Source of the DNA: an uncultured Gammaproteobacteria bacterium
Lineage (GTDB): Bacteria; Pseudomonadota; Gammaproteobacteria; Eutrophobiales; Eutrophobiaceae
Assembly: GCA_943788005.1 (NCBI GenBank)
Contig: CALSOP010000002.1
Location: forward strand, 588,573 to 652,572
Reading direction: 5' to 3'
DNA length: 64,000 nucleotides
The notes below the pieces were generated by a model. The model did no database searches. It was given only the letters and a program-made list of their open reading frames with translations, and was not told the DNA's origin. Below are positions 1-64,000 of this stretch, one piece after another (within the stretch, counting starts at the first letter, position 1; every line of letters starts with the position of its first letter). The translations under genes and the position numbers were made by a program.

Positions 1-21
1 GATGAAGCATGTTACGAAATG

Positions 22-1188
22 TTAATTACTAGCCAATTTTCTTAAGATCATATTTGTTATAACAGGTCCTATCAATTCAAAAAAAATAGTTGTACTGATA
101 ACAATAGACAACAACAACTGACGATATTCCGGGTAGTGATCGGCTGCCACCAATGCCATACCCATAGCGACACCTGCTTGCGGTAACAAGGTTAGACCCA
201 TCCAGTTTTTGACAGAATTATCTGCCTTACAAATCTCCCCACCAATTTTCACGCCGATAAACTTACCAGCAATCCGAGCAATAACATAAACGGCCCCAAG
301 CACACCAATCCCAGCTAATGAATCCAATTCAAGCGAGGCCCCTGCTAACACAAAAAACGCAATAATAAATGGTGACTCACTATTTTCTATCGCGTGAAAC
401 GGATATTTATGGTGTTTAGCCAGATTTACGATTGTCATTCCCATAACAATAGCAGCAATCAAGAATGACACTTCCAACCAGATAGCAACGCCAGCACATA
501 GAAATACAATGCCCAAGGCTTCGATCAACATCGGTTTTCCCTGTTCAACCCTGCCAGTTAAAATTGCTGCAGGGACGCCGATTATCAGGCCAATCAGTAT
601 GGCGCCAAAGACCTCTTTGAATGCCATAAATAAAGGTGAGACCCATCCATTTAGCCCAGACAATAATTCAACCGTAGCCAGACCTATACTAAACACAATT
701 AATCCCCAGGCATCATCCAACGCAACAATTGCGGTTAACAAATTAACAAATGATCCTTTTGATTTTGTTTCTTCAACCACATCCATCGTTGCCGCAGGAT
801 CAGTTGCTGCTGCGATACAACCTAATAGGATAGCTAAGGCGATTGGGACGCCTATTAAAACCAATACGAGGCTGACGATGACGACCGTCCCGATTACCGC
901 ACCGAATGAAACCCAGAGTAATTCTTTACCTAAGTTTTTAAATAACTTCCGTGATAATTTGCCACCGACTAAAAAACCAACCATGGTTAAAGCGATCTCT
1001 GTGATCAGTTTGAAATTTGAAATAAAAATATCAGGAAGGAGATTAAACATACCTGGCCCGATTAGAATGCCAAATATTAAGAGCAGGGTAACTCGAGGCA
1101 AAAAAGTACGTCTTCCAAGTAAATCCGTTACCAAGCCGAGTAACATTACGCTACCGATTGATAATAGAATTTCAGCTGTTTCGTGCAT
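22..1188 (-). CDS. Cation:proton antiporter (CPA2 family)
   Basis: This 388-residue, very hydrophobic protein has about eleven or twelve predicted membrane segments, as expected for monovalent cation/proton antiporters of the inner membrane. The conserved antiporter core is visible as AAATDPAATMDVVEE near residue 130 and as ALDDAWG near residue 157; the paired acidic residues are typical of ion-binding sites in this superfamily. There is no C-terminal TrkA-N or USP domain, so this is the membrane module only. It stands alone, divergent from the gene at 1438. Substrate (Na+ or K+) cannot be told from sequence. Family is secure, specificity is inference. Confidence 0.85.
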   Translation of the reverse strand: MHETAEILLSIGSVMLLGLVTDLLGRRTFLPRVTLLLIFGILIGPGMFNLLPDIFISNFKLITEIALTMVGFLVGGKLSRKLFKNLGKELLWVSFGAVIGTVVIVSLVLVLIGVPIALAILLGCIAAATDPAATMDVVEETKSKGSFVNLLTAIVALDDAWGLIVFSIGLATVELLSGLNGWVSPLFMAFKEVFGAILIGLIIGVPAAILTGRVEQGKPMLIEALGIVFLCAGVAIWLEVSFLIAAIVMGMTIVNLAKHHKYPFHAIENSESPFIIAFFVLAGASLELDSLAGIGVLGAVYVIARIAGKFIGVKIGGEICKADNSVKNWMGLTLLPQAGVAMGMALVAADHYPEYRQLLLSIVISTTIFFELIGPVITNMILRKLASN

Positions 1189-1257
1189 AATAAAATTATG
1201 CGCCTACTTATTTATTTTTTATATAAAAATATAATCTGTCTCAGATTAAGTGAATAA

Positions 1258-1287
1258 TTCGCATATTTGAAGCATAAGCAATGCGAA
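1258..1287. promoter_or_regulatory. Short inverted repeat in the divergent promoter region
   Basis: The arms TTCGCAT (1258-1264) and ATGCGAA (1281-1287) form a perfect 7-bp dyad with a 16-bp spacer in the 249-bp gap between the antiporter and the Tat-exported subnit gene. The gap is AT-rich and otherwise holds nothing I recognise. It could be an operator or a weak hairpin; no family is assigned. Confidence 0.25.
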
Positions 1288-1437
1288 ACCTCTGATTCAT
1301 CACTAGCTGATTATATGTAGATATCATCGGTAAAGCTGATTATACTGAAACTGTTTTTTGAATATGCATAAGGGCTAATTGTGTTAAGACAATGACTCCC
1401 TACCGAAATATCAATCTAACCTGGTATAAGGATATTT

Positions 1438-1995
1438 ATGGAAAACGAACATTTAAATCGCAGAAAATTTCTCTGCAACAGCGGTAAAACACTTGCTGGT
1501 GTAATCGTCGCATCATCTGGCGCCGTCTCCCTTGTCTTCCCTGCTACTGGCTGGTCTGCTCAACTTACTGTTCTTAATGAACATGAAAGTGAGACACTGC
1601 TTAATATGACGCGACAACTATATCCGCATGACAAAATTGCAGATAAGTTTTATGCCGTCGTTGTTAAAGCGCTCGACGATGATGCGAGTGCTAATACTGA
1701 TACTGCAAAACAACTCAAGGCTGGCGTTGCTGAATTAGACAAACTCGCGCAAGGGAACTGGAGTGAACTTTCTGCTGATAAACGCGAGACTATCCTGAAA
1801 AAAATCGACTCGACGGCATTTTTTCAACAGGTCAGATCCAAATGCGTTACCGGAATATATAACAACAAAGATCTATGGGATCACTTCGGCTACGAAGGTT
1901 CTTCTGTAGAACACGGTGGTTATATAAATCGCGGCTTTGATGATCTTGACTGGTTACCTAATCCACCCGAATCCGATAGTCCAAAAGCGCATTAA
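1438..1995 (+). CDS. Gluconate 2-dehydrogenase subunit 3 family protein (Tat-exported)
   Basis: The 185-residue product starts with a twin-arginine signal (NRRKFLCNSGKTLAG, residues 8-22) followed by a hydrophobic stretch ending in GWSA, so it should be exported folded by Tat. The mature part matches the small subunit 3 family of membrane-bound gluconate/sorbitol-type dehydrogenases, which pairs with an FAD-containing GMC subunit and often a c-type cytochrome. The next gene is indeed a GMC protein, but it is broken, and no cytochrome subunit follows. A good Shine-Dalgarno (AAGGAT) precedes the ATG. The natural substrate is unknown; sugar or alcohol oxidation in the periplasm is an inference from the family. 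Confidence 0.75.
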   Translation: MENEHLNRRKFLCNSGKTLAGVIVASSGAVSLVFPATGWSAQLTVLNEHESETLLNMTRQLYPHDKIADKFYAVVVKALDDDASANTDTAKQLKAGVAELDKLAQGNWSELSADKRETILKKIDSTAFFQQVRSKCVTGIYNNKDLWDHFGYEGSSVEHGGYINRGFDDLDWLPNPPESDSPKAH

Positions 1996-2013
1996 TACTT
2001 AAGGAGAGACGTC

Positions 2014-3610
2014 TTGGCCAAGATTGATTTTAACGATAACTCTGCAGTGGTCATCATAGGATCTGGTGCAGGCGGCGGCACCCTTGCAAATGAGCTCTGT
2101 CAGAAAGGGCATCAAGGTTGTCTTGCTTGAAGCAGGCAAACACCTCAGCATCAGCCGATTTTGTTAACGACGAATGGCCCTCCTTCAGTCAACTGGCCTG
2201 GTTAGATAAACGTACTACCTCTGGCGATTGGCGCGTTGCCAAAGACTTTCCGAACCTGCCCGCATGGATCTGCAAGACGGTCGGCGGTACGACGACGCAT
2301 TGGGCTGGCGCTAGTCTCCGAATTCAGGATCATGAATTTAGAGCTGAAACACACTATGGAAAAATAGATGACGCTAATCTGATTGATTGGCCTACTTACG
2401 TCTGAAAGATCTTGAGCCTTACTACGCCAGGGCGGAAGACAAGATGGGCGTCACACGTACGAATGGCATTCCCGGTCTTCCCGGTAACAACAATTTCAAG
2501 GTCATGCATGCCGGTGCGAAAGAAGCTCGGCTATAAGGAAGTGCATACCGGTCGCATGGCGATCAACAGCCGCCCACGCAACGGTCGGGCTGCCTGTCAG
2601 CAGATCGGTTTTTGTTTTCAAGGCTGTAAATCCGGTGCTAAATGGTCAACCTTATACACTGAGATACCCTGCCGCGGAAGCTACCGGTAATCTGGAACTT
2701 ACGTTCCGAATCTCATGTCTTACAGAGTTAAACACGATGCTGAGGGGAAAGTCAGCGGTGTCTTGTATGCTGATAAGAGATGGTAATCAACATCTACAAA
2801 AAGCACGCATCGTTTGCGTCGCTGGTAATTCAATCGAGTCGCCACGTTTGTTACTCAACTCTGCTAGTTCTTTGTTTCCTGATGGCCTTGCAAACTCTTC
2901 CGGCCAGGTCGGTAGAAACTATATGCGTCACACTACCGGCTCGGTCTATGCGACGTTTGAAAAACCCGTGCATATGTACCGCGGCACGACCATGGCCGGG
3001 ATCATTGCTGATGAAAACAGCGACACGACACCAGCCGAGGTCTTTGCCGGCGGTTACGAATTGGGAAACCTTGTCACTCGGCCTTGCCGTTCATCGGCCG
3101 CGTTTCTTAGACCCTGGTGCTTCGGGCAAAAAATTCAGTGATGCTCTGGAAGACTATGATCATATGGCGGGCATGTGGATCGTTGGCGAGGACATGCCGC
3201 AGAGAAAAGAATCGCGCTCACACTACATGCAGACGGAAAAAGATCAGCACGGCCAGCCCGTATCCCTAATGTGCACTTTGATGATCACAAGAACGATATT
3301 CGCCATGCGTAATCATGCTTATAAACAAGGCACGACTGGTCTACGAAGCAGCCGGCGCAAAAACGGTTTGGGAAACACCGCCCTACCCTTCAACCCATAA
3401 TCTCGGCACCAATCGCATGAGTGCGAAAGCATCTGACGGTGTCTGTAATGGCTTTGGTCAAACGCACGATATTAAAAACTTGATTTATTTCAGATGGCAG
3501 TCCAATTCACAACCGGGGCTGCGGAAAACCCTACACTTTAACAATTGTCCACGCTCGCCATTCGACAGGCTGATTACATTGCTGAACAGATGGGTAAGAA
3601 GAATATCTAA
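2014..3610 (+). pseudogene. GMC-type FAD oxidoreductase (gluconate-dehydrogenase-like large subunit), multiply frameshifted
   Basis: A TTG start at 2014 follows a near-perfect Shine-Dalgarno (AAGGAGAG, 2001-2008). The first frame gives the FAD-binding motif VVIIGSGAGGGTLA, then reading jumps: KVVLLEAGKH in the second frame, VNDEWPSFSQLAWLD and VGGTTTHWAGASLR in the third, LKDLEPYYARAEDKMGV, then GYKEVHTGRMAINSRPRN, CFQGCKSGAKWSTL, a middle part with NSIESPRLLLNSASS, and finally LGTNRMSAK and QADYIAEQMGKKNI ending at TAA 3608-3610. I count roughly eight frame changes. The domain order is complete, so only the frame is lost. The stretch looks richer in G+C than its neighbours. It is either a decayed or laterally acquired gene, or an error-rich piece of assembly. 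Confidence 0.8.
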
Positions 3611-3765
3611 AATTTAAACTATTAGAGTCTTTTGCACGAGCTGGACTTTTGTTAACTGGCTAGGCAAAAGCACACGGAAAGAGGAAGTTTATAATTATAA
3701 ATGACCGATTGAGTACGCTTTTAACGACGCCAGAGGACAAAAGAACAATCGTACAAAGATCTCTA

Positions 3766-4927
3766 TTAATACTGTAACTGAACACCAAAAGTAAACAGAT
3801 CGACATCCCTGCCGGCATAACCGCTGGCGTTGTTATCACCGCTGATATAAGTTAAAATTTAATTTCGCGTTATTACCCGAGATAACGTAATTCGTACCGA
3901 TCTCAACAGAGTCACTCGTTCTTGCATCGCTAGGGTTATTTTCGACATACCTGAAATAAGGTTGAAATGGACCCCAACCAATCACCTTCGGAATCAAGTA
4001 AGCAACAGGAGCAAACCTTGAATGCCCATCAAATAAACAAGAACAATCTGCTGATCCTGCTGCTGGGGGTGTGGGCGACGTGTAAAAGTCAGAATGAAAC
4101 TTTTTATATTCTGCCTCAACTGTAAAAACACCCCCATCATCTAAAATAGTCTCTGATAAAACATCAAAGGTATAACCAAAAAAGTCGCCTTGCTCAATTG
4201 AACTTCCCGAGCCACCGGATTGCTGTTGAAAGGCAAAGGCAAGCGTTAACAGATCACCTTGTTCACCAAAATAACTAGAACTTGAGTAATAAACTGGATT
4301 GGATTCTATATCCAGAAAACTATAAGAGATGCGAGCACTATAGAGTAAATGATTATCTTGATTACTTTGGCCTTTCAAACCATCAAATATTCCTAATGCA
4401 TAATGCACTCTACCCGTAGTACCCCAAAACACACCGCCTTCACTTCGACCCAATGTGCCAGCGCTAGCGCCGTAACCAGAAGGGAAAAGTGGCTGTGTGT
4501 ATTGGTTCCAATTGAGCGAATAAAATGGCCCGTTCTTATCAATTCGGTCTGAAGGGACTAATGTGCGACCGATCCAAACATTAATGCTCGGGTTAAATTC
4601 AAACCTTGCTATAGCATCCATCATAAATGTCTTTTGATGATTCTGCTTATCCGTATTTACATAAAACTTCAGGTATTTATGTACCTGTGCTTCAAAATAG
4701 AATCGTATGCTATCAAATGAAAATTCATTATTATTATCGAAATCACTTTTTCTGGAATCAACCTGCATGCGAATACCTGTGCCTGCAGTAAGCCACAGGG
4801 TATCGCTATGTTTGAATTTAACTCCGGCACTGACTGGCGCAGCAAAAGAAAATGAAAAACTAGTGATTAATAAACATATAGTCCGACGAAAGAGACTACC
4901 TGTACTTAATCTTTTTACGTGAATCAT
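3766..4927 (-). CDS. Outer-membrane porin-like protein, copy 1 (3' frameshift)
   Basis: The product has a signal peptide (MIHVKRLST... ending in APVSAG) and a beta-barrel body beginning GVKFKHSDTLWLTAGTG, very like the neighbouring copy at 4974. The ATG at 4927 is chosen because AAGG lies seven bases before it. In the given frame the protein ends early (LNFNLYQR) at 3836, but dropping one T from the TTTT run near 3855 restores LTYISGDNNASGYAGRDVD and ends at TAA 3766-3768 with the terminal aromatic ...VQLQY expected of an outer-membrane barrel. The family resembles phosphate-selective OprO/OprP-like porins, but the solute is not shown by the sequence. Confidence 0.7.
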
Positions 4928-4973
4928 TTGCATGCCTTATGTTTAAGATTAAAACGCATGTATGGATTTCAAT

Positions 4974-6122
4974 TTAATACTGTACTTGAATTCCAAAAGT
5001 AACTTTATCAACATCCCTGCCAGCATAACCGCTGGCATTAGTGTCGCCGCTAACATAACTCAAATTCAATTTAGCTTTGTGGCCTGAAATAATATAGTTA
5101 GTACCAATTTCAATTGATTCATTTGTGGCAGCACCACTTGGATCATTTTCCACAAAACGAAAATATGGTTGAAACTTGCCAAAAACAATTTTTCTAGGAT
5201 ATAAGTAACTTAATGTTACGAAGAAAGAGTTGCCATCAAACAAGCAGAAACAAGAACCTACTGAGGGAGCCGATACTGGCGTAAAGTCTGAATCAAAATT
5301 TTTATACTCTGCTTCAACAGTAATAACGCCTTTATCGGACAGAACTGTTTCGGATAATAGATCAATCGAATAACCAAAAAAATCACCTTGTTCGATTGCG
5401 CTACCACTGCCGCCATCCTGATTTTGCAATGTAAGTGCAACAGTAAACAAATTACCTTGTTCACCAAAGTAAGTAGAACTGGTGTAATAGCCGAAGTTGG
5501 ATTCAACATTCAAAAAATTATACGTTAGTCGAGCAGCATAAAGTTTATTGTTTGATTGATTACTGAAACCTTTCAGGCCATCAACGATCCCTAGTGCATA
5601 ATGAAACTTACCCGTTGTTCCCCAAAAAACACCGCCTTCACCGCGCCCCAGACTTCCCGCAGCACCACCTAATTCAGTAGGATATAAAGGCTGTCGGTAT
5701 TGTATCCAGTTCATGCCATAAAAAGGGCCACTCATCCCGATACGGTTCCCAGGAACTACCAGTCGGCCTACCCAAAGGTTGAAACTAGGATGCAACTCAA
5801 AGCGAGCCATCGCATCGATAAGATCAGTAGAGTCGTGATTCTGCTTATCGGTATTAATACTAAACTTCAGGTATTTATGTACCTGTGCTGCTATATATAC
5901 ACGTATGCTGTCGAAAGATACTTCAGCATTATCATCAGCATCACTTTTTCTGGAGTCCAATTGCATACGGGCGCCACCACCAATGCTTAACCAGAGAGTA
6001 TCACTGTGTTCAAACTTAACACCGCTAATAGCGGGCATGGTGACTAAGGAAATAATACTTAGAATTATGAGCTTGGTGATTTTTCGAGCTTGCTTACTAC
6101 GGAGAAATTGGTGTTGCACCAT
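4974..6122 (-). CDS. Outer-membrane porin-like protein, copy 2
   Basis: This intact barrel protein of about 382 residues is a paralogue of the one just downstream. The start at 6122 (MVQHQFLRSKQARKITK) is preferred over farther upstream ATGs because AAGGA lies seven bases before it and because it leaves a normal signal peptide ending in PAISG. The body opens with GVKFEHSDTLWLSIGGG, contains VHKYLKFSINTDKQNHDS and RGEGGVFWGTTGKFHYALG, and ends in ...FGIQVQY, the terminal aromatic recognised by the BAM machinery. It belongs to the OprO/OprP-like porin group. The 200-bp gap upstream (6123-6320) has no recognised element. Confidence 0.75.
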   Translation of the reverse strand: MVQHQFLRSKQARKITKLIILSIISLVTMPAISGVKFEHSDTLWLSIGGGARMQLDSRKSDADDNAEVSFDSIRVYIAAQVHKYLKFSINTDKQNHDSTDLIDAMARFELHPSFNLWVGRLVVPGNRIGMSGPFYGMNWIQYRQPLYPTELGGAAGSLGRGEGGVFWGTTGKFHYALGIVDGLKGFSNQSNNKLYAARLTYNFLNVESNFGYYTSSTYFGEQGNLFTVALTLQNQDGGSGSAIEQGDFFGYSIDLLSETVLSDKGVITVEAEYKNFDSDFTPVSAPSVGSCFCLFDGNSFFVTLSYLYPRKIVFGKFQPYFRFVENDPSGAATNESIEIGTNYIISGHKAKLNLSYVSGDTNASGYAGRDVDKVTFGIQVQY

Positions 6123-6320
6123 AAACATATCCTTGCCCTTTTTATTAGTTCGCTTTCCCCCACAACTTTGTAAGCATCTAGCTAATATTTTACTTTTTTT
6201 AGTCACCATAAACTAAAGCTTGCCATAAACAAGACCGGCAAGCTGTGTTTTATTTAGGCTTAGATATACAGGTATTTTTAAAACGACATTTAAAAATAAT
6301 TATGCAGAACTAGGCTATGA

Positions 6321-7384
6321 CTATAATTTATTATAATTTTCCTTTAAGTTCTCAAGAATGACGTTAGCATCATCCCCGGTTAACCATTCACTATCTTTAT
6401 TCATAACAATAACTTCTGTCTTATCACCGACGCCAGTCAAGCTTAACTGGTAAAGTGTCCCCTCATCTTCATCATCACCCCAGAATTTTAATTTTGATAA
6501 AAGTCCTTTTTCTTCTTTCTCAGCTTCCGGCATAAAGTAACGGAAATCATAAGTACCTTTTGCTTGATCGCTATCTTCAATCAAATACCCTGCTCGTTCT
6601 AATATCATTTGAGCTTCACGCCAAGCACGTGTAAATTCTTGCGGGATTGCCAGATAACTTTTGCCATCACCGACATCAAGTACTTCTGCCTTAGGTTTTA
6701 CCGGTTTAGGCGTTGCAACAGGTGCTGTTGAAACACCACTTTTCTGAACTATTGGCCGTACTTGCTACGTTAGCAACCTTCAGTACCGTAAAAATGCAGA
6801 TTCAATTTTCGAATAACATTCTTTTCCATACGTGTGTCGGCCAACGCATCAAGCCATTCACCTTCGGATAAATCCTGCTTTTCACTCGACATGAATAGTA
6901 TCGTACCGCCAGACTCATCAGGTTCTGTAAAAATCTTGAATCTGTATCTGCTGCTACCATCTTCTTTCCAATCCGTTTCAAGCACGCCTAATTCTGCATC
7001 ATCCAAATCGATGACATACTCTTTTTCTCTCCAAAACTCTTTCAGTTTAGGCCATATATCAAAAGACGAACCTCTCAAGGCTAACCATTGTTCACCATCT
7101 GCCTCACCTGAGCCTAGCACTGTTCCCTGTCGTTTGTTTTGAGAACGCTGCCGTTCAAACTCACTCAATGATGTCGACTCCTCTCCAGGAATCTTTGCCG
7201 AAAACTCGCCTTCCGTCACTGTCAGATCAGGAGGGACTTCCAGCGTAGGCAAACCCTTGCTTTTTTGATACGCAGTTCGCTTATCAGGTAACACTTTTTC
7301 CAAATCTTCAACGCCTGGAAGATAAGAACAACCAAAAATAGATAAAAAACTAAATATTAATACGAGATTACGAAAAATTATCAT
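6321..7384 (-). CDS. bamC: Outer membrane assembly lipoprotein BamC (one frameshift)
   Basis: BamC is a lipoprotein of the BAM complex that inserts beta-barrels into the outer membrane. The first part has a lipoprotein signal with lipobox LSIFGC and the unstructured N-terminal arm that in the family binds BamD (LEVPPDLTV is recognisable), then the first helix-grip domain ending in NLHFYGTEG. In the given frame it stops at 6770. One base shift near 6760-6775 reopens the frame through a proline-rich linker (VATPKPVKPKAEV) and the second domain (AIPQEFTRAWREAQMILERAGY...) to the stop at 6321. Position just after dapA is the classical gammaproteobacterial arrangement. The break is probably a sequence error. 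Confidence 0.8.
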
Positions 7385-7391
7385 TGTGTCT

Positions 7392-8286
7392 TTATATAAC
7401 TCCTGCCTGTTTCATGGCGTCTAGTAATTTGGGTTCCGCTGATTCCGACATCCAGGTCATTGGCAGTCTTATCCCTGCTTGAATAAAGCCTAATTTATGT
7501 AAGGCCCATTTCACGGGTATTGGATTTGATTCAATAAATAATTCTTTATGAAGACCGTTACAGTGTATTGTCTATCGCATGTTGCACCCTCAGCATCACC
7601 ACTCAACGCCACATTGACACATCTCATGCATCGCTCTTGGGCGCGACATTAGCGGTAACCGAAATCACCCCGTCTCCACCTTCAAGAATAAAATCTTTGG
7701 TAGTCTCATCGTCTCCTGTTAACAGAAGAAAATCAGCGCCAGCACCATCACGTATCTGCTTAACCCGGGTCAGGTCTGCAGTCGCTTCTTTAACGCCGAT
7801 AATATTTTTTATCAGACGCCAAACGAATAATCGTCTCCGGCAACATATCACAAGCCGTTCTACCGGGCACATTATAGAGAATTTGTGGTATATCAACCGC
7901 TTCTGCCACTGCCTTATAGTGCAGATACAAACCTTCCTGGGTCGGCTTATTATAGTAAGGCGTGACCAGTAGGCACGCATCTGCGCCAACTTCTTTGCGC
8001 ACACTGCGTTAGTGAAATCGCTTCAATGGTTGAATTTGCACCAGTACCCGCAATAACCGGAACTCCCATTAACGATATCTACGACCCTGCTTAATCACAG
8101 CACAATGTTCTTTTTCAGTGAGGGTGGCCGATTCGCCAGTCGTACCAACAGCAACAATCGCATCAGTACCCTGCTCGATATGAAATTCGAGCAAATTTTC
8201 CAATGCCTGACTATCCAACTGCTGTATCTGGACTGCACCCCTGCTTGCATCGGGGTGACAATGGCAACCATACTTCCGGTAAACAT
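7392..8286 (-). pseudogene. dapA: 4-hydroxy-tetrahydrodipicolinate synthase DapA, frame-disrupted as given
   Basis: DapA condenses pyruvate with aspartate semialdehyde in lysine and diaminopimelate synthesis. The start is [13 protein letters not shown] at 8286, followed by pieces in different frames: the TTGES region near 8150, [23 protein letters not shown] and [14 protein letters not shown] (catalytic Tyr region) at 7790-8002, then [12 protein letters not shown] (the Schiff-base Lys motif) and the C-terminus ending TAA at 7392-7394, eight bases before bamC. Several one-base indels separate the pieces. The full set of motifs and near-normal total length (about 895 bp) show a whole gene. As DapA is usually essential, sequence error is more likely than loss; otherwise another dapA must exist elsewhere. 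Confidence 0.8.
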
Positions 8287-8456
8287 ATGAATAGTTAATT
8301 ATGAGTAATTGACAAAAACGTGTATGGTACTTAATGATGTAACCCTATGACAAGGACATTGACCTTTATATAATATCCATTGCAGTTAGATAACGACAAT
8401 GATACTAATATCAGACCATTTATACCGTAATTACCTAAATATCTCCCAAGTTTAAG

Positions 8457-8986
8457 ATGCAAAACTATCTCGTTGTCAGTGCTCTGGTCGAAAATTCCAG
8501 TGAAATCATACGTAAATTCTCTAAACTGTCTAAATCCAGCGGCTGCAATATCGTCGATAGTCGGTTTAAAGTCCTTGGGCATGAACTATCCGTAATGCTT
8601 TTCCTTACCGGGACCTGGGATGCCATTGCTAAAATTGAAGATATGCTCGGAATCCTCGCACAGGAACACCAAATCAAGATCCTCACGAATCGGACTACTG
8701 TAGACAAATTACAAGGCGACTCAATGCCCTATGCGGTTGACGTTGTCGGGTCTCGATCGAATCCGGGATCATATTTGATATCACCGATTTCATGTCGAGC
8801 AATAATCTAATTATTCATGAAATGGCATCAAATACCTACGAGGCTTCGATGACTGGCGCTAAGATGTTTTCCTTGCATATGATGGTCAATATCCCGTCGG
8901 ATTCGTCTATCGCATCTATTCGGGGCGATTTCATAGAATTTTGTGATCGTCTTAATCTTGATGCCATAATGGAGCCAGTAAAATAA
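8457..8986 (+). CDS. gcvR: Glycine cleavage system transcriptional repressor-like ACT protein GcvR (two indels)
   Basis: GcvR-type proteins carry two ACT domains and modulate control of the glycine cleavage operon. The first ACT domain is read from MQNYLVVSALVENSSEIIRK; the second (GLDRSGIIFDITDFMSSNN ...) lies in another frame. The two frames differ by two bases, and removing one G from GGG at 8748-8750 and one A near 8760 restores a continuous protein with the expected G-D-R-x-G-I motif. The gene is divergent from dapA and followed by bcp, the same order as in enterobacteria and pseudomonads. The 170-bp gap 8287-8456 must hold both promoters, but I cannot place them. Confidence 0.75.
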
Positions 8987-9130
8987 AGGATGATTGATTA
9001 ACAGCACTATTGAGCGCATTGCTGCGTTGTTTCCTCGCTCAACCCTCGCCTATCGATTTGATATGTCTCGGGTACTCGCTGCGGGACGCCTTGCACTGCA
9101 TCTCACTATCATTATTAATGAATCATCCTT
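8986..9130. repeat. 145-bp MITE-like element with 16-bp terminal inverted repeats
   Basis: The gap between gcvR and bcp is bounded by AAGGATGATTGATTAA (8986-9001) and TTAATGAATCATCCTT (9115-9130), which match as inverted repeats at 15 of 16 positions. The interior (9002-9114) is clearly richer in G+C than its surroundings, with CTGCGTTGTTTCCTCGCTCA and CTCGCTGCGGGACGCCTTGC, and has no long open frame. The left end begins at the last base of the gcvR stop codon. Terminal inverted repeats, small size, odd composition and no coding fit a non-autonomous element or dispersed repeat. A target-site duplication is not obvious, and only one copy is seen in this window. Confidence 0.45.
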
Positions 9131-9165
9131 AGGTAAACTTAAAATATAAGAGTAATAAATAAATT

Positions 9166-9633
9166 ATGAGTAAAGTCAGTATTGGGAAAAAAGTTCCCGC
9201 ATTCAGCCTGCCGGCAACCGGCGACCAAACCATCAAACTCTCTGCACTCAAAGGTAAAAATATTGTTTTATATTTTTACCCTAAAGACAGTACCCCGGGA
9301 TGTACGTTGGAAGGTCAAGACTTTCGCGACAACATCCGTAAGTTCAGTTCCCGCAACACCATCATTCTCGGGGTCTCACGGGACAAGTTATCTTCCCACG
9401 AAAAATTTAAAGAGAAACAATGCTTTCCCTTCGACTTGTTATCTGATGAAGACGAGACGCTCTGTAATCTATTCGATGTCATTAAAGAAAAAAACATGTA
9501 CGGAAAAAAGCATATGGGCATTGAACGCTCAACCTTCTTGATTGACGAAAAAGGAATCTTGCGTAAAGAATGGCGCAAAGTGAAAGTGAAGGAACACGTC
9601 AATGAGGTTCTTGATGCCTTGAAAGCACTTTGA
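9166..9633 (+). CDS. bcp: Peroxiredoxin of the Bcp/PrxQ family
   Basis: This 155-residue thiol peroxidase should reduce hydroperoxides in the cytoplasm using thioredoxin. The peroxidatic motif YPKDSTPGCTLEGQDF places the active Cys at residue 46, with the usual Pro/Thr pair before it. In E. coli Bcp a resolving Cys sits five residues later; here that position is Gln, so this is either a 1-Cys form or uses another Cys (candidates lie in KEKQC and DETLC). Length and the C-terminal WRKVKVKEHVNEVLDAL are normal. It follows gcvR, a common arrangement. Confidence 0.9.
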   Translation: MSKVSIGKKVPAFSLPATGDQTIKLSALKGKNIVLYFYPKDSTPGCTLEGQDFRDNIRKFSSRNTIILGVSRDKLSSHEKFKEKQCFPFDLLSDEDETLCNLFDVIKEKNMYGKKHMGIERSTFLIDEKGILRKEWRKVKVKEHVNEVLDALKAL

Positions 9634-9651
9634 AATAATTTTTATACCACT

Positions 9652-11058
9652 ATGTCATCAAATAATAGCTCTCGCCTTTTTGTGCTTGATACAAATGTAC
9701 TCATGCATGACCCTGCTTCGCTGTTTCGTTTTCAAGAACATGATGTTTTTATTCCTATGGTCGTGCTGGAAGAACTTGATCATGCCAAAAAAGGGGTTTC
9801 TGAAGTTGCCCGAAATGTCCGCCAGGTAAGTCGTTTCATTGATGAAATAATTAATGATGCCGAAACTGATGACATTAATAACGGTCTAGGACTTAATTCA
9901 GCAAGAACATTAAATGGGAATATTGAGCCTTGTGGGAAGTTGTATTTACAAACACAGATATTACCTGACAGTTTGCCAGAATCTTTGCCTGGTAAAAATG
10001 CAGATAACACTATTTTAGGCACCACACTATCCTTACAGAAAAAATACCCGGATAAAGTTGTTATCTTGATTTCTAAAGACATTAACCTGCGAATTAAAGC
10101 GCATATCCTGGGCATTAAGACTGAAGACTACACCAGTGATCAGGTGTTGGATGATGCTGATTTACTTTATACCGGTATCAATGAATTACCTGCCAACTTT
10201 TGGGATACAAAATCTGAGGCACTCACTTCCTGGCAAGAAGATATGCGCACCTTGTATGAAATAAAGGGGCAACCACTTGAAGAGTGCTATCCACACCAAA
10301 GTCTCTACAGCAATGAAGGCTCTGGCTTCGAAGCGCTGGTTAAAAAGACTGACAAAGATAAAACAACATTAGTCCATGCCATTGATTATAGAAAAGAGAA
10401 TCACGCGGTATGGGGTGTAAATGCACGAAATCGGGAACAGAATTTTGCCTTAAATCTGTTAATGGACCCCGAAATAGATATGGTTACTATTCTTGGTGCT
10501 GCTGGTACTGGTAAAACGTTGCTGACACTAGCCGCCGGCCTGGATCAGGTCATGGAAAAGAAACTATATCGTGACATCATCATAACCCGCGTGACTATCC
10601 CAGTCGGGGAAGACATCGGCTTCTTGCCTGGCACTGAAGAGGAAAAAATGGCGCCGTGGATGGGTGCATTACTGGATAATCTTGAAGTTTTAACAAGCTC
10701 AGATGAAAGTGGCGAGTGGGAACGCGCCGCTACCGCAGATATACTAAACAAGCGTATTAAGATCCGTTCACTCAACTTTATGCGCGGACGCACCTTTCTT
10801 AATCGCTTTATTATTGTAGATGAGGCTCAGAATCTGACAGCCAAGCAAATGAAAACATTAATAACACGTGCCGGCCCCGACAGTAAATTGATTATTCTTG
10901 GAAATATTTCACAAATCGACACACCTTATCTCACAGAAACCACTTCAGGCCTTACCTATGTAGTAGACCGTTTTAAAAACTGGGAACACAGTGGTCACAT
11001 AACATTGATGCGTGGTGAACGCTCACGTTTGGCTGACTTTGCCAGTGAAGTCCTCTGA
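9652..11058 (+). CDS. PhoH family protein with N-terminal PIN domain (PhoH2 type)
   Basis: The 468-residue protein joins a PIN ribonuclease domain (FVLDTNVLMHDP at residues 5-16, with further conserved acidic residues to about 140) to a PhoH ATPase/helicase-like domain (Walker A GAAGTGKTLL near residue 282; Walker B FIIVDEAQNL near 386; GNISQID near 423). PIN-PhoH proteins of this architecture are reported as RNA-unwinding ribonucleases, distinct from the phosphate-regulated PhoH. The gene lies 18 bp after bcp on the same strand and may be cotranscribed. Confidence 0.88.
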   Translation: MSSNNSSRLFVLDTNVLMHDPASLFRFQEHDVFIPMVVLEELDHAKKGVSEVARNVRQVSRFIDEIINDAETDDINNGLGLNSARTLNGNIEPCGKLYLQTQILPDSLPESLPGKNADNTILGTTLSLQKKYPDKVVILISKDINLRIKAHILGIKTEDYTSDQVLDDADLLYTGINELPANFWDTKSEALTSWQEDMRTLYEIKGQPLEECYPHQSLYSNEGSGFEALVKKTDKDKTTLVHAIDYRKENHAVWGVNARNREQNFALNLLMDPEIDMVTILGAAGTGKTLLTLAAGLDQVMEKKLYRDIIITRVTIPVGEDIGFLPGTEEEKMAPWMGALLDNLEVLTSSDESGEWERAATADILNKRIKIRSLNFMRGRTFLNRFIIVDEAQNLTAKQMKTLITRAGPDSKLIILGNISQIDTPYLTETTSGLTYVVDRFKNWEHSGHITLMRGERSRLADFASEVL

Positions 11059-11189
11059 TAAAAAACTGATAATTTGCTTCTGCTAAATCCTGACCATGAT
11101 TTGGATTAAATCGGCTATAGATTTTAGAAATAATGCCGATATAAATATTGACTCATTTAATGCATCAATACCTATGATTGAAACAGACC

Positions 11190-11963
11190 ATGCAGCAAGC
11201 TATACAACAAAGTTCTTATAGCGTTCTCCCTCAAGAACAGTCATATCAAAATGACTTGCTACTTGCCGCAGATTTTCAACGCGCCGTATTACCGAAAATT
11301 ATTGATGTAGATTACCTCGATGTAAATTTGATTTATAAGCCTTACGATTCTGTTTCTGGTGATGTTTATGATTTTATTTTAAACCGGGAACGAGAACTCG
11401 CCATCTTCGTTGGTGATGCTACTGGTCATGGCATTTCAGCAGCACTAATGACCATGATGGTACATATCGCCATTGATAGTCTTAAAGCTAATTTATCCAC
11501 GGATGAATCCCTACGAAAATTAAATCGATTAATTGCCTCTCGAAACACAGGCCGGTCTGTCAGCAGTGTCTTAATGCGAATCGCTCCTGATGGCACAATG
11601 AACGTAACACATGCAGGTCATCCATCGGTGATTATCATACCCACAGATGAATCTGAGCTTGTACTATTTGATGAAGCGGGTTGTGCACTTGGATTATTTA
11701 TAGAGGAACCCGTGAAATATATTGAGGAAACATATCAATTAAAACCAGGTGACAAAGTCATATCCTATACAGACGGACTTATTGAATGGCGCAATGAACA
11801 CAAAGAGGTTTATGGGATTGATCGACTATTTAGTTACATCCAAAATAATCGCTCGCTTGAATGCGAACCCTTGATGCAGGGAATTTATAATGATGTTGAA
11901 TCATTTGCTAACAACCAAGCAATCAATGATGATTTAACATTGTTGGTTGCAGAATACAGTTAG
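11190..11963 (+). CDS. SpoIIE/PP2C-type serine phosphatase
   Basis: The product of about 257 residues is a PP2C-like phosphatase of the RsbU/SpoIIE branch. It shows the family's metal-binding acidic motifs: SGDVYDF near residue 55, VGDATGHGISAALMTM near 75, and SYTDGLIEW near 195. A short N-terminal helix (LLLAADFQRAVLPKI) is the usual linker. No receiver, GAF or HAMP domain is present, so it would need a partner for its signal. I prefer ATG 11190; an in-frame TTG at 11178 is also possible. It converges on the next gene with a 25-bp gap. Targets are not visible; anti-anti-sigma factors are the usual ones in this branch. Confidence 0.8.
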   Translation: MQQAIQQSSYSVLPQEQSYQNDLLLAADFQRAVLPKIIDVDYLDVNLIYKPYDSVSGDVYDFILNRERELAIFVGDATGHGISAALMTMMVHIAIDSLKANLSTDESLRKLNRLIASRNTGRSVSSVLMRIAPDGTMNVTHAGHPSVIIIPTDESELVLFDEAGCALGLFIEEPVKYIEETYQLKPGDKVISYTDGLIEWRNEHKEVYGIDRLFSYIQNNRSLECEPLMQGIYNDVESFANNQAINDDLTLLVAEYS

Positions 11964-11988
11964 TTACCTGACATCAAAACGTACAAAA

Positions 11989-13068
11989 CTAACTCTGCCC
12001 CTGCAAAGTAGTATCATCACTTTCGTGTGTCGGCCAAACATTGATTAAGGCCTTAACCAAAGTCGCTAAAGGAATAGCAAAGAACACACCCAGGAAACCC
12101 CACAAGCCACCAAAGACAAGAATCGCAACAATGATTGCAACCGGATGCAAGTTAACAGCTTCTGAAAAAAGTATTGGCACTAAAACATTACCGTCTAGAA
12201 ACTGAATGACGCCATAGGCTACCAATAGCCAGACAAAATCGGGTGTTAAACCCCATTGGAAGTAAGCAACAAAAGCGATCGGTAGCGTAACTACTGCAGC
12301 ACCAATGTAGGGAATCAACACAGACAAACCCACTATCAAACCTAACAGTGGCGCATAATTAAGACCAAATAAAACAAAAGTAATATAGGAAGCGCTTCCA
12401 ACAATTATGATCTCGTTGAATTTACCACGCACATAATTACCTATCTGCGCATCCATCTCTATCCAGATCTCATTTATTAGTCGCCTCTCTTTGGGCAGAA
12501 AACGTCCCAGCCAATCTATGATGAGTTCCTTATCTTTTAGAAAAAAGAAGATCATAAGTGGCACCAATACAAGATAAACGAGTACTGTAATAATGGCGGG
12601 TATCGAAGCGACAGAAATTGAAAGCACACTCCCCCCAAGCTCGCTAAAACCCTGACGAATCGTGATGATCAATTGACCGACATAATCTTCTGAAATGAAC
12701 TCGGGATATTGCCCTGGTAACTGCAATAACAAGGCTTGTCCATTATTAATCATATCCGGCACTTCCTGAAAAAACTGACTTACCTGCTTTGATAATAGGG
12801 GCAACAGCCCGAATAGGATAAACATCATAAAGGCGACAAATAAGAGATAAACAAGATTAACTGCCAAAAACCTTGAGGATATTTTTCTTTGTAACTTGGC
12901 TACGCCACCTTCAAGTAAATAAGCAATGACCATCGCCGCTAACAACGGTGCTAACATCTTACCCATTGTTAGCAAGACAATAGCACTAAGAACCAGCAAA
13001 ACGACTAATAATGCCGCTTGCGGATCAGTAAAGTATCGTCGATACCATGAATTAATAAACTCAAACAT
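11989..13068 (-). CDS. AI-2E/PerM family membrane transporter
   Basis: The 359-residue protein has eight or so membrane segments and the layout of the AI-2E exporter-like family: an N-terminal pair, a soluble middle section (FFQEVPDMINNGQALLLQLPGQYPEF) and a C-terminal bundle containing GSASYITFVLFGLNYAPLLG and IPYIGAAVVTLPIA. Members export or exchange various solutes including Na+/H+; the substrate here cannot be inferred. Its start lies 110 bp downstream of a strong terminator (13178-13209) that is itself behind a sigma-54 promoter, so part of its transcription may depend on read-through. Confidence 0.82.
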   Translation of the reverse strand: MFEFINSWYRRYFTDPQAALLVVLLVLSAIVLLTMGKMLAPLLAAMVIAYLLEGGVAKLQRKISSRFLAVNLVYLLFVAFMMFILFGLLPLLSKQVSQFFQEVPDMINNGQALLLQLPGQYPEFISEDYVGQLIITIRQGFSELGGSVLSISVASIPAIITVLVYLVLVPLMIFFFLKDKELIIDWLGRFLPKERRLINEIWIEMDAQIGNYVRGKFNEIIIVGSASYITFVLFGLNYAPLLGLIVGLSVLIPYIGAAVVTLPIAFVAYFQWGLTPDFVWLLVAYGVIQFLDGNVLVPILFSEAVNLHPVAIIVAILVFGGLWGFLGVFFAIPLATLVKALINVWPTHESDDTTLQGQS

Positions 13069-13177
13069 CTTTTTAAATAGTTAAATGTAAATTATTTTCA
13101 TCATAACGATATCTTACCTAGACAGCGAGTTTACATAGGCACGTATATCTAAATTACTGACAAAATTATATGGTATT

Positions 13178-13209
13178 AAAAAAAAAGGGCGCCGGAGGGG
13201 GTGGCGCCC
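13178..13209 (-). terminator. Strong intrinsic terminator of the candidate sRNA
   Basis: A perfect 7-bp all-G/C stem (GGGCGCC with GGCGCCC) closes a nine-base C-rich loop and is followed on the minus strand by nine T (13186-13178). It has the U-tract only in the minus direction, so it must end a transcript that begins in the 13210-13434 gap, where no protein gene lies on that strand. Confidence 0.85.
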
Positions 13210-13264
13210 GATAAAAATACAACAAAACTGTTGAGGAGGGTTAAGCAAATATAAAATTCTATGT
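13178..13264 (-). ncRNA. Candidate sigma-54-dependent C-rich small RNA (or terminated leader of the AI-2E permease gene)
   Basis: Starting twelve bases after the -12 element, the minus strand would give an 87-nt RNA. Its 5' part is AU-rich and then exposes CCCUCCUC (13233-13240). A 5-bp hairpin CAACA-GUUU-UGUUG follows (13220-13233), then a U-rich single strand typical of Hfq sites, then a terminator stem GGGCGCC/GGCGCCC (13187-13209) with the nine-base loop ACCCCCUCC and nine U. No ORF fits inside. C-rich loops complementary to GGAGG are typical of sRNAs that block ribosome binding. It matches no family I know; it is not Qrr. It could also be an attenuated leader for the gene at 13068. Confidence 0.6.
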
Positions 13265-13274
13265 GTATCTTTAT

Positions 13275-13290
13275 TGCAGGTGTTGTGCCA
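13275..13290 (-). promoter_or_regulatory. Sigma-54 (-24/-12) promoter
   Basis: TGGCACAACACCTGCA on the minus strand keeps the invariant GG and GC dinucleotides ten bases apart and matches the consensus TGGCACG-N4-TTGCW except at two positions. The same TGGCAC-N6-TGC pattern occurs before the pqqA genes. Predicted start is about 13264. The upstream region to 13434 is AT-rich and holds GGTGCATTGCAATACC, a partial dyad that might bind an activator. Confidence 0.65.
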
Positions 13291-13434
13291 ATGTTTGTTT
13301 TTAATATATTTCAGTAACTTAGCTTACAAATAATTCGTATATGTTTAAGAATTGCACTACGGCGGTGAGTTTTAGGACGCATATGGTGCATTGCAATACC
13401 TGTTTTATGAATCTGAATAATATTTATATATCCA

Positions 13435-14487
13435 ATGGATAAATCACAATTATCTAGTCATATAAAATCGTGGGGGACTGAATTAGGCTTCCAACAAGTT
13501 GGTATTACAACGACTGATCTGGAAGAGGATGAGGCGCACCTTATAAACTGGCTGAAAGAAGAACGCCATGGTGAGATGTCGTATATGCAGCGACATGGTA
13601 CGAAACGAAGTCGCCCAAGCGATCTTGTGCCGGGCACTATCAGTGTTATTTCTCTGCGAATGGATTACTTACCCCCCTCTAGTAAACATCCGGCTCAGGT
13701 ATTAAAGAATAAGGAGCTTGCGTATGTTTCCCGATATGCAATGGGCCGTGATTACCACAAACTTATGCGTCGGCGTATTCAGAAACTAGCCACCAAAATA
13801 GAAACACATTACGGAGATTTTGGTTATCGCTGTTTTGTCGATAGCGCACCAATCCTGGAAAAAGCATTAGCACGAAATGCAGGACTGGGATGGATAGGTA
13901 AACACAGCAACCTCATCAACCCTAAAGCAGGCTCATGGTTTTTCCTGGGTGAGATTTATACCGACTTACCGCTCGAAATTGACAAGCCTTTTACAGAACA
14001 TCATTGCGGAAGCTGTAACGCTTGTATCGACATATGCCCGACTCAAGCAATTGTTGGCCCTATGCAGGTTGATGCGCGTCGTTGTATATCTTATTTGACA
14101 ATAGAACTACGCAGTTCAATCCCGGAAGAATTTCGCAAGATGATTGGTAACCGTGTTTATGGTTGTGATGATTGCCAATTAATCTGTCCATGGAATAAAT
14201 TTGCCAAGAACAGTGAAGAAGAAGATTTTCGCGTGCGTAATGGCTTGGATGCACCCACATTAATTGAATTATTTGCCTGGACAGAGGCTGAGTTTCTAAA
14301 GAATACCGAAGGTTCTGCCATTCGGCGTATAGGGTATGAATGTTGGTCCAGAAATATAGCTGTTGGTTTAGGTAACGCAACTAAAACTGATGGAACAATT
14401 AATGCATTAAGGTCTCGAGAAAATGATCCTTCTGTAATGGTGCGTGAACATGTTTCGTGGGCGCTTGCCCAACATGAGTGTCACTAA
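13435..14487 (+). CDS. queG: Epoxyqueuosine reductase QueG
   Basis: QueG reduces epoxyqueuosine to queuosine in tRNA, the last step of queuosine synthesis, using cobalamin and two [4Fe-4S] clusters. The 350-residue length is normal. The ferredoxin-like part shows HHCGSCNACIDICPTQAI near residue 187 and then CDDCQLICPWN near 239, together with a conserved Cys at RRCISY between them, which supply the two clusters. The N-terminal half contains the conserved SAPILEKALARNAGLGWIGKH. It stands alone on the plus strand and ends 15 bp from the convergent NfeD gene. Confidence 0.95.
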   Translation: MDKSQLSSHIKSWGTELGFQQVGITTTDLEEDEAHLINWLKEERHGEMSYMQRHGTKRSRPSDLVPGTISVISLRMDYLPPSSKHPAQVLKNKELAYVSRYAMGRDYHKLMRRRIQKLATKIETHYGDFGYRCFVDSAPILEKALARNAGLGWIGKHSNLINPKAGSWFFLGEIYTDLPLEIDKPFTEHHCGSCNACIDICPTQAIVGPMQVDARRCISYLTIELRSSIPEEFRKMIGNRVYGCDDCQLICPWNKFAKNSEEEDFRVRNGLDAPTLIELFAWTEAEFLKNTEGSAIRRIGYECWSRNIAVGLGNATKTDGTINALRSRENDPSVMVREHVSWALAQHECH

Positions 14488-14502
14488 ATTATAATTTATT
14501 AA

Positions 14503-14961
14503 CTATTTAGAAAACATTGTTTCTGTTTCTACATTGAAGATAGTGCCTTCGACACTCATTACACGGACTTTCATCCCCGCCGGCATATCTGAACCTTTAA
14601 CTCTCCAGGTAGAATCATCAACCTTGATCTTGCCCACACCATTCACTATTGCCTCTTCAAGTGTAAAACTGCGACCGACATATTGTTCCCCACGTCTATT
14701 GAGATTAGGTTGATCATTAACATTAGGATTCGACTTTTTATGTCGTTTGTACAGAATTAAACAGACGACTGATAGTACACCAAAAATAATGACCTGAATT
14801 AAGACGGGCATGTCAGGGATCACATAAATTGACAGTCCAACAACAAAAGCTGAAATGCCCATCCATAGGAAATATGCTGCGGGTAAAATCATTTCAATAA
14901 TAATCATTACCACTGCCGCTATAAGCCAGTGCCAAAATTCAATCTGATCTAACCATTCCAT
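14503..14961 (-). CDS. NfeD family membrane protein
   Basis: The start is set at MEWLDQIEFWHW (14961) because AAGGAGA lies just before it; a longer frame upstream overlaps the preceding gene. The protein of about 152 residues has two or three N-terminal membrane segments and a C-terminal OB-fold (YVGRSFTLEEAIVNGVGKIKVDDSTWRVKG), the NfeD pattern. It directly follows an SPFH/stomatin gene, the standard partner, with a ten-base gap. The pair is thought to organise membrane microdomains or quality control; the exact role is not shown by the sequence. Confidence 0.88.
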   Translation of the reverse strand: MEWLDQIEFWHWLIAAVVMIIIEMILPAAYFLWMGISAFVVGLSIYVIPDMPVLIQVIIFGVLSVVCLILYKRHKKSNPNVNDQPNLNRRGEQYVGRSFTLEEAIVNGVGKIKVDDSTWRVKGSDMPAGMKVRVMSVEGTIFNVETETMFSK

Positions 14962-14971
14962 AAGTGTCTCC

Positions 14972-15913
14972 TTACTCTTGGACGCTTGAAGTGTCTTTAT
15001 CTTTACCAAAGGTCTCTTTGGCAATCTCTGTAATGCCCGCTATTGAACCGATTAAGCTACTGGCTTCCAGAGGCATCAGTACTACTTTTGTATTCGGTGC
15101 TGCGGCGATATCTTTTAGGGCATCGACATACTTCGTCGCAACGAAATAGTTAACCGCTTGTATATCACCTGTTGCTATTGCATTAGAAACATCAGTCGTT
15201 GCCTTTGCTTCAGCTTCAGCCTGACGTTCTCTTGCTTCCGCATCACGAAAAGCTGATTCCTTACGACCCTCTGCTTCGAGAATAGCGGCTCGCTTTTCAC
15301 CATCTGCTTTTAAGATTTCTGCTTGTTTGAAACCTTCTGCTTCAAGAATATTAGCTCGCTTTTCACGCTCTGCTTTCATCTGCCGTGCCATTGAGTCGAC
15401 CAAGTCTTTTGGTGGAGAGATATCCTTAATTTCGATACGTGTCACCTTAACACCCCACGGACTTGTCGCTTCATCAACCACCTGCAATAGCTGTGCGTTA
15501 ATCGTGTCTCGTTGTGATAACAATTGATCCAAATCCATTGAGCCCATGACGGTTCGGATATTGGTCATGGTTAGATTCAAGATCGCACGTGTGAGGTTAT
15601 TGACCTCGTATGCTGCTTGAGCAGCGTTAAGCACTTGAAAGAAAACAACACCATCGACCCTAACCATAGCGTTATCTTTCGTAATGACTTCCTGCGAGGG
15701 GACATCAACTACCGTCTCCATCATATTCATCTTAGCGCCGATTCTATCAAAGAAAGGAATTATGATATGCAGGCCGGGCGACAATGTCCGCGTGTACTCT
15801 CCGAATCGCTCAACCGTATATTCATTACCCTGAGTAACAATGGTTACTGCTTTGGTTATGACGACAAAAATAAACAGTGCTAAACAAAATATAAAAAATG
15901 CTAATCCAGTCAT
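14972..15913 (-). CDS. SPFH domain/stomatin-like protein (QmcA-like)
   Basis: The 313-residue protein has one N-terminal membrane anchor ([18 protein letters not shown]) followed by an SPFH domain ([25 protein letters not shown] near residue 35), a conserved [15 protein letters not shown] segment and an Ala/Glu-rich coiled coil with repeated KRAxILEAEG units (residues about 185-225). The Shine-Dalgarno AAGGGAAC precedes the ATG. With NfeD it forms a stomatin/NfeD operon. Such proteins make large membrane-bound rings and are linked to FtsH-type quality control in relatives; that is family knowledge. Confidence 0.9.
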
Positions 15914-15953
15914 AAGCTTGTTCCCTTAATTTTTGTAATATTAGTAACTTCGA

Positions 15954-16322
15954 TTATTTTATAAAACGTATCGTATATGGGTAACGGTAACGCACACCTT
16001 CATTGGCTTTGATGGAGGCCATAATGACAACAATAATTTGATAGATGATTAACACACCAAGCAATAAAAATCCGATAAAAACCAACATCAATATTGCTGA
16101 AACAATAACAGCAATAAGCATCGTTAATTGAAAATTCAGTGACTCTTTACCCTGATCATTTACAAAAGGCATCTCATCCTTCTTAATCAGCCAAATTATC
16201 AACGGGCCAAGCACACTGCCAAATGGGATTAAATAGCCAGAGAAAGAAATAAGATGACACAACATACCCCATAAACGCTCATCTTTATCAGGTGAGTTCA
16301 CATCTTCAATATCCTGAGCCAT
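15954..16322 (-). CDS. DUF4870 (Tic20-like) membrane protein
   Basis: The start MAQDIEDVNSPDKDERLWG at 16322 is chosen because GGAG lies six bases before it; an ATG 15 bases upstream has no such site. The 122-residue protein has the DUF4870 pattern: a short acidic N-terminus, WGMLCHLISFSGYLIPFGSVLGPLIIWLIKKDE, then two more hydrophobic segments and a basic end (RYPYTIRFIK). Function of the family is not established. It lies in the same orientation as the SPFH-NfeD pair, 40 bp upstream of the SPFH gene, and could share its transcript. Confidence 0.8.
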   Translation of the reverse strand: MAQDIEDVNSPDKDERLWGMLCHLISFSGYLIPFGSVLGPLIIWLIKKDEMPFVNDQGKESLNFQLTMLIAVIVSAILMLVFIGFLLLGVLIIYQIIVVIMASIKANEGVRYRYPYTIRFIK

Positions 16323-16414
16323 ACCGATCTCCTGCATGAACAGTTCGCTAATCGTGTAGTTGTTTTTTGTTTGTTGGAAACATTATCATTCCAGAGGTGG
16401 TTTGTCTCAGGGAA

Positions 16415-17287
16415 TTATCGCTTACTGGGCTCATCGTCATTATTTTCCAGATTACCGTCAAAATTCTCATCGACCATGATAGACATACCGGGAGCTGCCT
16501 TATCAAGCCAGCCGCGAATACGCTTGATGAGTACGTCTTCCATCTTATTAAAGTAATGATCGGCTCCTTCTATCTCTAATTGAACATACTGTCGATTATT
16601 ACCTTTTTTTGCCGCAAGACGTCTATCCGGAGCCTGATTGATGACATTCCTAAAATCACGGCTACCGAATATGTCTAATACCGGAATTTGAGTTTTTTCT
16701 ACCAAACCCAGTATATCCATTGCCGGCTTTAGAAAAGGGTAGTCTTGTAAACCGAGCGCCACTAAGGCGACAACCTTCTGTTTTGCTTCTTTTTCTAGAT
16801 AAGCAAGCGAAGTAGCCGCACCGAAACTATGCCCAATAACAACAATATTCAGGAATTTACGTTCACGCAAACAACGCACAGCGGCCTTAATCCTCTCTGC
16901 CCCCTGTTGTAGCGTTTTACCATAATCTTCAATCTGATTTTCCGGTGCGACAACGGGCAATTGGATCGACAAGGTAGTCCAACCATGTTCGGGCAATCTG
17001 GTACGCAGGGGTGATATCGTTTGTGGCCAATCCGCATGCCCGCCCATTGCATGCAGAAGGATTACCGCACCATGTGCGGTTTCATTGGTTTGGCTGGTAA
17101 ATAGCGCTAGAAAATCCTCACCTTTTGCATCAAGCCATAGGATTTCCGTGCCTTTCAGATTCTCCGCTAACTTTTCAGTCGTTCTTTTCTCCCAATCCCT
17201 GTCCATATTGTCGGCAAGAACGGACAATGCATTCCCCAGAATCAATAAAAAAACAATATTTAATGTCGCTATCTTTCTCATAATCAT
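16415..17287 (-). CDS. DUF3530 family periplasmic alpha/beta hydrolase
   Basis: The 290-residue protein has a cleavable signal (IVFLLILGNALSVLA) and an alpha/beta-hydrolase body with the nucleophile elbow GHSFGA near residue 154. The oxyanion region (VILLHAMGGHADWPQ) and a late GADHYF supply the other expected elements, with the His near residue 256. It matches the DUF3530 family, whose substrates are unknown. The C-terminal tail is acidic (GNLENNDDEP). The gene is monocistronic, divergent from rpe, with 118 bp between them. Confidence 0.78.
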   Translation of the reverse strand: MIMRKIATLNIVFLLILGNALSVLADNMDRDWEKRTTEKLAENLKGTEILWLDAKGEDFLALFTSQTNETAHGAVILLHAMGGHADWPQTISPLRTRLPEHGWTTLSIQLPVVAPENQIEDYGKTLQQGAERIKAAVRCLRERKFLNIVVIGHSFGAATSLAYLEKEAKQKVVALVALGLQDYPFLKPAMDILGLVEKTQIPVLDIFGSRDFRNVINQAPDRRLAAKKGNNRQYVQLEIEGADHYFNKMEDVLIKRIRGWLDKAAPGMSIMVDENFDGNLENNDDEPSKR

Positions 17288-17405
17288 CTCTTAGACCTCA
17301 GTAACTATTTAGCAACAAGTAGGCCAGATAGTAGCGATGCACGGGCTGATCAGGTAAAGTTGCCCCACTTTAAATAGCGTTTAAATCAGAACGAACGATA
17401 AATTC

Positions 17406-18080
17406 ATGACTAATTATGTAATCGCACCTTCAATCCTGTCAGCTGATATGGCACGACTCGGCGAAGAGACCGAAACAGTATTAGCTGCGGGCGCTGATTT
17501 TGTCCATATCGATGTCATGGATAATCACTATGTGCCTAATCTGACCTTCGGCCCCGTTGTCGTCAAGGCCTTACGAGACTTTGGCATCAAGGCTACGCTA
17601 GACGTGCATTTAATGATCAAGCCAGTCGACCGCATTATTCCCGATTTTGCGGCTGCGGGTGCCAGTTATATTACCTTTCACCCTGAAGCTTCGGAACATG
17701 TAGACCGGAGCTTGCAGTTAATTCGTGATAATGGTTGTAAGTCAGGCCTGGTTTTTAACCCAGCCACACCACTTGATGTGCTGAAACATGTCATGGATAA
17801 GGTGGATATGATTCTGTTGATGTCGGTAAACCCTGGATTTGGTGGACAATCTTTTATTAACTCGGCCTTGGATAAACTGAGAACAGCAAGAAAATTGATT
17901 GATGATTCTGGTAGAGATATCCGACTCGAAATAGATGGTGGCGTTAAAATTGATAACATCCGCGAAATCGCCAAAGCAGGCGCAGACACCTTTGTTGCTG
18001 GCTCAGCTATTTTCGGTAGTGATGATTACCAAAAAACCATTATAGCAATGCGAGAACAACTAGCCCAAGCCAATAGCTAG
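17406..18080 (+). CDS. rpe: Ribulose-phosphate 3-epimerase
   Basis: Rpe interconverts ribulose-5-phosphate and xylulose-5-phosphate in the pentose phosphate pathway. The 224-residue TIM barrel shows [15 protein letters not shown] at the start, [18 protein letters not shown] (metal-binding His and catalytic Asp), [18 protein letters not shown] and LEIDGGVK with the second catalytic Asp. It heads the rpe-gph-trpE cluster, a frequent gammaproteobacterial layout. Confidence 0.96.
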
Positions 18081-18123
18081 TCTAAAATCGATTTATTCAT
18101 TTTTACCTTGCGCCAATTACATT

Positions 18124-18795
18124 ATGTCTATCAATACACCTGAACTAGTTTTGCTTGACCTTGACGGCACTTTGGTCGATTCAATACCTGATCTCGCCAA
18201 TTCAGTTAATAAAACGTTAGTAGAATTTTCAATCGCTGAAAGAGAAATTAATAGTATCCGCAATTGGGTAGGTAATGGAGTTGAAAAACTCTTGCACCGT
18301 GCAATCACCAATGACATTGATGGTGAGGCAGAGCCTCAACTATTTGATAACGCTTATACAAGCTTTATGGATACCTACAGTAAAAACATGTGCGTAATGA
18401 GCGTCTGTTACCCTGGTGTTCGTGAAGGTATCGATTATCTAAAAGAAAGAAACATTAAACTCGGCTGTGTCACAAACAAGAGCGGACAATTTGTTGGGCC
18501 AATTCTGGAAAAACTCGGATTGATAGATGACATGAGTATTATTATTGCCGGCGATACACTACCTAAAAAGAAACCGGACCCTTTGCCATTATTACATGCA
18601 GCTTCGTTTTTCGAAATCGATCCAAAAAACTCTTTAATGATTGGAGATTCAGTCAGTGATGTTAAAGCAGCACGTGCGGCTGATTTCCAAATCGTTTGTG
18701 TCAGTTATGGTTATAACCATGGCAATGATATTCGTGACACAAACCCGGACGGCGTCGTAGATTCATTAGCAGACTTGCCACAGTTGTTTCATTAA
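18124..18795 (+). CDS. gph: Phosphoglycolate phosphatase (HAD superfamily)
   Basis: Gph removes phosphate from 2-phosphoglycolate formed during DNA repair. The 223-residue HAD enzyme shows motif [12 protein letters not shown] (residues 8-18), motif II with CVTNKSG near 117, and motifs III/IV as KPDPLPLL and [12 protein letters not shown]. The cap domain sits between motifs I and II. Its TAA stop overlaps the trpE start by one base (TAATG), so the two are translationally coupled. Confidence 0.92.
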
Positions 18796-20291
18796 TGATT
18801 ATGATCAACGAAACCGAATTTAATCAGCTCGCGACTCAAGGATATAACCGTATCCCTTTAATGCGCGAGGTATTGGCCGACCTTGATACGCCTCTTAGCA
18901 CTTACATGAAATTATGTGCCGCACCCTATTCCTATTTATTTGAATCGGTGCAAGGCGGAGAGAAATGGGGTCGCTATTCCATTATTGGCTTGCCCGCAAA
19001 AAGAATTATTACGGCAAATGGCAATAAAATTACGATAAAAGAAAATGACAATGTTATTGAAGAATACAATGTCGATGACCCATTAGCAGAAATCGAGCGC
19101 ATTCAGAAAAAGTATAAGGTTGCTGAAATTGACGGTATGCCGCGATTTAATGGCGGTCTTGTCGGTTACTTTGGTTATGAGACAATTCGCTACATTGAGC
19201 CGCGCCTGTTAAATAACAACGATAAAAATGATAAAGACGATCCCATCGGTTCACCAGATGTTTTACTAATGGTATCTGATGAAGTTGTTGTGTTCGATAA
19301 TCTTGGTGGCAAGCTTTTTATTATTGTTCATGCAGATCCGATTATCGCCGACGCTTTTTCAATGGCAAACCAACGCCTGAACGAACTCGTCGAAACACTA
19401 GCCAATAAACATATCGACAAAACAGAATCGAAAGAATCTCGCACCGTCAATGAAAATGATTTTATTTCCGGCTTCACTCAAAAAGCTTATGAAGCTGCTG
19501 TTGATAGAATAAAAGAATATATTGTTGACGGTGATTGCATGCAGGTTGTCTTGTCACAACGCCTCTCTATACCTTTTAAATCAAATCCAATTGATTTATA
19601 TCGCGCCTTGCGTTGCCTCAATCCTTCACCGTATATGTATTTTCTTGACTTGGATGATTTTCAAATTGTCGGCTCGTCCCCAGAAATATTAGTGCGTCTT
19701 GAGGATGACATGGTTACCGTTAGGCCGATAGCCGGCACACGCCCACGGGGAAAGACCGAAACAGAAGATATAGCGCTTGAAAAAGAGTTATTAGCCGATC
19801 CAAAAGAATTAGCTGAACATTTAATGTTAATCGATTTAGGTCGTAACGATGCTGGTCGTGTTGCTGAAATGGGCAGTGTGGAATTGACCGACAAAATGAT
19901 CATTGAGCGTTACTCTCATGTCATGCATATCGTCTCAAACGTTACTGGAAAATTAATCGAGGGCATGAGTGCTATTGATGTCTTACGCGCCACCTTCCCT
20001 GCCGGCACTGTCTCCGGCGCACCAAAAATTCGCGCTATGGAGATTATCGATGAACTGGAACCGGTAAAACGTGGTGTCTATTCTGGTGCGGTAGGTTATT
20101 TATCATGGAATGGTAATATGGATACCGCGATCGCTATACGTACTGCCGTCATTAAAGATAAGATCTTGCATATACAAGCAGGCGCAGGCATTGTCGCCGA
20201 CTCAGTACCCCGCAACGAATGGGATGAAACCATGAACAAAGGCCGTGCTATTTTCAGGGCCGTTAGTCTGGCAGAAAAAGGCCTGACATAA
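18795..20291 (+). CDS. trpE: Anthranilate synthase component I
   Basis: TrpE makes anthranilate from chorismate with ammonia from TrpG, the first committed step of tryptophan synthesis. Length 498 is standard. The N-terminal half carries [18 protein letters not shown], the region that binds feedback Trp; the C-terminal chorismate domain has [25 protein letters not shown] (written here in part), [14 protein letters not shown] and [16 protein letters not shown]. The start overlaps gph by one base. There is no leader peptide or attenuator before it, so regulation must act at the rpe end or by enzyme inhibition. Confidence 0.96.
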
Positions 20292-20303
20292 TAAGGTAAG
20301 ACC

Positions 20304-20885
20304 ATGTTATTAATGATCGACAATTATGATTCCTTTACCTACAACCTGGTTCAGTATTTTGGTGAGCTAGGACAAGAGGTGCAGGTCTATCGTAATGATA
20401 AAATCTCAATAGCCGAAATAGAAAAGTTGGCGCCTAATCATATCGTTGTTTCACCAGGGCCATGTACCCCTAATGAAGCTGGCATATCCATTGATGTGAT
20501 TAATCATTTCAAGGGGCAAATTCCATTGCTAGGTGTTTGTCTTGGTCACCAGAGTATCGGCCAGGCCTTTGGCGGCAAAGTTGTCCATGCACATGATATT
20601 ATGCATGGCAAAACGTCAGATATTTATCACAACAATACCGATGTATTTAAAGGTTTTGAAACCCCTTTTACAGCAACACGCTATCATTCTCTGGTCGTTG
20701 AAAAAGAATCGTTACCCGATTGCTTTGAGATTACCGCATGGACACAAAACAAGGACGGGTCTATGGATGAAATCATGGGACTACGACATAAAGAACTTGC
20801 TATATCGGGCGTGCAATTTCACCCGGAATCAATCCTTACGTCATTTGGCCATGAATTGTTGTCAAACTTCCTTCATATTTCCTAG
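20304..20885 (+). CDS. trpG: Anthranilate synthase component II (glutamine amidotransferase)
   Basis: This 193-residue class I amidotransferase supplies ammonia to TrpE. The nucleophile lies in [16 protein letters not shown] (Cys near residue 79), and the His-Glu pair in [10 protein letters not shown] near residue 170. The HSL motif (YHSLVVEK) is typical of TrpG/PabA. Because trpE and trpD flank it, TrpG is the main role, although such subunits often also serve PabB in folate synthesis. Confidence 0.95.
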
Positions 20886-20896
20886 ATAAACTAAAA

Positions 20897-21919
20897 ATGG
20901 ATATTCAAGCAGCACTCAATAATGTCATTGCCGGTAAAGATTTAAACCGTGCTGACATGCATTCCGTCATGCAGACTATTATGCAAGGTGAAGCTACGGC
21001 GGCACAGATCGGCGGTTTGTTGGTTGCGCTGCGTTTAAAAGGCGAAAGTGTCGATGAGATTACTGCTGCGGCTGAAGTCATGCGCGAGCTTGCTGAAAAA
21101 GTAAATGTTGATAAAACAAATCTGGTTGATACCTGTGGAACAGGTGGCGATGGCGCCAATACCTTTAATATCTCAACAACCTCTGCCTTTGTTGTTGCCG
21201 CTAGTGGTGCCAAAGTTGCCAAACATGGTAATCGTTCTGTTTCCAGTAAGTCTGGAAGTGCCGATGTTCTTGAAGCTGCAGGCGTGAACCTTCAATTAAA
21301 TTCTGAACAGGTTGTTAGCTGTATCGAAAGTGTAGGCATAGGTTTTATGTTTGCACCAATGCATCACAGCGCTATGAAACATGCCATTGGCCCGCGTCGC
21401 GAGTTGGGCATTCGAACTCTATTTAATGTCCTCGGACCATTAACTAATCCCGCCGGCGCGCCTAATCAAGTGATAGGTGTGTTTAGTAATGATTGGCTCA
21501 ACCCACTTGCAGAAACTTTGAAGCAACTCGGTAGTGAACATGTCATCGTTGTTCACGCAGAAGACGGCCTTGATGAAATCAGTATTTCAGCTAAATCATG
21601 TATTGCAGAATTAAAAGGCGGTAAGATTGAAAACTACGAAATTAGTCCGGAAGATTTCGGCATGAATAGACAACACATCTCAGCATTAGCAGTTAATGGT
21701 GTTGAGGATAGTTTAAGCAGAATGCAATCAGTATTGGATAATAACGATGGAGCGGCAAAAGATATCGTTTGCCTTAATGCTGGCGCAGCTATTTATGTAG
21801 CAGGCCTTGCCGATTCAATACAAGAAGGCGTATCAAAGGCACTATCAACTATCGCTTCTGGTGCCGCAAAACAAAAACTCGAACAACTTATTCAACACAG
21901 CCAATCATTTAAAAAATAA
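20897..21919 (+). CDS. trpD: Anthranilate phosphoribosyltransferase
   Basis: TrpD transfers phosphoribose from PRPP to anthranilate. The 340-residue protein shows the PRPP-binding [17 protein letters not shown] (residues 77-93), [19 protein letters not shown], the anthranilate-contacting [19 protein letters not shown], and [12 protein letters not shown]. It lies 11 bp after trpG and 5 bp before trpC, clearly in one operon. Confidence 0.96.
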
Positions 21920-21924
21920 AAATT

Positions 21925-22731
21925 ATGCAAGCTGATACACCTGATATCTTAAAAGACATACTCAATTATAAAGCTGAGTATGTAGAGCACGTCAAAAGAA
22001 CGTCATCTTTACAAGACCAAAAACATCGGGCGGCTGATTGCGAAGCTACACGTGGCTTCACTGATAGTTTGCTTAGAACCATTTCAGAAGGTAAGCCAGG
22101 TGTTATTGCTGAAATAAAAAAAGCCTCTCCCAGTCGCGGCATTATCCGCAAAGATTTTCATCCTGATGCCATTGCCGAGAGTTTTGCAGAAGCAGGTGCC
22201 AGTTGTTTATCAGTATTAACTGATATACAATACTTTCAAGGCTCTGACGATTATTTAAAACAGGCCCATGCCGCTTGTGAATTACCAATCATACGTAAAG
22301 ATTTTATAATTGATCCTTATCAAGTATACGAAGCAAGAGTTATTGGTGCTGATGCTATCCTGATTATTGTTTCTGCATTATCAGATATGCAGATGCAAGA
22401 TCTTGTCGGTACTGCCAATGAGGTTGGGTTGGATGTTCTGGTAGAAGTACACGACCGTGTAGAGCTCGAACGCGGCATGATGTTACGCACACCTCTGATT
22501 GGTATTAATAACCGAAACTTGCATACCTTTGAAACGGATCTTGATACAAGCCTAGGCCTCTTGGTAGATGTGTTCCATGATCGCACCGTTGTTACGGAAA
22601 GTGGTATTCATACAAAGGATGATGTCAGTTTAATGCGTAAAAACAACGTTAATGCCTTTCTTGTTGGTGAAGCCTTTATGAAAGCAGACAAGCCTGGAGA
22701 AGAACTCAAGAAACTTTTTTTTACTAATTAA
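21925..22731 (+). CDS. trpC: Indole-3-glycerol phosphate synthase
   Basis: TrpC closes the indole ring, converting CdRP to indole-3-glycerol phosphate. The 268-residue TIM barrel shows VIAEIKKASPSRGIIR (catalytic Lys), CLSVLTDIQYFQGS, PIIRKDFIIDPYQVYEAR, GINNRNLHTFETDL and VTESGI. It is monofunctional, with no fused TrpF. It ends the rpe-gph-trpEGDC block; trpF, trpB and trpA are not in this window. Confidence 0.96.
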   Translation: MQADTPDILKDILNYKAEYVEHVKRTSSLQDQKHRAADCEATRGFTDSLLRTISEGKPGVIAEIKKASPSRGIIRKDFHPDAIAESFAEAGASCLSVLTDIQYFQGSDDYLKQAHAACELPIIRKDFIIDPYQVYEARVIGADAILIIVSALSDMQMQDLVGTANEVGLDVLVEVHDRVELERGMMLRTPLIGINNRNLHTFETDLDTSLGLLVDVFHDRTVVTESGIHTKDDVSLMRKNNVNAFLVGEAFMKADKPGEELKKLFFTN

Positions 22732-22780
22732 TTTACCTAACCTGGTGGAAAACCATCATTTCAATATGGAGCACTTTAAA

Positions 22781-23668
22781 ATGTTTACTCACAGTTTAAA
22801 AATAAGCGTAATAGCCTTAGCCTTATCATTTTCTTTTATTAACACCTCAGTTGCCGATGGACATGAGCTTGAACTGATGTGGGAAGTAAGTGGTTTAGGC
22901 AACCCGGAATCAGTTGTTTATGATCCTGTACTTAATCATCTATATGTTTCCAATGTTAATGGCGGTCCACTTGATAAAGATGGGAATGGTTATATTTCTA
23001 TCGTTTCTATGGACGGCAGAATTATCAATGAAAAATGGGTGACTGGTTTAGATGGCCCAAAAGGCCTCGCGCTTTCAGGACGTACGCTATACACCGCTGA
23101 CATTGATGCACTCGTTGCTATAGATGTTAACCATGGTCGCATCACTGATAGATATACGGTCGAAGATCCTAAATTCACGAATGACTTGGCTGCTGCTCCA
23201 AACGGTGATATTTATATGTCGGATATGTTAGCCAACCGAATTTATTTATTATCAGGAAGTACGCTTAGCATTTGGATAGAATCTGCTGACCTGGAAGCGC
23301 CTAATGGCCTAGATGTGGTGGGCGATGATGTCATTCTCGGCGCCTGGGGCGTAATGACCGATGGCTTTGCAACTGCTGTTCCTGGCCACTTAAAACGTAT
23401 CTCTATTAAGGATAAATCAATCACCTCAATTGGTGACGGTTCTGCTGTCGGCAATATGGATGGTGTTGAAGTCGATAAAGATGGTGGCTTCTACGTCACC
23501 GACTGGATGAACGGCAAACTGTTTCATATTTCAAGTACTGGTGAAGCAAAAGAAATACTTTCACTAAAACAAGGTAGTGCTGATCATGAATTTATTATCG
23601 AGAAGGACTTGATGTTTATTCCGATGATGAATGACAACATCATGTATGCCTATAAAGTTAAACGTTAA
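22781..23668 (+). CDS. Secreted SMP-30/NHL-type beta-propeller protein
   Basis: The ATG at 22781 is preferred over earlier starts since GGAG lies nine bases before it and it leaves a clean signal peptide (LKISVIALALSFSFINTSVA). The 295-residue mature-region sequence shows repeated propeller strands: ESVVYDPVLNHLYVSNVNG, GPKGLALSGRTLYTAD, TNDLAAAPNGDIYMSDM, ANRIYLL, MDGVEVDKDGGFYVTDW. This is the SMP-30/gluconolactonase-like fold, but lactonase activity is not proven by motifs. It lies 50 bp after trpC, though its periplasmic nature suggests an unrelated job. A hairpin follows it. Confidence 0.7.
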   Translation: MFTHSLKISVIALALSFSFINTSVADGHELELMWEVSGLGNPESVVYDPVLNHLYVSNVNGGPLDKDGNGYISIVSMDGRIINEKWVTGLDGPKGLALSGRTLYTADIDALVAIDVNHGRITDRYTVEDPKFTNDLAAAPNGDIYMSDMLANRIYLLSGSTLSIWIESADLEAPNGLDVVGDDVILGAWGVMTDGFATAVPGHLKRISIKDKSITSIGDGSAVGNMDGVEVDKDGGFYVTDWMNGKLFHISSTGEAKEILSLKQGSADHEFIIEKDLMFIPMMNDNIMYAYKVKR

Positions 23669-23680
23669 ACTGGCATTCAT

Positions 23681-23710
23681 CAACGCCACCAGCTTTGTTT
23701 GGTGGCGTTG
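23681..23710. terminator. Hairpin between convergent genes
   Basis: A perfect 10-bp stem (CAACGCCACC at 23681-23690 with GGTGGCGTTG at 23701-23710) closes a ten-base loop between the stops of the propeller gene and the convergent small gene. Neither strand has a full U-tract after it, so it may be a weak bidirectional terminator or an mRNA end protector. Confidence 0.55.
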
Positions 23711-23737
23711 AAATCAATATAAAATTACAAACTTTAT

Positions 23738-23902
23738 CTAGACCCCTGCTGCTTTTTTTATTTTCTCAACCTCAGCTTCCCAGCCTTTAACTGCTTTTTC
23801 GTAATAAACGAACACACAGTTTTCACAACCACTATCACAACACTCCGATGGGTTAGGCTTGCCTGGTTTTTCCGGTAACTTTAATGTAGCTTTCTTATTC
23901 AT
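23738..23902 (-). CDS. Oxidoreductase-like N-terminal domain (OXLD1-like) small Cys-rich protein
   Basis: This 54-codon gene encodes MNKKATLKLPEKPGKPNPSE... with the cluster CCDSGCENCVFVYY in the middle and a Lys-rich helix at the end. The CC-x-S-G-C-x-x-C-V motif is that of the oxidoreductase-like family (Pfam Oxidored-like), whose role is not known. The ATG overlaps the upstream gene's stop as ATGA (23899-23902), so it is translationally coupled to the VOC protein. Four closely spaced Cys suggest a metal or Fe-S site, which is inference. Confidence 0.75.
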   Translation of the reverse strand: MNKKATLKLPEKPGKPNPSECCDSGCENCVFVYYEKAVKGWEAEVEKIKKAAGV

Positions 23903-24333
23903 TGATTGTGAGTTGAAATAAACAATTGGTTTCTATCTTTGAAAGATTTGAATTCTAGTGCATTACCACTAGGATCAATAATAAAAAAAGTAGCCTGCTC
24001 ACCAACTTCACCGGCAAACCTTATTGTTGGCTTGATTAAATAATCAACGGTTTGCTTATTTAAGCGCTCAACAAATTGGTGCCATGCAGCCCATTCCAAA
24101 ACAATGCCAAAATGTCGGACTGGCACGGATTCACCATCAACAGGGTTTGTTTTCAACTCAGTTAAAACTTCCGGTTTCACATGAGCAGAGACTTGATGTC
24201 CGAAAAAATTAAAATCAATCCAGCTATTAGCTTCACGTCCAACTGAACAACCAAGGGTCTCAGTATAAAATTTTCGTGTTGACTCTATATCATCTATTGG
24301 GATTGTTAGATGAAAGGGGGAAAGCGTATTCAC
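23899..24333 (-). CDS. VOC (glyoxalase/bleomycin-resistance fold) family protein
   Basis: The 144-residue protein has the two-module VOC fold: FHLTIPIDDIESTRKFYTETLGCSVG at the N-terminus and VRHFGIVLEWAAWHQFVERL with EQATFFIIDPSGNALEFKSF at the end. The His near residue 8, the middle His and the final Glu are candidate metal ligands. Family members are lyases, dioxygenases and isomerases, and this one cannot be assigned further. It sits directly after the class II aldolase gene (start next to its stop) and before the OXLD1-like gene, forming a three-gene unit. Confidence 0.75.
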   Translation of the reverse strand: MNTLSPFHLTIPIDDIESTRKFYTETLGCSVGREANSWIDFNFFGHQVSAHVKPEVLTELKTNPVDGESVPVRHFGIVLEWAAWHQFVERLNKQTVDYLIKPTIRFAGEVGEQATFFIIDPSGNALEFKSFKDRNQLFISTHNQ

Positions 24334-24984
24334 TTAATTATCTTTGTTCTGTTTACCGTAGATTTTAAATTTTTCAACGATTGTTTCCATCTCAATATCA
24401 TCAATAAATACTGGTCCACCGCACTGCAAACTGATGCAATAACGTTTAGCTAATGCTTCGACCTCATGCGTTAAATTATAGGCAGAGACTAGCGAATCAC
24501 CCACTGCGACCATGCCATGGTTCGCCATCAAACAGGCTGTGTGTCCTGCTAATGCCGTAACAATATTTTTTGAAAGATCGCTACTTCCAAAAGTCGCGTA
24601 ATCTGCACAGGGGATTGTGTTACCACCTGCTACTGCAATCATATAATGAAATGCTGGGATTGGTTTTCTGGTGCACGCTAATGCTGTTGCATACGGTGAG
24701 TGAACATGAACCACTGCATTAACTTCTTCACGCGCTTCGTATATGGCGGCATGAAACGGCCATTCACTGGAGGGAATAAAATCACCCGATATAACGCGTC
24801 CATTTTGATCGCAATGAACTATATTGTCAGGAATTAACTGATCGTATGAAATACCTGTTGGTGTGATTAAGAATCCATCTTCACGGCGCACACTCAAGTT
24901 GCCTGATTTACCTGCACTTAAACCACTCGTGTTAAAGTCGCAGGCTATAGTAATAATATCTTGACGCGTTTTCTGTGAGCCCAT
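24334..24984 (-). CDS. Class II aldolase/adducin family protein
   Basis: The 216-residue enzyme belongs to the zinc-dependent class II aldolase family (FucA, AraD, MtnB). GLSAGKSGNLSVRRED near residue 19 is the phosphate-binding start, SEWPFHAAIYEAREEVNAVVHVHSPYATAL near 68-98 (given in part: SEWPFHAAIYEARE then HVHSPYATAL) holds the catalytic Glu and two zinc His residues, and LMANHGMVAVG carries the third His. Substrate is not visible; L-fuculose-phosphate aldolase-like and dehydratase-like relatives are equally close by motif. It is the first gene of the unit with VOC and OXLD1-like proteins. Confidence 0.82.
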   Translation of the reverse strand: MGSQKTRQDIITIACDFNTSGLSAGKSGNLSVRREDGFLITPTGISYDQLIPDNIVHCDQNGRVISGDFIPSSEWPFHAAIYEAREEVNAVVHVHSPYATALACTRKPIPAFHYMIAVAGGNTIPCADYATFGSSDLSKNIVTALAGHTACLMANHGMVAVGDSLVSAYNLTHEVEALAKRYCISLQCGGPVFIDDIEMETIVEKFKIYGKQNKDN

Positions 24985-25002
24985 AAAACAAACTTTTATG
25001 AA

Positions 25003-26094
25003 TTAAACGTTAAACCTGAATAAAATCACATCACCGTCTTTTACGATATATTCTTTTCCCTCTGAACGCCATTTACCCGCATCCTTGGCACCTTGTTCTC
25101 CATTATTTTCAATATAATCATCAAAGCCTGTTACTTCGGCACGAATAAACCCGCGCTCAAAATCGGTATGTATCACTGCAGCAGCCTTTGGCGCGGTCGC
25201 GCCTATAGCAATAGTCCATGCACGTACTTCTTTCGGTCCCACCGTAAAATAGGTTTGTAAACTAAGCAATTTATAACCTGCACGAATAATACGATTAAGT
25301 CCCGGCTCTTCCATCCCAAGCGCTTCCAGAAACTCTTGTTTTTCGTTATCGTCTAATTGAGAGACCTCCGCCTCAATAGAAGCACACACCGGAATCAATT
25401 GTGCATCTTCTTTATCCGCAAGCACTTGTAATTTTTCTAACCACGGATTTGAATGCAAGCCATCTTCTTCAACATTAGCAATATACAAAGTTGGTTTTAA
25501 CGTCAGCAATTGTAAATGTTTAATGGCTTCTAAAGCATCTTCAGATAATTCCATTGAACGTACAGGTAAACCTTGATCAAGATGTGCCATTATGGCTTCA
25601 AGTTGTTGCTCCTCCTGCTTTGCTGTTTTATCGCCACTACGCCCTAATTTAGTAGCTTTCTGTAAGGCCTTGCTTACCGATTCTTGATCTGCGAGACATA
25701 GTTCTGTGTTAATCACTTCAATATCTGATAGAGGATCAACTTTGCCCGCGACATGCACAATATTATCGTCATCAAAACACCGCACTACTTGGGCAATGGC
25801 ATGGGTTTCACGAATGTTAGCAAGAAATTTATTGCCAAGGCCTTCACCTTTTGAGGCGCCTTCGACTAAGCCAGCTATATCAACAAATTCCATAGTCGTT
25901 GGTACAATCTTTTGAGGATTCGCAATATCTGCTAATTGATCTAATCGTGCATCAGGCATAGCAACAACACCAACGTGTGGATCGATGGTACAGAAAGGAT
26001 AATTTTCCGCGTCTATCGCTGAATTGGTTAATGCATTAAAGAGTGTTGATTTCCCCACATTCGGCAGACCAACAATGCCACATTTAAATCCCAT
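25003..26094 (-). CDS. ychF: Ribosome-binding ATPase YchF
   Basis: YchF is an Obg-family P-loop protein that prefers ATP and binds ribosomes. The 363-residue length is exact for the family. G1 is [16 protein letters not shown] (residues 8-23), G3 [21 protein letters not shown] (in part), the ATP-specific NVEE replaces NKxD near 206, and the C-terminal TGS domain starts near [16 protein letters not shown]. It is the last gene of the ispE-prs-rplY-pth-ychF run, 16 bp after pth. Confidence 0.97.
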
Positions 26095-26110
26095 AGTGTA
26101 TTCCGTAATT

Positions 26111-26716
26111 TTAAGAGGGTGAGTCGGCTTCAGGTTTAATTTTCTTATTCAGTTCTGTCATCAATTTATTGAGATTGTCCTCAAAGAACTGATCACTCCT
26201 TTCTAAAGCCAGAGAAAAAGAGTCTATTATTTGATTTTCCTCATCCACGCTCGCACGACCAAGAACATACGGCACAACCTTGTCTTTACTGCCGGGATGG
26301 CCAACACCAATCCTCAGTCGTAAAAATTCGCTGCTGCCGGTGCGTTGAATAATATCGCGCAAACCATTATGTCCACCGTGACCGCCACCTTTTTTCAATC
26401 GTGTCGTTCCGGGCATCAAATCAATTTCATCATGAACTACCATGACTTGATCGATTGCTAGCTTGTAATAATTCATCAATGCCTGCACAGCCGCGCCACT
26501 GTCATTCATGTAGGTCTGTGGTTTACATAGCCAGCAATCTGTCGAACCACTTTGATATCGACACACTTCAGCTTGAAACTTTTTATCGGGAGAAAAGTTT
26601 AGGGAAAGTTTGTTTGCCAAGGCATCGACAAACCAAAAACCGGCATTATGCCGAGTCATCAAATATTCTGGGCCCGGATTACCCAGGCCCACAATTAATT
26701 TTACGGAAGCCGGCAC
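26111..26716 (-). CDS. pth: Peptidyl-tRNA hydrolase
   Basis: Pth recycles peptidyl-tRNA released by stalled ribosomes. The 201-residue protein shows [25 protein letters not shown] (in part), with the catalytic His in TRHNAGFW near residue 23, then [20 protein letters not shown] and [14 protein letters not shown]. The rplY-pth-ychF order is conserved. It lies six bases after the rplY stop, so cotranscription is likely. Confidence 0.96.
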
Positions 26717-26722
26717 TCAGAC

Positions 26723-27400
26723 TCAGTCGTCGCCGTCTTTAGCGCCTTCTTCTGGTGCTGCGTCTGCCGCCGCCTCTGCGGCCTCTTCTGCAGCTGCATC
26801 TTCTGCTTCATCAGATGCCATTACTTTAGGTGCCTGTACAGAAGCAACTGGTTGATCTTCTTCATGGCCATGCAAGAGATCGGCTATTTGCACGCCTTCT
26901 GGAAGTTTTAGATCGCTAAGATGTACAGTATCACCCAGTTTGACCTCTAACATGTCGACTTCAATGTATTCCGGCAAATTTTTCGGTAAACAAACAATTT
27001 CCATATCTGACATCAAATGGCTAATAACACCACCTTCATTTTTAACACCAGTACACTTTTCTTCATTAATGTAATGTAAAGGTATACGCATAGTCAGCTC
27101 TTCATTTTCTGTAATGCGTAATAAATCGATGTGCAGCAAGGTTCGTTTGTATGGATGGCGTTGCAGATCTTTCAAAACAACACTTTCAGTTGCATCTCCC
27201 GTCTTGAGTGTCAAGATATGAGAATAGAAAGCTTCATGCTCAAGATTATGCATAACTGCATTGTGTTGCAGCGATATCATGCTTGGATCTTTGTCGGTAC
27301 CGTAAACAATACCGGGCAATTTGCCGTCACGGCGTAGGCGGCGGCTCGCACCTTTCCCTACATCTGTCCGTGCTTCGGCGATGAGTTCAAATTCATTCAT
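26723..27400 (-). CDS. rplY: 50S ribosomal protein L25 (CTC family, long form)
   Basis: L25 binds 5S rRNA. The 225-residue form has the RNA-binding L25 domain (FELIAEARTDVGKGASRRLRR, in part) followed by the C-terminal CTC/TL5 domain (MRIPLHYINEEKCTGVKNEGG) and a very acidic Ala/Glu tail (residues about 195-225). The long form is typical outside enterobacteria, whose RplY is only about 94 residues. The operon follows prs, with a 79-bp gap. Confidence 0.95.
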   Translation of the reverse strand: MNEFELIAEARTDVGKGASRRLRRDGKLPGIVYGTDKDPSMISLQHNAVMHNLEHEAFYSHILTLKTGDATESVVLKDLQRHPYKRTLLHIDLLRITENEELTMRIPLHYINEEKCTGVKNEGGVISHLMSDMEIVCLPKNLPEYIEVDMLEVKLGDTVHLSDLKLPEGVQIADLLHGHEEDQPVASVQAPKVMASDEAEDAAAEEAAEAAADAAPEEGAKDGDD

Positions 27401-27479
27401 TTTTTACTACTCCTTAATATTTAAGGGTTATTGATTACCTCCTGAACGCGACCAATCAGAAGAATTTTTTACATCTAGG

Positions 27480-28433
27480 TTAATCCAGAAACATTGAGCT
27501 CAGGGATTCACCTTCTGCAATACGACGCATACTCTCAGCCAGCATTGCTGCCACGCTGAGTTGTCGAATACGATCACAGGTAGCAGCCTCTGAGCGAAGC
27601 GGGATTGTATCTGTTACTACCAATTCATCAAGTCTTGAATTCTCTATATTTTTAATTGCATTGCCGGAAAGCACGGGGTGGGTACAGTAAGCAACCACTT
27701 TTACCGCTCCAAAATCCTTCAGAGCCCCTGCTGCATTGCATAATGTGCCTGCTGTATCGACCAAATCGTCAATAATCACGCAGGTACGGCCATCGACGTC
27801 GCCGATGATGTTCATAATCTCTGATTCGTTCGGATTTGGACGTCGTTTATCAATAATCGCCAGATCCGTGTCATCCAGACGTTTCGCCAAGGCTCGGGCA
27901 CGCACCACACCACCGACATCGGGAGAAACGACCATTAAATCAGGGTATTTATGCTTCCAGACATCACCCAACAAGACTGGCGAACCATAGACATTATCCA
28001 ATGGGATATCAAAAAAGCCCTGAATCTGATCGGCGTGTAAATCGACGGTTAACACCCTGTCTATCCCTGCCACAGCGATCATATTGGCAACTACTTTGGC
28101 GGTTATCGGTACCCGTGATGAGCGTGAACGTCGATCCTGACGTGCATAACCCAGATATGGAATAACAGCGTTAACTCGGGCTGCTGATGCACGCCGGAAG
28201 GCATCGGCCATGACCAATAATTCCATCAAATTATCATTCGTCGGCGCACAGACCGGCTGCATGATATAGACATCTCGACCACGGACATTCTCATTGATCT
28301 CAACCATGACTTCACCATCGCTGAATTTGCCAACCGATATCTTGCCCAAGGGAATATTTAGATATTCCGCTGCCTTGAGCGCTAATTTTGGGTTTGCATT
28401 ACCACTGAACAACATCATATTGGAGGTGGTCAT
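27480..28433 (-). CDS. prs: Ribose-phosphate pyrophosphokinase (PRPP synthase)
   Basis: Prs makes PRPP from ribose-5-phosphate and ATP for nucleotides, His and Trp. The 317-residue protein shows [18 protein letters not shown], the ATP-binding [18 protein letters not shown]-type segment (here [13 protein letters not shown]), [11 protein letters not shown], and the PRPP loop [13 protein letters not shown] near residue 215. It sits directly after tRNA-Gln in the usual position. Nearby trpD and purine genes use its product. Confidence 0.97.
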
Positions 28434-28464
28434 GAACTTGCGTTCTCCAGGCTATTTAAAAAAA

Positions 28465-28541
28465 TGGCTGGGGTACGAGGACTCGAACCTCGGAATGCAT
28501 GGATCAAAACCATGTGCCTTAACCAACTTGGCCATACCCCA
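28465..28541 (-). tRNA. tRNA-Gln (UUG anticodon)
   Basis: The minus strand gives a 77-nt cloverleaf starting TGGGGTATGGCCAAG, with anticodon loop TTTTGAT (anticodon TTG), T-arm GAGGTTCGAGTCCTC, acceptor TACCCCA and an encoded CCA end. The acceptor pair U1-A and the sequence TGGGGTA are typical of bacterial tRNA-Gln. It lies between ispE and prs, as in pseudomonads. Confidence 0.97.
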
Positions 28542-28580
28542 ATTAATCGTTTCTAATATCTTTTTACGAATGAACTGTAA

Positions 28581-29436
28581 TTAAGCTCTGGATCGTTCAG
28601 TCGCCAATCGTTCCAATAATGGAGATGTATTCATCCCCTTTACAACATAGCCTTGCCAATTATCAGGCAATTGTTCTTTCACGGCAGTCGCTGCCTCAAA
28701 GTCTGTGAATGGCGCAAATAAACAAGCGCCCGTCCCTGTTAACCTCGCAGGTGCAAACCCAGATAACCAATCTAGCGCATTTGCCACCTCTTTGTAGTGT
28801 TTTCGCACTACAGATTCACAATCATTTATGCCTCCTCTTTCGAGGAAGTCGCGTATTGTGATTGTCGATGTATTCCGTGTCAAATCATCTGCGCTAAATA
28901 CTTTTGCTGTAGCAACACCACAACCCGGGTGGACGACAAGATAAACGCTTTCTTCTGGCTCAATTGGCGTCAGATCCTCGCCAACACCTTCGGCCCAGGC
29001 CGCATGAGAGTGAATGAATACGGGCACATCCGCCCCGAGCGAAAGGCCAATAGTGGCCAGTTCTCTGGTCGATAATCCACAGCGCCATAATTCATTCAAA
29101 GCAACCAGCGTCGTAGCTGCATCGGAACTTCCACCGCCTAAACCACCGCCAGTGGGGATTTTTTTATCTACCTTAATATCAACACCGAGTTTACAGCCTG
29201 TTTTTTCCTTCAAGGCATGAGCTGCTTTAACAACTAAATCATCCGTAGCGGCAACATCCTCCAGGGTTGAACTACGCTCAACCTTATCATGAGCCCAAAA
29301 TTGTAAAATCAATCTCATCAGCCAGCTCAATAAACTGAAATACGGTTTGTAACAGATGGTAACCATCTGGCCGTTGACCCGTTATATGTAAAAAAAGATT
29401 TAACTTTGCCGGTGCCGGCCATGACGAACTTAACAT
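28581..29436 (-). CDS. ispE: 4-diphosphocytidyl-2-C-methyl-D-erythritol kinase IspE (one frameshift)
   Basis: IspE phosphorylates CDP-ME in the MEP isoprenoid pathway. The true start is [19 protein letters not shown] at 29436, in a different frame from most of the gene; dropping one G from the GGG at 29294-29296 joins ...ADEIDFTIL to [15 protein letters not shown]. The GHMP kinase motif [17 protein letters not shown] follows, and [10 protein letters not shown] lies near the end. The start is five bases from the reconstructed lolB stop. IspE is normally essential, so the indel is probably an error. Confidence 0.85.
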
Positions 29437-29440
29437 CTGA

Positions 29441-30036
29441 CTATGTCTTCCACTCTTTAATGACTAACTTAAGTTGAATTTCATCACCTCTTAATGGATA
29501 ATTTTTCTGGTAGAGAAATACCATTCTGCTCGGTATAGCGCAGAACACTTACGTTGAAACCAGACTGCTTCATATTTGTGAGCCGTCCTTTTTCATCAAG
29601 TAAAAGTTCACTGTAGGTCATATAAGGTTCAGGAACCCCGCGTATCCAATACTTTAATCCATTGATATGTATCTTCCAGCCCAACGCCTCATAGAGTAAT
29701 TGTTCTGCTGTGTTGGCTGTCGTTATTTTATTTTTAGGTCCATGCATAACGACTCCATCTCGAGTACCTTTTAAAATATATGTACCTTGACCTAGTGGCG
29801 CGATAACTCGCAATTCATAATCGGCATAGGATTGCTCCCACAGCAAAGTGGCGGTGCCACTGTCTTTCTCGTTTTTTACTCCCAAACGTCCATTGATATT
29901 CCAGGCAGTAATACCATTGATTGCAATTTGATGCTCAAGCCATAATTGCGGTTTTAAGTCTTTATCAATTTTTGGTGCAGTACTACACGCAGCCTAGCAG
30001 AGAAACTGCTAGTAAAAGTGGTAATAATCGAATCAC
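29441..30036 (-). CDS. lolB: Outer-membrane lipoprotein receptor LolB (two frameshifts)
   Basis: LolB accepts lipoproteins from LolA at the outer membrane. A GTG start at 30036 overlaps the stop of the TPR gene (GTGA). The first frame gives [12 protein letters not shown]; removing one G from GG near 29995 yields the perfect lipobox LLAAC and continues [22 protein letters not shown]. The body ([18 protein letters not shown]..., [13 protein letters not shown]) is normal. The given frame stops at 29484, but one base less in AAGAGG gives [16 protein letters not shown] ending TAG 29441, the usual LolB end. Order lolB-ispE is conserved. Confidence 0.82.
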
Positions 30037-31814
30037 GGTTTAAATCGTTTTATGACGTCTAACAAGCGATCATCAGTCGGTGTATCTTTGAGTGCCGTGT
30101 CCCAAATATCTTTTGCTGCCTGCCTATCTCCCCTGACCCAGAGAACTTCACCAAGGTGTGCCGCTATTTCAGGATCGTTTCTCAATTCAAGCGCCTTTTG
30201 TAAATACACAACCGCTTCATCCAGACGTCCAAGGCGATATAAAACCCAACCCATGCTATCCAATATATAAAAGTCGCTTGGGCTTAGCTCATAAGCACGT
30301 TGTATATAACCATAGGCTTCTTCATAACGATCCGTACGATCCGCAAGAGTGTAACCCAAGGCATTTAATGCGGTGGCATTATTCGCATCTTCTTCAAGAA
30401 TAGTTTTGAGATCGGCTTCCAATAAATCCATACGTCCCATTTTTTCAGCAAGCATTGCGCGAGAATAGAGTATGTCTGCATGACTCTTTTCTTCTATAGC
30501 CCCATTAAAAAAATCCATTGCTTCCTGATAACGCTTGGCATTGATAAGTATTTCACCTTCGGCCTGTATCAATATAAGCCGGCTAGAGCCTTTGGCTTTC
30601 TGAATGGCACGAATGTTACTCAATGCTTTATCAACGTCACCTTGCTTGGCAAGAATTAGGCTTAAACGAATCCTTGCATCAAGATAGTTTTCACCACCAT
30701 GTACACCTTGATATAAATCACTCGCCTTATCTAACTGTTCTCTTTCTTCGGCGATACGCGCTAAATAATAATTAGCATCAAAAACCCGTTTTTTTAATTC
30801 CGTTAAACGTAGAAAGTATTTCTCAGCCTGATCAAGCCGATTGGTCTGTAAATAAAGTAAGCCAAGTGCGTAGAGCACATCGACATTGTTTGGTGCTTGA
30901 ACAGAAAGAATTTCAAACTGACGGCGAGCATCATCAAACCGCTTTGCCTCTGTCAATAAACGCGCATAAGCCATCCGCATGTTAAAATCATCTTCCTTAC
31001 CCTCAAGGGCAGACTCGATCCACTCCAATGCTTTATTTGACTCGCCTTTCTTTTGCAATAATGCGAGGTATGTCATTGCTGCTGCATTGTTATCTGGTTT
31101 CAATTCAAGCACACGCTCCAGTAAATCCTGAGAACGTTCCATGTCACCCATTCGCGCAGTCACATGGGCAAAAGCAAACATGGCCTCAGCATCATCCATG
31201 TGGTTTTCCATCAAGCGTTCCATCAATTCTAAAACCGCAGCTTGATCGTCCTCGCGACCAAGGAAATTAGCAATCATCCACAGTTTTTGGTCAAACTGAC
31301 CTTGTGAGTTCTCCAGAATAATCTCAAGATGATATAAGGCCTTATCAATATTACCTTCACGCAAGGTCATTACCGTTAAAACCTGATGAGCATCAGGGTT
31401 CTTTGGATCAACCTCAACCCAAAGACTGGCCGCTTCATAAGCAGACTCATTATTACGTGCATAAACTGAGATTCGGGTTGCTCGTTCAATGACCACGGGA
31501 TCTCGGGTAGATTTGGCTAAATCGAGGTAATTATCAACAGCAACATCTATTTTTCCACGTTGTCCGGCTATTTCAGCAAGCAGTATTTTAAAAAGAATAT
31601 CTTCGGTGAGTTCAATCTTTGGGCGTTCTGGTAATACTCGTTCGGGTATTGGTTCAGGTTCTGGCTTAGTAGCAACTGCTTTTACTTCTGTTGCCGACTC
31701 TACGTTTTCCAAGCTGACCTCTTCTTGAGGCACTGTACTACAGGCAACCACTATGAAAACCAGTAGAAATACCGGTAATTTGAGTAAAGTCTTATATATT
31801 GAGTATCGAGACAT
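30033..31814 (-). CDS. Large TPR-repeat lipoprotein
   Basis: The 593-residue protein has a lipoprotein signal (LPVFLLVFIVVACST, lipobox Cys near residue 25) and then, after a Pro/Glu-rich linker, about fourteen tetratricopeptide repeats through the C-terminus; clear examples are NAAAMTYLALLQKKGESNKA and NALGYTLADRTDRYEEAYGY. It has no enzyme domain and probably serves as a scaffold on the inner face of the outer membrane or on the inner membrane. The gene is first in the lolB-ispE-prs run and divergent from hemA, a conserved place for such TPR proteins. Its 257-bp upstream gap holds both promoters, not placed. Confidence 0.85.
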   Translation of the reverse strand: MSRYSIYKTLLKLPVFLLVFIVVACSTVPQEEVSLENVESATEVKAVATKPEPEPIPERVLPERPKIELTEDILFKILLAEIAGQRGKIDVAVDNYLDLAKSTRDPVVIERATRISVYARNNESAYEAASLWVEVDPKNPDAHQVLTVMTLREGNIDKALYHLEIILENSQGQFDQKLWMIANFLGREDDQAAVLELMERLMENHMDDAEAMFAFAHVTARMGDMERSQDLLERVLELKPDNNAAAMTYLALLQKKGESNKALEWIESALEGKEDDFNMRMAYARLLTEAKRFDDARRQFEILSVQAPNNVDVLYALGLLYLQTNRLDQAEKYFLRLTELKKRVFDANYYLARIAEEREQLDKASDLYQGVHGGENYLDARIRLSLILAKQGDVDKALSNIRAIQKAKGSSRLILIQAEGEILINAKRYQEAMDFFNGAIEEKSHADILYSRAMLAEKMGRMDLLEADLKTILEEDANNATALNALGYTLADRTDRYEEAYGYIQRAYELSPSDFYILDSMGWVLYRLGRLDEAVVYLQKALELRNDPEIAAHLGEVLWVRGDRQAAKDIWDTALKDTPTDDRLLDVIKRFKP

Positions 31815-32071
31815 ATTTGCTATTTATAGTTCTATTTTGTTATATCATTTTGTCAGATCGGGGCTAAAAATAATACTACGCCTGGTTTATCGCTTATTGA
31901 AAAGATAAACATATTATAATTGATTCGGTACTGGGCTATTTGTTCAGTTGGGTCATATGATTTATATTTGATGTATTAGTCATTGAAATCAATATTTAGC
32001 CTTATTTTCCTTGTATTCGGCCACATCATGGCACAGAATTTTCATATAGATATCATTTAATTGCCAATACC

Positions 32072-33351
32072 ATGACACTTATTGCCTACGGAATTAACCA
32101 CTCGACAGCACCGATTGAAGTTCGGGAAAAGGTTAGCTTTGGTAATGATATCGTCACTGATGCCCTGAACGAGTTGAAGCACCAAAACGGGGTGCATGAA
32201 GCGGCTATTCTTTCCACCTGCAATCGTACTGAGATTTATTGCAGTGTAGACCAACAAAATAATCACAACCCGATAGAGTGGTTACACAATTTTCATGGAA
32301 TGAAACAGGATCAACTGCAGCCTTTTTTATATAAGCATCCTGATCACAATGCTGTGCGCCATGTATTACGTGTCGCTAGTGGTCTTGATTCAATGATATT
32401 GGGTGAACCGCAGGTTTTAGGGCAACTAAAAGACGCCTATCATAAAGCTATTAGTGCTGGCAGCATTGGTCACCAGTTAAATCGACTGTTTCAACATTCA
32501 TTTCACGTTGCCAAAGAAGTTCGAAGTAATACTGCTATTGGGAACCACCCTGTCTCTGTGGCTTACGCGGCCGTGCGTCTGGCACAGCAAATCTTCGGTG
32601 ATTTGAAAGATCAAACAGCATTATTGATTGGTGCCGGCGAAACCATTGAACTCGCTGCAAAGCATCTACACGACAATGGCTTAAGCCGAATGATCATAGC
32701 TAATCGTACATTAGAGCGATCACAACGTCTGGCAAGTGAATACTCTGGCTACGCCATTCAGATTGGCGATATACCGACGCATCTGGCAGAAGCGGACATC
32801 GTCATCTCATCGACGGCTAGTCCATTACCGATCCTTGGTAAAGGTGCAGTTGAAAGCGCAATAAAAACCAGGAAGCATAAACCTATGTTCATGGTTGATA
32901 TCGCCGTACCCCGCGATATAGAGGTTGAAGTAGGCGACATGGACGATATTTATTTATATAGCGTCGACGATCTAAAAGACATGGTCCAAGAAAATTTAAA
33001 AAATCGTCAAGATGCAGCCAAACAAGCAGAAAAAATTATTGATACACAGGCACAAGAATTTATGGACTGGCTGAGTTCGCTCGATGCCGTTTCAACAATC
33101 CGGGCATTGCGTGGACAAGCTGAACAAATTCAGGAAGATGTTATTCAAAAAGGATTATCTAAGTTGCGTAATGGTGCTGATCCAGAGACGATCTTGTTGG
33201 AAACAGCACGCAATCTTACCAATAAATTAATTCATGTCCCAGTTCAAAATTGAGAAATGCAAGCGCCCAAAACAGAGATGATTTGCTTCAAGCTGCAGAA
33301 GAGCTATACAGTTTAAGAGAAAGCTCCGAATATAAAGACAAAAAACAGTAG
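32072..33351 (+). CDS. hemA: Glutamyl-tRNA reductase HemA (3' frameshift)
   Basis: HemA reduces Glu-tRNA to glutamate-1-semialdehyde, the first step of tetrapyrrole synthesis. It shows the nucleophile motif ILSTCNRTEIYC (Cys near residue 50), GLDSMILGEPQVLGQLK, and the NADPH-binding GAGETIELAAKHL. The given frame ends at 33253 (VPVQN), but adding one A to the AAA run at about 33247 gives VQKLRNASAQNRDDLLQAAE ... ending at TAG 33349-33351, the usual HemA C-terminus (about 425 residues). The order hemA-prfA-prmC is classical. Confidence 0.9.
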
Positions 33352-33420
33352 CTGTCACCGCTACTGAATAAGTTAATCGCCTAATCAGGCACGATCCCAA
33401 AATATTTTTATTAAAAAATC

Positions 33421-34503
33421 ATGAAAGAATCATTACATTTAAAACTTGAAAAACTACTAGAACGCCAGGAAGAGCTGGACGGTTTACTATCTGATCCCGA
33501 TGTTATTAATAACCAAAATAAATTTCGTGAATTATCACAAGAGTATGCTGAGGTGCGTCCTATTGTCAGTTGTTTTAACAATTACCGAAAGACAGTTGAA
33601 GAAATCGAAAACGCAAAAGAGATGTTAAAAGATAGTGACAAGGAGATGCAGGAACTTGCAACAGAAGAGCTTAAAGAAGCCGATGCAACATATCAACGAC
33701 TTGAAGCTGAACTTCAAGTATTACTACTACCAAAAGATCCTGCCGATAACAGTAATATATTTCTTGAAATACGCGCCGGTACCGGTGGTGAGGAAGCAGC
33801 ATTGTTTGCTGGCGATTTAATGCGTATGTATTCACGTTATGCAGAATCAAGAGGTTGGAGGATAGAACATATCAGCGCAGCCGAGAGTGATCTTGAAGGC
33901 TATAAAGAAGTCATCATGCGTATAATTGGTGAAGGCGCTTATTCAAGATTGAAATTTGAATCTGGTGCACATCGTGTACAACGAGTACCTGAAACTGAAT
34001 CACAAGGGCGCATCCATACTTCAGCATGTACGGTTGCTGTTTTACCTGAAGCGGATGAAGTTAGTGAAATAACCATTAACACTGCAGACCTGCGTATCGA
34101 TACCTTTCGTGCATCTGGTGCTGGCGGACAACACGTCAATAAAACTGACTCAGCAATTCGTATTACACATATACCTACCAATACGGTTATTGAATGTCAG
34201 GATGAACGTTCACAACATAAAAACAAAGCGCGCGCGATGTCCGTATTACAAGCCAAGCTACTCAGTAGCGAGCGTGATAAACAACAAAGTGAAGAAGCTG
34301 AAAACAGACGCAACTTGGTGGGCAGCGGCGATCGGTCCGAGCGTATTCGCACTTACAATTTCCCACAAGGCCGAGTTACTGACCATCGAATTAACTTAAC
34401 ACTATATCGCCTCGATGAATTCTTACAGGGCAATGTCGACATGATCATTGATCCCTTAATTAGTGAATATCAAGCCGATCTACTGGCATCAATAAATGAC
34501 TAA
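33421..34503 (+). CDS. prfA: Peptide chain release factor 1
   Basis: RF1 ends translation at UAA and UAG. The 360-residue length is exact. The N-terminal coiled coil is followed by the ribosome-binding domain with the stop-codon-reading region around [23 protein letters not shown] (in part) and the universal GGQ motif in [19 protein letters not shown] (residues about 225-243). It lies between hemA and prmC, its modifying enzyme. Confidence 0.97.
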
Positions 34504-34524
34504 CTGACGATTGATTAAGATGTT

Positions 34525-35361
34525 ATGCAAATAGTTGATGCCGTAAAAAATGCTCAACAGAAACTTGTAAAATCTGACAGTGCGAGGCTAGATGCAGAGG
34601 TTTTGCTTTGTTCAGTTTTAAAATGTGAACGCACCCACCTTTACACATACCCTGAACAAAGCTTATCCAGTAAAGAGATACGATCATTCGATGAATTAGT
34701 TGCGTTACGCGCGCAGGGTCATCCAATTGCACATTTGATTCAGAAAAAAGAATTCTGGTCACTGGAGCTAAAGGTGACTACTGACACACTTATTCCACGC
34801 CCCGAAACTGAAATACTTGTTCAAGCAGCATTAAATTGCATCCCTAATGAAACTCCATGTTCTATTCTTGAATTAGGAACGGGTACGGGCGCGATTAGTA
34901 TCGCAATTGCATCCGATCGACAATTGGCAAATATTACTGCGACTGACATAAAACACAGTGCACTCCAAGTTGCACAATTGAATGCCGAATCGCACCACTT
35001 AAATAATATTACTTTTGTAAAGGCAAATTGGTTTGATATAAAAAACATCGATACCTACGATTTAATCGTCAGTAATCCACCCTATATTAGTAATGATGAT
35101 CCACATCTCGTGCAAGGTGATGTTCGTTTCGAACCAGAATCGGCTCTAGTATCAGGAAAAGAAGGACTAGATGATTTATACATAATTATTACTGGAGCAA
35201 AAAAACACCTTAATACGAATGGTTGGTTATTACTTGAGCATGGTTTCCAACAGGGTAAAGCGATAAGACAGTTACTTGAAGAGAATAATTTCAGTACAAT
35301 TTCAACATTAAAAGACTATAGTAATTTAGATAGAGTCAGTCTCGGGCAATGGTTATCATGA
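34525..35361 (+). CDS. prmC: Release factor glutamine methyltransferase
   Basis: PrmC methylates the Gln of the GGQ motif in release factors. The 278-residue protein has an N-terminal helical domain and a class I methyltransferase domain: ILELGTGTGAISIAIASD (SAM site, residues about 113-130) and the substrate-Gln motif VSNPPYIS near 187. It follows prfA by 21 bp. Its TGA overlaps the ATG of the next small gene (ATGA). Confidence 0.96.
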   Translation: MQIVDAVKNAQQKLVKSDSARLDAEVLLCSVLKCERTHLYTYPEQSLSSKEIRSFDELVALRAQGHPIAHLIQKKEFWSLELKVTTDTLIPRPETEILVQAALNCIPNETPCSILELGTGTGAISIAIASDRQLANITATDIKHSALQVAQLNAESHHLNNITFVKANWFDIKNIDTYDLIVSNPPYISNDDPHLVQGDVRFEPESALVSGKEGLDDLYIIITGAKKHLNTNGWLLLEHGFQQGKAIRQLLEENNFSTISTLKDYSNLDRVSLGQWLS

Positions 35362-35525
35362 ATAAATCAGATTCAGACGAAAAAGAACTTGAGACTGTAG
35401 CGATTAGAGGTCATTTTATATCTTCATTGAAATGTTATTGTGAAAAAAATCGACGCGACCACCATAAACAAACTGCTGGTTGGGGTTATTATATTCAAAG
35501 CCTATACTTGAGTTTACAACAATAA
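35358..35525 (+). CDS. Small hypothetical protein coupled to prmC
   Basis: A 55-codon frame starts inside the prmC stop (ATGA, 35358-35361) and ends 11 bp before moeB. It reads MNKSDSDEKELETVAIRGHF... and ends in ...GYYIQSLYLSLQQ, a charged, Tyr-rich peptide with two Cys (CYC) in the middle and no signal peptide. Coupling and tight spacing suggest it is translated, but I recognise no family. Confidence 0.4.
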   Translation: MNKSDSDEKELETVAIRGHFISSLKCYCEKNRRDHHKQTAGWGYYIQSLYLSLQQ

Positions 35526-35536
35526 AAGTCCGGAAC

Positions 35537-36277
35537 ATGAACGACGAACAACTACTACGCTACAGCCGACAAATGATGTTGCCTGAAATCGATGCAGCAG
35601 GTCAGGAACGACTCCATGATTCGCGTGTATTGATCATCGGTCTTGGCGGCCTTGGTTCGCCTGTATCAATTTATTTAGCCAGCGCCGGTGTCGGTCAATT
35701 AATACTGGTTGATTTTGATAAAGTTGACATCAGCAATCTGCAACGACAGATCGTTCATTCAACCCCGGACATTGGTCGATTAAAGATTAAATCTGCAAAA
35801 GAACACCTTCAAGCAATCAATCCGGAAATAAATATTGAGTGCATTGATCATGCTCTGGAAGGTGACGAACTATTAGACGAAGCTAATAAGGCAGATGTGA
35901 TCGTCGATGCCTCTGATAATTTTCAAACACGTTTCGCATTGAATGAAGCCTCAGTAAAAACTAAAACACCACTCGTGTCTGGTGCCGCTATTCGATTCGA
36001 AGGTCAGGTTACCGTATTCAATCCTAAAGATGACACATCACCTTGCTATCGATGTTTATACGGAGAAGATGTTGCTACCTCGGAGACTTGCACCGCCAAT
36101 GGGGTAATTGCACCCTTACTCGGTATCATTGGCAGTATTCAGGCAAACGAAACAATGAAGTTGATAATGGGTATCGGTGAAACCTTACAAGGTAAATTAC
36201 TGTTGCTCGATTCACTTTATATGGATCTAAATCAAGCTATCTTGAAAAAGGATCCCGCTTGTCCTGTTTGTAATTGA
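35537..36277 (+). CDS. moeB: MoeB/ThiF-family adenylyltransferase (HesA/MoeB)
   Basis: The start MNDEQLLRYSRQMMLPEIDAAG (in part) at 35537 matches the family; longer starts are unlikely. The 246-residue E1-like enzyme adenylates the C-terminal Gly of a small sulphur carrier such as MoaD or ThiS. Nucleotide motif VLIIGLGGLGSPVSIYLAS is at residues about 32-50, and RQIVHSTPDIG and ASDNFQTRF follow. Zinc Cys pairs are CYRC near residue 170 and CPVC at the end. No other molybdopterin or thiamine genes lie nearby, so MoeB versus ThiF is not decided by context; prmC-moeB is a known neighbour pair. Confidence 0.85.
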   Translation: MNDEQLLRYSRQMMLPEIDAAGQERLHDSRVLIIGLGGLGSPVSIYLASAGVGQLILVDFDKVDISNLQRQIVHSTPDIGRLKIKSAKEHLQAINPEINIECIDHALEGDELLDEANKADVIVDASDNFQTRFALNEASVKTKTPLVSGAAIRFEGQVTVFNPKDDTSPCYRCLYGEDVATSETCTANGVIAPLLGIIGSIQANETMKLIMGIGETLQGKLLLLDSLYMDLNQAILKKDPACPVCN

Positions 36278-36295
36278 TTGAAAAAATTTCAATCA
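36275..36295. terminator. Bidirectional hairpin overlapping two stop codons
   Basis: TGATTGAAA (36275-36283) and TTTCAATCA (36287-36295) form a perfect 9-bp stem with an AAA loop. The hairpin contains the last bases of the moeB stop and the whole stop of the convergent acyl-CoA synthetase gene. It lacks a clean U-tract, so strength is uncertain. Confidence 0.5.
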
Positions 36296-37923
36296 GTAAT
36301 CTCATTTGCCTGTTTTCTTAATTTAAATTTTTGAATCTTACCCGTAGATGTCTTTGGTAAAGGCCCGAACACAACCGTCTTTGGTGCTTTGAAATGCTCT
36401 ATATTCTCTCGACAATAACCGAGAAGCTCTTCAACGCTTAATTCCTCACCTTCTTTTATTGTGACGAAGGCACAGGGTGTTTCTCCCCATTTCTTATCAT
36501 CTCGAGCAACTACAGCGGCTTCCAGGACTTTCGGATGTCGATATAAAATACCTTCAACTTCAATACTTGAGATATTTTCTCCACCTGAAATAATAATATC
36601 CTTAGAACGATCTTTAATCTCAATATAACCGTCTTCATGCCATACCGCTAAATCACCACTATGGAACCATCCTCCCATTAAAGATTTTTCCGTCGTAGTG
36701 GGGTTTTTTAAATAACCCTTCATAACAATATTACCTCGAAACATGATCTCACCAATTGTTGTACCATCCTTTGGTACTGGTTCAACGGTATCTGGATCAG
36801 CTACCATCAAACCTTCTAACATTGGGTAGCGGACGCCCTGCCTGGATTTAAAATCAGATTGCTCGGATATATTTAGCTCATTCCACTCATCTTGCCAAAC
36901 ACAACCAGCCGCAGGGCCATAGGTTTCTGTTAGCCCATAAACATGCGTGACATTAAAACCTAGCTTCTGCATGGCTTCCAAAACAGCGGCAGGTGGAGCG
37001 GCACCCGCTGTCATCACATTAACTTTATGATCTATACCCTGTGTAAATTCAACATCGGCATTCGCCATCATGTTTAAAACAATCGGCGCACCACAAAGAT
37101 GATCAACTTTTTCCTTTTTTATAAGATCATAAACTGTTTCTATCTGTACCTTACGTAGACAAACATTTGTACCTGCAATCGCTGCAATCGTCCAAGGGAA
37201 ACACCAACCGTTGCAATGAAACATCGGTAAGGTCCAAAGATAAACCGGGTGTTGTGGCATTTGCCAAAACATACTATTCGATACTGCATTCAAATAAGCA
37301 CCACGATGATGGTAGACCACACCTTTAGGATTACCTGTGGTGCCTGAAGTGTAATTCAAGCTTATCGCACCCCATTCATCCTCGGGTAGTTCCCATGCAA
37401 ACCCAGAAGAACCTTCTTTGAGCAGTTCCTCATATTCAAGCTCACCGATAAACATACCGCCTTCATAAAAAGGGTCATCGACATCAATAACAAGCGGTTT
37501 GTTTTCAAGCTTAGCTAAAGCTTCACTGATTACGTTGTAAAATTCTCGATCTGTTAAGAGAATTTTTGCCTCTGCATGTTCAAGCATAAAAGCAATTGAA
37601 TCTGCATTTAAACGTATATTAAGTGCATTCAACACACCACCAGCCATAGCAACGCCAAAACTGGCTTCATACATCGCAGGCACATTAGGTAACATAACGG
37701 CAACCGTATCGCCTTTACTTATTCCCCTGTTCTTCAACGCTGAGGCTAGACGACGACAACGGCTATAGGTCTCTGACCAGTGGTAGCGGAGATCACCATA
37801 AACGATAGAATCGTGATTTGGATAGATTGAAGCTGTCCTTTCCAGAAAGCTTAATGGTGAGAGAGGTGTATAGTTTGCGCGATTCTTATTAAGTCCCGCT
37901 TCGTAAATATGATCAGGGTTCAT
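36289..37923 (-). CDS. Acyl-CoA synthetase (AMP-forming, medium-chain/AlkK-like)
   Basis: This 544-residue ANL-superfamily ligase activates a carboxylic acid to its CoA thioester. Motifs are LNYTSGTTGNPKGVVYHHRG (AMP binding), HVYGLTETYGPAAG, GWFHSGDLAVWHEDGYIEI and the C-terminal catalytic Lys in PKTSTGKIQKFKLRKQ. The N-terminal ...RANYTPLSPLSFLERTASIYP is typical of the AlkK/DitJ-like group used for medium-chain or aryl acids. It follows an enoyl-CoA hydratase gene by 26 bp on the same strand, which suggests a small fatty-acid degradation unit. Chain length is inference. Confidence 0.88.
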   Translation of the reverse strand: MNPDHIYEAGLNKNRANYTPLSPLSFLERTASIYPNHDSIVYGDLRYHWSETYSRCRRLASALKNRGISKGDTVAVMLPNVPAMYEASFGVAMAGGVLNALNIRLNADSIAFMLEHAEAKILLTDREFYNVISEALAKLENKPLVIDVDDPFYEGGMFIGELEYEELLKEGSSGFAWELPEDEWGAISLNYTSGTTGNPKGVVYHHRGAYLNAVSNSMFWQMPQHPVYLWTLPMFHCNGWCFPWTIAAIAGTNVCLRKVQIETVYDLIKKEKVDHLCGAPIVLNMMANADVEFTQGIDHKVNVMTAGAAPPAAVLEAMQKLGFNVTHVYGLTETYGPAAGCVWQDEWNELNISEQSDFKSRQGVRYPMLEGLMVADPDTVEPVPKDGTTIGEIMFRGNIVMKGYLKNPTTTEKSLMGGWFHSGDLAVWHEDGYIEIKDRSKDIIISGGENISSIEVEGILYRHPKVLEAAVVARDDKKWGETPCAFVTIKEGEELSVEELLGYCRENIEHFKAPKTVVFGPLPKTSTGKIQKFKLRKQANEITD

Positions 37924-37949
37924 TTAAAAACGACCTGTTTATTTAATTT

Positions 37950-38750
37950 TTACTGATTCCATTTTGGTTTACGCTTTTCTATGAACGCGTCTATTCCTTC
38001 CCTGGCATCATGGCTATCTATATTACAAACTATAGTTTGATTAGCAGCACCATACGCAGAACTAAGATCCATATTTAATTGTTGATAAAACAGTTTTTTA
38101 CCAAGTCCGATTGCCAATGCAGACTTGTTGGAAATAATCTCAGCAAGTTCTTTTGTCTTTGTGGTCAGCTCTTCAATAGGGACTACTTCATTGATCAATC
38201 CAAATTGCTGTGCCGTCTTTGCGTCGATAAATTCACCGGTTAGCAACATCTTCATAGCCTGCTTACGATGCATATTGCGACTGAGCGCCACTGCAGGTGT
38301 AGAACAAAACAGGCCCACATTAATTCCAGAAACAGCAAAACGCGCACCCTCTTCTGCTATTGCAAGATCACATGCTGCAACCAGTTGGCAACCTGCGGCA
38401 GTTGCTATGCCGTTAACTTCAGCGATAACAGGCTGAGGAAGCTGGATAATCGATTGCATAAAGTTACTGCATTGAGTGAATAAGACTTTATGAAATTCAG
38501 GATCGTCAGTGGAACGCACCTCTTTTAAATCATGTCCCGCACAAAAGGCCTTACCGTTCGCAGCAATAATAACGACTCGAATTGAATTATCTTGTGCAAT
38601 GTTATCGAGCGCATTTTGTAAAGCCGTCAACATATCACCCGACAAGGCATTGTATTGCTTCGGCCGATTCAATGTGAGCTTAGCAATACCGGCATCGATA
38701 TCGATCAATAATATTTCATCATTGATAATCTCATTCGCATTGGCTGACAT
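37950..38750 (-). CDS. Enoyl-CoA hydratase/isomerase family protein
   Basis: The start at 38750 (MSANANEIINDE) follows GGAGAAAATT; an earlier in-frame ATG has no such site. The 266-residue crotonase shows the oxyanion-hole motif AFCAGHDLKEV near residue 70 and GIATAAGCQLVAACDLAIA near 118. The usual second catalytic Glu of hydratases near VGLFCSTPAVALSR is not present at the standard place, so a non-hydratase crotonase activity is possible. It is upstream of the acyl-CoA synthetase in one unit. Confidence 0.82.
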   Translation of the reverse strand: MSANANEIINDEILLIDIDAGIAKLTLNRPKQYNALSGDMLTALQNALDNIAQDNSIRVVIIAANGKAFCAGHDLKEVRSTDDPEFHKVLFTQCSNFMQSIIQLPQPVIAEVNGIATAAGCQLVAACDLAIAEEGARFAVSGINVGLFCSTPAVALSRNMHRKQAMKMLLTGEFIDAKTAQQFGLINEVVPIEELTTKTKELAEIISNKSALAIGLGKKLFYQQLNMDLSSAYGAANQTIVCNIDSHDAREGIDAFIEKRKPKWNQ

Positions 38751-38866
38751 AATTTTCTCCAAGAGGATATAAAGCTAAAGGAAAATTAACTTTATCCATG
38801 TAACGTCCCGTTAGCAACCAAGTTTCAATCAAATAATGATAGAAACCATATCTACCGACAACGAAC

Positions 38867-39901
38867 TTACGTTGCCAACAGTTCCTTTAGCACAGTATCG
38901 ATTTGCGCCTGACAATCAGGGTCGGTTCCAAACAATGCTAGATGACCATCTATACTGCTGATGACTTTGAGCTCGCTGTTAGGTATGAGTTTTTGCTCAA
39001 CTTCACAGTCTGTAGGTGGGAAAAACATATCATGACTGATCGGCATAACATATGTCTTCGCAGTTATAAGACCTAACGCCGCAGCCAAATCGCCATCAGT
39101 ATGTCTGCTTACATCTCCACGCTGCCATTTCCAGGCCATACAAAGCAGATCATTCGGATCCATCGGTCCAAAATAACCGGTCATGAATTCATCAACAAAC
39201 GCTCGCATTGATTCGAAACCCAGCGCTTGGTGACGATTCTGACGAAAAAACTCCGTACTCCAACCCATCACCGTCCACAACTTGGCATGCCTTCTCAACC
39301 CGGCAGCCACTTCCGTTGAATCTGCATAATTACCATTATTGAATTTTGGATCGGAGATGATGGCCTCAATAAGAGTCTCAGTGTAGACAAAATCATGTTC
39401 AGTATTTTTTGCCGTACCAGCGATCGGTGCTGCACGCTTTACCATATCAGGGTAACGCACAGCCCATTCATAAGTTTGTTGTGCACCCATTGAACCGCCA
39501 ACTACAAGAGCCAGGCTGTCGATACCAAATTTTTCAGTAAGTAGTGTGTGTTGAGCACGTACGTCATCACCAATACGCACCTTGGGAAATGATGCTCCAT
39601 CAGAATTGTGTGGCGAAGTCGAAAGACCACTACCAATTTGGTTAACTACTACAATGAAGTATTTATCTGGATCCAGTGCTCGACCGGAACCGATATAGAC
39701 ATCTTCTATTATCTTGCTGGTTCCTGAATACCAAGTTGGAACAAGGATGGCATTATCCTTTTCGGCATTAAGCGTGCCATGTGTGGCAACGGCGAGTTGG
39801 CAGTTTGAGATTGAACCACCCTCTTCCAACTCTAATGTGCCAATGTCCATTAATTTATATGGACCATGTCCTTCTTGGTTATAATAAGTATTCGCCGTCA
39901 T
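38867..39901 (-). CDS. MetX-like homoserine acetyltransferase family alpha/beta-hydrolase
   Basis: The 344-residue protein has the MetX/homoserine O-acetyltransferase fold: an early AKDNAILVPTWYSGTS-like strand (here EKDNAILVPTWYSGTSK), the nucleophile elbow VVGGSMGAQQTYEWA near residue 136, DPDKYFIVVVNQIGSG, and a late His in SIDGHLALFG near 322. Classical MetX has conserved homoserine-binding residues that I cannot confirm, so a hydrolase or acyltransferase of another substrate remains possible. It stands alone, 116 bp before the enoyl-CoA hydratase, and a strong palindrome lies upstream. Confidence 0.75.
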   Translation of the reverse strand: MTANTYYNQEGHGPYKLMDIGTLELEEGGSISNCQLAVATHGTLNAEKDNAILVPTWYSGTSKIIEDVYIGSGRALDPDKYFIVVVNQIGSGLSTSPHNSDGASFPKVRIGDDVRAQHTLLTEKFGIDSLALVVGGSMGAQQTYEWAVRYPDMVKRAAPIAGTAKNTEHDFVYTETLIEAIISDPKFNNGNYADSTEVAAGLRRHAKLWTVMGWSTEFFRQNRHQALGFESMRAFVDEFMTGYFGPMDPNDLLCMAWKWQRGDVSRHTDGDLAAALGLITAKTYVMPISHDMFFPPTDCEVEQKLIPNSELKVISSIDGHLALFGTDPDCQAQIDTVLKELLAT

Positions 39902-39973
39902 GCCCTTCCTCCAGAATTTTTAAAGTAGCTTTCAGTTGCAATTTTTTCGAAAACACGCCGCACTGCCATTATC

Positions 39974-39997
39974 TTATTTTGTTATATAACAGAATAA
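39974..39997. promoter_or_regulatory. 24-bp near-perfect palindrome upstream of the MetX-like gene
   Basis: The sequence TTATTTTG-TTATATAA-CAGAATAA reads the same on both strands except at one mirrored pair. It lies 73-96 bp before the MetX-like start in the 149-bp gap with the LpxR-like gene's 3' end. A dyad of two full helical turns is typical of a TetR/GntR-like dimer operator. The regulator is not in the window. Confidence 0.45.
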
Positions 39998-40050
39998 AGT
40001 CTAATCACTCAAGCTTATCAACTATCTGACTAACATTCTTTACATTTAAT

Positions 40051-41124
40051 TTAGTACGTATAAGACAGTGATATCGACCCAAAACTCTGTCCATTTGCTT
40101 GTCCTTTAAATTCCTTTGAACGAAATATTTGAGCATAAGAGATTTTAAAATTCTTTATGACCACACTGGAACCAATGACAAACTCTCCAACCAGGGATTT
40201 CTTATCAATACTATGACTATCTTCGAATGTATTCCCATCGAGAAATATATCACGTAATACCCAACGACCATTTACGGCAGCAAAAATATAGAAGCTCAAT
40301 GCATTTTTCCCAAACTGATAACGTGGGTCAGTTGCATCAGTTGGTGCATTGGTATTACCCGCAGGTCGTATCAAGGCTGAACCAAAGTCTGTTGGTATAT
40401 TCCAGCCAAAACGAAACTCGGCACCTGTATTCAAATGTGTAAGCACATTACCCAGAGCAACACCGCCGTGCATGATCGTATCAAAGCCTAATAAACCGAC
40501 CATGTCCGTGCGTCTTATCAACCGTTGTTTACGATCATAAATAAGTGCCAGACCGACTTCGTTCTCGAGTTGATTGTCCCAGCCATTGGCTTTATCGATC
40601 CCGCGTATAGAATGCACCAAGTCCTGCGCCTCTTCTGCCAAAGAAATATCACCAATGATGCCTAATTGAATCTCGAAAGTATCGAGTCGCCTTTGGTTTT
40701 TACTATGAAACGCAATGTCCCCATATAACCAGCCAGCATAGGGTCGTTCATTAACCACTAAGCCACTACTGACAATATCTTGAGGGGTAAACATTTTTTG
40801 TCCCAATGAAAATGACAGATGTCGTTGTCGATCAGGATCGCTACTAAACGGTAATATATCGATAAAATTTCTGGCCTGTCGACCTAGAAAAGTGTCTTGC
40901 TTGAACCATTCTAAATCTTCAAACCATTTTAGTTCTGGCGAAATCCAATTGAGTTGTATGCCGTTAGTATAAAAACGATCGGTATCTGCAAATAGGTCGT
41001 TTTCATAACCAAAGCTAAAAGTCCAGGATTCGTGTGGTGGTTTATCGGCCGGAGAATTATCTGCGATAGCCGAGCTTGAAAAAAACAATACAATTAATAC
41101 TAAAAAATCGTTTCTAAAACACAT
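40051..41124 (-). CDS. Lipid A deacylase LpxR family protein (DUF2219)
   Basis: The start at 41124 (MCFRNDFLVLIVLFFSSSAIA) overlaps the dgkA stop by one base (TAATG) and leaves a signal peptide ending at SAIADN. The 357-residue protein has the LpxR features FSFGYENDLFADTDRFYTNG (Asp/Asn Ca site region) near residue 38 and a beta-barrel ending in ...GSISLSYTY. LpxR removes the 3'-acyloxyacyl chain of lipid A at the outer-membrane surface; whether this member is active is unknown. Coupling to dgkA makes a lipid-envelope unit. Confidence 0.8.
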   Translation of the reverse strand: MCFRNDFLVLIVLFFSSSAIADNSPADKPPHESWTFSFGYENDLFADTDRFYTNGIQLNWISPELKWFEDLEWFKQDTFLGRQARNFIDILPFSSDPDRQRHLSFSLGQKMFTPQDIVSSGLVVNERPYAGWLYGDIAFHSKNQRRLDTFEIQLGIIGDISLAEEAQDLVHSIRGIDKANGWDNQLENEVGLALIYDRKQRLIRRTDMVGLLGFDTIMHGGVALGNVLTHLNTGAEFRFGWNIPTDFGSALIRPAGNTNAPTDATDPRYQFGKNALSFYIFAAVNGRWVLRDIFLDGNTFEDSHSIDKKSLVGEFVIGSSVVIKNFKISYAQIFRSKEFKGQANGQSFGSISLSYTY

Positions 41125-41486
41125 TATTTTATAATAACCAAGGCCCAAACTATGGCGGCATTAATTAAAGAAAGTAATACCGCAGCTGAACCAATATCTT
41201 TTGCTCGGCCAGATAATTCATGATATTCCGTACTAATCCGATCGACAATCGCTTCTATGCCTGAGTTTATTAATTCAATGACTAATATTAATAGAACAAC
41301 ACTGACAAGAAGTGCGCGTTCAAGTCCATTTTCACCAAGGTATAAAGCTAGAGGAATTAATACGATGCTTAGATAAACTTCCTGTCTGAAGGCCTGTTCG
41401 TTAGCAAAAGTGGCCTTCAAGCCTTTCCAGGAAAATTGCGTTGCTTTTACTAACCTCGTCAAACCGCTTGTTCCTTGCGAGGCCAT
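41124..41486 (-). CDS. dgkA: Diacylglycerol kinase
   Basis: The 120-residue, three-helix membrane enzyme phosphorylates diacylglycerol to phosphatidic acid, recycling the by-product of osmoregulated glucan or lipid A modification. The hallmark E-LINSGIEAIVDRIS (near residue 72) and the N-terminal amphipathic FSWKGLKATFANEQAFRQEV are present. It precedes the LpxR-like gene with a one-base overlap. Upstream is tpx, 41 bp away, on the same strand. Confidence 0.94.
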   Translation of the reverse strand: MASQGTSGLTRLVKATQFSWKGLKATFANEQAFRQEVYLSIVLIPLALYLGENGLERALLVSVVLLILVIELINSGIEAIVDRISTEYHELSGRAKDIGSAAVLLSLINAAIVWALVIIK

Positions 41487-41527
41487 AACCTTGGTTACTT
41501 CCCTGTCTTATTAGTGATAATTTTTAT

Positions 41528-42025
41528 TTATAACGTTGCGAGTGCCGCATCATAATTTGGTTCTTGCGCAATCTCTGGCACTAGCTCTGAATGGATAACC
41601 TTTTCATTCTCATCTATCACCACAATTGCCCGGGCAGTGATCCCGGCCAAAGGTCCATCTTCAATCAACACACCATAATCCTTGGCGAACTTTCGCGAAC
41701 GCATCATCGATAGTGCAATAACATTGTCCACCCCTTCAGCCTTACAAAAACGTGACATGGCAAAAGGCAAGTCAGAAGCAATCATTAGAAAAACAACATC
41801 TGATTTTTCTTTTGCTGCGTCGTTAAACTTCTTTGTTGATGTGGCACAAACTGGCGTGTCTAAACTAGGCACGATGCTAAGTAATTTTTTCTTGCCCTTA
41901 TATGTCGCAAGTGAAACATCGCCAAGTTCAGCCGTGACTAAAGAAAAGTCAGGCGCATCATCTCCAGTTTTTGGGAGTTCACCATTGGTATGAGTTTCAT
42001 TACCTTGTAATGTTATTATCGCCAT
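41528..42025 (-). CDS. tpx: Thiol peroxidase Tpx
   Basis: The 165-residue periplasm-or-cytosol peroxiredoxin of the Tpx class reduces alkyl hydroperoxides with thioredoxin. The peroxidatic Cys is in PSLDTPVCATSTKKF near residue 60 and the resolving Cys in MSRFCKAEGV near 94. No signal peptide is evident. It lies one base from gcvH (stop and start at 42027/42025) and is probably cotranscribed with it. Confidence 0.95.
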   Translation of the reverse strand: MAIITLQGNETHTNGELPKTGDDAPDFSLVTAELGDVSLATYKGKKKLLSIVPSLDTPVCATSTKKFNDAAKEKSDVVFLMIASDLPFAMSRFCKAEGVDNVIALSMMRSRKFAKDYGVLIEDGPLAGITARAIVVIDENEKVIHSELVPEIAQEPNYDAALATL

Positions 42026-42026
42026 C

Positions 42027-42419
42027 TTATAAAACCTCTTCCGCTAACTCCGCATAAGCATCCGCATCGACTAGTTCTTCCAGTTCAGATTCGTCATTTG
42101 TTTTGATTATAAATATCCAGCCATCACTATACGGCTCCGAATTAATTAATTCCGGTGCATCTTCCAATGCCGGATTAACCTCCAGAATAATACCGCTTAA
42201 TGGACAATAGATATCGGATGTTGATTTAACCGATTCTACTACAGCACATTCGTCGGTCTGCCCATATTCACGATCTATTTCTGGCATCTCAACAAAAACA
42301 ATGTCACCTAGTTCATCTTGGGCAAAGTCTGTTATACCAACCCGATAGGTATTTTCACCCATATCTTCTACCCATGTATGTGTAATCGTATATTTTAAAT
42401 CAGCAGGAACACTATGCAT
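42027..42419 (-). CDS. gcvH: Glycine cleavage system H protein
   Basis: GcvH shuttles the methylamine arm of glycine decarboxylation on lipoyl-Lys. The 130-residue protein has the lipoylation loop VVESVKSTSDIYCPLSG with Lys near residue 65, preceded by FVEMPEIDREYGQTDEC. It starts with VPADLKYTITHTWVE. No gcvT or gcvP is nearby, and there is no glycine-riboswitch sequence upstream. The gcvR gene at 8457 may belong to the same regulation. Confidence 0.95.
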   Translation of the reverse strand: MHSVPADLKYTITHTWVEDMGENTYRVGITDFAQDELGDIVFVEMPEIDREYGQTDECAVVESVKSTSDIYCPLSGIILEVNPALEDAPELINSEPYSDGWIFIIKTNDESELEELVDADAYAELAEEVL

Positions 42420-42521
42420 CAGTTTTGACCACTCGTTTTTATTATGATTAATATTAAATTGAACTGCTATATCTTACTAGTTTAAGACAGGAAAGGACTA
42501 ACCGCTACCCTAAGTACACTT

Positions 42522-43568
42522 CTATTTCTCAGGAAAAATAACCAGATGATCTATTTCCAAGCGTATACCGATAGGTTCATTCATTGGATGATCATGATGA
42601 CTTGGTACGAGACTCAAGACACGCAATCCACTTTCTAGTTCAAGCGTGTATAGAAATTCAGCACCCCTGAATGCCTTGTCGATGACTCGCGCTGTCATAG
42701 TGCTGTCATCATCATGCAAAACATCATCAGGCCTGATCAGAACACGTACTTTCTTACCTATACCGGTCTCATGAGCAACAGTGCTTTGAATAATACCAAT
42801 TTCTGTTTTAACTTCTTTATCATTGATAACCTCACCTGTGATAAAGACACCTTCCCCAATAAAGTCTGCCACCATTGCCGTCTCCGGCTCATGGTAGAGA
42901 TCAAATGCAGTATCCCATTGCAATAATTGACCGTCATTCATGACGCCAACGACGTCTGCCATAGCAAATGCTTCAAGCTGATTATGGCTAACCATTATTG
43001 TTGTAATGCCATCGTGTTTTAATATCTGCCGTAACTCGCGTGCTATTTGTTCGCGTAATTCTATATCGAGGCTAGCGAATGGCTCATCTAATAACAACAC
43101 CCCTGGGCGAGGCGCCATTGCACGCGCCAAGGCAACACGTTGCTGTTGTCCTCCGGATAAACTATGCGGATATTTATTTATGTGCTTCTCTAAAGAAAGT
43201 AACGTCACTAATTCTTCCAATCTTTGCGATACCATCTTTATGTTCAGATTCTTCAAGCCAAAAACAATATTGTCTCTAACAGTCATATGTGGAAATAAAG
43301 CATAGTCCTGAAACACCATGCCGATGTGCCGTTGTTCTACCGGGAGATGGTGCGTCGGATTACTGACCCTGACACCTTTGATCCATACTTGACCTTTATA
43401 TTGTCTTTCAAAACCTGCAATGCAACGTAACAAGGTCGTCTTGCCACAACCACTAGGCCCAAGCAGACAGGCGATCCCGGCCTCATTAACACCAAAGGAG
43501 ATATCTTCCAATATGGATCGTCCTTCTATTGATAATGAAACATCTTTTATTTCGATTGCGTTATTCAT
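42522..43568 (-). CDS. fbpC: Ferric iron ABC transporter ATP-binding protein FbpC
   Basis: The start MNNAIEIKDVSLSIEG at 43568 overlaps the end of the permease gene. The 348-residue protein has Walker A LLGPSGCGKTTLLR near residue 35, signature SLSGGQQQRVALARAM near 133, Walker B GVLLLDEPFASLD near 155 and a C-terminal OB regulatory part (from about residue 240), as in FbpC/CysA-type subunits. With fbpA and fbpB it imports Fe3+ across the inner membrane. Confidence 0.92.
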   Translation of the reverse strand: MNNAIEIKDVSLSIEGRSILEDISFGVNEAGIACLLGPSGCGKTTLLRCIAGFERQYKGQVWIKGVRVSNPTHHLPVEQRHIGMVFQDYALFPHMTVRDNIVFGLKNLNIKMVSQRLEELVTLLSLEKHINKYPHSLSGGQQQRVALARAMAPRPGVLLLDEPFASLDIELREQIARELRQILKHDGITTIMVSHNQLEAFAMADVVGVMNDGQLLQWDTAFDLYHEPETAMVADFIGEGVFITGEVINDKEVKTEIGIIQSTVAHETGIGKKVRVLIRPDDVLHDDDSTMTARVIDKAFRGAEFLYTLELESGLRVLSLVPSHHDHPMNEPIGIRLEIDHLVIFPEK

Positions 43569-45252
43569 GGCCAGGGCGTGATCGTGAAATTGAATTGCTA
43601 ATAATAATAACCGGGATAATGCCTGCAATCACTATCGCTAACGCCGGCACCGCAGCTTCGGCCAATAGTTCTTCATTGGCAAGTTCATAGGTGCGAACCG
43701 CAAGCGTATTAAAATTAAAAGGCCTTAATATAAGTGTCGCGGGCAATTCTTTAAGCACATCAACAAAAACTAACAATAACGCGGTTAATAAACTGCCACG
43801 CATCATTGGTATATGAATGCGTTTTACAATAGTTCCAGCACGCATACCGGTTGTCTTTGCGACTTCATCCATGACCGGCTTTATTTTAACCAAAGCTGCC
43901 TCAACAGTATTAATAGACACCGCTAAAAAACGAACTAAATAGGCGAAGACAAGTGTAAATACCGTGCCACTGATCAATAAACCACTGCTGATGTTTAAGC
44001 TTTCCATTAACAAGGCATCTAATGAATTATCGAACCAGGCGAACGGGATTAAAACTCCCACGGCTATAACAGTACCGGGGATCGCATAACCCATACTGAC
44101 AAACCGTACCATTATTCGATTCAGTAATGACTGATTGTTTCTATTTGAATACGCCATGAACAACGCAATAGCCAAGGCTAATACAGAGGTAACAAAAGCC
44201 AATAACAAACTATGAAATAATAATAGATAAAAATCCTTGCCAAGCACCTCTGCGTAGGTATCCATGGCCCAGTTGATTAAAAGAGAAACTGGAACAATAA
44301 AACCAAACACTAACGGCATCACACAAATAACTAAAGCTATAAAGCCCTGCCCTTTTGTTAAGCGTTGCTGCATCAAGGAACTATAAGTACTGCCGGTGTG
44401 GTGATATCGTGCTTGTTTTCGAGATCGCTTTTCAAGATACAAAAAAACGGCAACAAATACTAACAACAATGCGGATAGTTGTGCAGCAGCGAGACTATTA
44501 CCCAAGCCAAACCACGTCCTGAAAATACCGGTCGTAAATGCAGATACACCAAAGTATTGAACCGTACCGTAATCCGCCAAGGTCTCCATAACAACCAAAG
44601 AGAGACCGACCATTATGGCGGGTCGTGCTAATGGCAAGGCAACACGCCTGAAGGCATCGAAAGCATTGCATCCTAATGTGCGAGACACCTCCAATACACA
44701 AACCGATTGCTCAATAAATGCGGCGCGCGCCAATAAATAAATATACGGATACAGAACCAGAGATAACATCGCTATAGCACCACCTAAGGAACGAACTTCC
44801 GGGAACCAATAATCACGATACTGCCAACCGGTAAACTCTCGAAGCATCGTTTGCAATGGGCCAGCCACATCCAAAGCACCAGTATAACTATAGGCAATAA
44901 TATAGGCTGGCATAGACATAGGTAATAACAGTGCCCATTCAAGCTGGCGACTCAAAGGAAACCGATACATAGTCACCATCCATGCAGGTAAAACGCCGAG
45001 CAATAAACTAAAGAACCCAACACCGACCAACAGTGCTAATGAGTTTCCAATATAGTCAGTTAGTACGGTCGCTCTTAGATGCTCCCATACTTCATACTCT
45101 GGAAAAAATAGAGAACCAAATACAACAGCAAGTGGAATGCTAAACAGTAATGAAAGAAAAACTAAAACAGAGTTCCATTTAGTTACTTTGAGTAAACTTG
45201 TTTTAAAGGCTGAGACATTGGGTAATGCTTGAGCAGCACGAGTTGCAAGCAT
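43561..45252 (-). CDS. fbpB: Ferric iron ABC transporter permease FbpB (fused)
   Basis: The 563-residue protein has about twelve membrane segments in two homologous halves, each with a BPD_transp_1 EAA loop: EVSRTLGCNAFDAFRRVALPLARP near residue 188 (in part) and VAKTTGMRAGTIVKRIHIPMMRG near 470. Such fused two-domain permeases are typical of FbpB/SfuB. It lies 12 bp after fbpA and overlaps fbpC by eight bases, so the three form one operon. Confidence 0.93.
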   Translation of the reverse strand: MLATRAAQALPNVSAFKTSLLKVTKWNSVLVFLSLLFSIPLAVVFGSLFFPEYEVWEHLRATVLTDYIGNSLALLVGVGFFSLLLGVLPAWMVTMYRFPLSRQLEWALLLPMSMPAYIIAYSYTGALDVAGPLQTMLREFTGWQYRDYWFPEVRSLGGAIAMLSLVLYPYIYLLARAAFIEQSVCVLEVSRTLGCNAFDAFRRVALPLARPAIMVGLSLVVMETLADYGTVQYFGVSAFTTGIFRTWFGLGNSLAAAQLSALLLVFVAVFLYLEKRSRKQARYHHTGSTYSSLMQQRLTKGQGFIALVICVMPLVFGFIVPVSLLINWAMDTYAEVLGKDFYLLLFHSLLLAFVTSVLALAIALFMAYSNRNNQSLLNRIMVRFVSMGYAIPGTVIAVGVLIPFAWFDNSLDALLMESLNISSGLLISGTVFTLVFAYLVRFLAVSINTVEAALVKIKPVMDEVAKTTGMRAGTIVKRIHIPMMRGSLLTALLLVFVDVLKELPATLILRPFNFNTLAVRTYELANEELLAEAAVPALAIVIAGIIPVIIISNSISRSRPGHE

Positions 45253-45264
45253 CTGAGTCTCTGC

Positions 45265-46269
45265 TTACTTCCAGCCGACTCGGTCCATTAACAGTACCGC
45301 ATCGGTGTTATGTTTACCTAATAAACTAAGGTTAAGATCGTCTGCTTTAAATTTACCCCAGCTTTTTAAAACCGAGCCACTTTCAATTTCAGGGTTTATT
45401 GAATATTCATGATTGGTATCGGCATACCATTGTTGCGCATAATCGCTAACAAGAAACTCTAGCAATTGTATGGCTTCTTTTTTATGTTTTGCTGGTTTTA
45501 ATACGCCCGCGCCACTAACATTCATATGTGCACCGCGACCATCCTGATTAGGCCAGAATAATTTAATTTTATTTGCCGCTACGACTTCGCTCTTTTGACT
45601 GGATTCAAGCATGCCAGCAAGGTAATAATTATTTACTAAGGCAACGTCACATACTCCGGCAGCGACGGCTTTAATTTGATCACGATCACCACCTTTTGGT
45701 GGTCTTGCAAAATTGCCCACCAAACCTGTCGCCCAGCGTTCTGCTTTTTCAAGACCGTAATTAGCTATCATCGCTGCGACTAAAGATTGGTTATAAACAT
45801 TTGATGATGAGCGCACACAGATACGATTTGCCCATTTTTTATCTGCGAGGTCTATATAACTATCCAGATCACCTTCATTAACGCGATCTGGCGCATAAAT
45901 AATTACTCGTGAACGCAATGACAGCCCAAACCACTGCTTATCATCATCGCGATAGTTTTCAGGGATTATTTTATTCAATAATTCAGAATCAATTTGTTGA
46001 AACAAGCCTTTCTCTTTTGCTCTTATCAAGCGCGCAACATCAACGGTTAACAAAAGATCAGCTGGTGTGTTTCTGCCTTCAACTTCCAGACGTTTGAGTA
46101 AAGTATCAGCCTTCCCGGTAACAATATTTACCGCAATCCCTGTTTCTTTATTGAAATGATCCAGTAACGGTTTTATTAATGCCTCTTTACGTGCGGAATA
46201 GATATTGACTTCAGCAGCAAATGATAATTGCTGTACAAATAAGAGACCGATAAATAATAATTTATTCAT
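45265..46269 (-). CDS. fbpA: Periplasmic ferric iron-binding protein FbpA
   Basis: The 334-residue protein has a signal peptide (KLLFIGLLFVQQLSFAA) and the class-II periplasmic-binding fold. The start VNIYSARKEALIKPLLDHF is that of FbpA/FutA, and the iron-binding Tyr pair is visible in LVNNYYLAGML near residue 217. It delivers Fe3+ to FbpB/FbpC. A Fur-box-like site lies 33-51 bp upstream of the ATG. Confidence 0.93.
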   Translation of the reverse strand: MNKLLFIGLLFVQQLSFAAEVNIYSARKEALIKPLLDHFNKETGIAVNIVTGKADTLLKRLEVEGRNTPADLLLTVDVARLIRAKEKGLFQQIDSELLNKIIPENYRDDDKQWFGLSLRSRVIIYAPDRVNEGDLDSYIDLADKKWANRICVRSSSNVYNQSLVAAMIANYGLEKAERWATGLVGNFARPPKGGDRDQIKAVAAGVCDVALVNNYYLAGMLESSQKSEVVAANKIKLFWPNQDGRGAHMNVSGAGVLKPAKHKKEAIQLLEFLVSDYAQQWYADTNHEYSINPEIESGSVLKSWGKFKADDLNLSLLGKHNTDAVLLMDRVGWK

Positions 46270-46301
46270 GATGCGTCAGGTTTGTTAATAATTACAATAT
46301 T

Positions 46302-46320
46302 ATAAATGATTATGAATTAC
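46302..46320 (-). promoter_or_regulatory. Fur-box-like site before fbpABC
   Basis: Read on the minus strand the 19-mer is GTAATTCATAATCATTTAT, matching the classical Fur box GATAATGATAATCATTATC at 12 of 19 positions, with the inner ATAATCATT fully kept. It lies in the AT-rich 200-bp gap between fbpA and the receptor gene's end. Confidence 0.55.
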
Positions 46321-46469
46321 ATGTATTTGTAAACTTATAACCTATTAAAATATATATTGTGCAACGTTTTTAGCATGAGAGTATTAAGCAGACTTTTCAT
46401 ATTTTAAATCTGACTTAGTAATTATTTTTGCTTATTCATGCAGGCTAAAAAGCGCTAGTAAATAATTGA

Positions 46470-48728
46470 CTACATTTCTACCTGAAAACCAATATACCAA
46501 GTTCGTGGTGCCCCAGGTCGTGGTCCATGCGGTTGTCGAGAAACAATGTATTCTTCTTCAAATAAATTCTGTATGCCGGCAAATATTTGCACATCACTTT
46601 TGACGTCATAATAGGCGGCAATATCAACAATCTGATAAGAATCAGTCTGTCCAAAACGTGCATCTGCAGCACCTAGACCGTTTACTTCACCACTAACGTT
46701 ACTTGCACTGGTAAAGGTTTCATCTACAAAGCTAGCTCTGACAGAAGCACCCCAGCGAGAAAACTTAACGGAACTACCAACAGTCAGCTGATACTCCGGA
46801 ATATAGGGCACTTTATTGCCTGCGCTACCAAAACTAAAAATGGACTCGGCATCGGTTGAGCTAGAGTTATTTTGCTGTTCGGCATCGGTATAGGTAAACG
46901 CGACGAAATATGGGTTACTAAAAGACCAATCTCTCGCCAAACCTAAATCAAACTGGCCGGATAATTCGAGGCCTAAGGACTCAACTTCACCAAAATTTTC
47001 GTCATTGCCAGTACCAGTACCACCGATATTATTAACCACAATTAAATCTTCAAATTCGGTCAAGAAACCAACGGCTTCAGCAGTAAGTACTTGGTTACTA
47101 CTGGCATATCGAAGTCCAATTTCATAGCTAGTACTGGTCTCTTCCTCGAGGTTATTGTTGATTGCACCGCCCGGTGAAGGCGGTGAAAAACCAAAGTGAA
47201 CGCCACCGAAGGCTTGAAATTCACTAGTAATATTATAGCCGATACCTATACCTCCACCCAATAAGTCCAAGTCATCATCTTTAGTTGTACCCGCATTATA
47301 ATCAACGCGTTCTAGATCGAGATATTCATAGCGAATACCCGGCGTAAACCACCAATCACCGAGTTCAACTCGGTCTTCCATATAGAACGCCAATGCGGTT
47401 ACTTCATCTTCTCTATCTGCCTGCGAACCGAGCGCACCAAATGTCACGCTGGTAATAGCACCCGTTGCGTCCTGATTGTAAACATCATTTTGTTGGAAGC
47501 GATCTTCTTGATCTCTATGGTAACGCACACCCAAAGTCAGCTCGTGCTTTAACACAGCAGTATCAAAACGAAGATTCGCTTCACTTTGTATTCCGGTTGA
47601 ATAATATTCGCGATTATTAGCTCGTACACGTAAACCACAAGCTAGATTCCCTTGCAAACATTGCAGTCCAGTACCGTTTTGATTGCCCGCTAAGGCCGTA
47701 GACAAACTATCATTAGCTGCTAAGCCGCCTGCAGCAGCACGAATATCATTTAATTTGTACCAATTACGCGCAAACTTGTTGTAGTAAGCCGTTGTAACCA
47801 AGTCAAAATTATCTGTCGGTGAAATAAAATAACGTAGGTAGCTACGATGTTGCTCGCGGTCGATTTTGTCGAAACGAGATGCTGAATAGCGCCTGTAAGG
47901 ATCGACCCGAAAATCTGCAGTACTCAAGCCTAGGTATGTTTCGTCTGCCTCAGAATCTGTAAAGCCATATTTAACTTCTAAACGTTGATATATATTTGTT
48001 GCAGGCTCCCATGCAAGCTTGATCATTGGTTCAATATTTTGAAAACCAGTATCGTCCCTGTCGATAAAACCGGGAGCAGCATCAATGGTTTTAAAACCAT
48101 CAACGCCTCTGAAGTAACCTTCGACTAGAAAGCCAAATCGACCTGCTGCAGTCTCCACAGTATTACCATGAAACGCATGTGTACGGTATTCGTTGTCTTC
48201 ACCATACTGCGCACGTAAGAAAGTACGTTGTTCAGATGGTATTGGTGTGGATAGGTAATTGATAGCGCCACCCGTTGTATGTGGCCCGTATTTGATTTGA
48301 CTACTTCCTTTTAAAATTTCGAGGCCACTCATACGGCCAGTCGTTGGAGAATAATAGGCTGAAGGTGCTGCATACGGTGCGGGAGCAGCGAGCACGCCAT
48401 CTTCCATGAGCGTTACTTTTGCACTGCGTGATGTATCAACTCCTCGCAAACTAATATTGGGGAATAAACCATAACCACCTTCTTCACGGATGTAGACACC
48501 AGGTACTTGACGAAGAGTACGGTTGATATCGTCGTATGAAAACTCTCTAATTGATTCATAATCGATGTAATGTGCTGAACCGGGAATAGTATATACAGCG
48601 GATGGATCACCGATAATGCTTACTTGGGATAATATTTCGGTTTCTTCCGCCATTACAAACGATTGAAAAGAAAAAAATAAAATACTGATCACCAAGCCAT
48701 TACGAGATGGTGTCTTAAAAAAGTTCAT
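46470..48728 (-). CDS. TonB-dependent ferric siderophore/dicitrate-type receptor (FecA-like)
   Basis: The 752-residue outer-membrane receptor has a signal peptide (ISILFFSFQSFVMA), no N-terminal signalling extension, a plug domain (FSYDDINRTLRQVPGVYIRE; NISLRGVDTSRSAKVTLMEDG, in part; GGAINYLSTPIP) and a 22-strand barrel. It resembles FecA/Fe(III)-dicitrate receptors without sigma-control domain. The barrel ends in ...WYIGFQVEM; the terminal Met in place of the usual aromatic residue is odd. Its promoter has a very good Fur box (17 of 19). It precedes no fec genes; the fbp operon lies downstream on the same strand. Confidence 0.9.
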   Translation of the reverse strand: MNFFKTPSRNGLVISILFFSFQSFVMAEETEILSQVSIIGDPSAVYTIPGSAHYIDYESIREFSYDDINRTLRQVPGVYIREEGGYGLFPNISLRGVDTSRSAKVTLMEDGVLAAPAPYAAPSAYYSPTTGRMSGLEILKGSSQIKYGPHTTGGAINYLSTPIPSEQRTFLRAQYGEDNEYRTHAFHGNTVETAAGRFGFLVEGYFRGVDGFKTIDAAPGFIDRDDTGFQNIEPMIKLAWEPATNIYQRLEVKYGFTDSEADETYLGLSTADFRVDPYRRYSASRFDKIDREQHRSYLRYFISPTDNFDLVTTAYYNKFARNWYKLNDIRAAAGGLAANDSLSTALAGNQNGTGLQCLQGNLACGLRVRANNREYYSTGIQSEANLRFDTAVLKHELTLGVRYHRDQEDRFQQNDVYNQDATGAITSVTFGALGSQADREDEVTALAFYMEDRVELGDWWFTPGIRYEYLDLERVDYNAGTTKDDDLDLLGGGIGIGYNITSEFQAFGGVHFGFSPPSPGGAINNNLEEETSTSYEIGLRYASSNQVLTAEAVGFLTEFEDLIVVNNIGGTGTGNDENFGEVESLGLELSGQFDLGLARDWSFSNPYFVAFTYTDAEQQNNSSSTDAESIFSFGSAGNKVPYIPEYQLTVGSSVKFSRWGASVRASFVDETFTSASNVSGEVNGLGAADARFGQTDSYQIVDIAAYYDVKSDVQIFAGIQNLFEEEYIVSRQPHGPRPGAPRTWYIGFQVEM

Positions 48729-48790
48729 AACATATTCCCCAAAAAAGATTAATGCGTGTAATTGCTCAGTTTAGTAACAAACCTGAATAA

Positions 48791-48809
48791 CGATAATGAG
48801 AATCATTAA
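48791..48809 (-). promoter_or_regulatory. Fur box before the TonB receptor gene
   Basis: GATAATGAGAATCATTAAC (plus-strand reading) matches the 19-bp Fur consensus at 17 positions, including both hexamers. It lies 63-81 bp before the receptor ATG, in the place of a core promoter, so Fur-iron repression of the receptor is very likely. Confidence 0.85.
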
Positions 48810-48865
48810 CATTTAAAGACCGTAACCGTTTCAAAAAATTAAACAGCAAAGGGATTAAATGTGCT

Positions 48866-49063
48866 CTAAATACTGAAAGGATTAGTAGAGTGCATTTGCG
48901 ATTCCATTGCGCGATCCAAACACGCAGAGGCATCACAGGCACACGAACCGCACTTATTACCAACACCAAGCTTACTTTCAAGCTGATGCAAACAGTTTGC
49001 ACCCTCTCTTACAGCTTTTTTGATGTCGGTCTCGGTTACCGCGTTGCAAACACAAACATACAT
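48866..49063 (-). CDS. bfd: Bacterioferritin-associated ferredoxin
   Basis: Bfd is a 65-residue [2Fe-2S] protein that reduces Fe3+ in bacterioferritin to release iron. The four ligands appear as MYVCVC (Cys 4 and 6) and GNKCGSCACD (Cys 38 and 41). The tail after residue 50 is longer than the E. coli form's and ends ...HSTNPFSI. It lies next to bfr and between two Fur-box-like sites, consistent with induction during iron shortage. Confidence 0.93.
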   Translation of the reverse strand: MYVCVCNAVTETDIKKAVREGANCLHQLESKLGVGNKCGSCACDASACLDRAMESQMHSTNPFSI

Positions 49064-49112
49064 AATTAAAGATATTTATAATTCTTAGTTAAACAGTAAT
49101 AGTAATTCTAGT

Positions 49113-49131
49113 AGGAATGAGAACTATTATC
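49113..49131 (-). promoter_or_regulatory. Fur-box-like site before bfd
   Basis: AGGAATGAGAACTATTATC (plus-strand reading) matches the Fur consensus at 13 of 19 positions. It lies 50-68 bp before the bfd ATG. The same gap also holds the bfr terminator. Confidence 0.6.
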
Positions 49132-49147
49132 AAATAGAAATTAATAA

Positions 49148-49178
49148 AAAACCCTGGTTTTTTAATCTTCAGGGTTTT
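49148..49178 (-). terminator. Intrinsic terminator of bfr
   Basis: On the minus strand AAAACCCTG and CAGGGTTTT pair around a 13-base AT-rich loop, with a T-run following the right arm. It begins 8 bp after the bfr stop codon and would separate bfr from bfd, giving bfd its own Fur-controlled promoter. Confidence 0.8.
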
Positions 49179-49185
49179 CAATTAG

Positions 49186-49650
49186 TTACATTTTTGATTG
49201 TAGATAATTTTCCAAGCCAACTTTAGAAATCAACTCTAATTGTGTCTCCAACCAATCAACATGCTCCTCTTCACTTTCTAATATCGACTCAAAGAGTTCT
49301 CTGGAAATGTAATCTTTTGTCGATTCACAATAATTAATAGCTTCTTTTAAATCAGGCAGTGCATCCATCTCTAATGCAAGGTCGGCTTCAATCATCTCTT
49401 TCGGTGATTCCCCTATACGCAGTTTGCCCAAGTTTTGCATGCTCGGTAATCCTTCTAAAAAAAGTATGCGTTCAATCAGTTGATCCGCATGCTTCATCTC
49501 ATCCAGAGACTCTTTGTACTCATATTCATCGAGTTCAGTTAAACCAAAGTTTTTATACATGCGAGCATGCAGAAAATATTGATTAATCGCTGTTAATTCA
49601 TTTTGTAAAACTTGATTAAGATGCTTAATTACTTGTTTATCGCCTTGCAT
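49186..49650 (-). CDS. bfr: Bacterioferritin
   Basis: The 154-residue four-helix protein forms the 24-mer iron store. Ferroxidase ligands are visible: Glu in [15 protein letters not shown] (near residue 18), the pair in [14 protein letters not shown] (Glu 51 and His 54 type), Glu near 94 and [11 protein letters not shown] (near 127-130). The haem Met is in the second helix region (DEMKHAD). It lies before bfd, with a terminator between. Regulation is not clear from the sequence. Confidence 0.94.
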
Positions 49651-49840
49651 GCATGTGTTTCCTTTAATGGTGTTTTTTTAGGATTATAGACTCAATGATA
49701 CAATAGAAAAACCTGCTTATATCTATTTAAATCATTGATCTAAATTGATAATTAATACTATTTACATTACTTTATATGTCAACCTCATTACTTAATGTAA
49801 TGACTTACTGTTTAAGACAAACAATCGAAGGAGGAGTGTA

Positions 49841-50414
49841 ATGGACGTTTCCAGTATTATCTTTTTGGGTATCCTCGCCGCATTGGTTATGTATCTTGTC
49901 ACTATATACAACAATTTAGTTTCTTTGAAACATGGCGTCTCCAAAGCCTGGTCAAATATCGATGTGTTATTAAAGCAACGTCATGACGAACTACCCAAGC
50001 TCGTCGAAACTTGCAAACAATACATGGGGTTTGAACAAGAGACGCTGGAAAAAGTTATGCAGGCACGCTCTGCGGTGTCATCCGCTAGAGAACGTGGCGA
50101 CGTTGCAGCATTAGGCCCTGCTGAAGGCCAACTTAGAATGGGTTTGGGCAGTTTGTTTGCCGTGGCAGAAGCCTACCCTGATCTGAAGGCCAATGAAACT
50201 TTCAAACATCTACAACAACGAATATCAGGATTGGAAGACACGATTGCCGACCGACGTGAATTTTATAATGAATCAGTCAACGCTAATAATGTACGCATAG
50301 AACAATTCCCAGATGTCATCATCGCTAGGACTGATGGTCTTTCCTGCGCGTGACTTACTCATCTTTAGTGAAGAAGAAATAAAAGACGTCGACGTAAAAG
50401 CGCTATTTAGTTAG
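49841..50414 (+). CDS. lemA: LemA family protein (3' frameshift)
   Basis: The protein has one N-terminal membrane segment (SIIFLGILAALVMYLVTIYN) and the helical LemA body (KHGVSKAWSNIDVLLKQRHDELPKL, in part; FNESVNANNVRIEQFPDV region). The given frame stops at 50353, but removing one G from the AGG at about 50327 gives ARLMVFPARDLLIFSEEEIK and an end at TAG 50412-50414, the usual LemA finish. It is followed 9 bp later by a GIDE-domain protein, the common partner. Role in the cell is not established. Confidence 0.85.
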
Positions 50415-50423
50415 TAGCTGTAT

Positions 50424-51383
50424 ATGAGTGACCTGTTTATCGCTCTTAAGCATTGGGCTAAATCTGGACCTGCCGATGATTTCTGGCTATGGGCAATTGG
50501 CCTGTTAATCGCGGCAATTGTTGGTTTTTTGATTTCCTTTATTACGCTACATCGTAAGCGCATCATCGAAGACACACCTACGTCAAAAATACGCTCCGCG
50601 GCACAAGGATATGTTGAATTAATCGGATATGGCCAGTTGATGGAAGGTCAACCCATTGTTGCGCCACTAACGGGAACAATTTGTACCTGGTATAAATATA
50701 GTGTTGATGAACACAGACAGTCCGGAAAAAATAGCAAATGGGTCACCATTAAGAGTGGCACCAGCGAAGAACTGTTCTTGATCAAAGATGATACGGGACA
50801 ATGTATCATCGATCCTGAGGGCGCTCATGTAACATCTACAAACAAAGATATATGGCATGGCGCTGAAGCTAATCCATTAGGCAGTCCAGTAACAGCTAAT
50901 AAAAAACAGTCTTTCTTCTCAGGACTTGGTCGTCATCGACGTTATCGATATACCGAGGAACGTTTACATACTGATGAGAGCCTCTATGCCATAGGTCTTT
51001 ATAAAACTGTCGGTGGTGCTGGCACCAAGTTCGACATAAACGAAGATGTTCGTGAATTAATACGTGAATGGAAAACAGACTCAGAGGCATTAATAAAAAG
51101 ATTTGATGCGGATAAAAATGGTGAGATTGATATACAAGAATGGCAAAAAGTCAGACAAGCAGCCTATGACCACATCGTTGAAAAACATGGAGAACAAAAA
51201 ACTTTGCCGCCAGTGAATATCATGAATAAAACAAATGATAGTCGTCGACCATTTATCCTGTCAGCTATAGAAGAAAATGATCTCATTCATCGGCTGCATA
51301 TTTATTCTGTTTTATCACTCAGCCTGTTTATACTATGCGGTAGTCTCTCAACCTGGCTAATAAGCATTCGACTGGCAGCTTAG
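50424..51383 (+). CDS. GIDE-domain membrane protein with EF-hand insert
   Basis: The 319-residue protein has an N-terminal membrane segment (WLWAIGLLIAAIVGFLISFI), a GIDE domain (APLTGTICTWYKYSVDEHRQ, then WVTIKSGTSEELFLIKDDTG) with the usual YKYSVD motif, an EF-hand-like loop DADKNGEIDIQEW near residue 227 and a C-terminal membrane segment. GIDE is the membrane region of an E3-ligase-like fold and occurs next to LemA in bacteria. The EF-hand is a calcium-binding insertion not usual in the small forms. It starts 10 bp after the reconstructed lemA stop. Confidence 0.75.
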   Translation: MSDLFIALKHWAKSGPADDFWLWAIGLLIAAIVGFLISFITLHRKRIIEDTPTSKIRSAAQGYVELIGYGQLMEGQPIVAPLTGTICTWYKYSVDEHRQSGKNSKWVTIKSGTSEELFLIKDDTGQCIIDPEGAHVTSTNKDIWHGAEANPLGSPVTANKKQSFFSGLGRHRRYRYTEERLHTDESLYAIGLYKTVGGAGTKFDINEDVRELIREWKTDSEALIKRFDADKNGEIDIQEWQKVRQAAYDHIVEKHGEQKTLPPVNIMNKTNDSRRPFILSAIEENDLIHRLHIYSVLSLSLFILCGSLSTWLISIRLAA

Positions 51384-51436
51384 CATTCGATCACTAACAC
51401 CTTGAAATAATAACTATTAAACCAATATCAACGCAT

Positions 51437-53476
51437 ATGAAAAACCCACTTATACAGACAGAAGGCCTTCCTCCCTTCGAAAATATCAACGCATCGTATA
51501 TTGAACCTGCTATCGATCAATTACTGTCGGAAAACAGAAGTACTATTCAATCACTATTAGATAACCACACAAATTATAGTTGGGATAACCTCCTGCAAAA
51601 ACTGGAAGACATGGATGACCGTTTAAATCGCGCCTGGTCACCCGCCAGCCATCTGCACTCGGTTGCTGATAATGATCAACTCCGAGAAGCTTATAATGCC
51701 TGTATAGCCAAGCTCTCTGACTACTCTACCGAGATGGGTCAAAATGAAGCGCTGTTTCATGCATATGAGCAAATTGCACAGGCCGACTCATTTAACGCTT
51801 TAACGACTGCGCAACAGAAAATTATCACTAATGCTTTGCGCGACTTTCAGCTCTCTGGTATTGCTCTGGATAACAAATCAAAAGAGCGCTACAAAGTAAT
51901 CCAGCAACAATTATCAAAGCTGCAAACTAAGTTTGAAGAAAACTTACTCGATGCAACACAAGCCTGGAAAAAACTAATTACTGATAAAGATGAACTCACG
52001 GGTTTACCTGAGTCATGTCTCGCTCTAGCTGCACAAACTGCAAAAAATGAAGATCAAGAAGGGTGGTTATTTACGCTTGAGTTCCCATCTTATATGCCGG
52101 TAATGCAATATGCTGATAATGCCGCTTTAAGACGAGAAATATACGAAGCTTATGCGACTCGCGCTTCTGATAAAGGCCCACTGGCCGGTCAATTTGATAA
52201 TAGCGAAATCATGCGCGAAATCCTTAAGTATCGAACAGAAAAAGCCAAGCTACTTGGATTTGAAAGTTACGCACATTATTCACTCGCAACAAAGATGGCA
52301 GAAAACCCTGACGAAGTCTTAGGGTTTTTAAATGATCTTGCGGAACGAACAAAGTCCTATGCAGAACAAGAGTTTGCAGAGTTAACACAATTTGCCAACG
52401 AAACAGCAAACGTGCCTCAACTTGAAGCTTGGGATATCGCTTATTATTCAGAAAAACTGAGACAGAAAAAATTCGATATCTCACAAGAAATGTTACGCCC
52501 ATATTTCCCTGTACATCAGACTTTAGAAGGTCTATTTGCAATTACTGCAAAGCTCTATGACGTCACCATCAAACAACGCCATGGAGTTCAAGTCTGGCAT
52601 GAGGACGTCATGTTTTTTGATATTCTTGACCCCAAAGGCGAAATAAGTGGCAGTTTTTATCTGGATCTCTATGCCCGTCAACATAAACGAGGTGGGGCAT
52701 GGATGGATGAATGCATCGTCAGAAAAAAATCAAACGCGGGCATCCAAAACCCGGTGGCCTACTTAACTTGTAATTTCACACCTCCCGTCGGTGAAAAGCC
52801 CGCTTTACTAACGCATGATGAAGTAACCACGTTATTTCATGAATTTGGTCATGGCCTACATCACATGATGACACGAGTTGAATATAGTGCCGTATCTGGG
52901 ATCAACGGAGTGCCTTGGGATGCGGTCGAATTACCAAGTCAATTCATGGAGAACTGGTGCTGGGAAAAAGAGGCTCTCGACCTTTTTGCCAGACATGTTG
53001 ATACCGGTGAACTACTTAATGACGAATTATTCGAAAAAATGACCCGGGCAAGAACATTCCAGGCCGGCATGCAAATGGTTAGACAGCTGGAATTTTCTTT
53101 GTTTGACTATCGTCTGCACATGGAATTCGCAACAAATCAATCACTTCAGATACAAGATTTGCTTAATGAGGTTCGCGAAAAGGTCGCTGTCGTTCGAGCA
53201 CCAGACTTCAATCGTTTCCAGCATAGTTTTGCCCATATCTTTGCCGGCGGTTATGCAGCCGGTTACTATAGTTATAAATGGGCCGAAGTTTTATCGGCTG
53301 ATGCCTTTTCCAAATTCGAGGAAAGGGGTATCTTTGACAAAACAACTGGTAAAGAATTTCTTCAATCGATTCTTGAACAGGGTGGCAGTCGTGAGCCAAT
53401 GGATTTATTTGTTGAATTTCGTGGACGAAAACCGAGTATTGAACCTTTATTAAGACATTCGGGAATTACAGCTTAA
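51437..53476 (+). CDS. prlC: Oligopeptidase A (M3 family)
   Basis: PrlC is a cytoplasmic zinc metallopeptidase that degrades small peptides and signal peptides. The 679-residue length is exact. The zinc motif is LFHEFGHGLHHMMTRVEYSA (HEFGH near residue 468) with the third ligand Glu in VELPSQFMENW. The C-terminal SYKWAEVLSADAFSKFEE is typical. Gene is in the same direction as the lemA pair and the SH3 gene, 53 bp after the former and 9 bp before the latter. Confidence 0.96.
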   Translation: MKNPLIQTEGLPPFENINASYIEPAIDQLLSENRSTIQSLLDNHTNYSWDNLLQKLEDMDDRLNRAWSPASHLHSVADNDQLREAYNACIAKLSDYSTEMGQNEALFHAYEQIAQADSFNALTTAQQKIITNALRDFQLSGIALDNKSKERYKVIQQQLSKLQTKFEENLLDATQAWKKLITDKDELTGLPESCLALAAQTAKNEDQEGWLFTLEFPSYMPVMQYADNAALRREIYEAYATRASDKGPLAGQFDNSEIMREILKYRTEKAKLLGFESYAHYSLATKMAENPDEVLGFLNDLAERTKSYAEQEFAELTQFANETANVPQLEAWDIAYYSEKLRQKKFDISQEMLRPYFPVHQTLEGLFAITAKLYDVTIKQRHGVQVWHEDVMFFDILDPKGEISGSFYLDLYARQHKRGGAWMDECIVRKKSNAGIQNPVAYLTCNFTPPVGEKPALLTHDEVTTLFHEFGHGLHHMMTRVEYSAVSGINGVPWDAVELPSQFMENWCWEKEALDLFARHVDTGELLNDELFEKMTRARTFQAGMQMVRQLEFSLFDYRLHMEFATNQSLQIQDLLNEVREKVAVVRAPDFNRFQHSFAHIFAGGYAAGYYSYKWAEVLSADAFSKFEERGIFDKTTGKEFLQSILEQGGSREPMDLFVEFRGRKPSIEPLLRHSGITA

Positions 53477-53485
53477 GGATAAATA

Positions 53486-54199
53486 ATGCATAACTTCAGA
53501 GTTAAATACGCACTACTCGGCATACTTTGCCTACTCACAACTATTGTGCATGCCGAGACAGTCTATGTGATAGATGAACTAAATATTGGTTTACATGAAG
53601 ATCGCACCATCGATAGCCCTATTATTAAACTTGTGCCTAGTGGCACATCATTATCTGTCATCGAACGTGAGAATGATTTGATTCATGTTCAAGAAGCCGG
53701 GGGAACCAAGGGTTGGATAAATAGCAAATATGTCGTTGTGGAAAAACCCGGTAAATCGCGCATCACAGAACTGGAAAAAAGCAACGAAGCTTTGAAACAA
53801 GAGATAGCACAACTAAAAACGAAAACAACACCTAGCAATGGGTCAGAAGCTCAAAAAGAGCTTGAACAACAATTAAACTCGGAACGTTTGAAAGCAGGTG
53901 ACTTGGAAGCACAACTCGCCGCTCTTAAAACAAATGTTGCAGATATAGATAACTCAGGGAAATTACTCGCTGATATTGAAACGTTAAAACAGGAAAACCG
54001 ACACCTAATCTCACAACTCGAATCATCTGGAATTGAAGTAGAAGCAAATTCCGCATCCTTGAGTGAAAGTTATACTACTATAGGCGGCATGAAACAGATA
54101 ATAGTGACACTGCTTATCGTCTTTGCGATCGGTATAGCGGGAGGTATTTTTATACTGGACTTTTATAATCGACGCAGACATGGCGGTTTTCGCGTTTAA
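53486..54199 (+). CDS. TIGR04211-type SH3 domain protein (YgiM-like)
   Basis: The 237-residue protein has a signal peptide (LLGILCLLTTIVHA), a bacterial SH3b domain (VYVIDELNIGLHEDRTIDSP, then VQEAGGTKGWINSKYVV), a long coiled coil (residues about 92-185) and one C-terminal membrane segment (IIVTLLIVFAIGIAGGIFIL) with a basic tail (NRRRHGG). That is the TIGR04211 layout, as in E. coli YgiM. Its role is not established; a periplasmic adaptor anchored in the inner membrane is likely. Confidence 0.85.
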   Translation: MHNFRVKYALLGILCLLTTIVHAETVYVIDELNIGLHEDRTIDSPIIKLVPSGTSLSVIERENDLIHVQEAGGTKGWINSKYVVVEKPGKSRITELEKSNEALKQEIAQLKTKTTPSNGSEAQKELEQQLNSERLKAGDLEAQLAALKTNVADIDNSGKLLADIETLKQENRHLISQLESSGIEVEANSASLSESYTTIGGMKQIIVTLLIVFAIGIAGGIFILDFYNRRRHGGFRV

Positions 54200-54250
54200 T
54201 TCGTTTTTTTCTAAACTAATTTTAATAACCTTTAACTCCCACTATAAATC

Positions 54251-55021
54251 GTGTTCAAGATAGCCACCTGGAATGTCAATTCCCTTAAAGTCAGACTGCC
54301 GCATGTTTTGCAGTGGCTAGAATCGGAAAACCCTGATGTTCTCGCTATACAAGAAACGAAAACTACCGATGAAAACTTTCCGGAAGAAGCAATAAAGGAA
54401 GCGGGTTATCACGTCAGTTTTGTTGGCCAGAAAACCTATAACGGCGTTACGACCATATGTAAATCGCCTATTGAAATCATAGCAACAGCTATACCTGACT
54501 ATGATGATGTACAAAAACGAGTCTTGGCTATTAAAACCCAAGGCATTACCGTTTTAAACCTATATGTTCCTAATGGATCAGAAGTGGATTCAGACAAATA
54601 CCGCTATAAGCTTGAATGGTTTTCAAAGCTGCATCCTTTTATTAAACAACTTCAGTCAAAAAATGAGTCTGTCATCATCTTAGGCGATTTTAATATTGCA
54701 CCTGAAGATCGAGATGTACATGCACCAGAAGAATGGGAAGGGTGCAATCTGGTAAGCCAGCCTGAACGAGATGAGTTAAAGAGAATATTAGCTAGTGGTT
54801 TCAGCGATTGTTTTCGTTCATTTGCTCAAGCAGAAAAAAGTTTTTCCTGGTGGGATTATCGCGCAGCCGGATTCAGACGCGATCGCGGCCTAAGGATTGA
54901 CCTTATCCTTGCCTCAGAGAACTTAGCAAAAAGTTGTCGCGCGTCTTATATCGATAAAGAGCCCCGCAAGCTAGAGCGGCCCTCAGATCACACGCCTGTG
55001 GTTGCAGAATTTGAGCTTTAG
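54251..55021 (+). CDS. xth: Exodeoxyribonuclease III
   Basis: The 256-residue AP endonuclease/3'-exonuclease repairs abasic and oxidised DNA ends. A GTG start gives MFKIATWNVNSLKVRLPHV. Other motifs are IQETKTTDENFP (Glu metal ligand), NLYVPNGSEV, GDFNIAPEDRDVHAPEEW (catalytic Asp, Asn) and SDHTPVVAEF (His-Asp). It lacks the extra loops of E. coli ExoIII (268), being nearer the XthA form found in many proteobacteria. Confidence 0.94.
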   Translation: MFKIATWNVNSLKVRLPHVLQWLESENPDVLAIQETKTTDENFPEEAIKEAGYHVSFVGQKTYNGVTTICKSPIEIIATAIPDYDDVQKRVLAIKTQGITVLNLYVPNGSEVDSDKYRYKLEWFSKLHPFIKQLQSKNESVIILGDFNIAPEDRDVHAPEEWEGCNLVSQPERDELKRILASGFSDCFRSFAQAEKSFSWWDYRAAGFRRDRGLRIDLILASENLAKSCRASYIDKEPRKLERPSDHTPVVAEFEL

Positions 55022-55086
55022 CGTTATAAAAGACTCTAGATTATCGGCTAGTTCTAAATACAACTGCTTAATAATACAGTAAATTT

Positions 55087-55455
55087 ATGCAATACATGAA
55101 TAGCGGCGCAGAGTTTGATTTCGATGAGTGGGCAAAGCTCGCTAAGGAAAATCCTGACGCTTTTGAAAATAAGCGTCAGCAAATGATACAAGACGTCATT
55201 GATACGTCTTCGCCAAAGATCAGACGTCGCATGCAAGGTCTTCAATGGCAAATCGACCAGATTCGCGCTACTTCAACAAATCCAATGGCCTCTTGCTTAA
55301 AGATATCTCAAATGATGTGGGACAAGACAATCGGAGAAGATGGCTTAGTCGACCATTTACAACAATTAACCGATGCAAGCCACAATCGAGACACGTCGAA
55401 CCAGATCAAGCAATCGGCTACGATAATTGACTTAAAAGACAGGTTAAATAAGTAA
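55087..55455 (+). CDS. DUF3135 domain protein
   Basis: This 122-residue acidic-basic helical protein matches DUF3135 (FDFDEWAKLAKENPDAFENKR and MIQDVIDTSSPKIRRRMQGL near the middle), a cytosolic family of unknown role found in gammaproteobacteria. No membrane or signal sequence is present. It lies between xth and rpmE with no tight coupling to either. Confidence 0.8.
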   Translation: MQYMNSGAEFDFDEWAKLAKENPDAFENKRQQMIQDVIDTSSPKIRRRMQGLQWQIDQIRATSTNPMASCLKISQMMWDKTIGEDGLVDHLQQLTDASHNRDTSNQIKQSATIIDLKDRLNK

Positions 55456-55554
55456 AAAGGTTAAAATCCAGTATCACACAGGATTGCGGAATGCTCGGCT
55501 TTCGCATAAACTCCCCGCCCCAGATTGAAGATTAGACGAATTGAGTAAAAAAAC

Positions 55555-55755
55555 ATGAAAACAGACATACACCCAACATATGATGAAGTTGACGTTAAAT
55601 GCAGTTGTGGCAACGCATTCAAGACTCGTTCAACGCACACCGGGGAGCTCCATCTTGACGTTTGCTCTGAATGCCATCCATTTTATACCGGTAAACAGAA
55701 AATGCTGGATACAGCAGGTCGAGTTGATAAATTCCGCAAAAAATATGGTATGTAA
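55555..55755 (+). CDS. rpmE: 50S ribosomal protein L31 (zinc-binding form)
   Basis: The 66-residue L31 carries the zinc motif KCSCGN (Cys 16 and 18) and [14 protein letters not shown] (Cys 37 and 40) and so is the C+ form. Zinc-free paralogues (YkgM-type) are not in the window. A strong intrinsic terminator at 55787-55813 lies 32 bp after its stop, inside the reading frame of the next gene. Confidence 0.97.
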
Positions 55756-56545
55756 TATTGTTTTAGAGAAGTATTACCAAATATCTAAAAACGCCCTTCT
55801 AGGGCGTTTTTTTATTCCTGCATTTTTAATCCTATTTAGCCCGACATGTCTCTCAAAAGAGAACCCAAATCAAGGTTGTGTAAGTACCCACTTTGACGAA
55901 AAAGCAATAATTGACTATGTCATTGATGGCGATACTGTTGTTTTAAAAGATAAACGACACATCCGATTAATTGGTATAAATACACCCGAGTTGAACCACA
56001 ATAATAGTCCCTCTGAAGCGGGCGCAGTCAGCGCACATAATGCGCTTAAAAAAATGCTTGGCGATACACTGTTCATTCATCTTCTTTATGGGAAAGAACG
56101 CCTTGATAGGCACGGCAGGACTCTGGCGCATATATATGCTGATGGCATAAACTTACAAAGCCAATTACTTAAGTCTGGCCTAGCAATGCCCCTACGAATT
56201 CCACCTAATCTCTCTTTTGCTGATTGCTATAATGAAGCAAGTCAATTTGCTAAAGATCAACGATTGGGCCTGTGGGCATTACCACGTTATAAAACTCGCA
56301 GCGTTAAATCACTCAGCGGCGACGAAAAAGGATTTTATTTCATCTCAGGGAAAGTGCGACAAGTCTCAACTAGCAGATCATCTGTCTGGATAAACCTAGG
56401 ACACAATGTCGCTCTTCGGATAAAGAATGATGACTTAAAATACTTTAATAAATCGAAATTACTTTCATTGAAAACTCAAACCATAGAAGCTAGTGGTTGG
56501 TTATATCAGCATAAAGGTCAACGATGCGACTGCGTCACAACCTAG
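55745..56545 (+). CDS. Thermonuclease (SNase-fold) family protein
   Basis: The nuclease domain starts at [20 protein letters not shown] near residue 60 with NTPELNHNN following, [19 protein letters not shown] and [10 protein letters not shown] after it, all typical of the staphylococcal-nuclease fold (Arg/Glu active residues). The only in-frame start before the domain is ATG 55745, inside the last codons of rpmE. This makes the rpmE terminator encode part of the N-terminal region ([19 protein letters not shown]), which then acts as the signal-like hydrophobic stretch. A frameshift in the T-run could also be involved. Confidence 0.72.
55787..55813 (+). terminator. Intrinsic terminator of rpmE, inside the nuclease reading frame
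   Basis: The stem ACGCCCT/AGGGCGT (55791-55797 with 55801-55807) has a three-base loop, is extended by A-T pairs on both sides and is followed by TTTTTTT. It is a textbook terminator for rpmE. The same bases are translated in the nuclease N-terminus. Confidence 0.9.
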
Positions 56546-56605
56546 ATTTAAAAATCACCAAAACTGAAAATTGAACTGAATTAATTCACTGCCTGTCTTA
56601 AAATC

Positions 56606-58069
56606 ATGAAAATGAAATATCTATTTACCCTATATTTTTTGTCCTTACTCTCAATAAGCTCATGTGCCGTTAATCCTGTCACTGGAAAGCAAGACTTGGT
56701 ACTACTGAGTGAAACTGACGAGCTGGCCTTGGGCCGTAAGACTAATGCAGATGTTCTTAAACAATATACTATCTACGATAATCCCGCTTTACAGAATTAC
56801 GTTCAAAATATTGGTGTAAAACTTGCCGCAAAGAGCCACCGCTCAAACCTGTCTTATAGTTTTACTGTGCTCGATAGCAAAGAAGTCAACGCCTTCGCCT
56901 TACCAGGTGGGTACATATACATAACTCGTGGACTAATGGCCTATTTAAATTCTGAGGCGGAACTAGCTGCGGTACTTGGCCATGAAATAGGACATGTCAC
57001 AGCCAGACACTCGGTACGACAACATAGCGCAACCCAACTAACAAACATCGGGGCTGCATTAACTTCGATATTTGTACCCGGCATGACTCAAGCGTCGAGC
57101 CAATTAGTGCAATTCGCTGGCGGGGCATTACTACGTGGCTATGGACGTACTCATGAACTAGAAGCTGATCGCCTTGGCGCTGAATATCTCGCCCGAACAA
57201 ACTACAACCCGGAAGCAATGCTCGACGTCATCCGCGTATTAAAAAATCAGGAAGTATTTGACAGAGAACAAGCCCAAGCCGAAGGGCGAGAACCCAGAGC
57301 CTACCATGGTGTATTTTCTACACATCCGGATAGTGACACACGACTCCAGGAAGTCATTGGCATGGCTAAAGGACTTAACAAATCCGGAACGGTAAACTTT
57401 ATCGGACGAGATGAATACATTTCACTCATTGATAACCTGATATTTGGCGATAGTCCTCAAGAAGGTATTTTACGTGGCCGTAATTTCTACCATGAAGGCA
57501 TGGGATTTGCCATGCGCTTCCCACAAAAATGGAATATGACCAATCTTCCAAATCAGATCTTGCTAGCTGCTGCTGATGGCAATGCCTTGATGCAAATCAG
57601 TGCTGAAAATGCAGACAATAAACTATCACCAAGAAATTTTATGATACAGCGCATGGGATTGAATAATCTCGAAAATGAATCGCCATTAAATATAAATGGT
57701 CTCTCTGCCCATACTGGCATTTCGGTTATCACCAATAAGCAAGGGAGTATTCCTACGCGGTTCACTGTCATCTATTTTGAACAACGAGCCTACATAATTG
57801 CCGGAATGGCCAAAGGTAATAATCTAGCTAAGTATGACGATGCGATACTTGCAACCGCAAAAAGCTTCCATCCTTTAACAACGGATGAAGCAGTTTTGGC
57901 AAAACCAATACGAATCAACATTGTAAAAGCGAATAGCAAAACGAAATTTAGTAGCTTGGCCAAACAATCTCCACTAGAGAGCCATGCAGAATCACAACTT
58001 CGACTTTTAAATGCAAAATATCCAACAGGTGAACCTGACAAAGGGACACTGATAAAAGTCCTTAAATAG
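56606..58069 (+). CDS. M48 family metalloprotease lipoprotein (BepA-like)
   Basis: The 487-residue lipoprotein has a lipobox in LLSISSCAVN (Cys near residue 21), then a M48 peptidase domain with zinc motif LGHEIGHVTARHS near residue 126 and the Glu ligand in HELEADRLGAEYLART near 189. Upstream of it VNAFALPGGYIYITRGL is typical of YfgC/BepA and LoiP. The C-terminal half (from about residue 290) has no TPR repeats like BepA but a domain beginning GRNFYHEGMGFAMRFPQKW, as in other periplasmic M48 proteins. Outer-membrane protein quality control is inferred. Confidence 0.85.
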   Translation: MKMKYLFTLYFLSLLSISSCAVNPVTGKQDLVLLSETDELALGRKTNADVLKQYTIYDNPALQNYVQNIGVKLAAKSHRSNLSYSFTVLDSKEVNAFALPGGYIYITRGLMAYLNSEAELAAVLGHEIGHVTARHSVRQHSATQLTNIGAALTSIFVPGMTQASSQLVQFAGGALLRGYGRTHELEADRLGAEYLARTNYNPEAMLDVIRVLKNQEVFDREQAQAEGREPRAYHGVFSTHPDSDTRLQEVIGMAKGLNKSGTVNFIGRDEYISLIDNLIFGDSPQEGILRGRNFYHEGMGFAMRFPQKWNMTNLPNQILLAAADGNALMQISAENADNKLSPRNFMIQRMGLNNLENESPLNINGLSAHTGISVITNKQGSIPTRFTVIYFEQRAYIIAGMAKGNNLAKYDDAILATAKSFHPLTTDEAVLAKPIRINIVKANSKTKFSSLAKQSPLESHAESQLRLLNAKYPTGEPDKGTLIKVLK

Positions 58070-58167
58070 ACTTTTCAGCTTAAACTTGCTGGATTCTTAG
58101 TTACAACACTTCAGGTCATTTCTAGCTTAGTTAAGCTAAGTAATTGCTACTATTCAGGGTTAATTTC

Positions 58168-58202
58168 TTATCCACATTTTCTGTGGATAACTCTGTGGAT
58201 GT
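58168..58202. promoter_or_regulatory. Cluster of three DnaA boxes
   Basis: A perfect DnaA box TTATCCACA (58168-58176, plus) faces a perfect inverted copy TGTGGATAA (58182-58190), and a third inverted near-match TGTGGATGT lies at 58194-58202. The first two form a 9-5-9 palindrome. An AT-rich stretch (58268-58300) follows. The arrangement resembles DnaA-regulation loci (DARS-like or datA-like) more than a full origin. Confidence 0.5.
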
Positions 58203-58417
58203 AGTGCGAAAATAACGTCAAAAAGACCATGGTTAACTCATCTCTGCCAAAACTGATAAAAACTAACCGGCATCCTATTTATTTATATTATACAATAAGT
58301 TACACCATTCCTATTTGCCTTCAGAGGAGATCGAGTGTCGCTTAAGTGATACTAGTGGACCACCAAAAAATAACTGTGCATAAAGAGAAAAATTTCGTTG
58401 ACAAAACCTTATTGCCG

Positions 58418-58445
58418 GGAACTCTACGTAATACCTAGGCTCTAA
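58418..58445 (+). promoter_or_regulatory. Sigma-E/AlgU-type promoter
   Basis: GGAACTC (58418-58424), a 16-bp spacer and TCTAA (58441-58445) match the extracytoplasmic sigma-E/AlgU consensus (GGAACTT, 15-17 bp, TCTGA/TCTAA). It lies directly before the small-RNA locus, with a start expected near 58451. A TTGACA at 58399 could also give a housekeeping promoter, but no good -10 follows at the right distance. Confidence 0.6.
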
Positions 58446-58450
58446 GCATT

Positions 58451-58574
58451 TAAGAGCATATTTTTCCTTCTTTTCTTCCCTTAGAAGGGAAAATTAACCC
58501 GGTTCTCCCCAGCCGGGATTTTCTGGCCCCGGATGCATACTTTCCCCTAAAAAGATCGCCCGGGGCATTTTTTT
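58451..58574 (+). ncRNA. Candidate ErsA/Spot 42-position small RNA with C-rich loops
   Basis: The 124-nt RNA runs into a strong terminator and converges on engB. It has a hairpin TTCCCTT/AAGGGAA (58476-58491), a second one CCCGG/CCGGG (58498-58517) whose ten-base loop carries CUCCCC, and the terminator stem GCCCCGG/CCGGGGC (58526-58566) with a 27-base loop containing UUUCCCC, then seven U. The place beside engB is where Spot 42 sits in E. coli and ErsA (AlgU-dependent) in Pseudomonas. Here polA is not its neighbour. Homology by sequence was not shown; position, promoter class and C-rich loops suggest an ErsA-like RNA. Confidence 0.6.
58526..58574 (+). terminator. Intrinsic terminator of the small-RNA locus
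   Basis: A perfect 7-bp G/C stem GCCCCGG (58526-58532) with CCGGGGC (58560-58566) is followed by A and seven T. The loop of 27 bases is long and C-rich. It faces the plus strand and so cannot serve engB, which ends convergently at 58606. Confidence 0.8.
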
Positions 58575-58605
58575 ATGTTGAAAAAATCACTTTTAAAATA
58601 ACCAA

Positions 58606-59208
58606 TCAGCGAGTTTTTTGACGCGCCTCATCTAGCCCCACCCCCTTCAAAGCAGAGAATTGCTGCACACTGCCATTGATATCTGCCAATTCACGACTGA
58701 CATCCATTGTGGTCTTGTTTGCAGCGCTTTTAGATAACTTATCTGACTTGTTCAATAGGATGTGTAATGGCAGCTCACAGCTCTTACAGTAATCGAGCAT
58801 TATTTGATCAAATTTCCCCATTGGATGCCGAATATCCATAATCAAGAACACCCCTTTCAGGGAATTTCTTTCTCGTAAATACCGTTCGAGTAATTTTGCC
58901 CAGGTATTCCTCATTGTTTCGTCTACCTTCGCGTAGCCATATCCCGGCAAATCAACGATATGTCTTGATTCATCATAGGCAAAATAATTTAATTCTCTGG
59001 TTCTACCGGGCGATTTACTGGTTCTGGCTAGAGAACGCCGATTGGTAATCTTATTTAAGACGCTCGATTTTCCAACGTTAGATCGGCCTGAAAAGGCAAC
59101 CTCAACACCACTATCCTCCGGAAGTTGATTAAATGCAGCAACACCCTTAATAAATTCAAAGCGGCTGAACCAACCATTTGGTATTATTTGTTTTGTTTTT
59201 ATATTCAT
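58606..59208 (-). CDS. engB: Ribosome biogenesis GTPase EngB (YsxC/YihA)
   Basis: EngB is a GTPase needed for late 50S ribosome assembly. The 200-residue protein shows G1 FSGRSNVGKSSVLNKIT (residues 35-50), G2 and G3 with RTRELNYFAY and DLPGYGYAKVDE, and G4 LNKSDKLSK near 133. C-terminal EARQKTR is short. It is divergent from cytochrome c4 with 173 bp between and convergent with the small-RNA locus, as in pseudomonads. Confidence 0.95.
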   Translation of the reverse strand: MNIKTKQIIPNGWFSRFEFIKGVAAFNQLPEDSGVEVAFSGRSNVGKSSVLNKITNRRSLARTSKSPGRTRELNYFAYDESRHIVDLPGYGYAKVDETMRNTWAKLLERYLRERNSLKGVFLIMDIRHPMGKFDQIMLDYCKSCELPLHILLNKSDKLSKSAANKTTMDVSRELADINGSVQQFSALKGVGLDEARQKTR

Positions 59209-59381
59209 CTCTAATTGAACTGCTAAATTTTATTTAACCATTAAAATAAGTGGCTTATGTTTTTGAAGATTATTGGGTTTTGAATTAACCTTCGTAATCA
59301 GGACATTGTTCTGAAAAATAATCATACTATGAGTTTATTATTACTACCCGGCATATATGTTGTCTTAAAGGATCTGGAATT

Positions 59382-59987
59382 ATGAAAAATTATTTATTTG
59401 TTATTTGTCTGTTAACGCTTACCTCTGCTTATACCTATGCTGCGGGGGGCGATCCTGAAAATGGCAAGTCTCTCTCACAAACTTGTGCTGCCTGTCATAG
59501 TGTCGATGGCAACAGTGTAAACCCTGTTTGGCCAAAACTGGCCGGGCAGCATGCTACATACATCGTAAAACAGTTAAATGATTTCAAAAAAGGAAACCGT
59601 GTTAACGCCCAGATGACAGCGATGGTGGCACCACTAAGCGATCAAGACATGCTCGATCTCGGTGCTTATTTTGCTAGTCAAAAAACAACCTTAGGCACTG
59701 CTGAACCTGAACTAATTGAAACAGGGGAGCTTATCTATCGAGCTGGGGACTACACAACGGGCGTTCCGGCCTGTATGGCATGTCATGGGCCTAATGGCGC
59801 TGGTAACCCAACTGCTCTGTATCCCGCCTTACGTGGCCAGCATGCTGAATATACTGCTATCCAACTTAAAATGTTCAAGGCTGAAGATCGTAGTAACGAC
59901 CCTAATAATATGATGCGTACCATCACAGGACCAATGACAAACCTACAAATTGAGGCTGTATCTCAATATATTCAGGGCCTCCATTAA
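59382..59987 (+). CDS. Dihaem cytochrome c4
   Basis: The 201-residue periplasmic protein has a signal peptide (LFVICLLTLTSAYTYA) and two similar c-type domains, each with a haem motif: TCAACHSVDG near residue 36 and PACMACHGPNG near 136. Distal Met ligands lie in later turns (NAQMTAM and NNMMRT type). Cytochrome c4 feeds electrons to terminal oxidases. The c4-dsbA pair beside engB is a typical gammaproteobacterial cluster. Confidence 0.94.
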   Translation: MKNYLFVICLLTLTSAYTYAAGGDPENGKSLSQTCAACHSVDGNSVNPVWPKLAGQHATYIVKQLNDFKKGNRVNAQMTAMVAPLSDQDMLDLGAYFASQKTTLGTAEPELIETGELIYRAGDYTTGVPACMACHGPNGAGNPTALYPALRGQHAEYTAIQLKMFKAEDRSNDPNNMMRTITGPMTNLQIEAVSQYIQGLH

Positions 59988-60085
59988 AAATTCTTACTTT
60001 TACTGAAGTAAAACCGGAATTTAGGTGTCTATAGCTATAAGGCTGGGTTAACCACGCCCTAAATATAATAAATTTAAGGATTACC

Positions 60086-60712
60086 ATGAAAAAAATAGTT
60101 ACGACTCTTTCGATATTTTTATTTCTCCTGATTAGCAACCAATCATACGCAGATGGCGACGGCTATGTGACCATCTCTCCAGCACAGCCAACCCAGTCAG
60201 GAGACAAAATAGAGGTAGTCGAAGTATTTTGGTACGCATGCCCGCACTGTTTCGATTTTGAGCCACATATAAGCAAATGGCTAGCATCCAAACCTGATGA
60301 TGTCGAATTTAGACGGATGCCGGGTATTTTTCGCAAAAACTGGATCCCGCATGCCAAGGCTTATTTTACTGCAGAAAAATTAGGTGCTTTGGACTCCATC
60401 CACTCACCATTATTTGATGCCATACACAAACAAAAGAAAAAAATACATGATGATGATGCAATCAAAAGTTTCTTTGTAAAACATGGTGTCGATAAGAGCG
60501 AATTCACTAAAGCATATGAATCTGATGAGGTTCAGACCAAAGTTAAACAAGCTTTTGTCATGGGACAACGATACAAGCTCACGGGTGTCCCAGCCGTCAT
60601 AGTCAATGGCAAATATATGGTTAGTGGTTCCACTGCTGGCAGTTTTGAAAATGTACTAAAGGTTATTGATCAACTCGTCGATAAAGAAAGGGCGAGCACA
60701 ACAAACGAGTAA
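60086..60712 (+). CDS. dsbA: Thiol:disulfide interchange protein DsbA
   Basis: The 208-residue periplasmic oxidoreductase makes disulfides in exported proteins. A signal peptide (SIFLFLLISNQSYA) is followed by the active site FWYACPHCFDF (CPHC near residue 51) and the cis-Pro loop TGVPAVIVNGKYMVSG near 170. It follows cytochrome c4, as in pseudomonads. DsbB is not in the window. Confidence 0.95.
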   Translation: MKKIVTTLSIFLFLLISNQSYADGDGYVTISPAQPTQSGDKIEVVEVFWYACPHCFDFEPHISKWLASKPDDVEFRRMPGIFRKNWIPHAKAYFTAEKLGALDSIHSPLFDAIHKQKKKIHDDDAIKSFFVKHGVDKSEFTKAYESDEVQTKVKQAFVMGQRYKLTGVPAVIVNGKYMVSGSTAGSFENVLKVIDQLVDKERASTTNE

Positions 60713-60816
60713 ACTAAAGATTCAGAGTCAATCATTCCTGTCTGAATGGCAGGAATGATAAATACCATCGATTGTAACGCCCGCACCATGTTTTATTTAA
60801 TTGCCGGATACAATCA

Positions 60817-62568
60817 ATGCTGTCACAAGAAAAAGCTATCGACCCTGATACAGACTGGAAAAAACAATACGTTCAGAGCCTGAAAGAGCTGGATGTTAAA
60901 GAAAAGGAATGGGAGCAACAGCAGCAAGAATTACTAAAAACCGTATTAAGGTTGACCTTCGCCTACCAAGGCTCAAATGACATTCTCGATAAAAAGCTGT
61001 TTGACCTCAAAGAGACTTTAAAACAATCTGGCAACAACCTCCCGCAAGAAGAAATTGAGCAAATTGTGCTGTCCGTCCTGTCACTGAAGAAGGATAAAGA
61101 TGCCGATGCATCAAGAACAAATCAATTAGTTACAAACGTAATTCAATTGCTATCCAACGACAATCAATTTGGTCAATATTCAGAGGCAGTCGCTGATATC
61201 AACAATGACATTCAGGACAACTCCATTGAACCCATAAGCCGATTAAAATCAATAAATGATGTCGTTACTAATATAAATAAATCATCGGCAAAGGATAAAC
61301 AAAAACCAGACACGTTTAAGGTGTTCTTAAAAAAACTATCCGAGCATCAGGAGACAGAGGCTTCACTTGCTAATCTATGTAAAAAATCCATAACGTTAAA
61401 AAATGAACAAGAAAAATTAAAAGTAATCAATCAATGTATAGAAAAAATTAATTTACAATCAAACCAGTCAGGCAGTAGCACATCAACACCTGCTATAACA
61501 GAGAAAGAGTCTGACTTTACTGTTAGCCACCTGGTTACTATGCTTGACTGGATAACCATCCCGGGCAAATCACAGGCAAAGCTCGACACTCTAAAGCAAC
61601 AGCTTGAACAACGAAGCGACGGGGCGGACATTGGCAATTTACTACGCCGCATAGCATTGACGATAAGCAATGCCTACATGGAAATTCAGGCTGAGCTGAT
61701 AGAGACTGAAGGCTTTTTGAAAAAAGTAACTCAGCAATTAAATGAGATTACCTTACAGGTAGCTGACATAGAAACCCTTGAGAACGAATCATTTTCGAAT
61801 TCATTATCACTCAACACCGAGATGGGAAAGCAAATCAACTTAATTCAAACAGGTGTTGATGAAGCAGATTCGCTTGAGAATATCAAAAATACCATCAATA
61901 GCCGAATTGAAGTCATACAAAACAACATGGACCAGTTTATCAGTGTTGAACAAACCCGGAAAAAAACATCTGACAATAGCCATAAGGAACTGACAGACCG
62001 ACTCAACAACATGGAGTCCGAAACTGAAAAACTCAGAAAGTGCATTGAGGTAGAGATAAGCAAAGCCTACACTGATGCATTAACAAAAATACCAAATCGT
62101 ATGGCCTTTGATGAACGTATTAGCCATGAGTATCGACGTTGGCAACGATACAACAATAAATTAACACTATGTCTGGTCGATATAGATAAGTTTAAAAATG
62201 TAAATGACACTTATGGCCATAAAGCGGGAGATATTGTTTTGCGAACTGTCGCAGGAAAATGCATTTCAAAAGTTCGTGGCAGTGACTTTTTTTGCCGATA
62301 TGGCGGTGAAGAGTTCGCTTTAATCTTACCAGAAACTGATCTATCAGCTGCAATAACTGTCGCAGAATCATTAAGAGAAGGCATAGAAGGCTGTTCATTC
62401 CAGTATGGGGATAAAACAGTGCCAATAACCATTTCCTGCGGCCTCGCTGAATTCAAGGGCACGGATAATCTGGACACGATATTCAAAAGAGCAGACAAGG
62501 CCTTATATAAAGCAAAAAATAGCGGGCGTAATTGCTGTATTAGTGAAGACCAACTGCGCCTAATCTAA
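60817..62568 (+). CDS. GGDEF diguanylate cyclase with long coiled-coil N-terminus
   Basis: The 583-residue protein lacks membrane segments. Its first 400 residues are helical and partly coiled coil with several Gln/Lys-rich stretches and no recognised sensor domain. The GGDEF domain (from about residue 410) has DALTKIPNRMAFDERI, DIDKFKNVNDTYGHKAGD and an intact catalytic GGEEF with the inhibitory I-site RGSD five residues before it, so it should make c-di-GMP and be product-inhibited. It follows dsbA by 104 bp. No EAL domain is fused. Confidence 0.88.
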   Translation: MLSQEKAIDPDTDWKKQYVQSLKELDVKEKEWEQQQQELLKTVLRLTFAYQGSNDILDKKLFDLKETLKQSGNNLPQEEIEQIVLSVLSLKKDKDADASRTNQLVTNVIQLLSNDNQFGQYSEAVADINNDIQDNSIEPISRLKSINDVVTNINKSSAKDKQKPDTFKVFLKKLSEHQETEASLANLCKKSITLKNEQEKLKVINQCIEKINLQSNQSGSSTSTPAITEKESDFTVSHLVTMLDWITIPGKSQAKLDTLKQQLEQRSDGADIGNLLRRIALTISNAYMEIQAELIETEGFLKKVTQQLNEITLQVADIETLENESFSNSLSLNTEMGKQINLIQTGVDEADSLENIKNTINSRIEVIQNNMDQFISVEQTRKKTSDNSHKELTDRLNNMESETEKLRKCIEVEISKAYTDALTKIPNRMAFDERISHEYRRWQRYNNKLTLCLVDIDKFKNVNDTYGHKAGDIVLRTVAGKCISKVRGSDFFCRYGGEEFALILPETDLSAAITVAESLREGIEGCSFQYGDKTVPITISCGLAEFKGTDNLDTIFKRADKALYKAKNSGRNCCISEDQLRLI

Positions 62569-62589
62569 ATTAATTAAAAGTTAGGCAAT

Positions 62590-62617
62590 AAAAAAGGGAC
62601 CTTACGGTCCCTTTTTT
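62590..62617. terminator. Bidirectional terminator between the cyclase and pqqA genes
   Basis: GGGACC/GGTCCC (62596-62611) closes a TTAC loop and has six A on the left and six T on the right, so it works on both strands. It ends the diguanylate cyclase gene and, read the other way, the tandem pqqA transcript. Confidence 0.9.
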
Positions 62618-62637
62618 ATTATTCCGAGAAGGAAGTC

Positions 62638-62712
62638 TTACTTGTTGTTGATGTACATTGTTACTTCAAAACCAAAACGAATGTCGCTGTATTCAGGTGT
62701 TTGCCAGTTCAT
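62638..62712 (-). CDS. pqqA: PQQ precursor peptide PqqA, copy 1 (downstream)
   Basis: A 24-codon gene on the minus strand encodes MNWQTPEYSDIRFG followed by FEVTMYINNK. The E-V-T-M-Y core contains the Glu (residue 16) and Tyr (residue 20) that PqqE joins to build pyrroloquinoline quinone. A Shine-Dalgarno GAGGA lies seven bases before the ATG, identical to that of copy 2. It differs from copy 2 by one residue (Ser 9 for Asn 9). Its stop is 20 bases from the bidirectional terminator. No pqqB-E lies in the window. Confidence 0.92.
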   Translation of the reverse strand: MNWQTPEYSDIRFGFEVTMYINNK

Positions 62713-62758
62713 TGTTATATCCTCGTATTAAGTGTGTTAAATAAGATTAAAGAGGGTC

Positions 62759-62833
62759 TTATTTGTTGTTAATATACATTGTTACTTCAAAACCAAAACG
62801 AATGTCGTTGTATTCAGGTGTTTGCCAGTTCAT
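62759..62833 (-). CDS. pqqA: PQQ precursor peptide PqqA, copy 2 (upstream)
   Basis: This first copy in the transcript encodes MNWQTPEYNDIRFG followed by FEVTMYINNK, 24 residues, with the same Glu 16/Tyr 20 pair. Its ATG lies 50 bp after the start predicted from the sigma-54 promoter. The gap to copy 1 is 46 bp. Both copies are intact and have kept their reading frame while changing only at a silent or conservative level, which supports use of both. Confidence 0.92.
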   Translation of the reverse strand: MNWQTPEYNDIRFGFEVTMYINNK

Positions 62834-62893
62834 TGTTATATCCTCGTATTAAGTTATAAGTTTGTTTATAAAGTTTTTTCTTGTCTTATATAG

Positions 62894-62909
62894 AGCAGAT
62901 CATGTGCCA
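62894..62909 (-). promoter_or_regulatory. Sigma-54 (-24/-12) promoter of the tandem pqqA genes
   Basis: TGGCACATGATCTGCT on the minus strand keeps GG and GC with ten bases between and matches TGGCACG-N4-TTGCW except at two positions. The start is expected near 62883, giving a 50-nt leader before pqqA copy 2. The leader (62834-62883) is AT-rich without a clear structure. Confidence 0.65.
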
Positions 62910-62997
62910 GTTTCTTAAATAATTAATTTTATATATAATATTCAAATACTTACTGTCATTTATCTGGTTTAATCAAGTCCATTTTATTGGTTAATTT

Positions 62998-63033
62998 GGT
63001 TGTTAATAACCAATTAACTGGTTTTAAATAACC
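62998..63033. promoter_or_regulatory. Paired GGTT-N6-AACC dyads (likely activator sites)
   Basis: GGTTGTTAATAACC (62998-63011) and GGTTTTAAATAACC (63020-63033) share the GGTT-N6-AACC dyad, with centres 22 bp (two helix turns) apart. They lie at about -121 and -143 of the pqqA sigma-54 start, the normal place for an enhancer-binding protein. Half-site-like GGTTAAT (62989) and GGTTTAAT (62966) also occur nearby. The gap also faces the plus-strand small gene and purK, so they might act there. Confidence 0.55.
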
Positions 63034-63059
63034 ATATTACAACCTTTTTAATAGCCACC

Positions 63060-63170
63060 ATGACCATACAGAATCCACAATCTATGCAGCAATTTCGGCA
63101 ACTATTAACAGAATTACAGATTTACTACGTAGATTATGCTAAATTCGCCGACTTTTTTAAGGGCGTGTAA
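63060..63170 (+). CDS. Possible small peptide upstream of purK
   Basis: A 36-codon frame starts ATG ACC ATA CAG at 63060 and encodes a Gln-rich peptide ending ...YAKFADFFKGV; its stop is 12 bp before purK. There is no strong Shine-Dalgarno and no family match, so it may be chance. Confidence 0.25.
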   Translation: MTIQNPQSMQQFRQLLTELQIYYVDYAKFADFFKGV

Positions 63171-63182
63171 TAAGAAAAACGC

Positions 63183-64000
63183 ATGACAAATACTCATAAC
63201 AAAACCAGCAATAAGCATATTGCGAGCGGACATCGAATTGGAATCGTTGGTGGTGGTCAGCTGGCAAAGATGACGGCGCAACCCGCGATGGAACTAGGTT
63301 GCGAGATCGTTATCCTGGAAAGAACTGAAAACACACCAGCTTCATGTCTTGCCGCAGATATTTTATATGGCGACTGGGACGACCCAGCCAATTTGCTTAA
63401 TCTCGCAGACAAAGTTGACGTAGTATCCTTAGAAAATGAATTTGTCGATGCAAATAGTTTAAAAGCCATAGAACAAGCAGGCCATCAACTGTACCCAAGC
63501 TCGACAACGATTGGGCTGGTACAAGATAAACTAATTCAAAAGCAGGCTTTAAGTGATGCAGGGATAGCGGTGACACCCTTTGCAGCCGTCAATTCACAGG
63601 AAGAAATCATACAACGCGCTAATCGACTTGGCTGGCCGCTAGTCTTAAAGACAAGACGCAATGGTTATGACGGAAAAGGAAACGCCACTTTAAATAGTGC
63701 AGCAGATATTGGGGATGCCTGGACAAAACTCGATGGCAATAATCGAGAACTCTACGTTGAAGGATTTTGCAATTTCGCTGGTGAATTAGCAGTAATGGTA
63801 ACGCGTGGCTCGAATGGCGAAATGGTCAATTATCCCGTGGTTGAATCCGTACAGAAAGATCACATCTGCCATATCGTACGTGCACCTGCCCGTATCGGTG
63901 ATGAACTAGCCGATACAGCGATTGAACTCGCACGCAAGGCAGTTACAACTATCGATGGCGTAGGTACCATCGGCGTCGAAATGTTTCTCACCAAAGAAAA
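63183..64000 (+). CDS. purK: 5-(carboxyamino)imidazole ribonucleotide synthase PurK (3' end outside)
   Basis: PurK makes N5-CAIR from AIR, bicarbonate and ATP in purine synthesis. The reading frame is open to the end of the window. The N-terminal GIVGGGQLAKMTAQPAMELG and DVVSLENEFVDANSL are PurK-typical, then the ATP-grasp core appears (KTRRNGYDGKGNATL, EGFCNFAGELAVMVTRG, GVGTIGVEMFLTKE). At least 272 residues are present, so roughly the last 100 are missing. purE, the usual partner, is not upstream. Confidence 0.93.
   Translation, partial: MTNTHNKTSNKHIASGHRIGIVGGGQLAKMTAQPAMELGCEIVILERTENTPASCLAADILYGDWDDPANLLNLADKVDVVSLENEFVDANSLKAIEQAGHQLYPSSTTIGLVQDKLIQKQALSDAGIAVTPFAAVNSQEEIIQRANRLGWPLVLKTRRNGYDGKGNATLNSAADIGDAWTKLDGNNRELYVEGFCNFAGELAVMVTRGSNGEMVNYPVVESVQKDHICHIVRAPARIGDELADTAIELARKAVTTIDGVGTIGVEMFLTKE

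Follow-up and report, generated by a model that had tools for sequence, protein, structure and literature searches.

The intergenic region between a perM-like and a divergent queG-like gene raises the question of whether it holds a small RNA (sRNA) gene and, if so, which signal would switch this gene on and what its product would do. In the window (the whole stretch of DNA analysed, 64,000 nucleotides, from an assembly that is 85% complete), the initial annotation had proposed a sigma-54 -24/-12 promoter followed by an RNA of about 87 nts with a C-rich site, a small hairpin, a U-rich stretch and a terminator with a C-rich loop, and each of these elements was located on the minus strand (Table 1). 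From the position of the -24/-12 promoter, transcription is expected to start near position 13264. The 87-nt RNA is predicted to fold at -18.5 kcal/mol, compared with -10.4 kcal/mol for shuffled sequences, of which 1 in 200 folded as well. In a pattern scan, TGGCAC-N6-TGC was found three times in the window versus 0.43 expected, the other two copies being located before pqqA and within a gene. The RNA contains no ATG and, because orthologues also differ by 1-nt indels in the C-rich stretch, a peptide-coding role is disfavoured, in line with the non-coding character that had been proposed.

Table 1. Features of the perM/queG locus, and loci of a second RNA type (positions refer to the window)
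Feature	Position	Strand	Basis or remark
Intergenic region holding the sRNA gene	between the perM-like and queG-like genes		sRNA on the minus strand
sRNA gene, ~87 nt	13178..13264	-	5′ end inferred from the promoter; fold z -3.4; covariance-model matches in relatives
Sigma-54 -24/-12 promoter TGGCACAACACCTGC (also given as TTGGCACAACACCTGC)	13276..13290	-	kept in orthologues; rpoN in genome
First C-rich (anti-Shine-Dalgarno) site CCCUCCUC	13233..13240	-	predicted single-stranded
Small hairpin CAACA-GUUU-UGUUG	13220..13233	-	fold
U-rich core GUUGUAUUUUUAU	13211..13223	-	nearly identical in 8 genus genomes
Intrinsic terminator GGGCGCC-ACCCCCUCC-GGCGCCC-U9	13178..13209	-	fold; compensatory stem changes among orthologues
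Second C-rich site ACCCCCUCC, in the terminator loop	13194-13202	-	
Distal NtrC-like site GCACCATATGCGTCC	13375..13389	minus-strand sequence	GCAC-N7-GTGC, one mismatch; position kept across genomes
Proximal NtrC-like site TCACCGCCGTAGTGC	13354..13368	minus-strand sequence	one mismatch
perM-like gene, AI-2E family permease	11989..13068	-	named from sequence; flanks the sRNA
perM promoter-like block CTCGCTG...TTATGATG	13099..13129	-	downstream of the sRNA terminator
queG-like gene, epoxyqueuosine reductase	13435..14487	+	divergent flank; named from sequence
Second RNA type	L168-L170, L172, L173 (own genome), L174-L181		

The decisive point against a chance origin is that the promoter and the RNA are kept at the same place in relatives. 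A DNA search of the genus recovered the RNA region in most members, and the promoter and RNA at the perM/queG locus are intact in 9 of the 12 genus genomes and strongly diverged in the genera g11 and g12. When these sequences are aligned, the flanks are seen to drift, and the promoter, the U-rich core and the terminator, including its C-rich loop, are conspicuous between them. A covariance model of the RNA (R1) detected it in eight genus genomes, a count that includes a decayed copy in G009 (33 bits), while a weak R1 match in G040, where no sigma-54 promoter is visible in the sequence, was set aside. Strongly diverged copies were identified in G004, G007, G034 and G035, whose perM/queG regions were fetched via QueG. 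A second model comprising the promoter and the RNA (R2) recovers the copies found with R1 as well as the diverged and decayed ones, with E-values from 4e-24 to 8e-5; R2 served solely as a sequence profile, because the pairs that it predicts are an artefact caused by the alignment of diverged terminators. The named relatives that bear the RNA, with 87-94% QueG identity, are uncultured gammaproteobacteria, some of them labelled Thiotrichaceae (UBA973, UBA7357). No RNA was found at the perM/queG locus of G003 and G011. In G009 the copy has lost its C-rich sites, including the exposed CUCC-type motif kept among orthologues, and its -12 element, and in G036 the terminator stem and the -24 element are damaged. 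These decayed copies (L009 and L139, respectively) sit in genomes of 1.6-1.9 Mb.

Within the RNA, the stem of the terminator covaries, GGGCGCC/GGCGCCC being replaced by GGGCGUC/GACGCCC and by AGGCGCC/GGCGCCU, and the C-rich loop that it carries is specific to the genus. The 5′ half is poorly kept between genera, and a 5′ hairpin is found in the diverged copies, either GAUAGUC/GACUAUC or GACGGUC/GACUGUC, whose loop contains or adjoins C-rich sequence. Each intact copy has a sigma-54 promoter and a terminator, along with one or two sites of the CUCC type. The two-hairpin, C-rich form for which a covariance search in relatives had been proposed is kept as far as the RNA and its C-rich character are concerned, but the small CAACA/UGUUG hairpin is present in some orthologues and not in all. 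At the sequence level, the sRNA gene is real.

The probable signal for the RNA is given by a feature that the first reading of the locus had missed, namely two NtrC-like sites with a spacing of 21 bp, located upstream of the -24 element at distances of about 77 and 98 bp. Single GCAC-N7-GTGC-like sites carry little weight because their number in the window, 15, is close to the 16.5 expected by chance. A pair of such sites on one face of the helix, inside a stretch of 36 bp, at enhancer distance and kept in position, would not be expected. Perfect GCAC-N7-GTGC sequences occupy the distal position in the diverged G004, G007, G034 and G035, and the P-II (glnK/glnB) loci of the genus carry perfect sites 81-121 bp upstream of sigma-54 promoters. 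NtrC scores above the curated cut-off in 10 of the 12 genus genomes and RpoN is likewise present in 10 of the 12, the window's own genome, with its ntrC on contig C1, being included in both counts. In keeping with control by NtrC, no NtrC was found above the cut-off in G011 (99% complete), which has no RNA at the locus; against it, G003, equally devoid of the RNA at the locus, does have ntrC, and G010 has the RNA with no ntrC or rpoN found in an 87%-complete assembly.

That some enhancer-binding protein besides NtrC switches on this sigma-54-dependent sRNA is unlikely. NtrC-like proteins are numerous in the window's own 2.4-Mb genome (G000), where 33 matches to the NtrC profile, several of them full-length NtrC-like enhancer-binding proteins, make sigma-54 control seem extensive, and both upstream activator sequences (UAS) in the window carry one mismatch. 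However, the perfect NtrC-type UAS of the diverged orthologues is that of the P-II promoters, at a matching distance.

The reading that we favour, and hold to be rather likely, is that of a stand-alone, trans-acting sRNA activated by NtrC and sigma-54, which would mask Shine-Dalgarno sequences under nitrogen limitation and is probably made in nitrogen starvation to shut off selected mRNAs. The promoter, the activator sites, the structure of the RNA and its retention in relatives can be read from the DNA itself, as can the ntrC and rpoN genes; transcription, nitrogen control, Hfq binding and the targets are what we infer. Upon nitrogen limitation, NtrC-P would bind the two upstream sites and activate the sigma-54 RNA polymerase at 13290-13276, and an RNA of about 87 nts would be made that stops at the U-rich terminator of the gene. 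Hfq, for which the GUUGUAUUUUUAU core is a possible binding stretch, probably assists in this. The two C-rich patches, one single-stranded and the other in the terminator loop, would then base-pair with selected mRNAs at their G-rich Shine-Dalgarno regions and so keep them from being translated.

Pairing of the RNA with many ribosome-binding sites is plausible. Of the 60 translation starts predicted in the window, however, only 8 have GGAGG, GAGG or AGGAG, and the best predicted duplexes reach -14.8 kcal/mol. A scan of five genomes for TGAGGAGG-N3-10-ATG gave 3-8 sites per genome versus 0-4 for the reversed pattern, and sites recurred before a 7Fe ferredoxin gene in three genomes and, in two genomes each, before sucD and before a gene for a membrane protein of unknown function. 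A metX-like gene is a further candidate target. No target that is convincing, conserved and related to nitrogen emerged from this five-genome scan, and the recurrent sites are candidates that may be merely strong Shine-Dalgarno sequences. Instead of pairing with mRNAs, the C-rich patches could capture an RNA-binding protein or a second sRNA: a sigma-54-dependent decoy, CrcZ, is known (PMC8395346), and the C-rich anti-Shine-Dalgarno sRNAs of Caulobacter are themselves sponged (PMC12559287). However, the RNA has no repeated A-rich or GGA motifs and, with just one or two short C-rich sites, offers little for titration, which makes a protein-titrating or sponge role improbable.

The least probable alternative concerns the downstream gene. 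perM most likely has its own promoter, because the promoter-like block lies 3′ of the sRNA terminator and persists, as CTCGCYG...AAGATAYCGYTATSATG, in G003 and G011, the two genomes without the RNA at the locus. The suggestion of the initial annotation that the RNA is a leader terminating before the permease gene is thus disfavoured. In such a leader or attenuator, transcription from 13264 would usually stop at the terminator and the regulated output would be read-through into perM. Although the RNA lies upstream of perM on the same strand, with 109 nts between terminator and start codon, and synteny holds wherever it is found, the terminator is strong, neither an upstream ORF nor an alternative antiterminator fold was seen in the MFE or centroid structures, and perM in other relatives has no such leader.

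As a putative stand-alone sRNA of the anti-Shine-Dalgarno type, the RNA can be compared with known regulators. No Rfam family matches it at gathering or relaxed thresholds (none near the RNA at E up to 5), and only a tRNA reaches a gathering score in the window. Qrr and GlmY/GlmZ are sigma-54-dependent sRNAs. Neither they nor CrcZ gave an Rfam match to the window RNA, which has no Qrr core and no A-rich repeats, and the earlier description of a sigma-54 sRNA distinct from Qrr and CrcZ is upheld by this result and by the conservation of the promoter and RNA in relatives. In working principle, the nearest counterpart appears to be the MmgR/aR8 family (Rfam RF00519, suhB), which includes SisA-D in Caulobacter. 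Its members resemble the window RNA in being short, stand-alone sRNAs in which an intrinsic terminator comes after a CUCCC-type anti-Shine-Dalgarno motif. The Caulobacter anti-Shine-Dalgarno 10-mer is thought to mediate the repression of many targets (PMC12559287), and mmgR of S. meliloti is reportedly under positive NtrC control, according to a title cited in PMC9170634. However, MmgR is alphaproteobacterial, and the window RNA is devoid of the MmgR 5′ GCCC hairpin and carries a second C-rich site in its terminator loop. Membership of the family fails because the window RNA has no match to RF00519 and two diverged orthologues score 21.3 and 19.9 bits, below the gathering cut-off of 41. The comparison points to more than one origin of NtrC-controlled anti-Shine-Dalgarno sRNAs, one being that of the window RNA and another that of MmgR in alphaproteobacteria.

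By their control, the nearest counterparts appear to be NrsZ and GlnZ. NrsZ of Pseudomonas, also a stand-alone sRNA, is switched on by NtrB/C and RpoN when nitrogen is limiting (PMC8395346), but it is about 226 nts long, processed, located beside ntrC and activates rhlA, whereas the window RNA has 87 nts and lies between perM and queG, away from ntrC; going by the description of NrsZ, the two are set apart. The surroundings of ntrC in the window's genome showed no sigma-54/UAS pair. In enterobacteria, GlnZ serves nitrogen assimilation as a non-coding arm under RpoN/NtrC control (PMC9731577); in contrast to the window RNA with its own promoter, it is cut from the glnA 3′UTR. In Xanthomonas, sX13 uses C-rich loops to repress mRNAs that have G-rich motifs close to the start codon; it differs in having three C-rich stem-loops and in being Hfq-independent, and no mention of sigma-54 control was found in the text searched (PMC3771888). 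NcS25 of Burkholderia, a constitutive RNA lacking a sigma-54 site (PMC10117139), was rejected as a counterpart.

No such sRNA was found for these uncultured gammaproteobacteria in the libraries searched. If true, the proposed function would add to them a compact nitrogen-stress sRNA, along with a second sigma-54 C-rich RNA of the same cell, and opens the testable question of whether masking of ribosome-binding sites is a general response to nitrogen shortage. The second RNA, an R2 match on the plus strand (L173, G000:C6:123312-123401), is also preceded by a sigma-54 promoter and looks unrelated to the first. It consists of a stem, CAGUAGU/ACUACUG, that presents a AUAUCUCCUCCCCCCCCUUG loop and is followed by a GGGUGCG terminator. 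This type of RNA, a hairpin with a CUCCUCCCCCCCC loop and a terminator, was detected with a third model (R3) in 13 of 53 genomes of the family, the weakest two matches having E-values of about 0.01. Its stems vary in sequence between genera, with the C-rich loop being kept, and no NtrC site was found upstream. Loci of this type often lie upstream of a gene for a small exported protein.

A class-wide search with R2 in a sample of 370 genomes revealed units made of a sigma-54 promoter, a C-rich RNA and a terminator in other gammaproteobacterial families (L225, L226, L227, L230 and L231), of which L230 has a perfect NtrC-type site. These units may be homologous to the window RNA or convergent with it. 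It is possible, though somewhat short of probable, that short anti-Shine-Dalgarno sRNAs driven by sigma-54 form a class that recurs in Gammaproteobacteria and has gone unrecognised. One of its branches, that of the window RNA, would answer to NtrC and the others to other activators of the enhancer-binding type; a translation-silencing RNA arm would therefore be routine in sigma-54 signalling.

Several minor observations were made during these searches. L227 comprises two tandem copies of the unit, those of L226 and L231 precede an asparaginase-like gene, and small heat-shock protein genes are found near L226. The class-level match L232 looks like chance. L228 and L229 are C-rich terminated RNAs (CCUCCUCCAAUCCUCCUUUGGUGG...) with no sigma-54 promoter and were set aside; the former is directly upstream of a gene resembling rplM, encoding ribosomal protein L13. 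Within the window itself, a sigma-54-like promoter, TGGCACATGATCTGC (62895-62909, minus strand), precedes a tandem pair of pqqA-like genes that differ very little (MNWQTPEYNDIRFGFEVTMYINNK) on the same strand, at 62759-62833 and 62638-62712.
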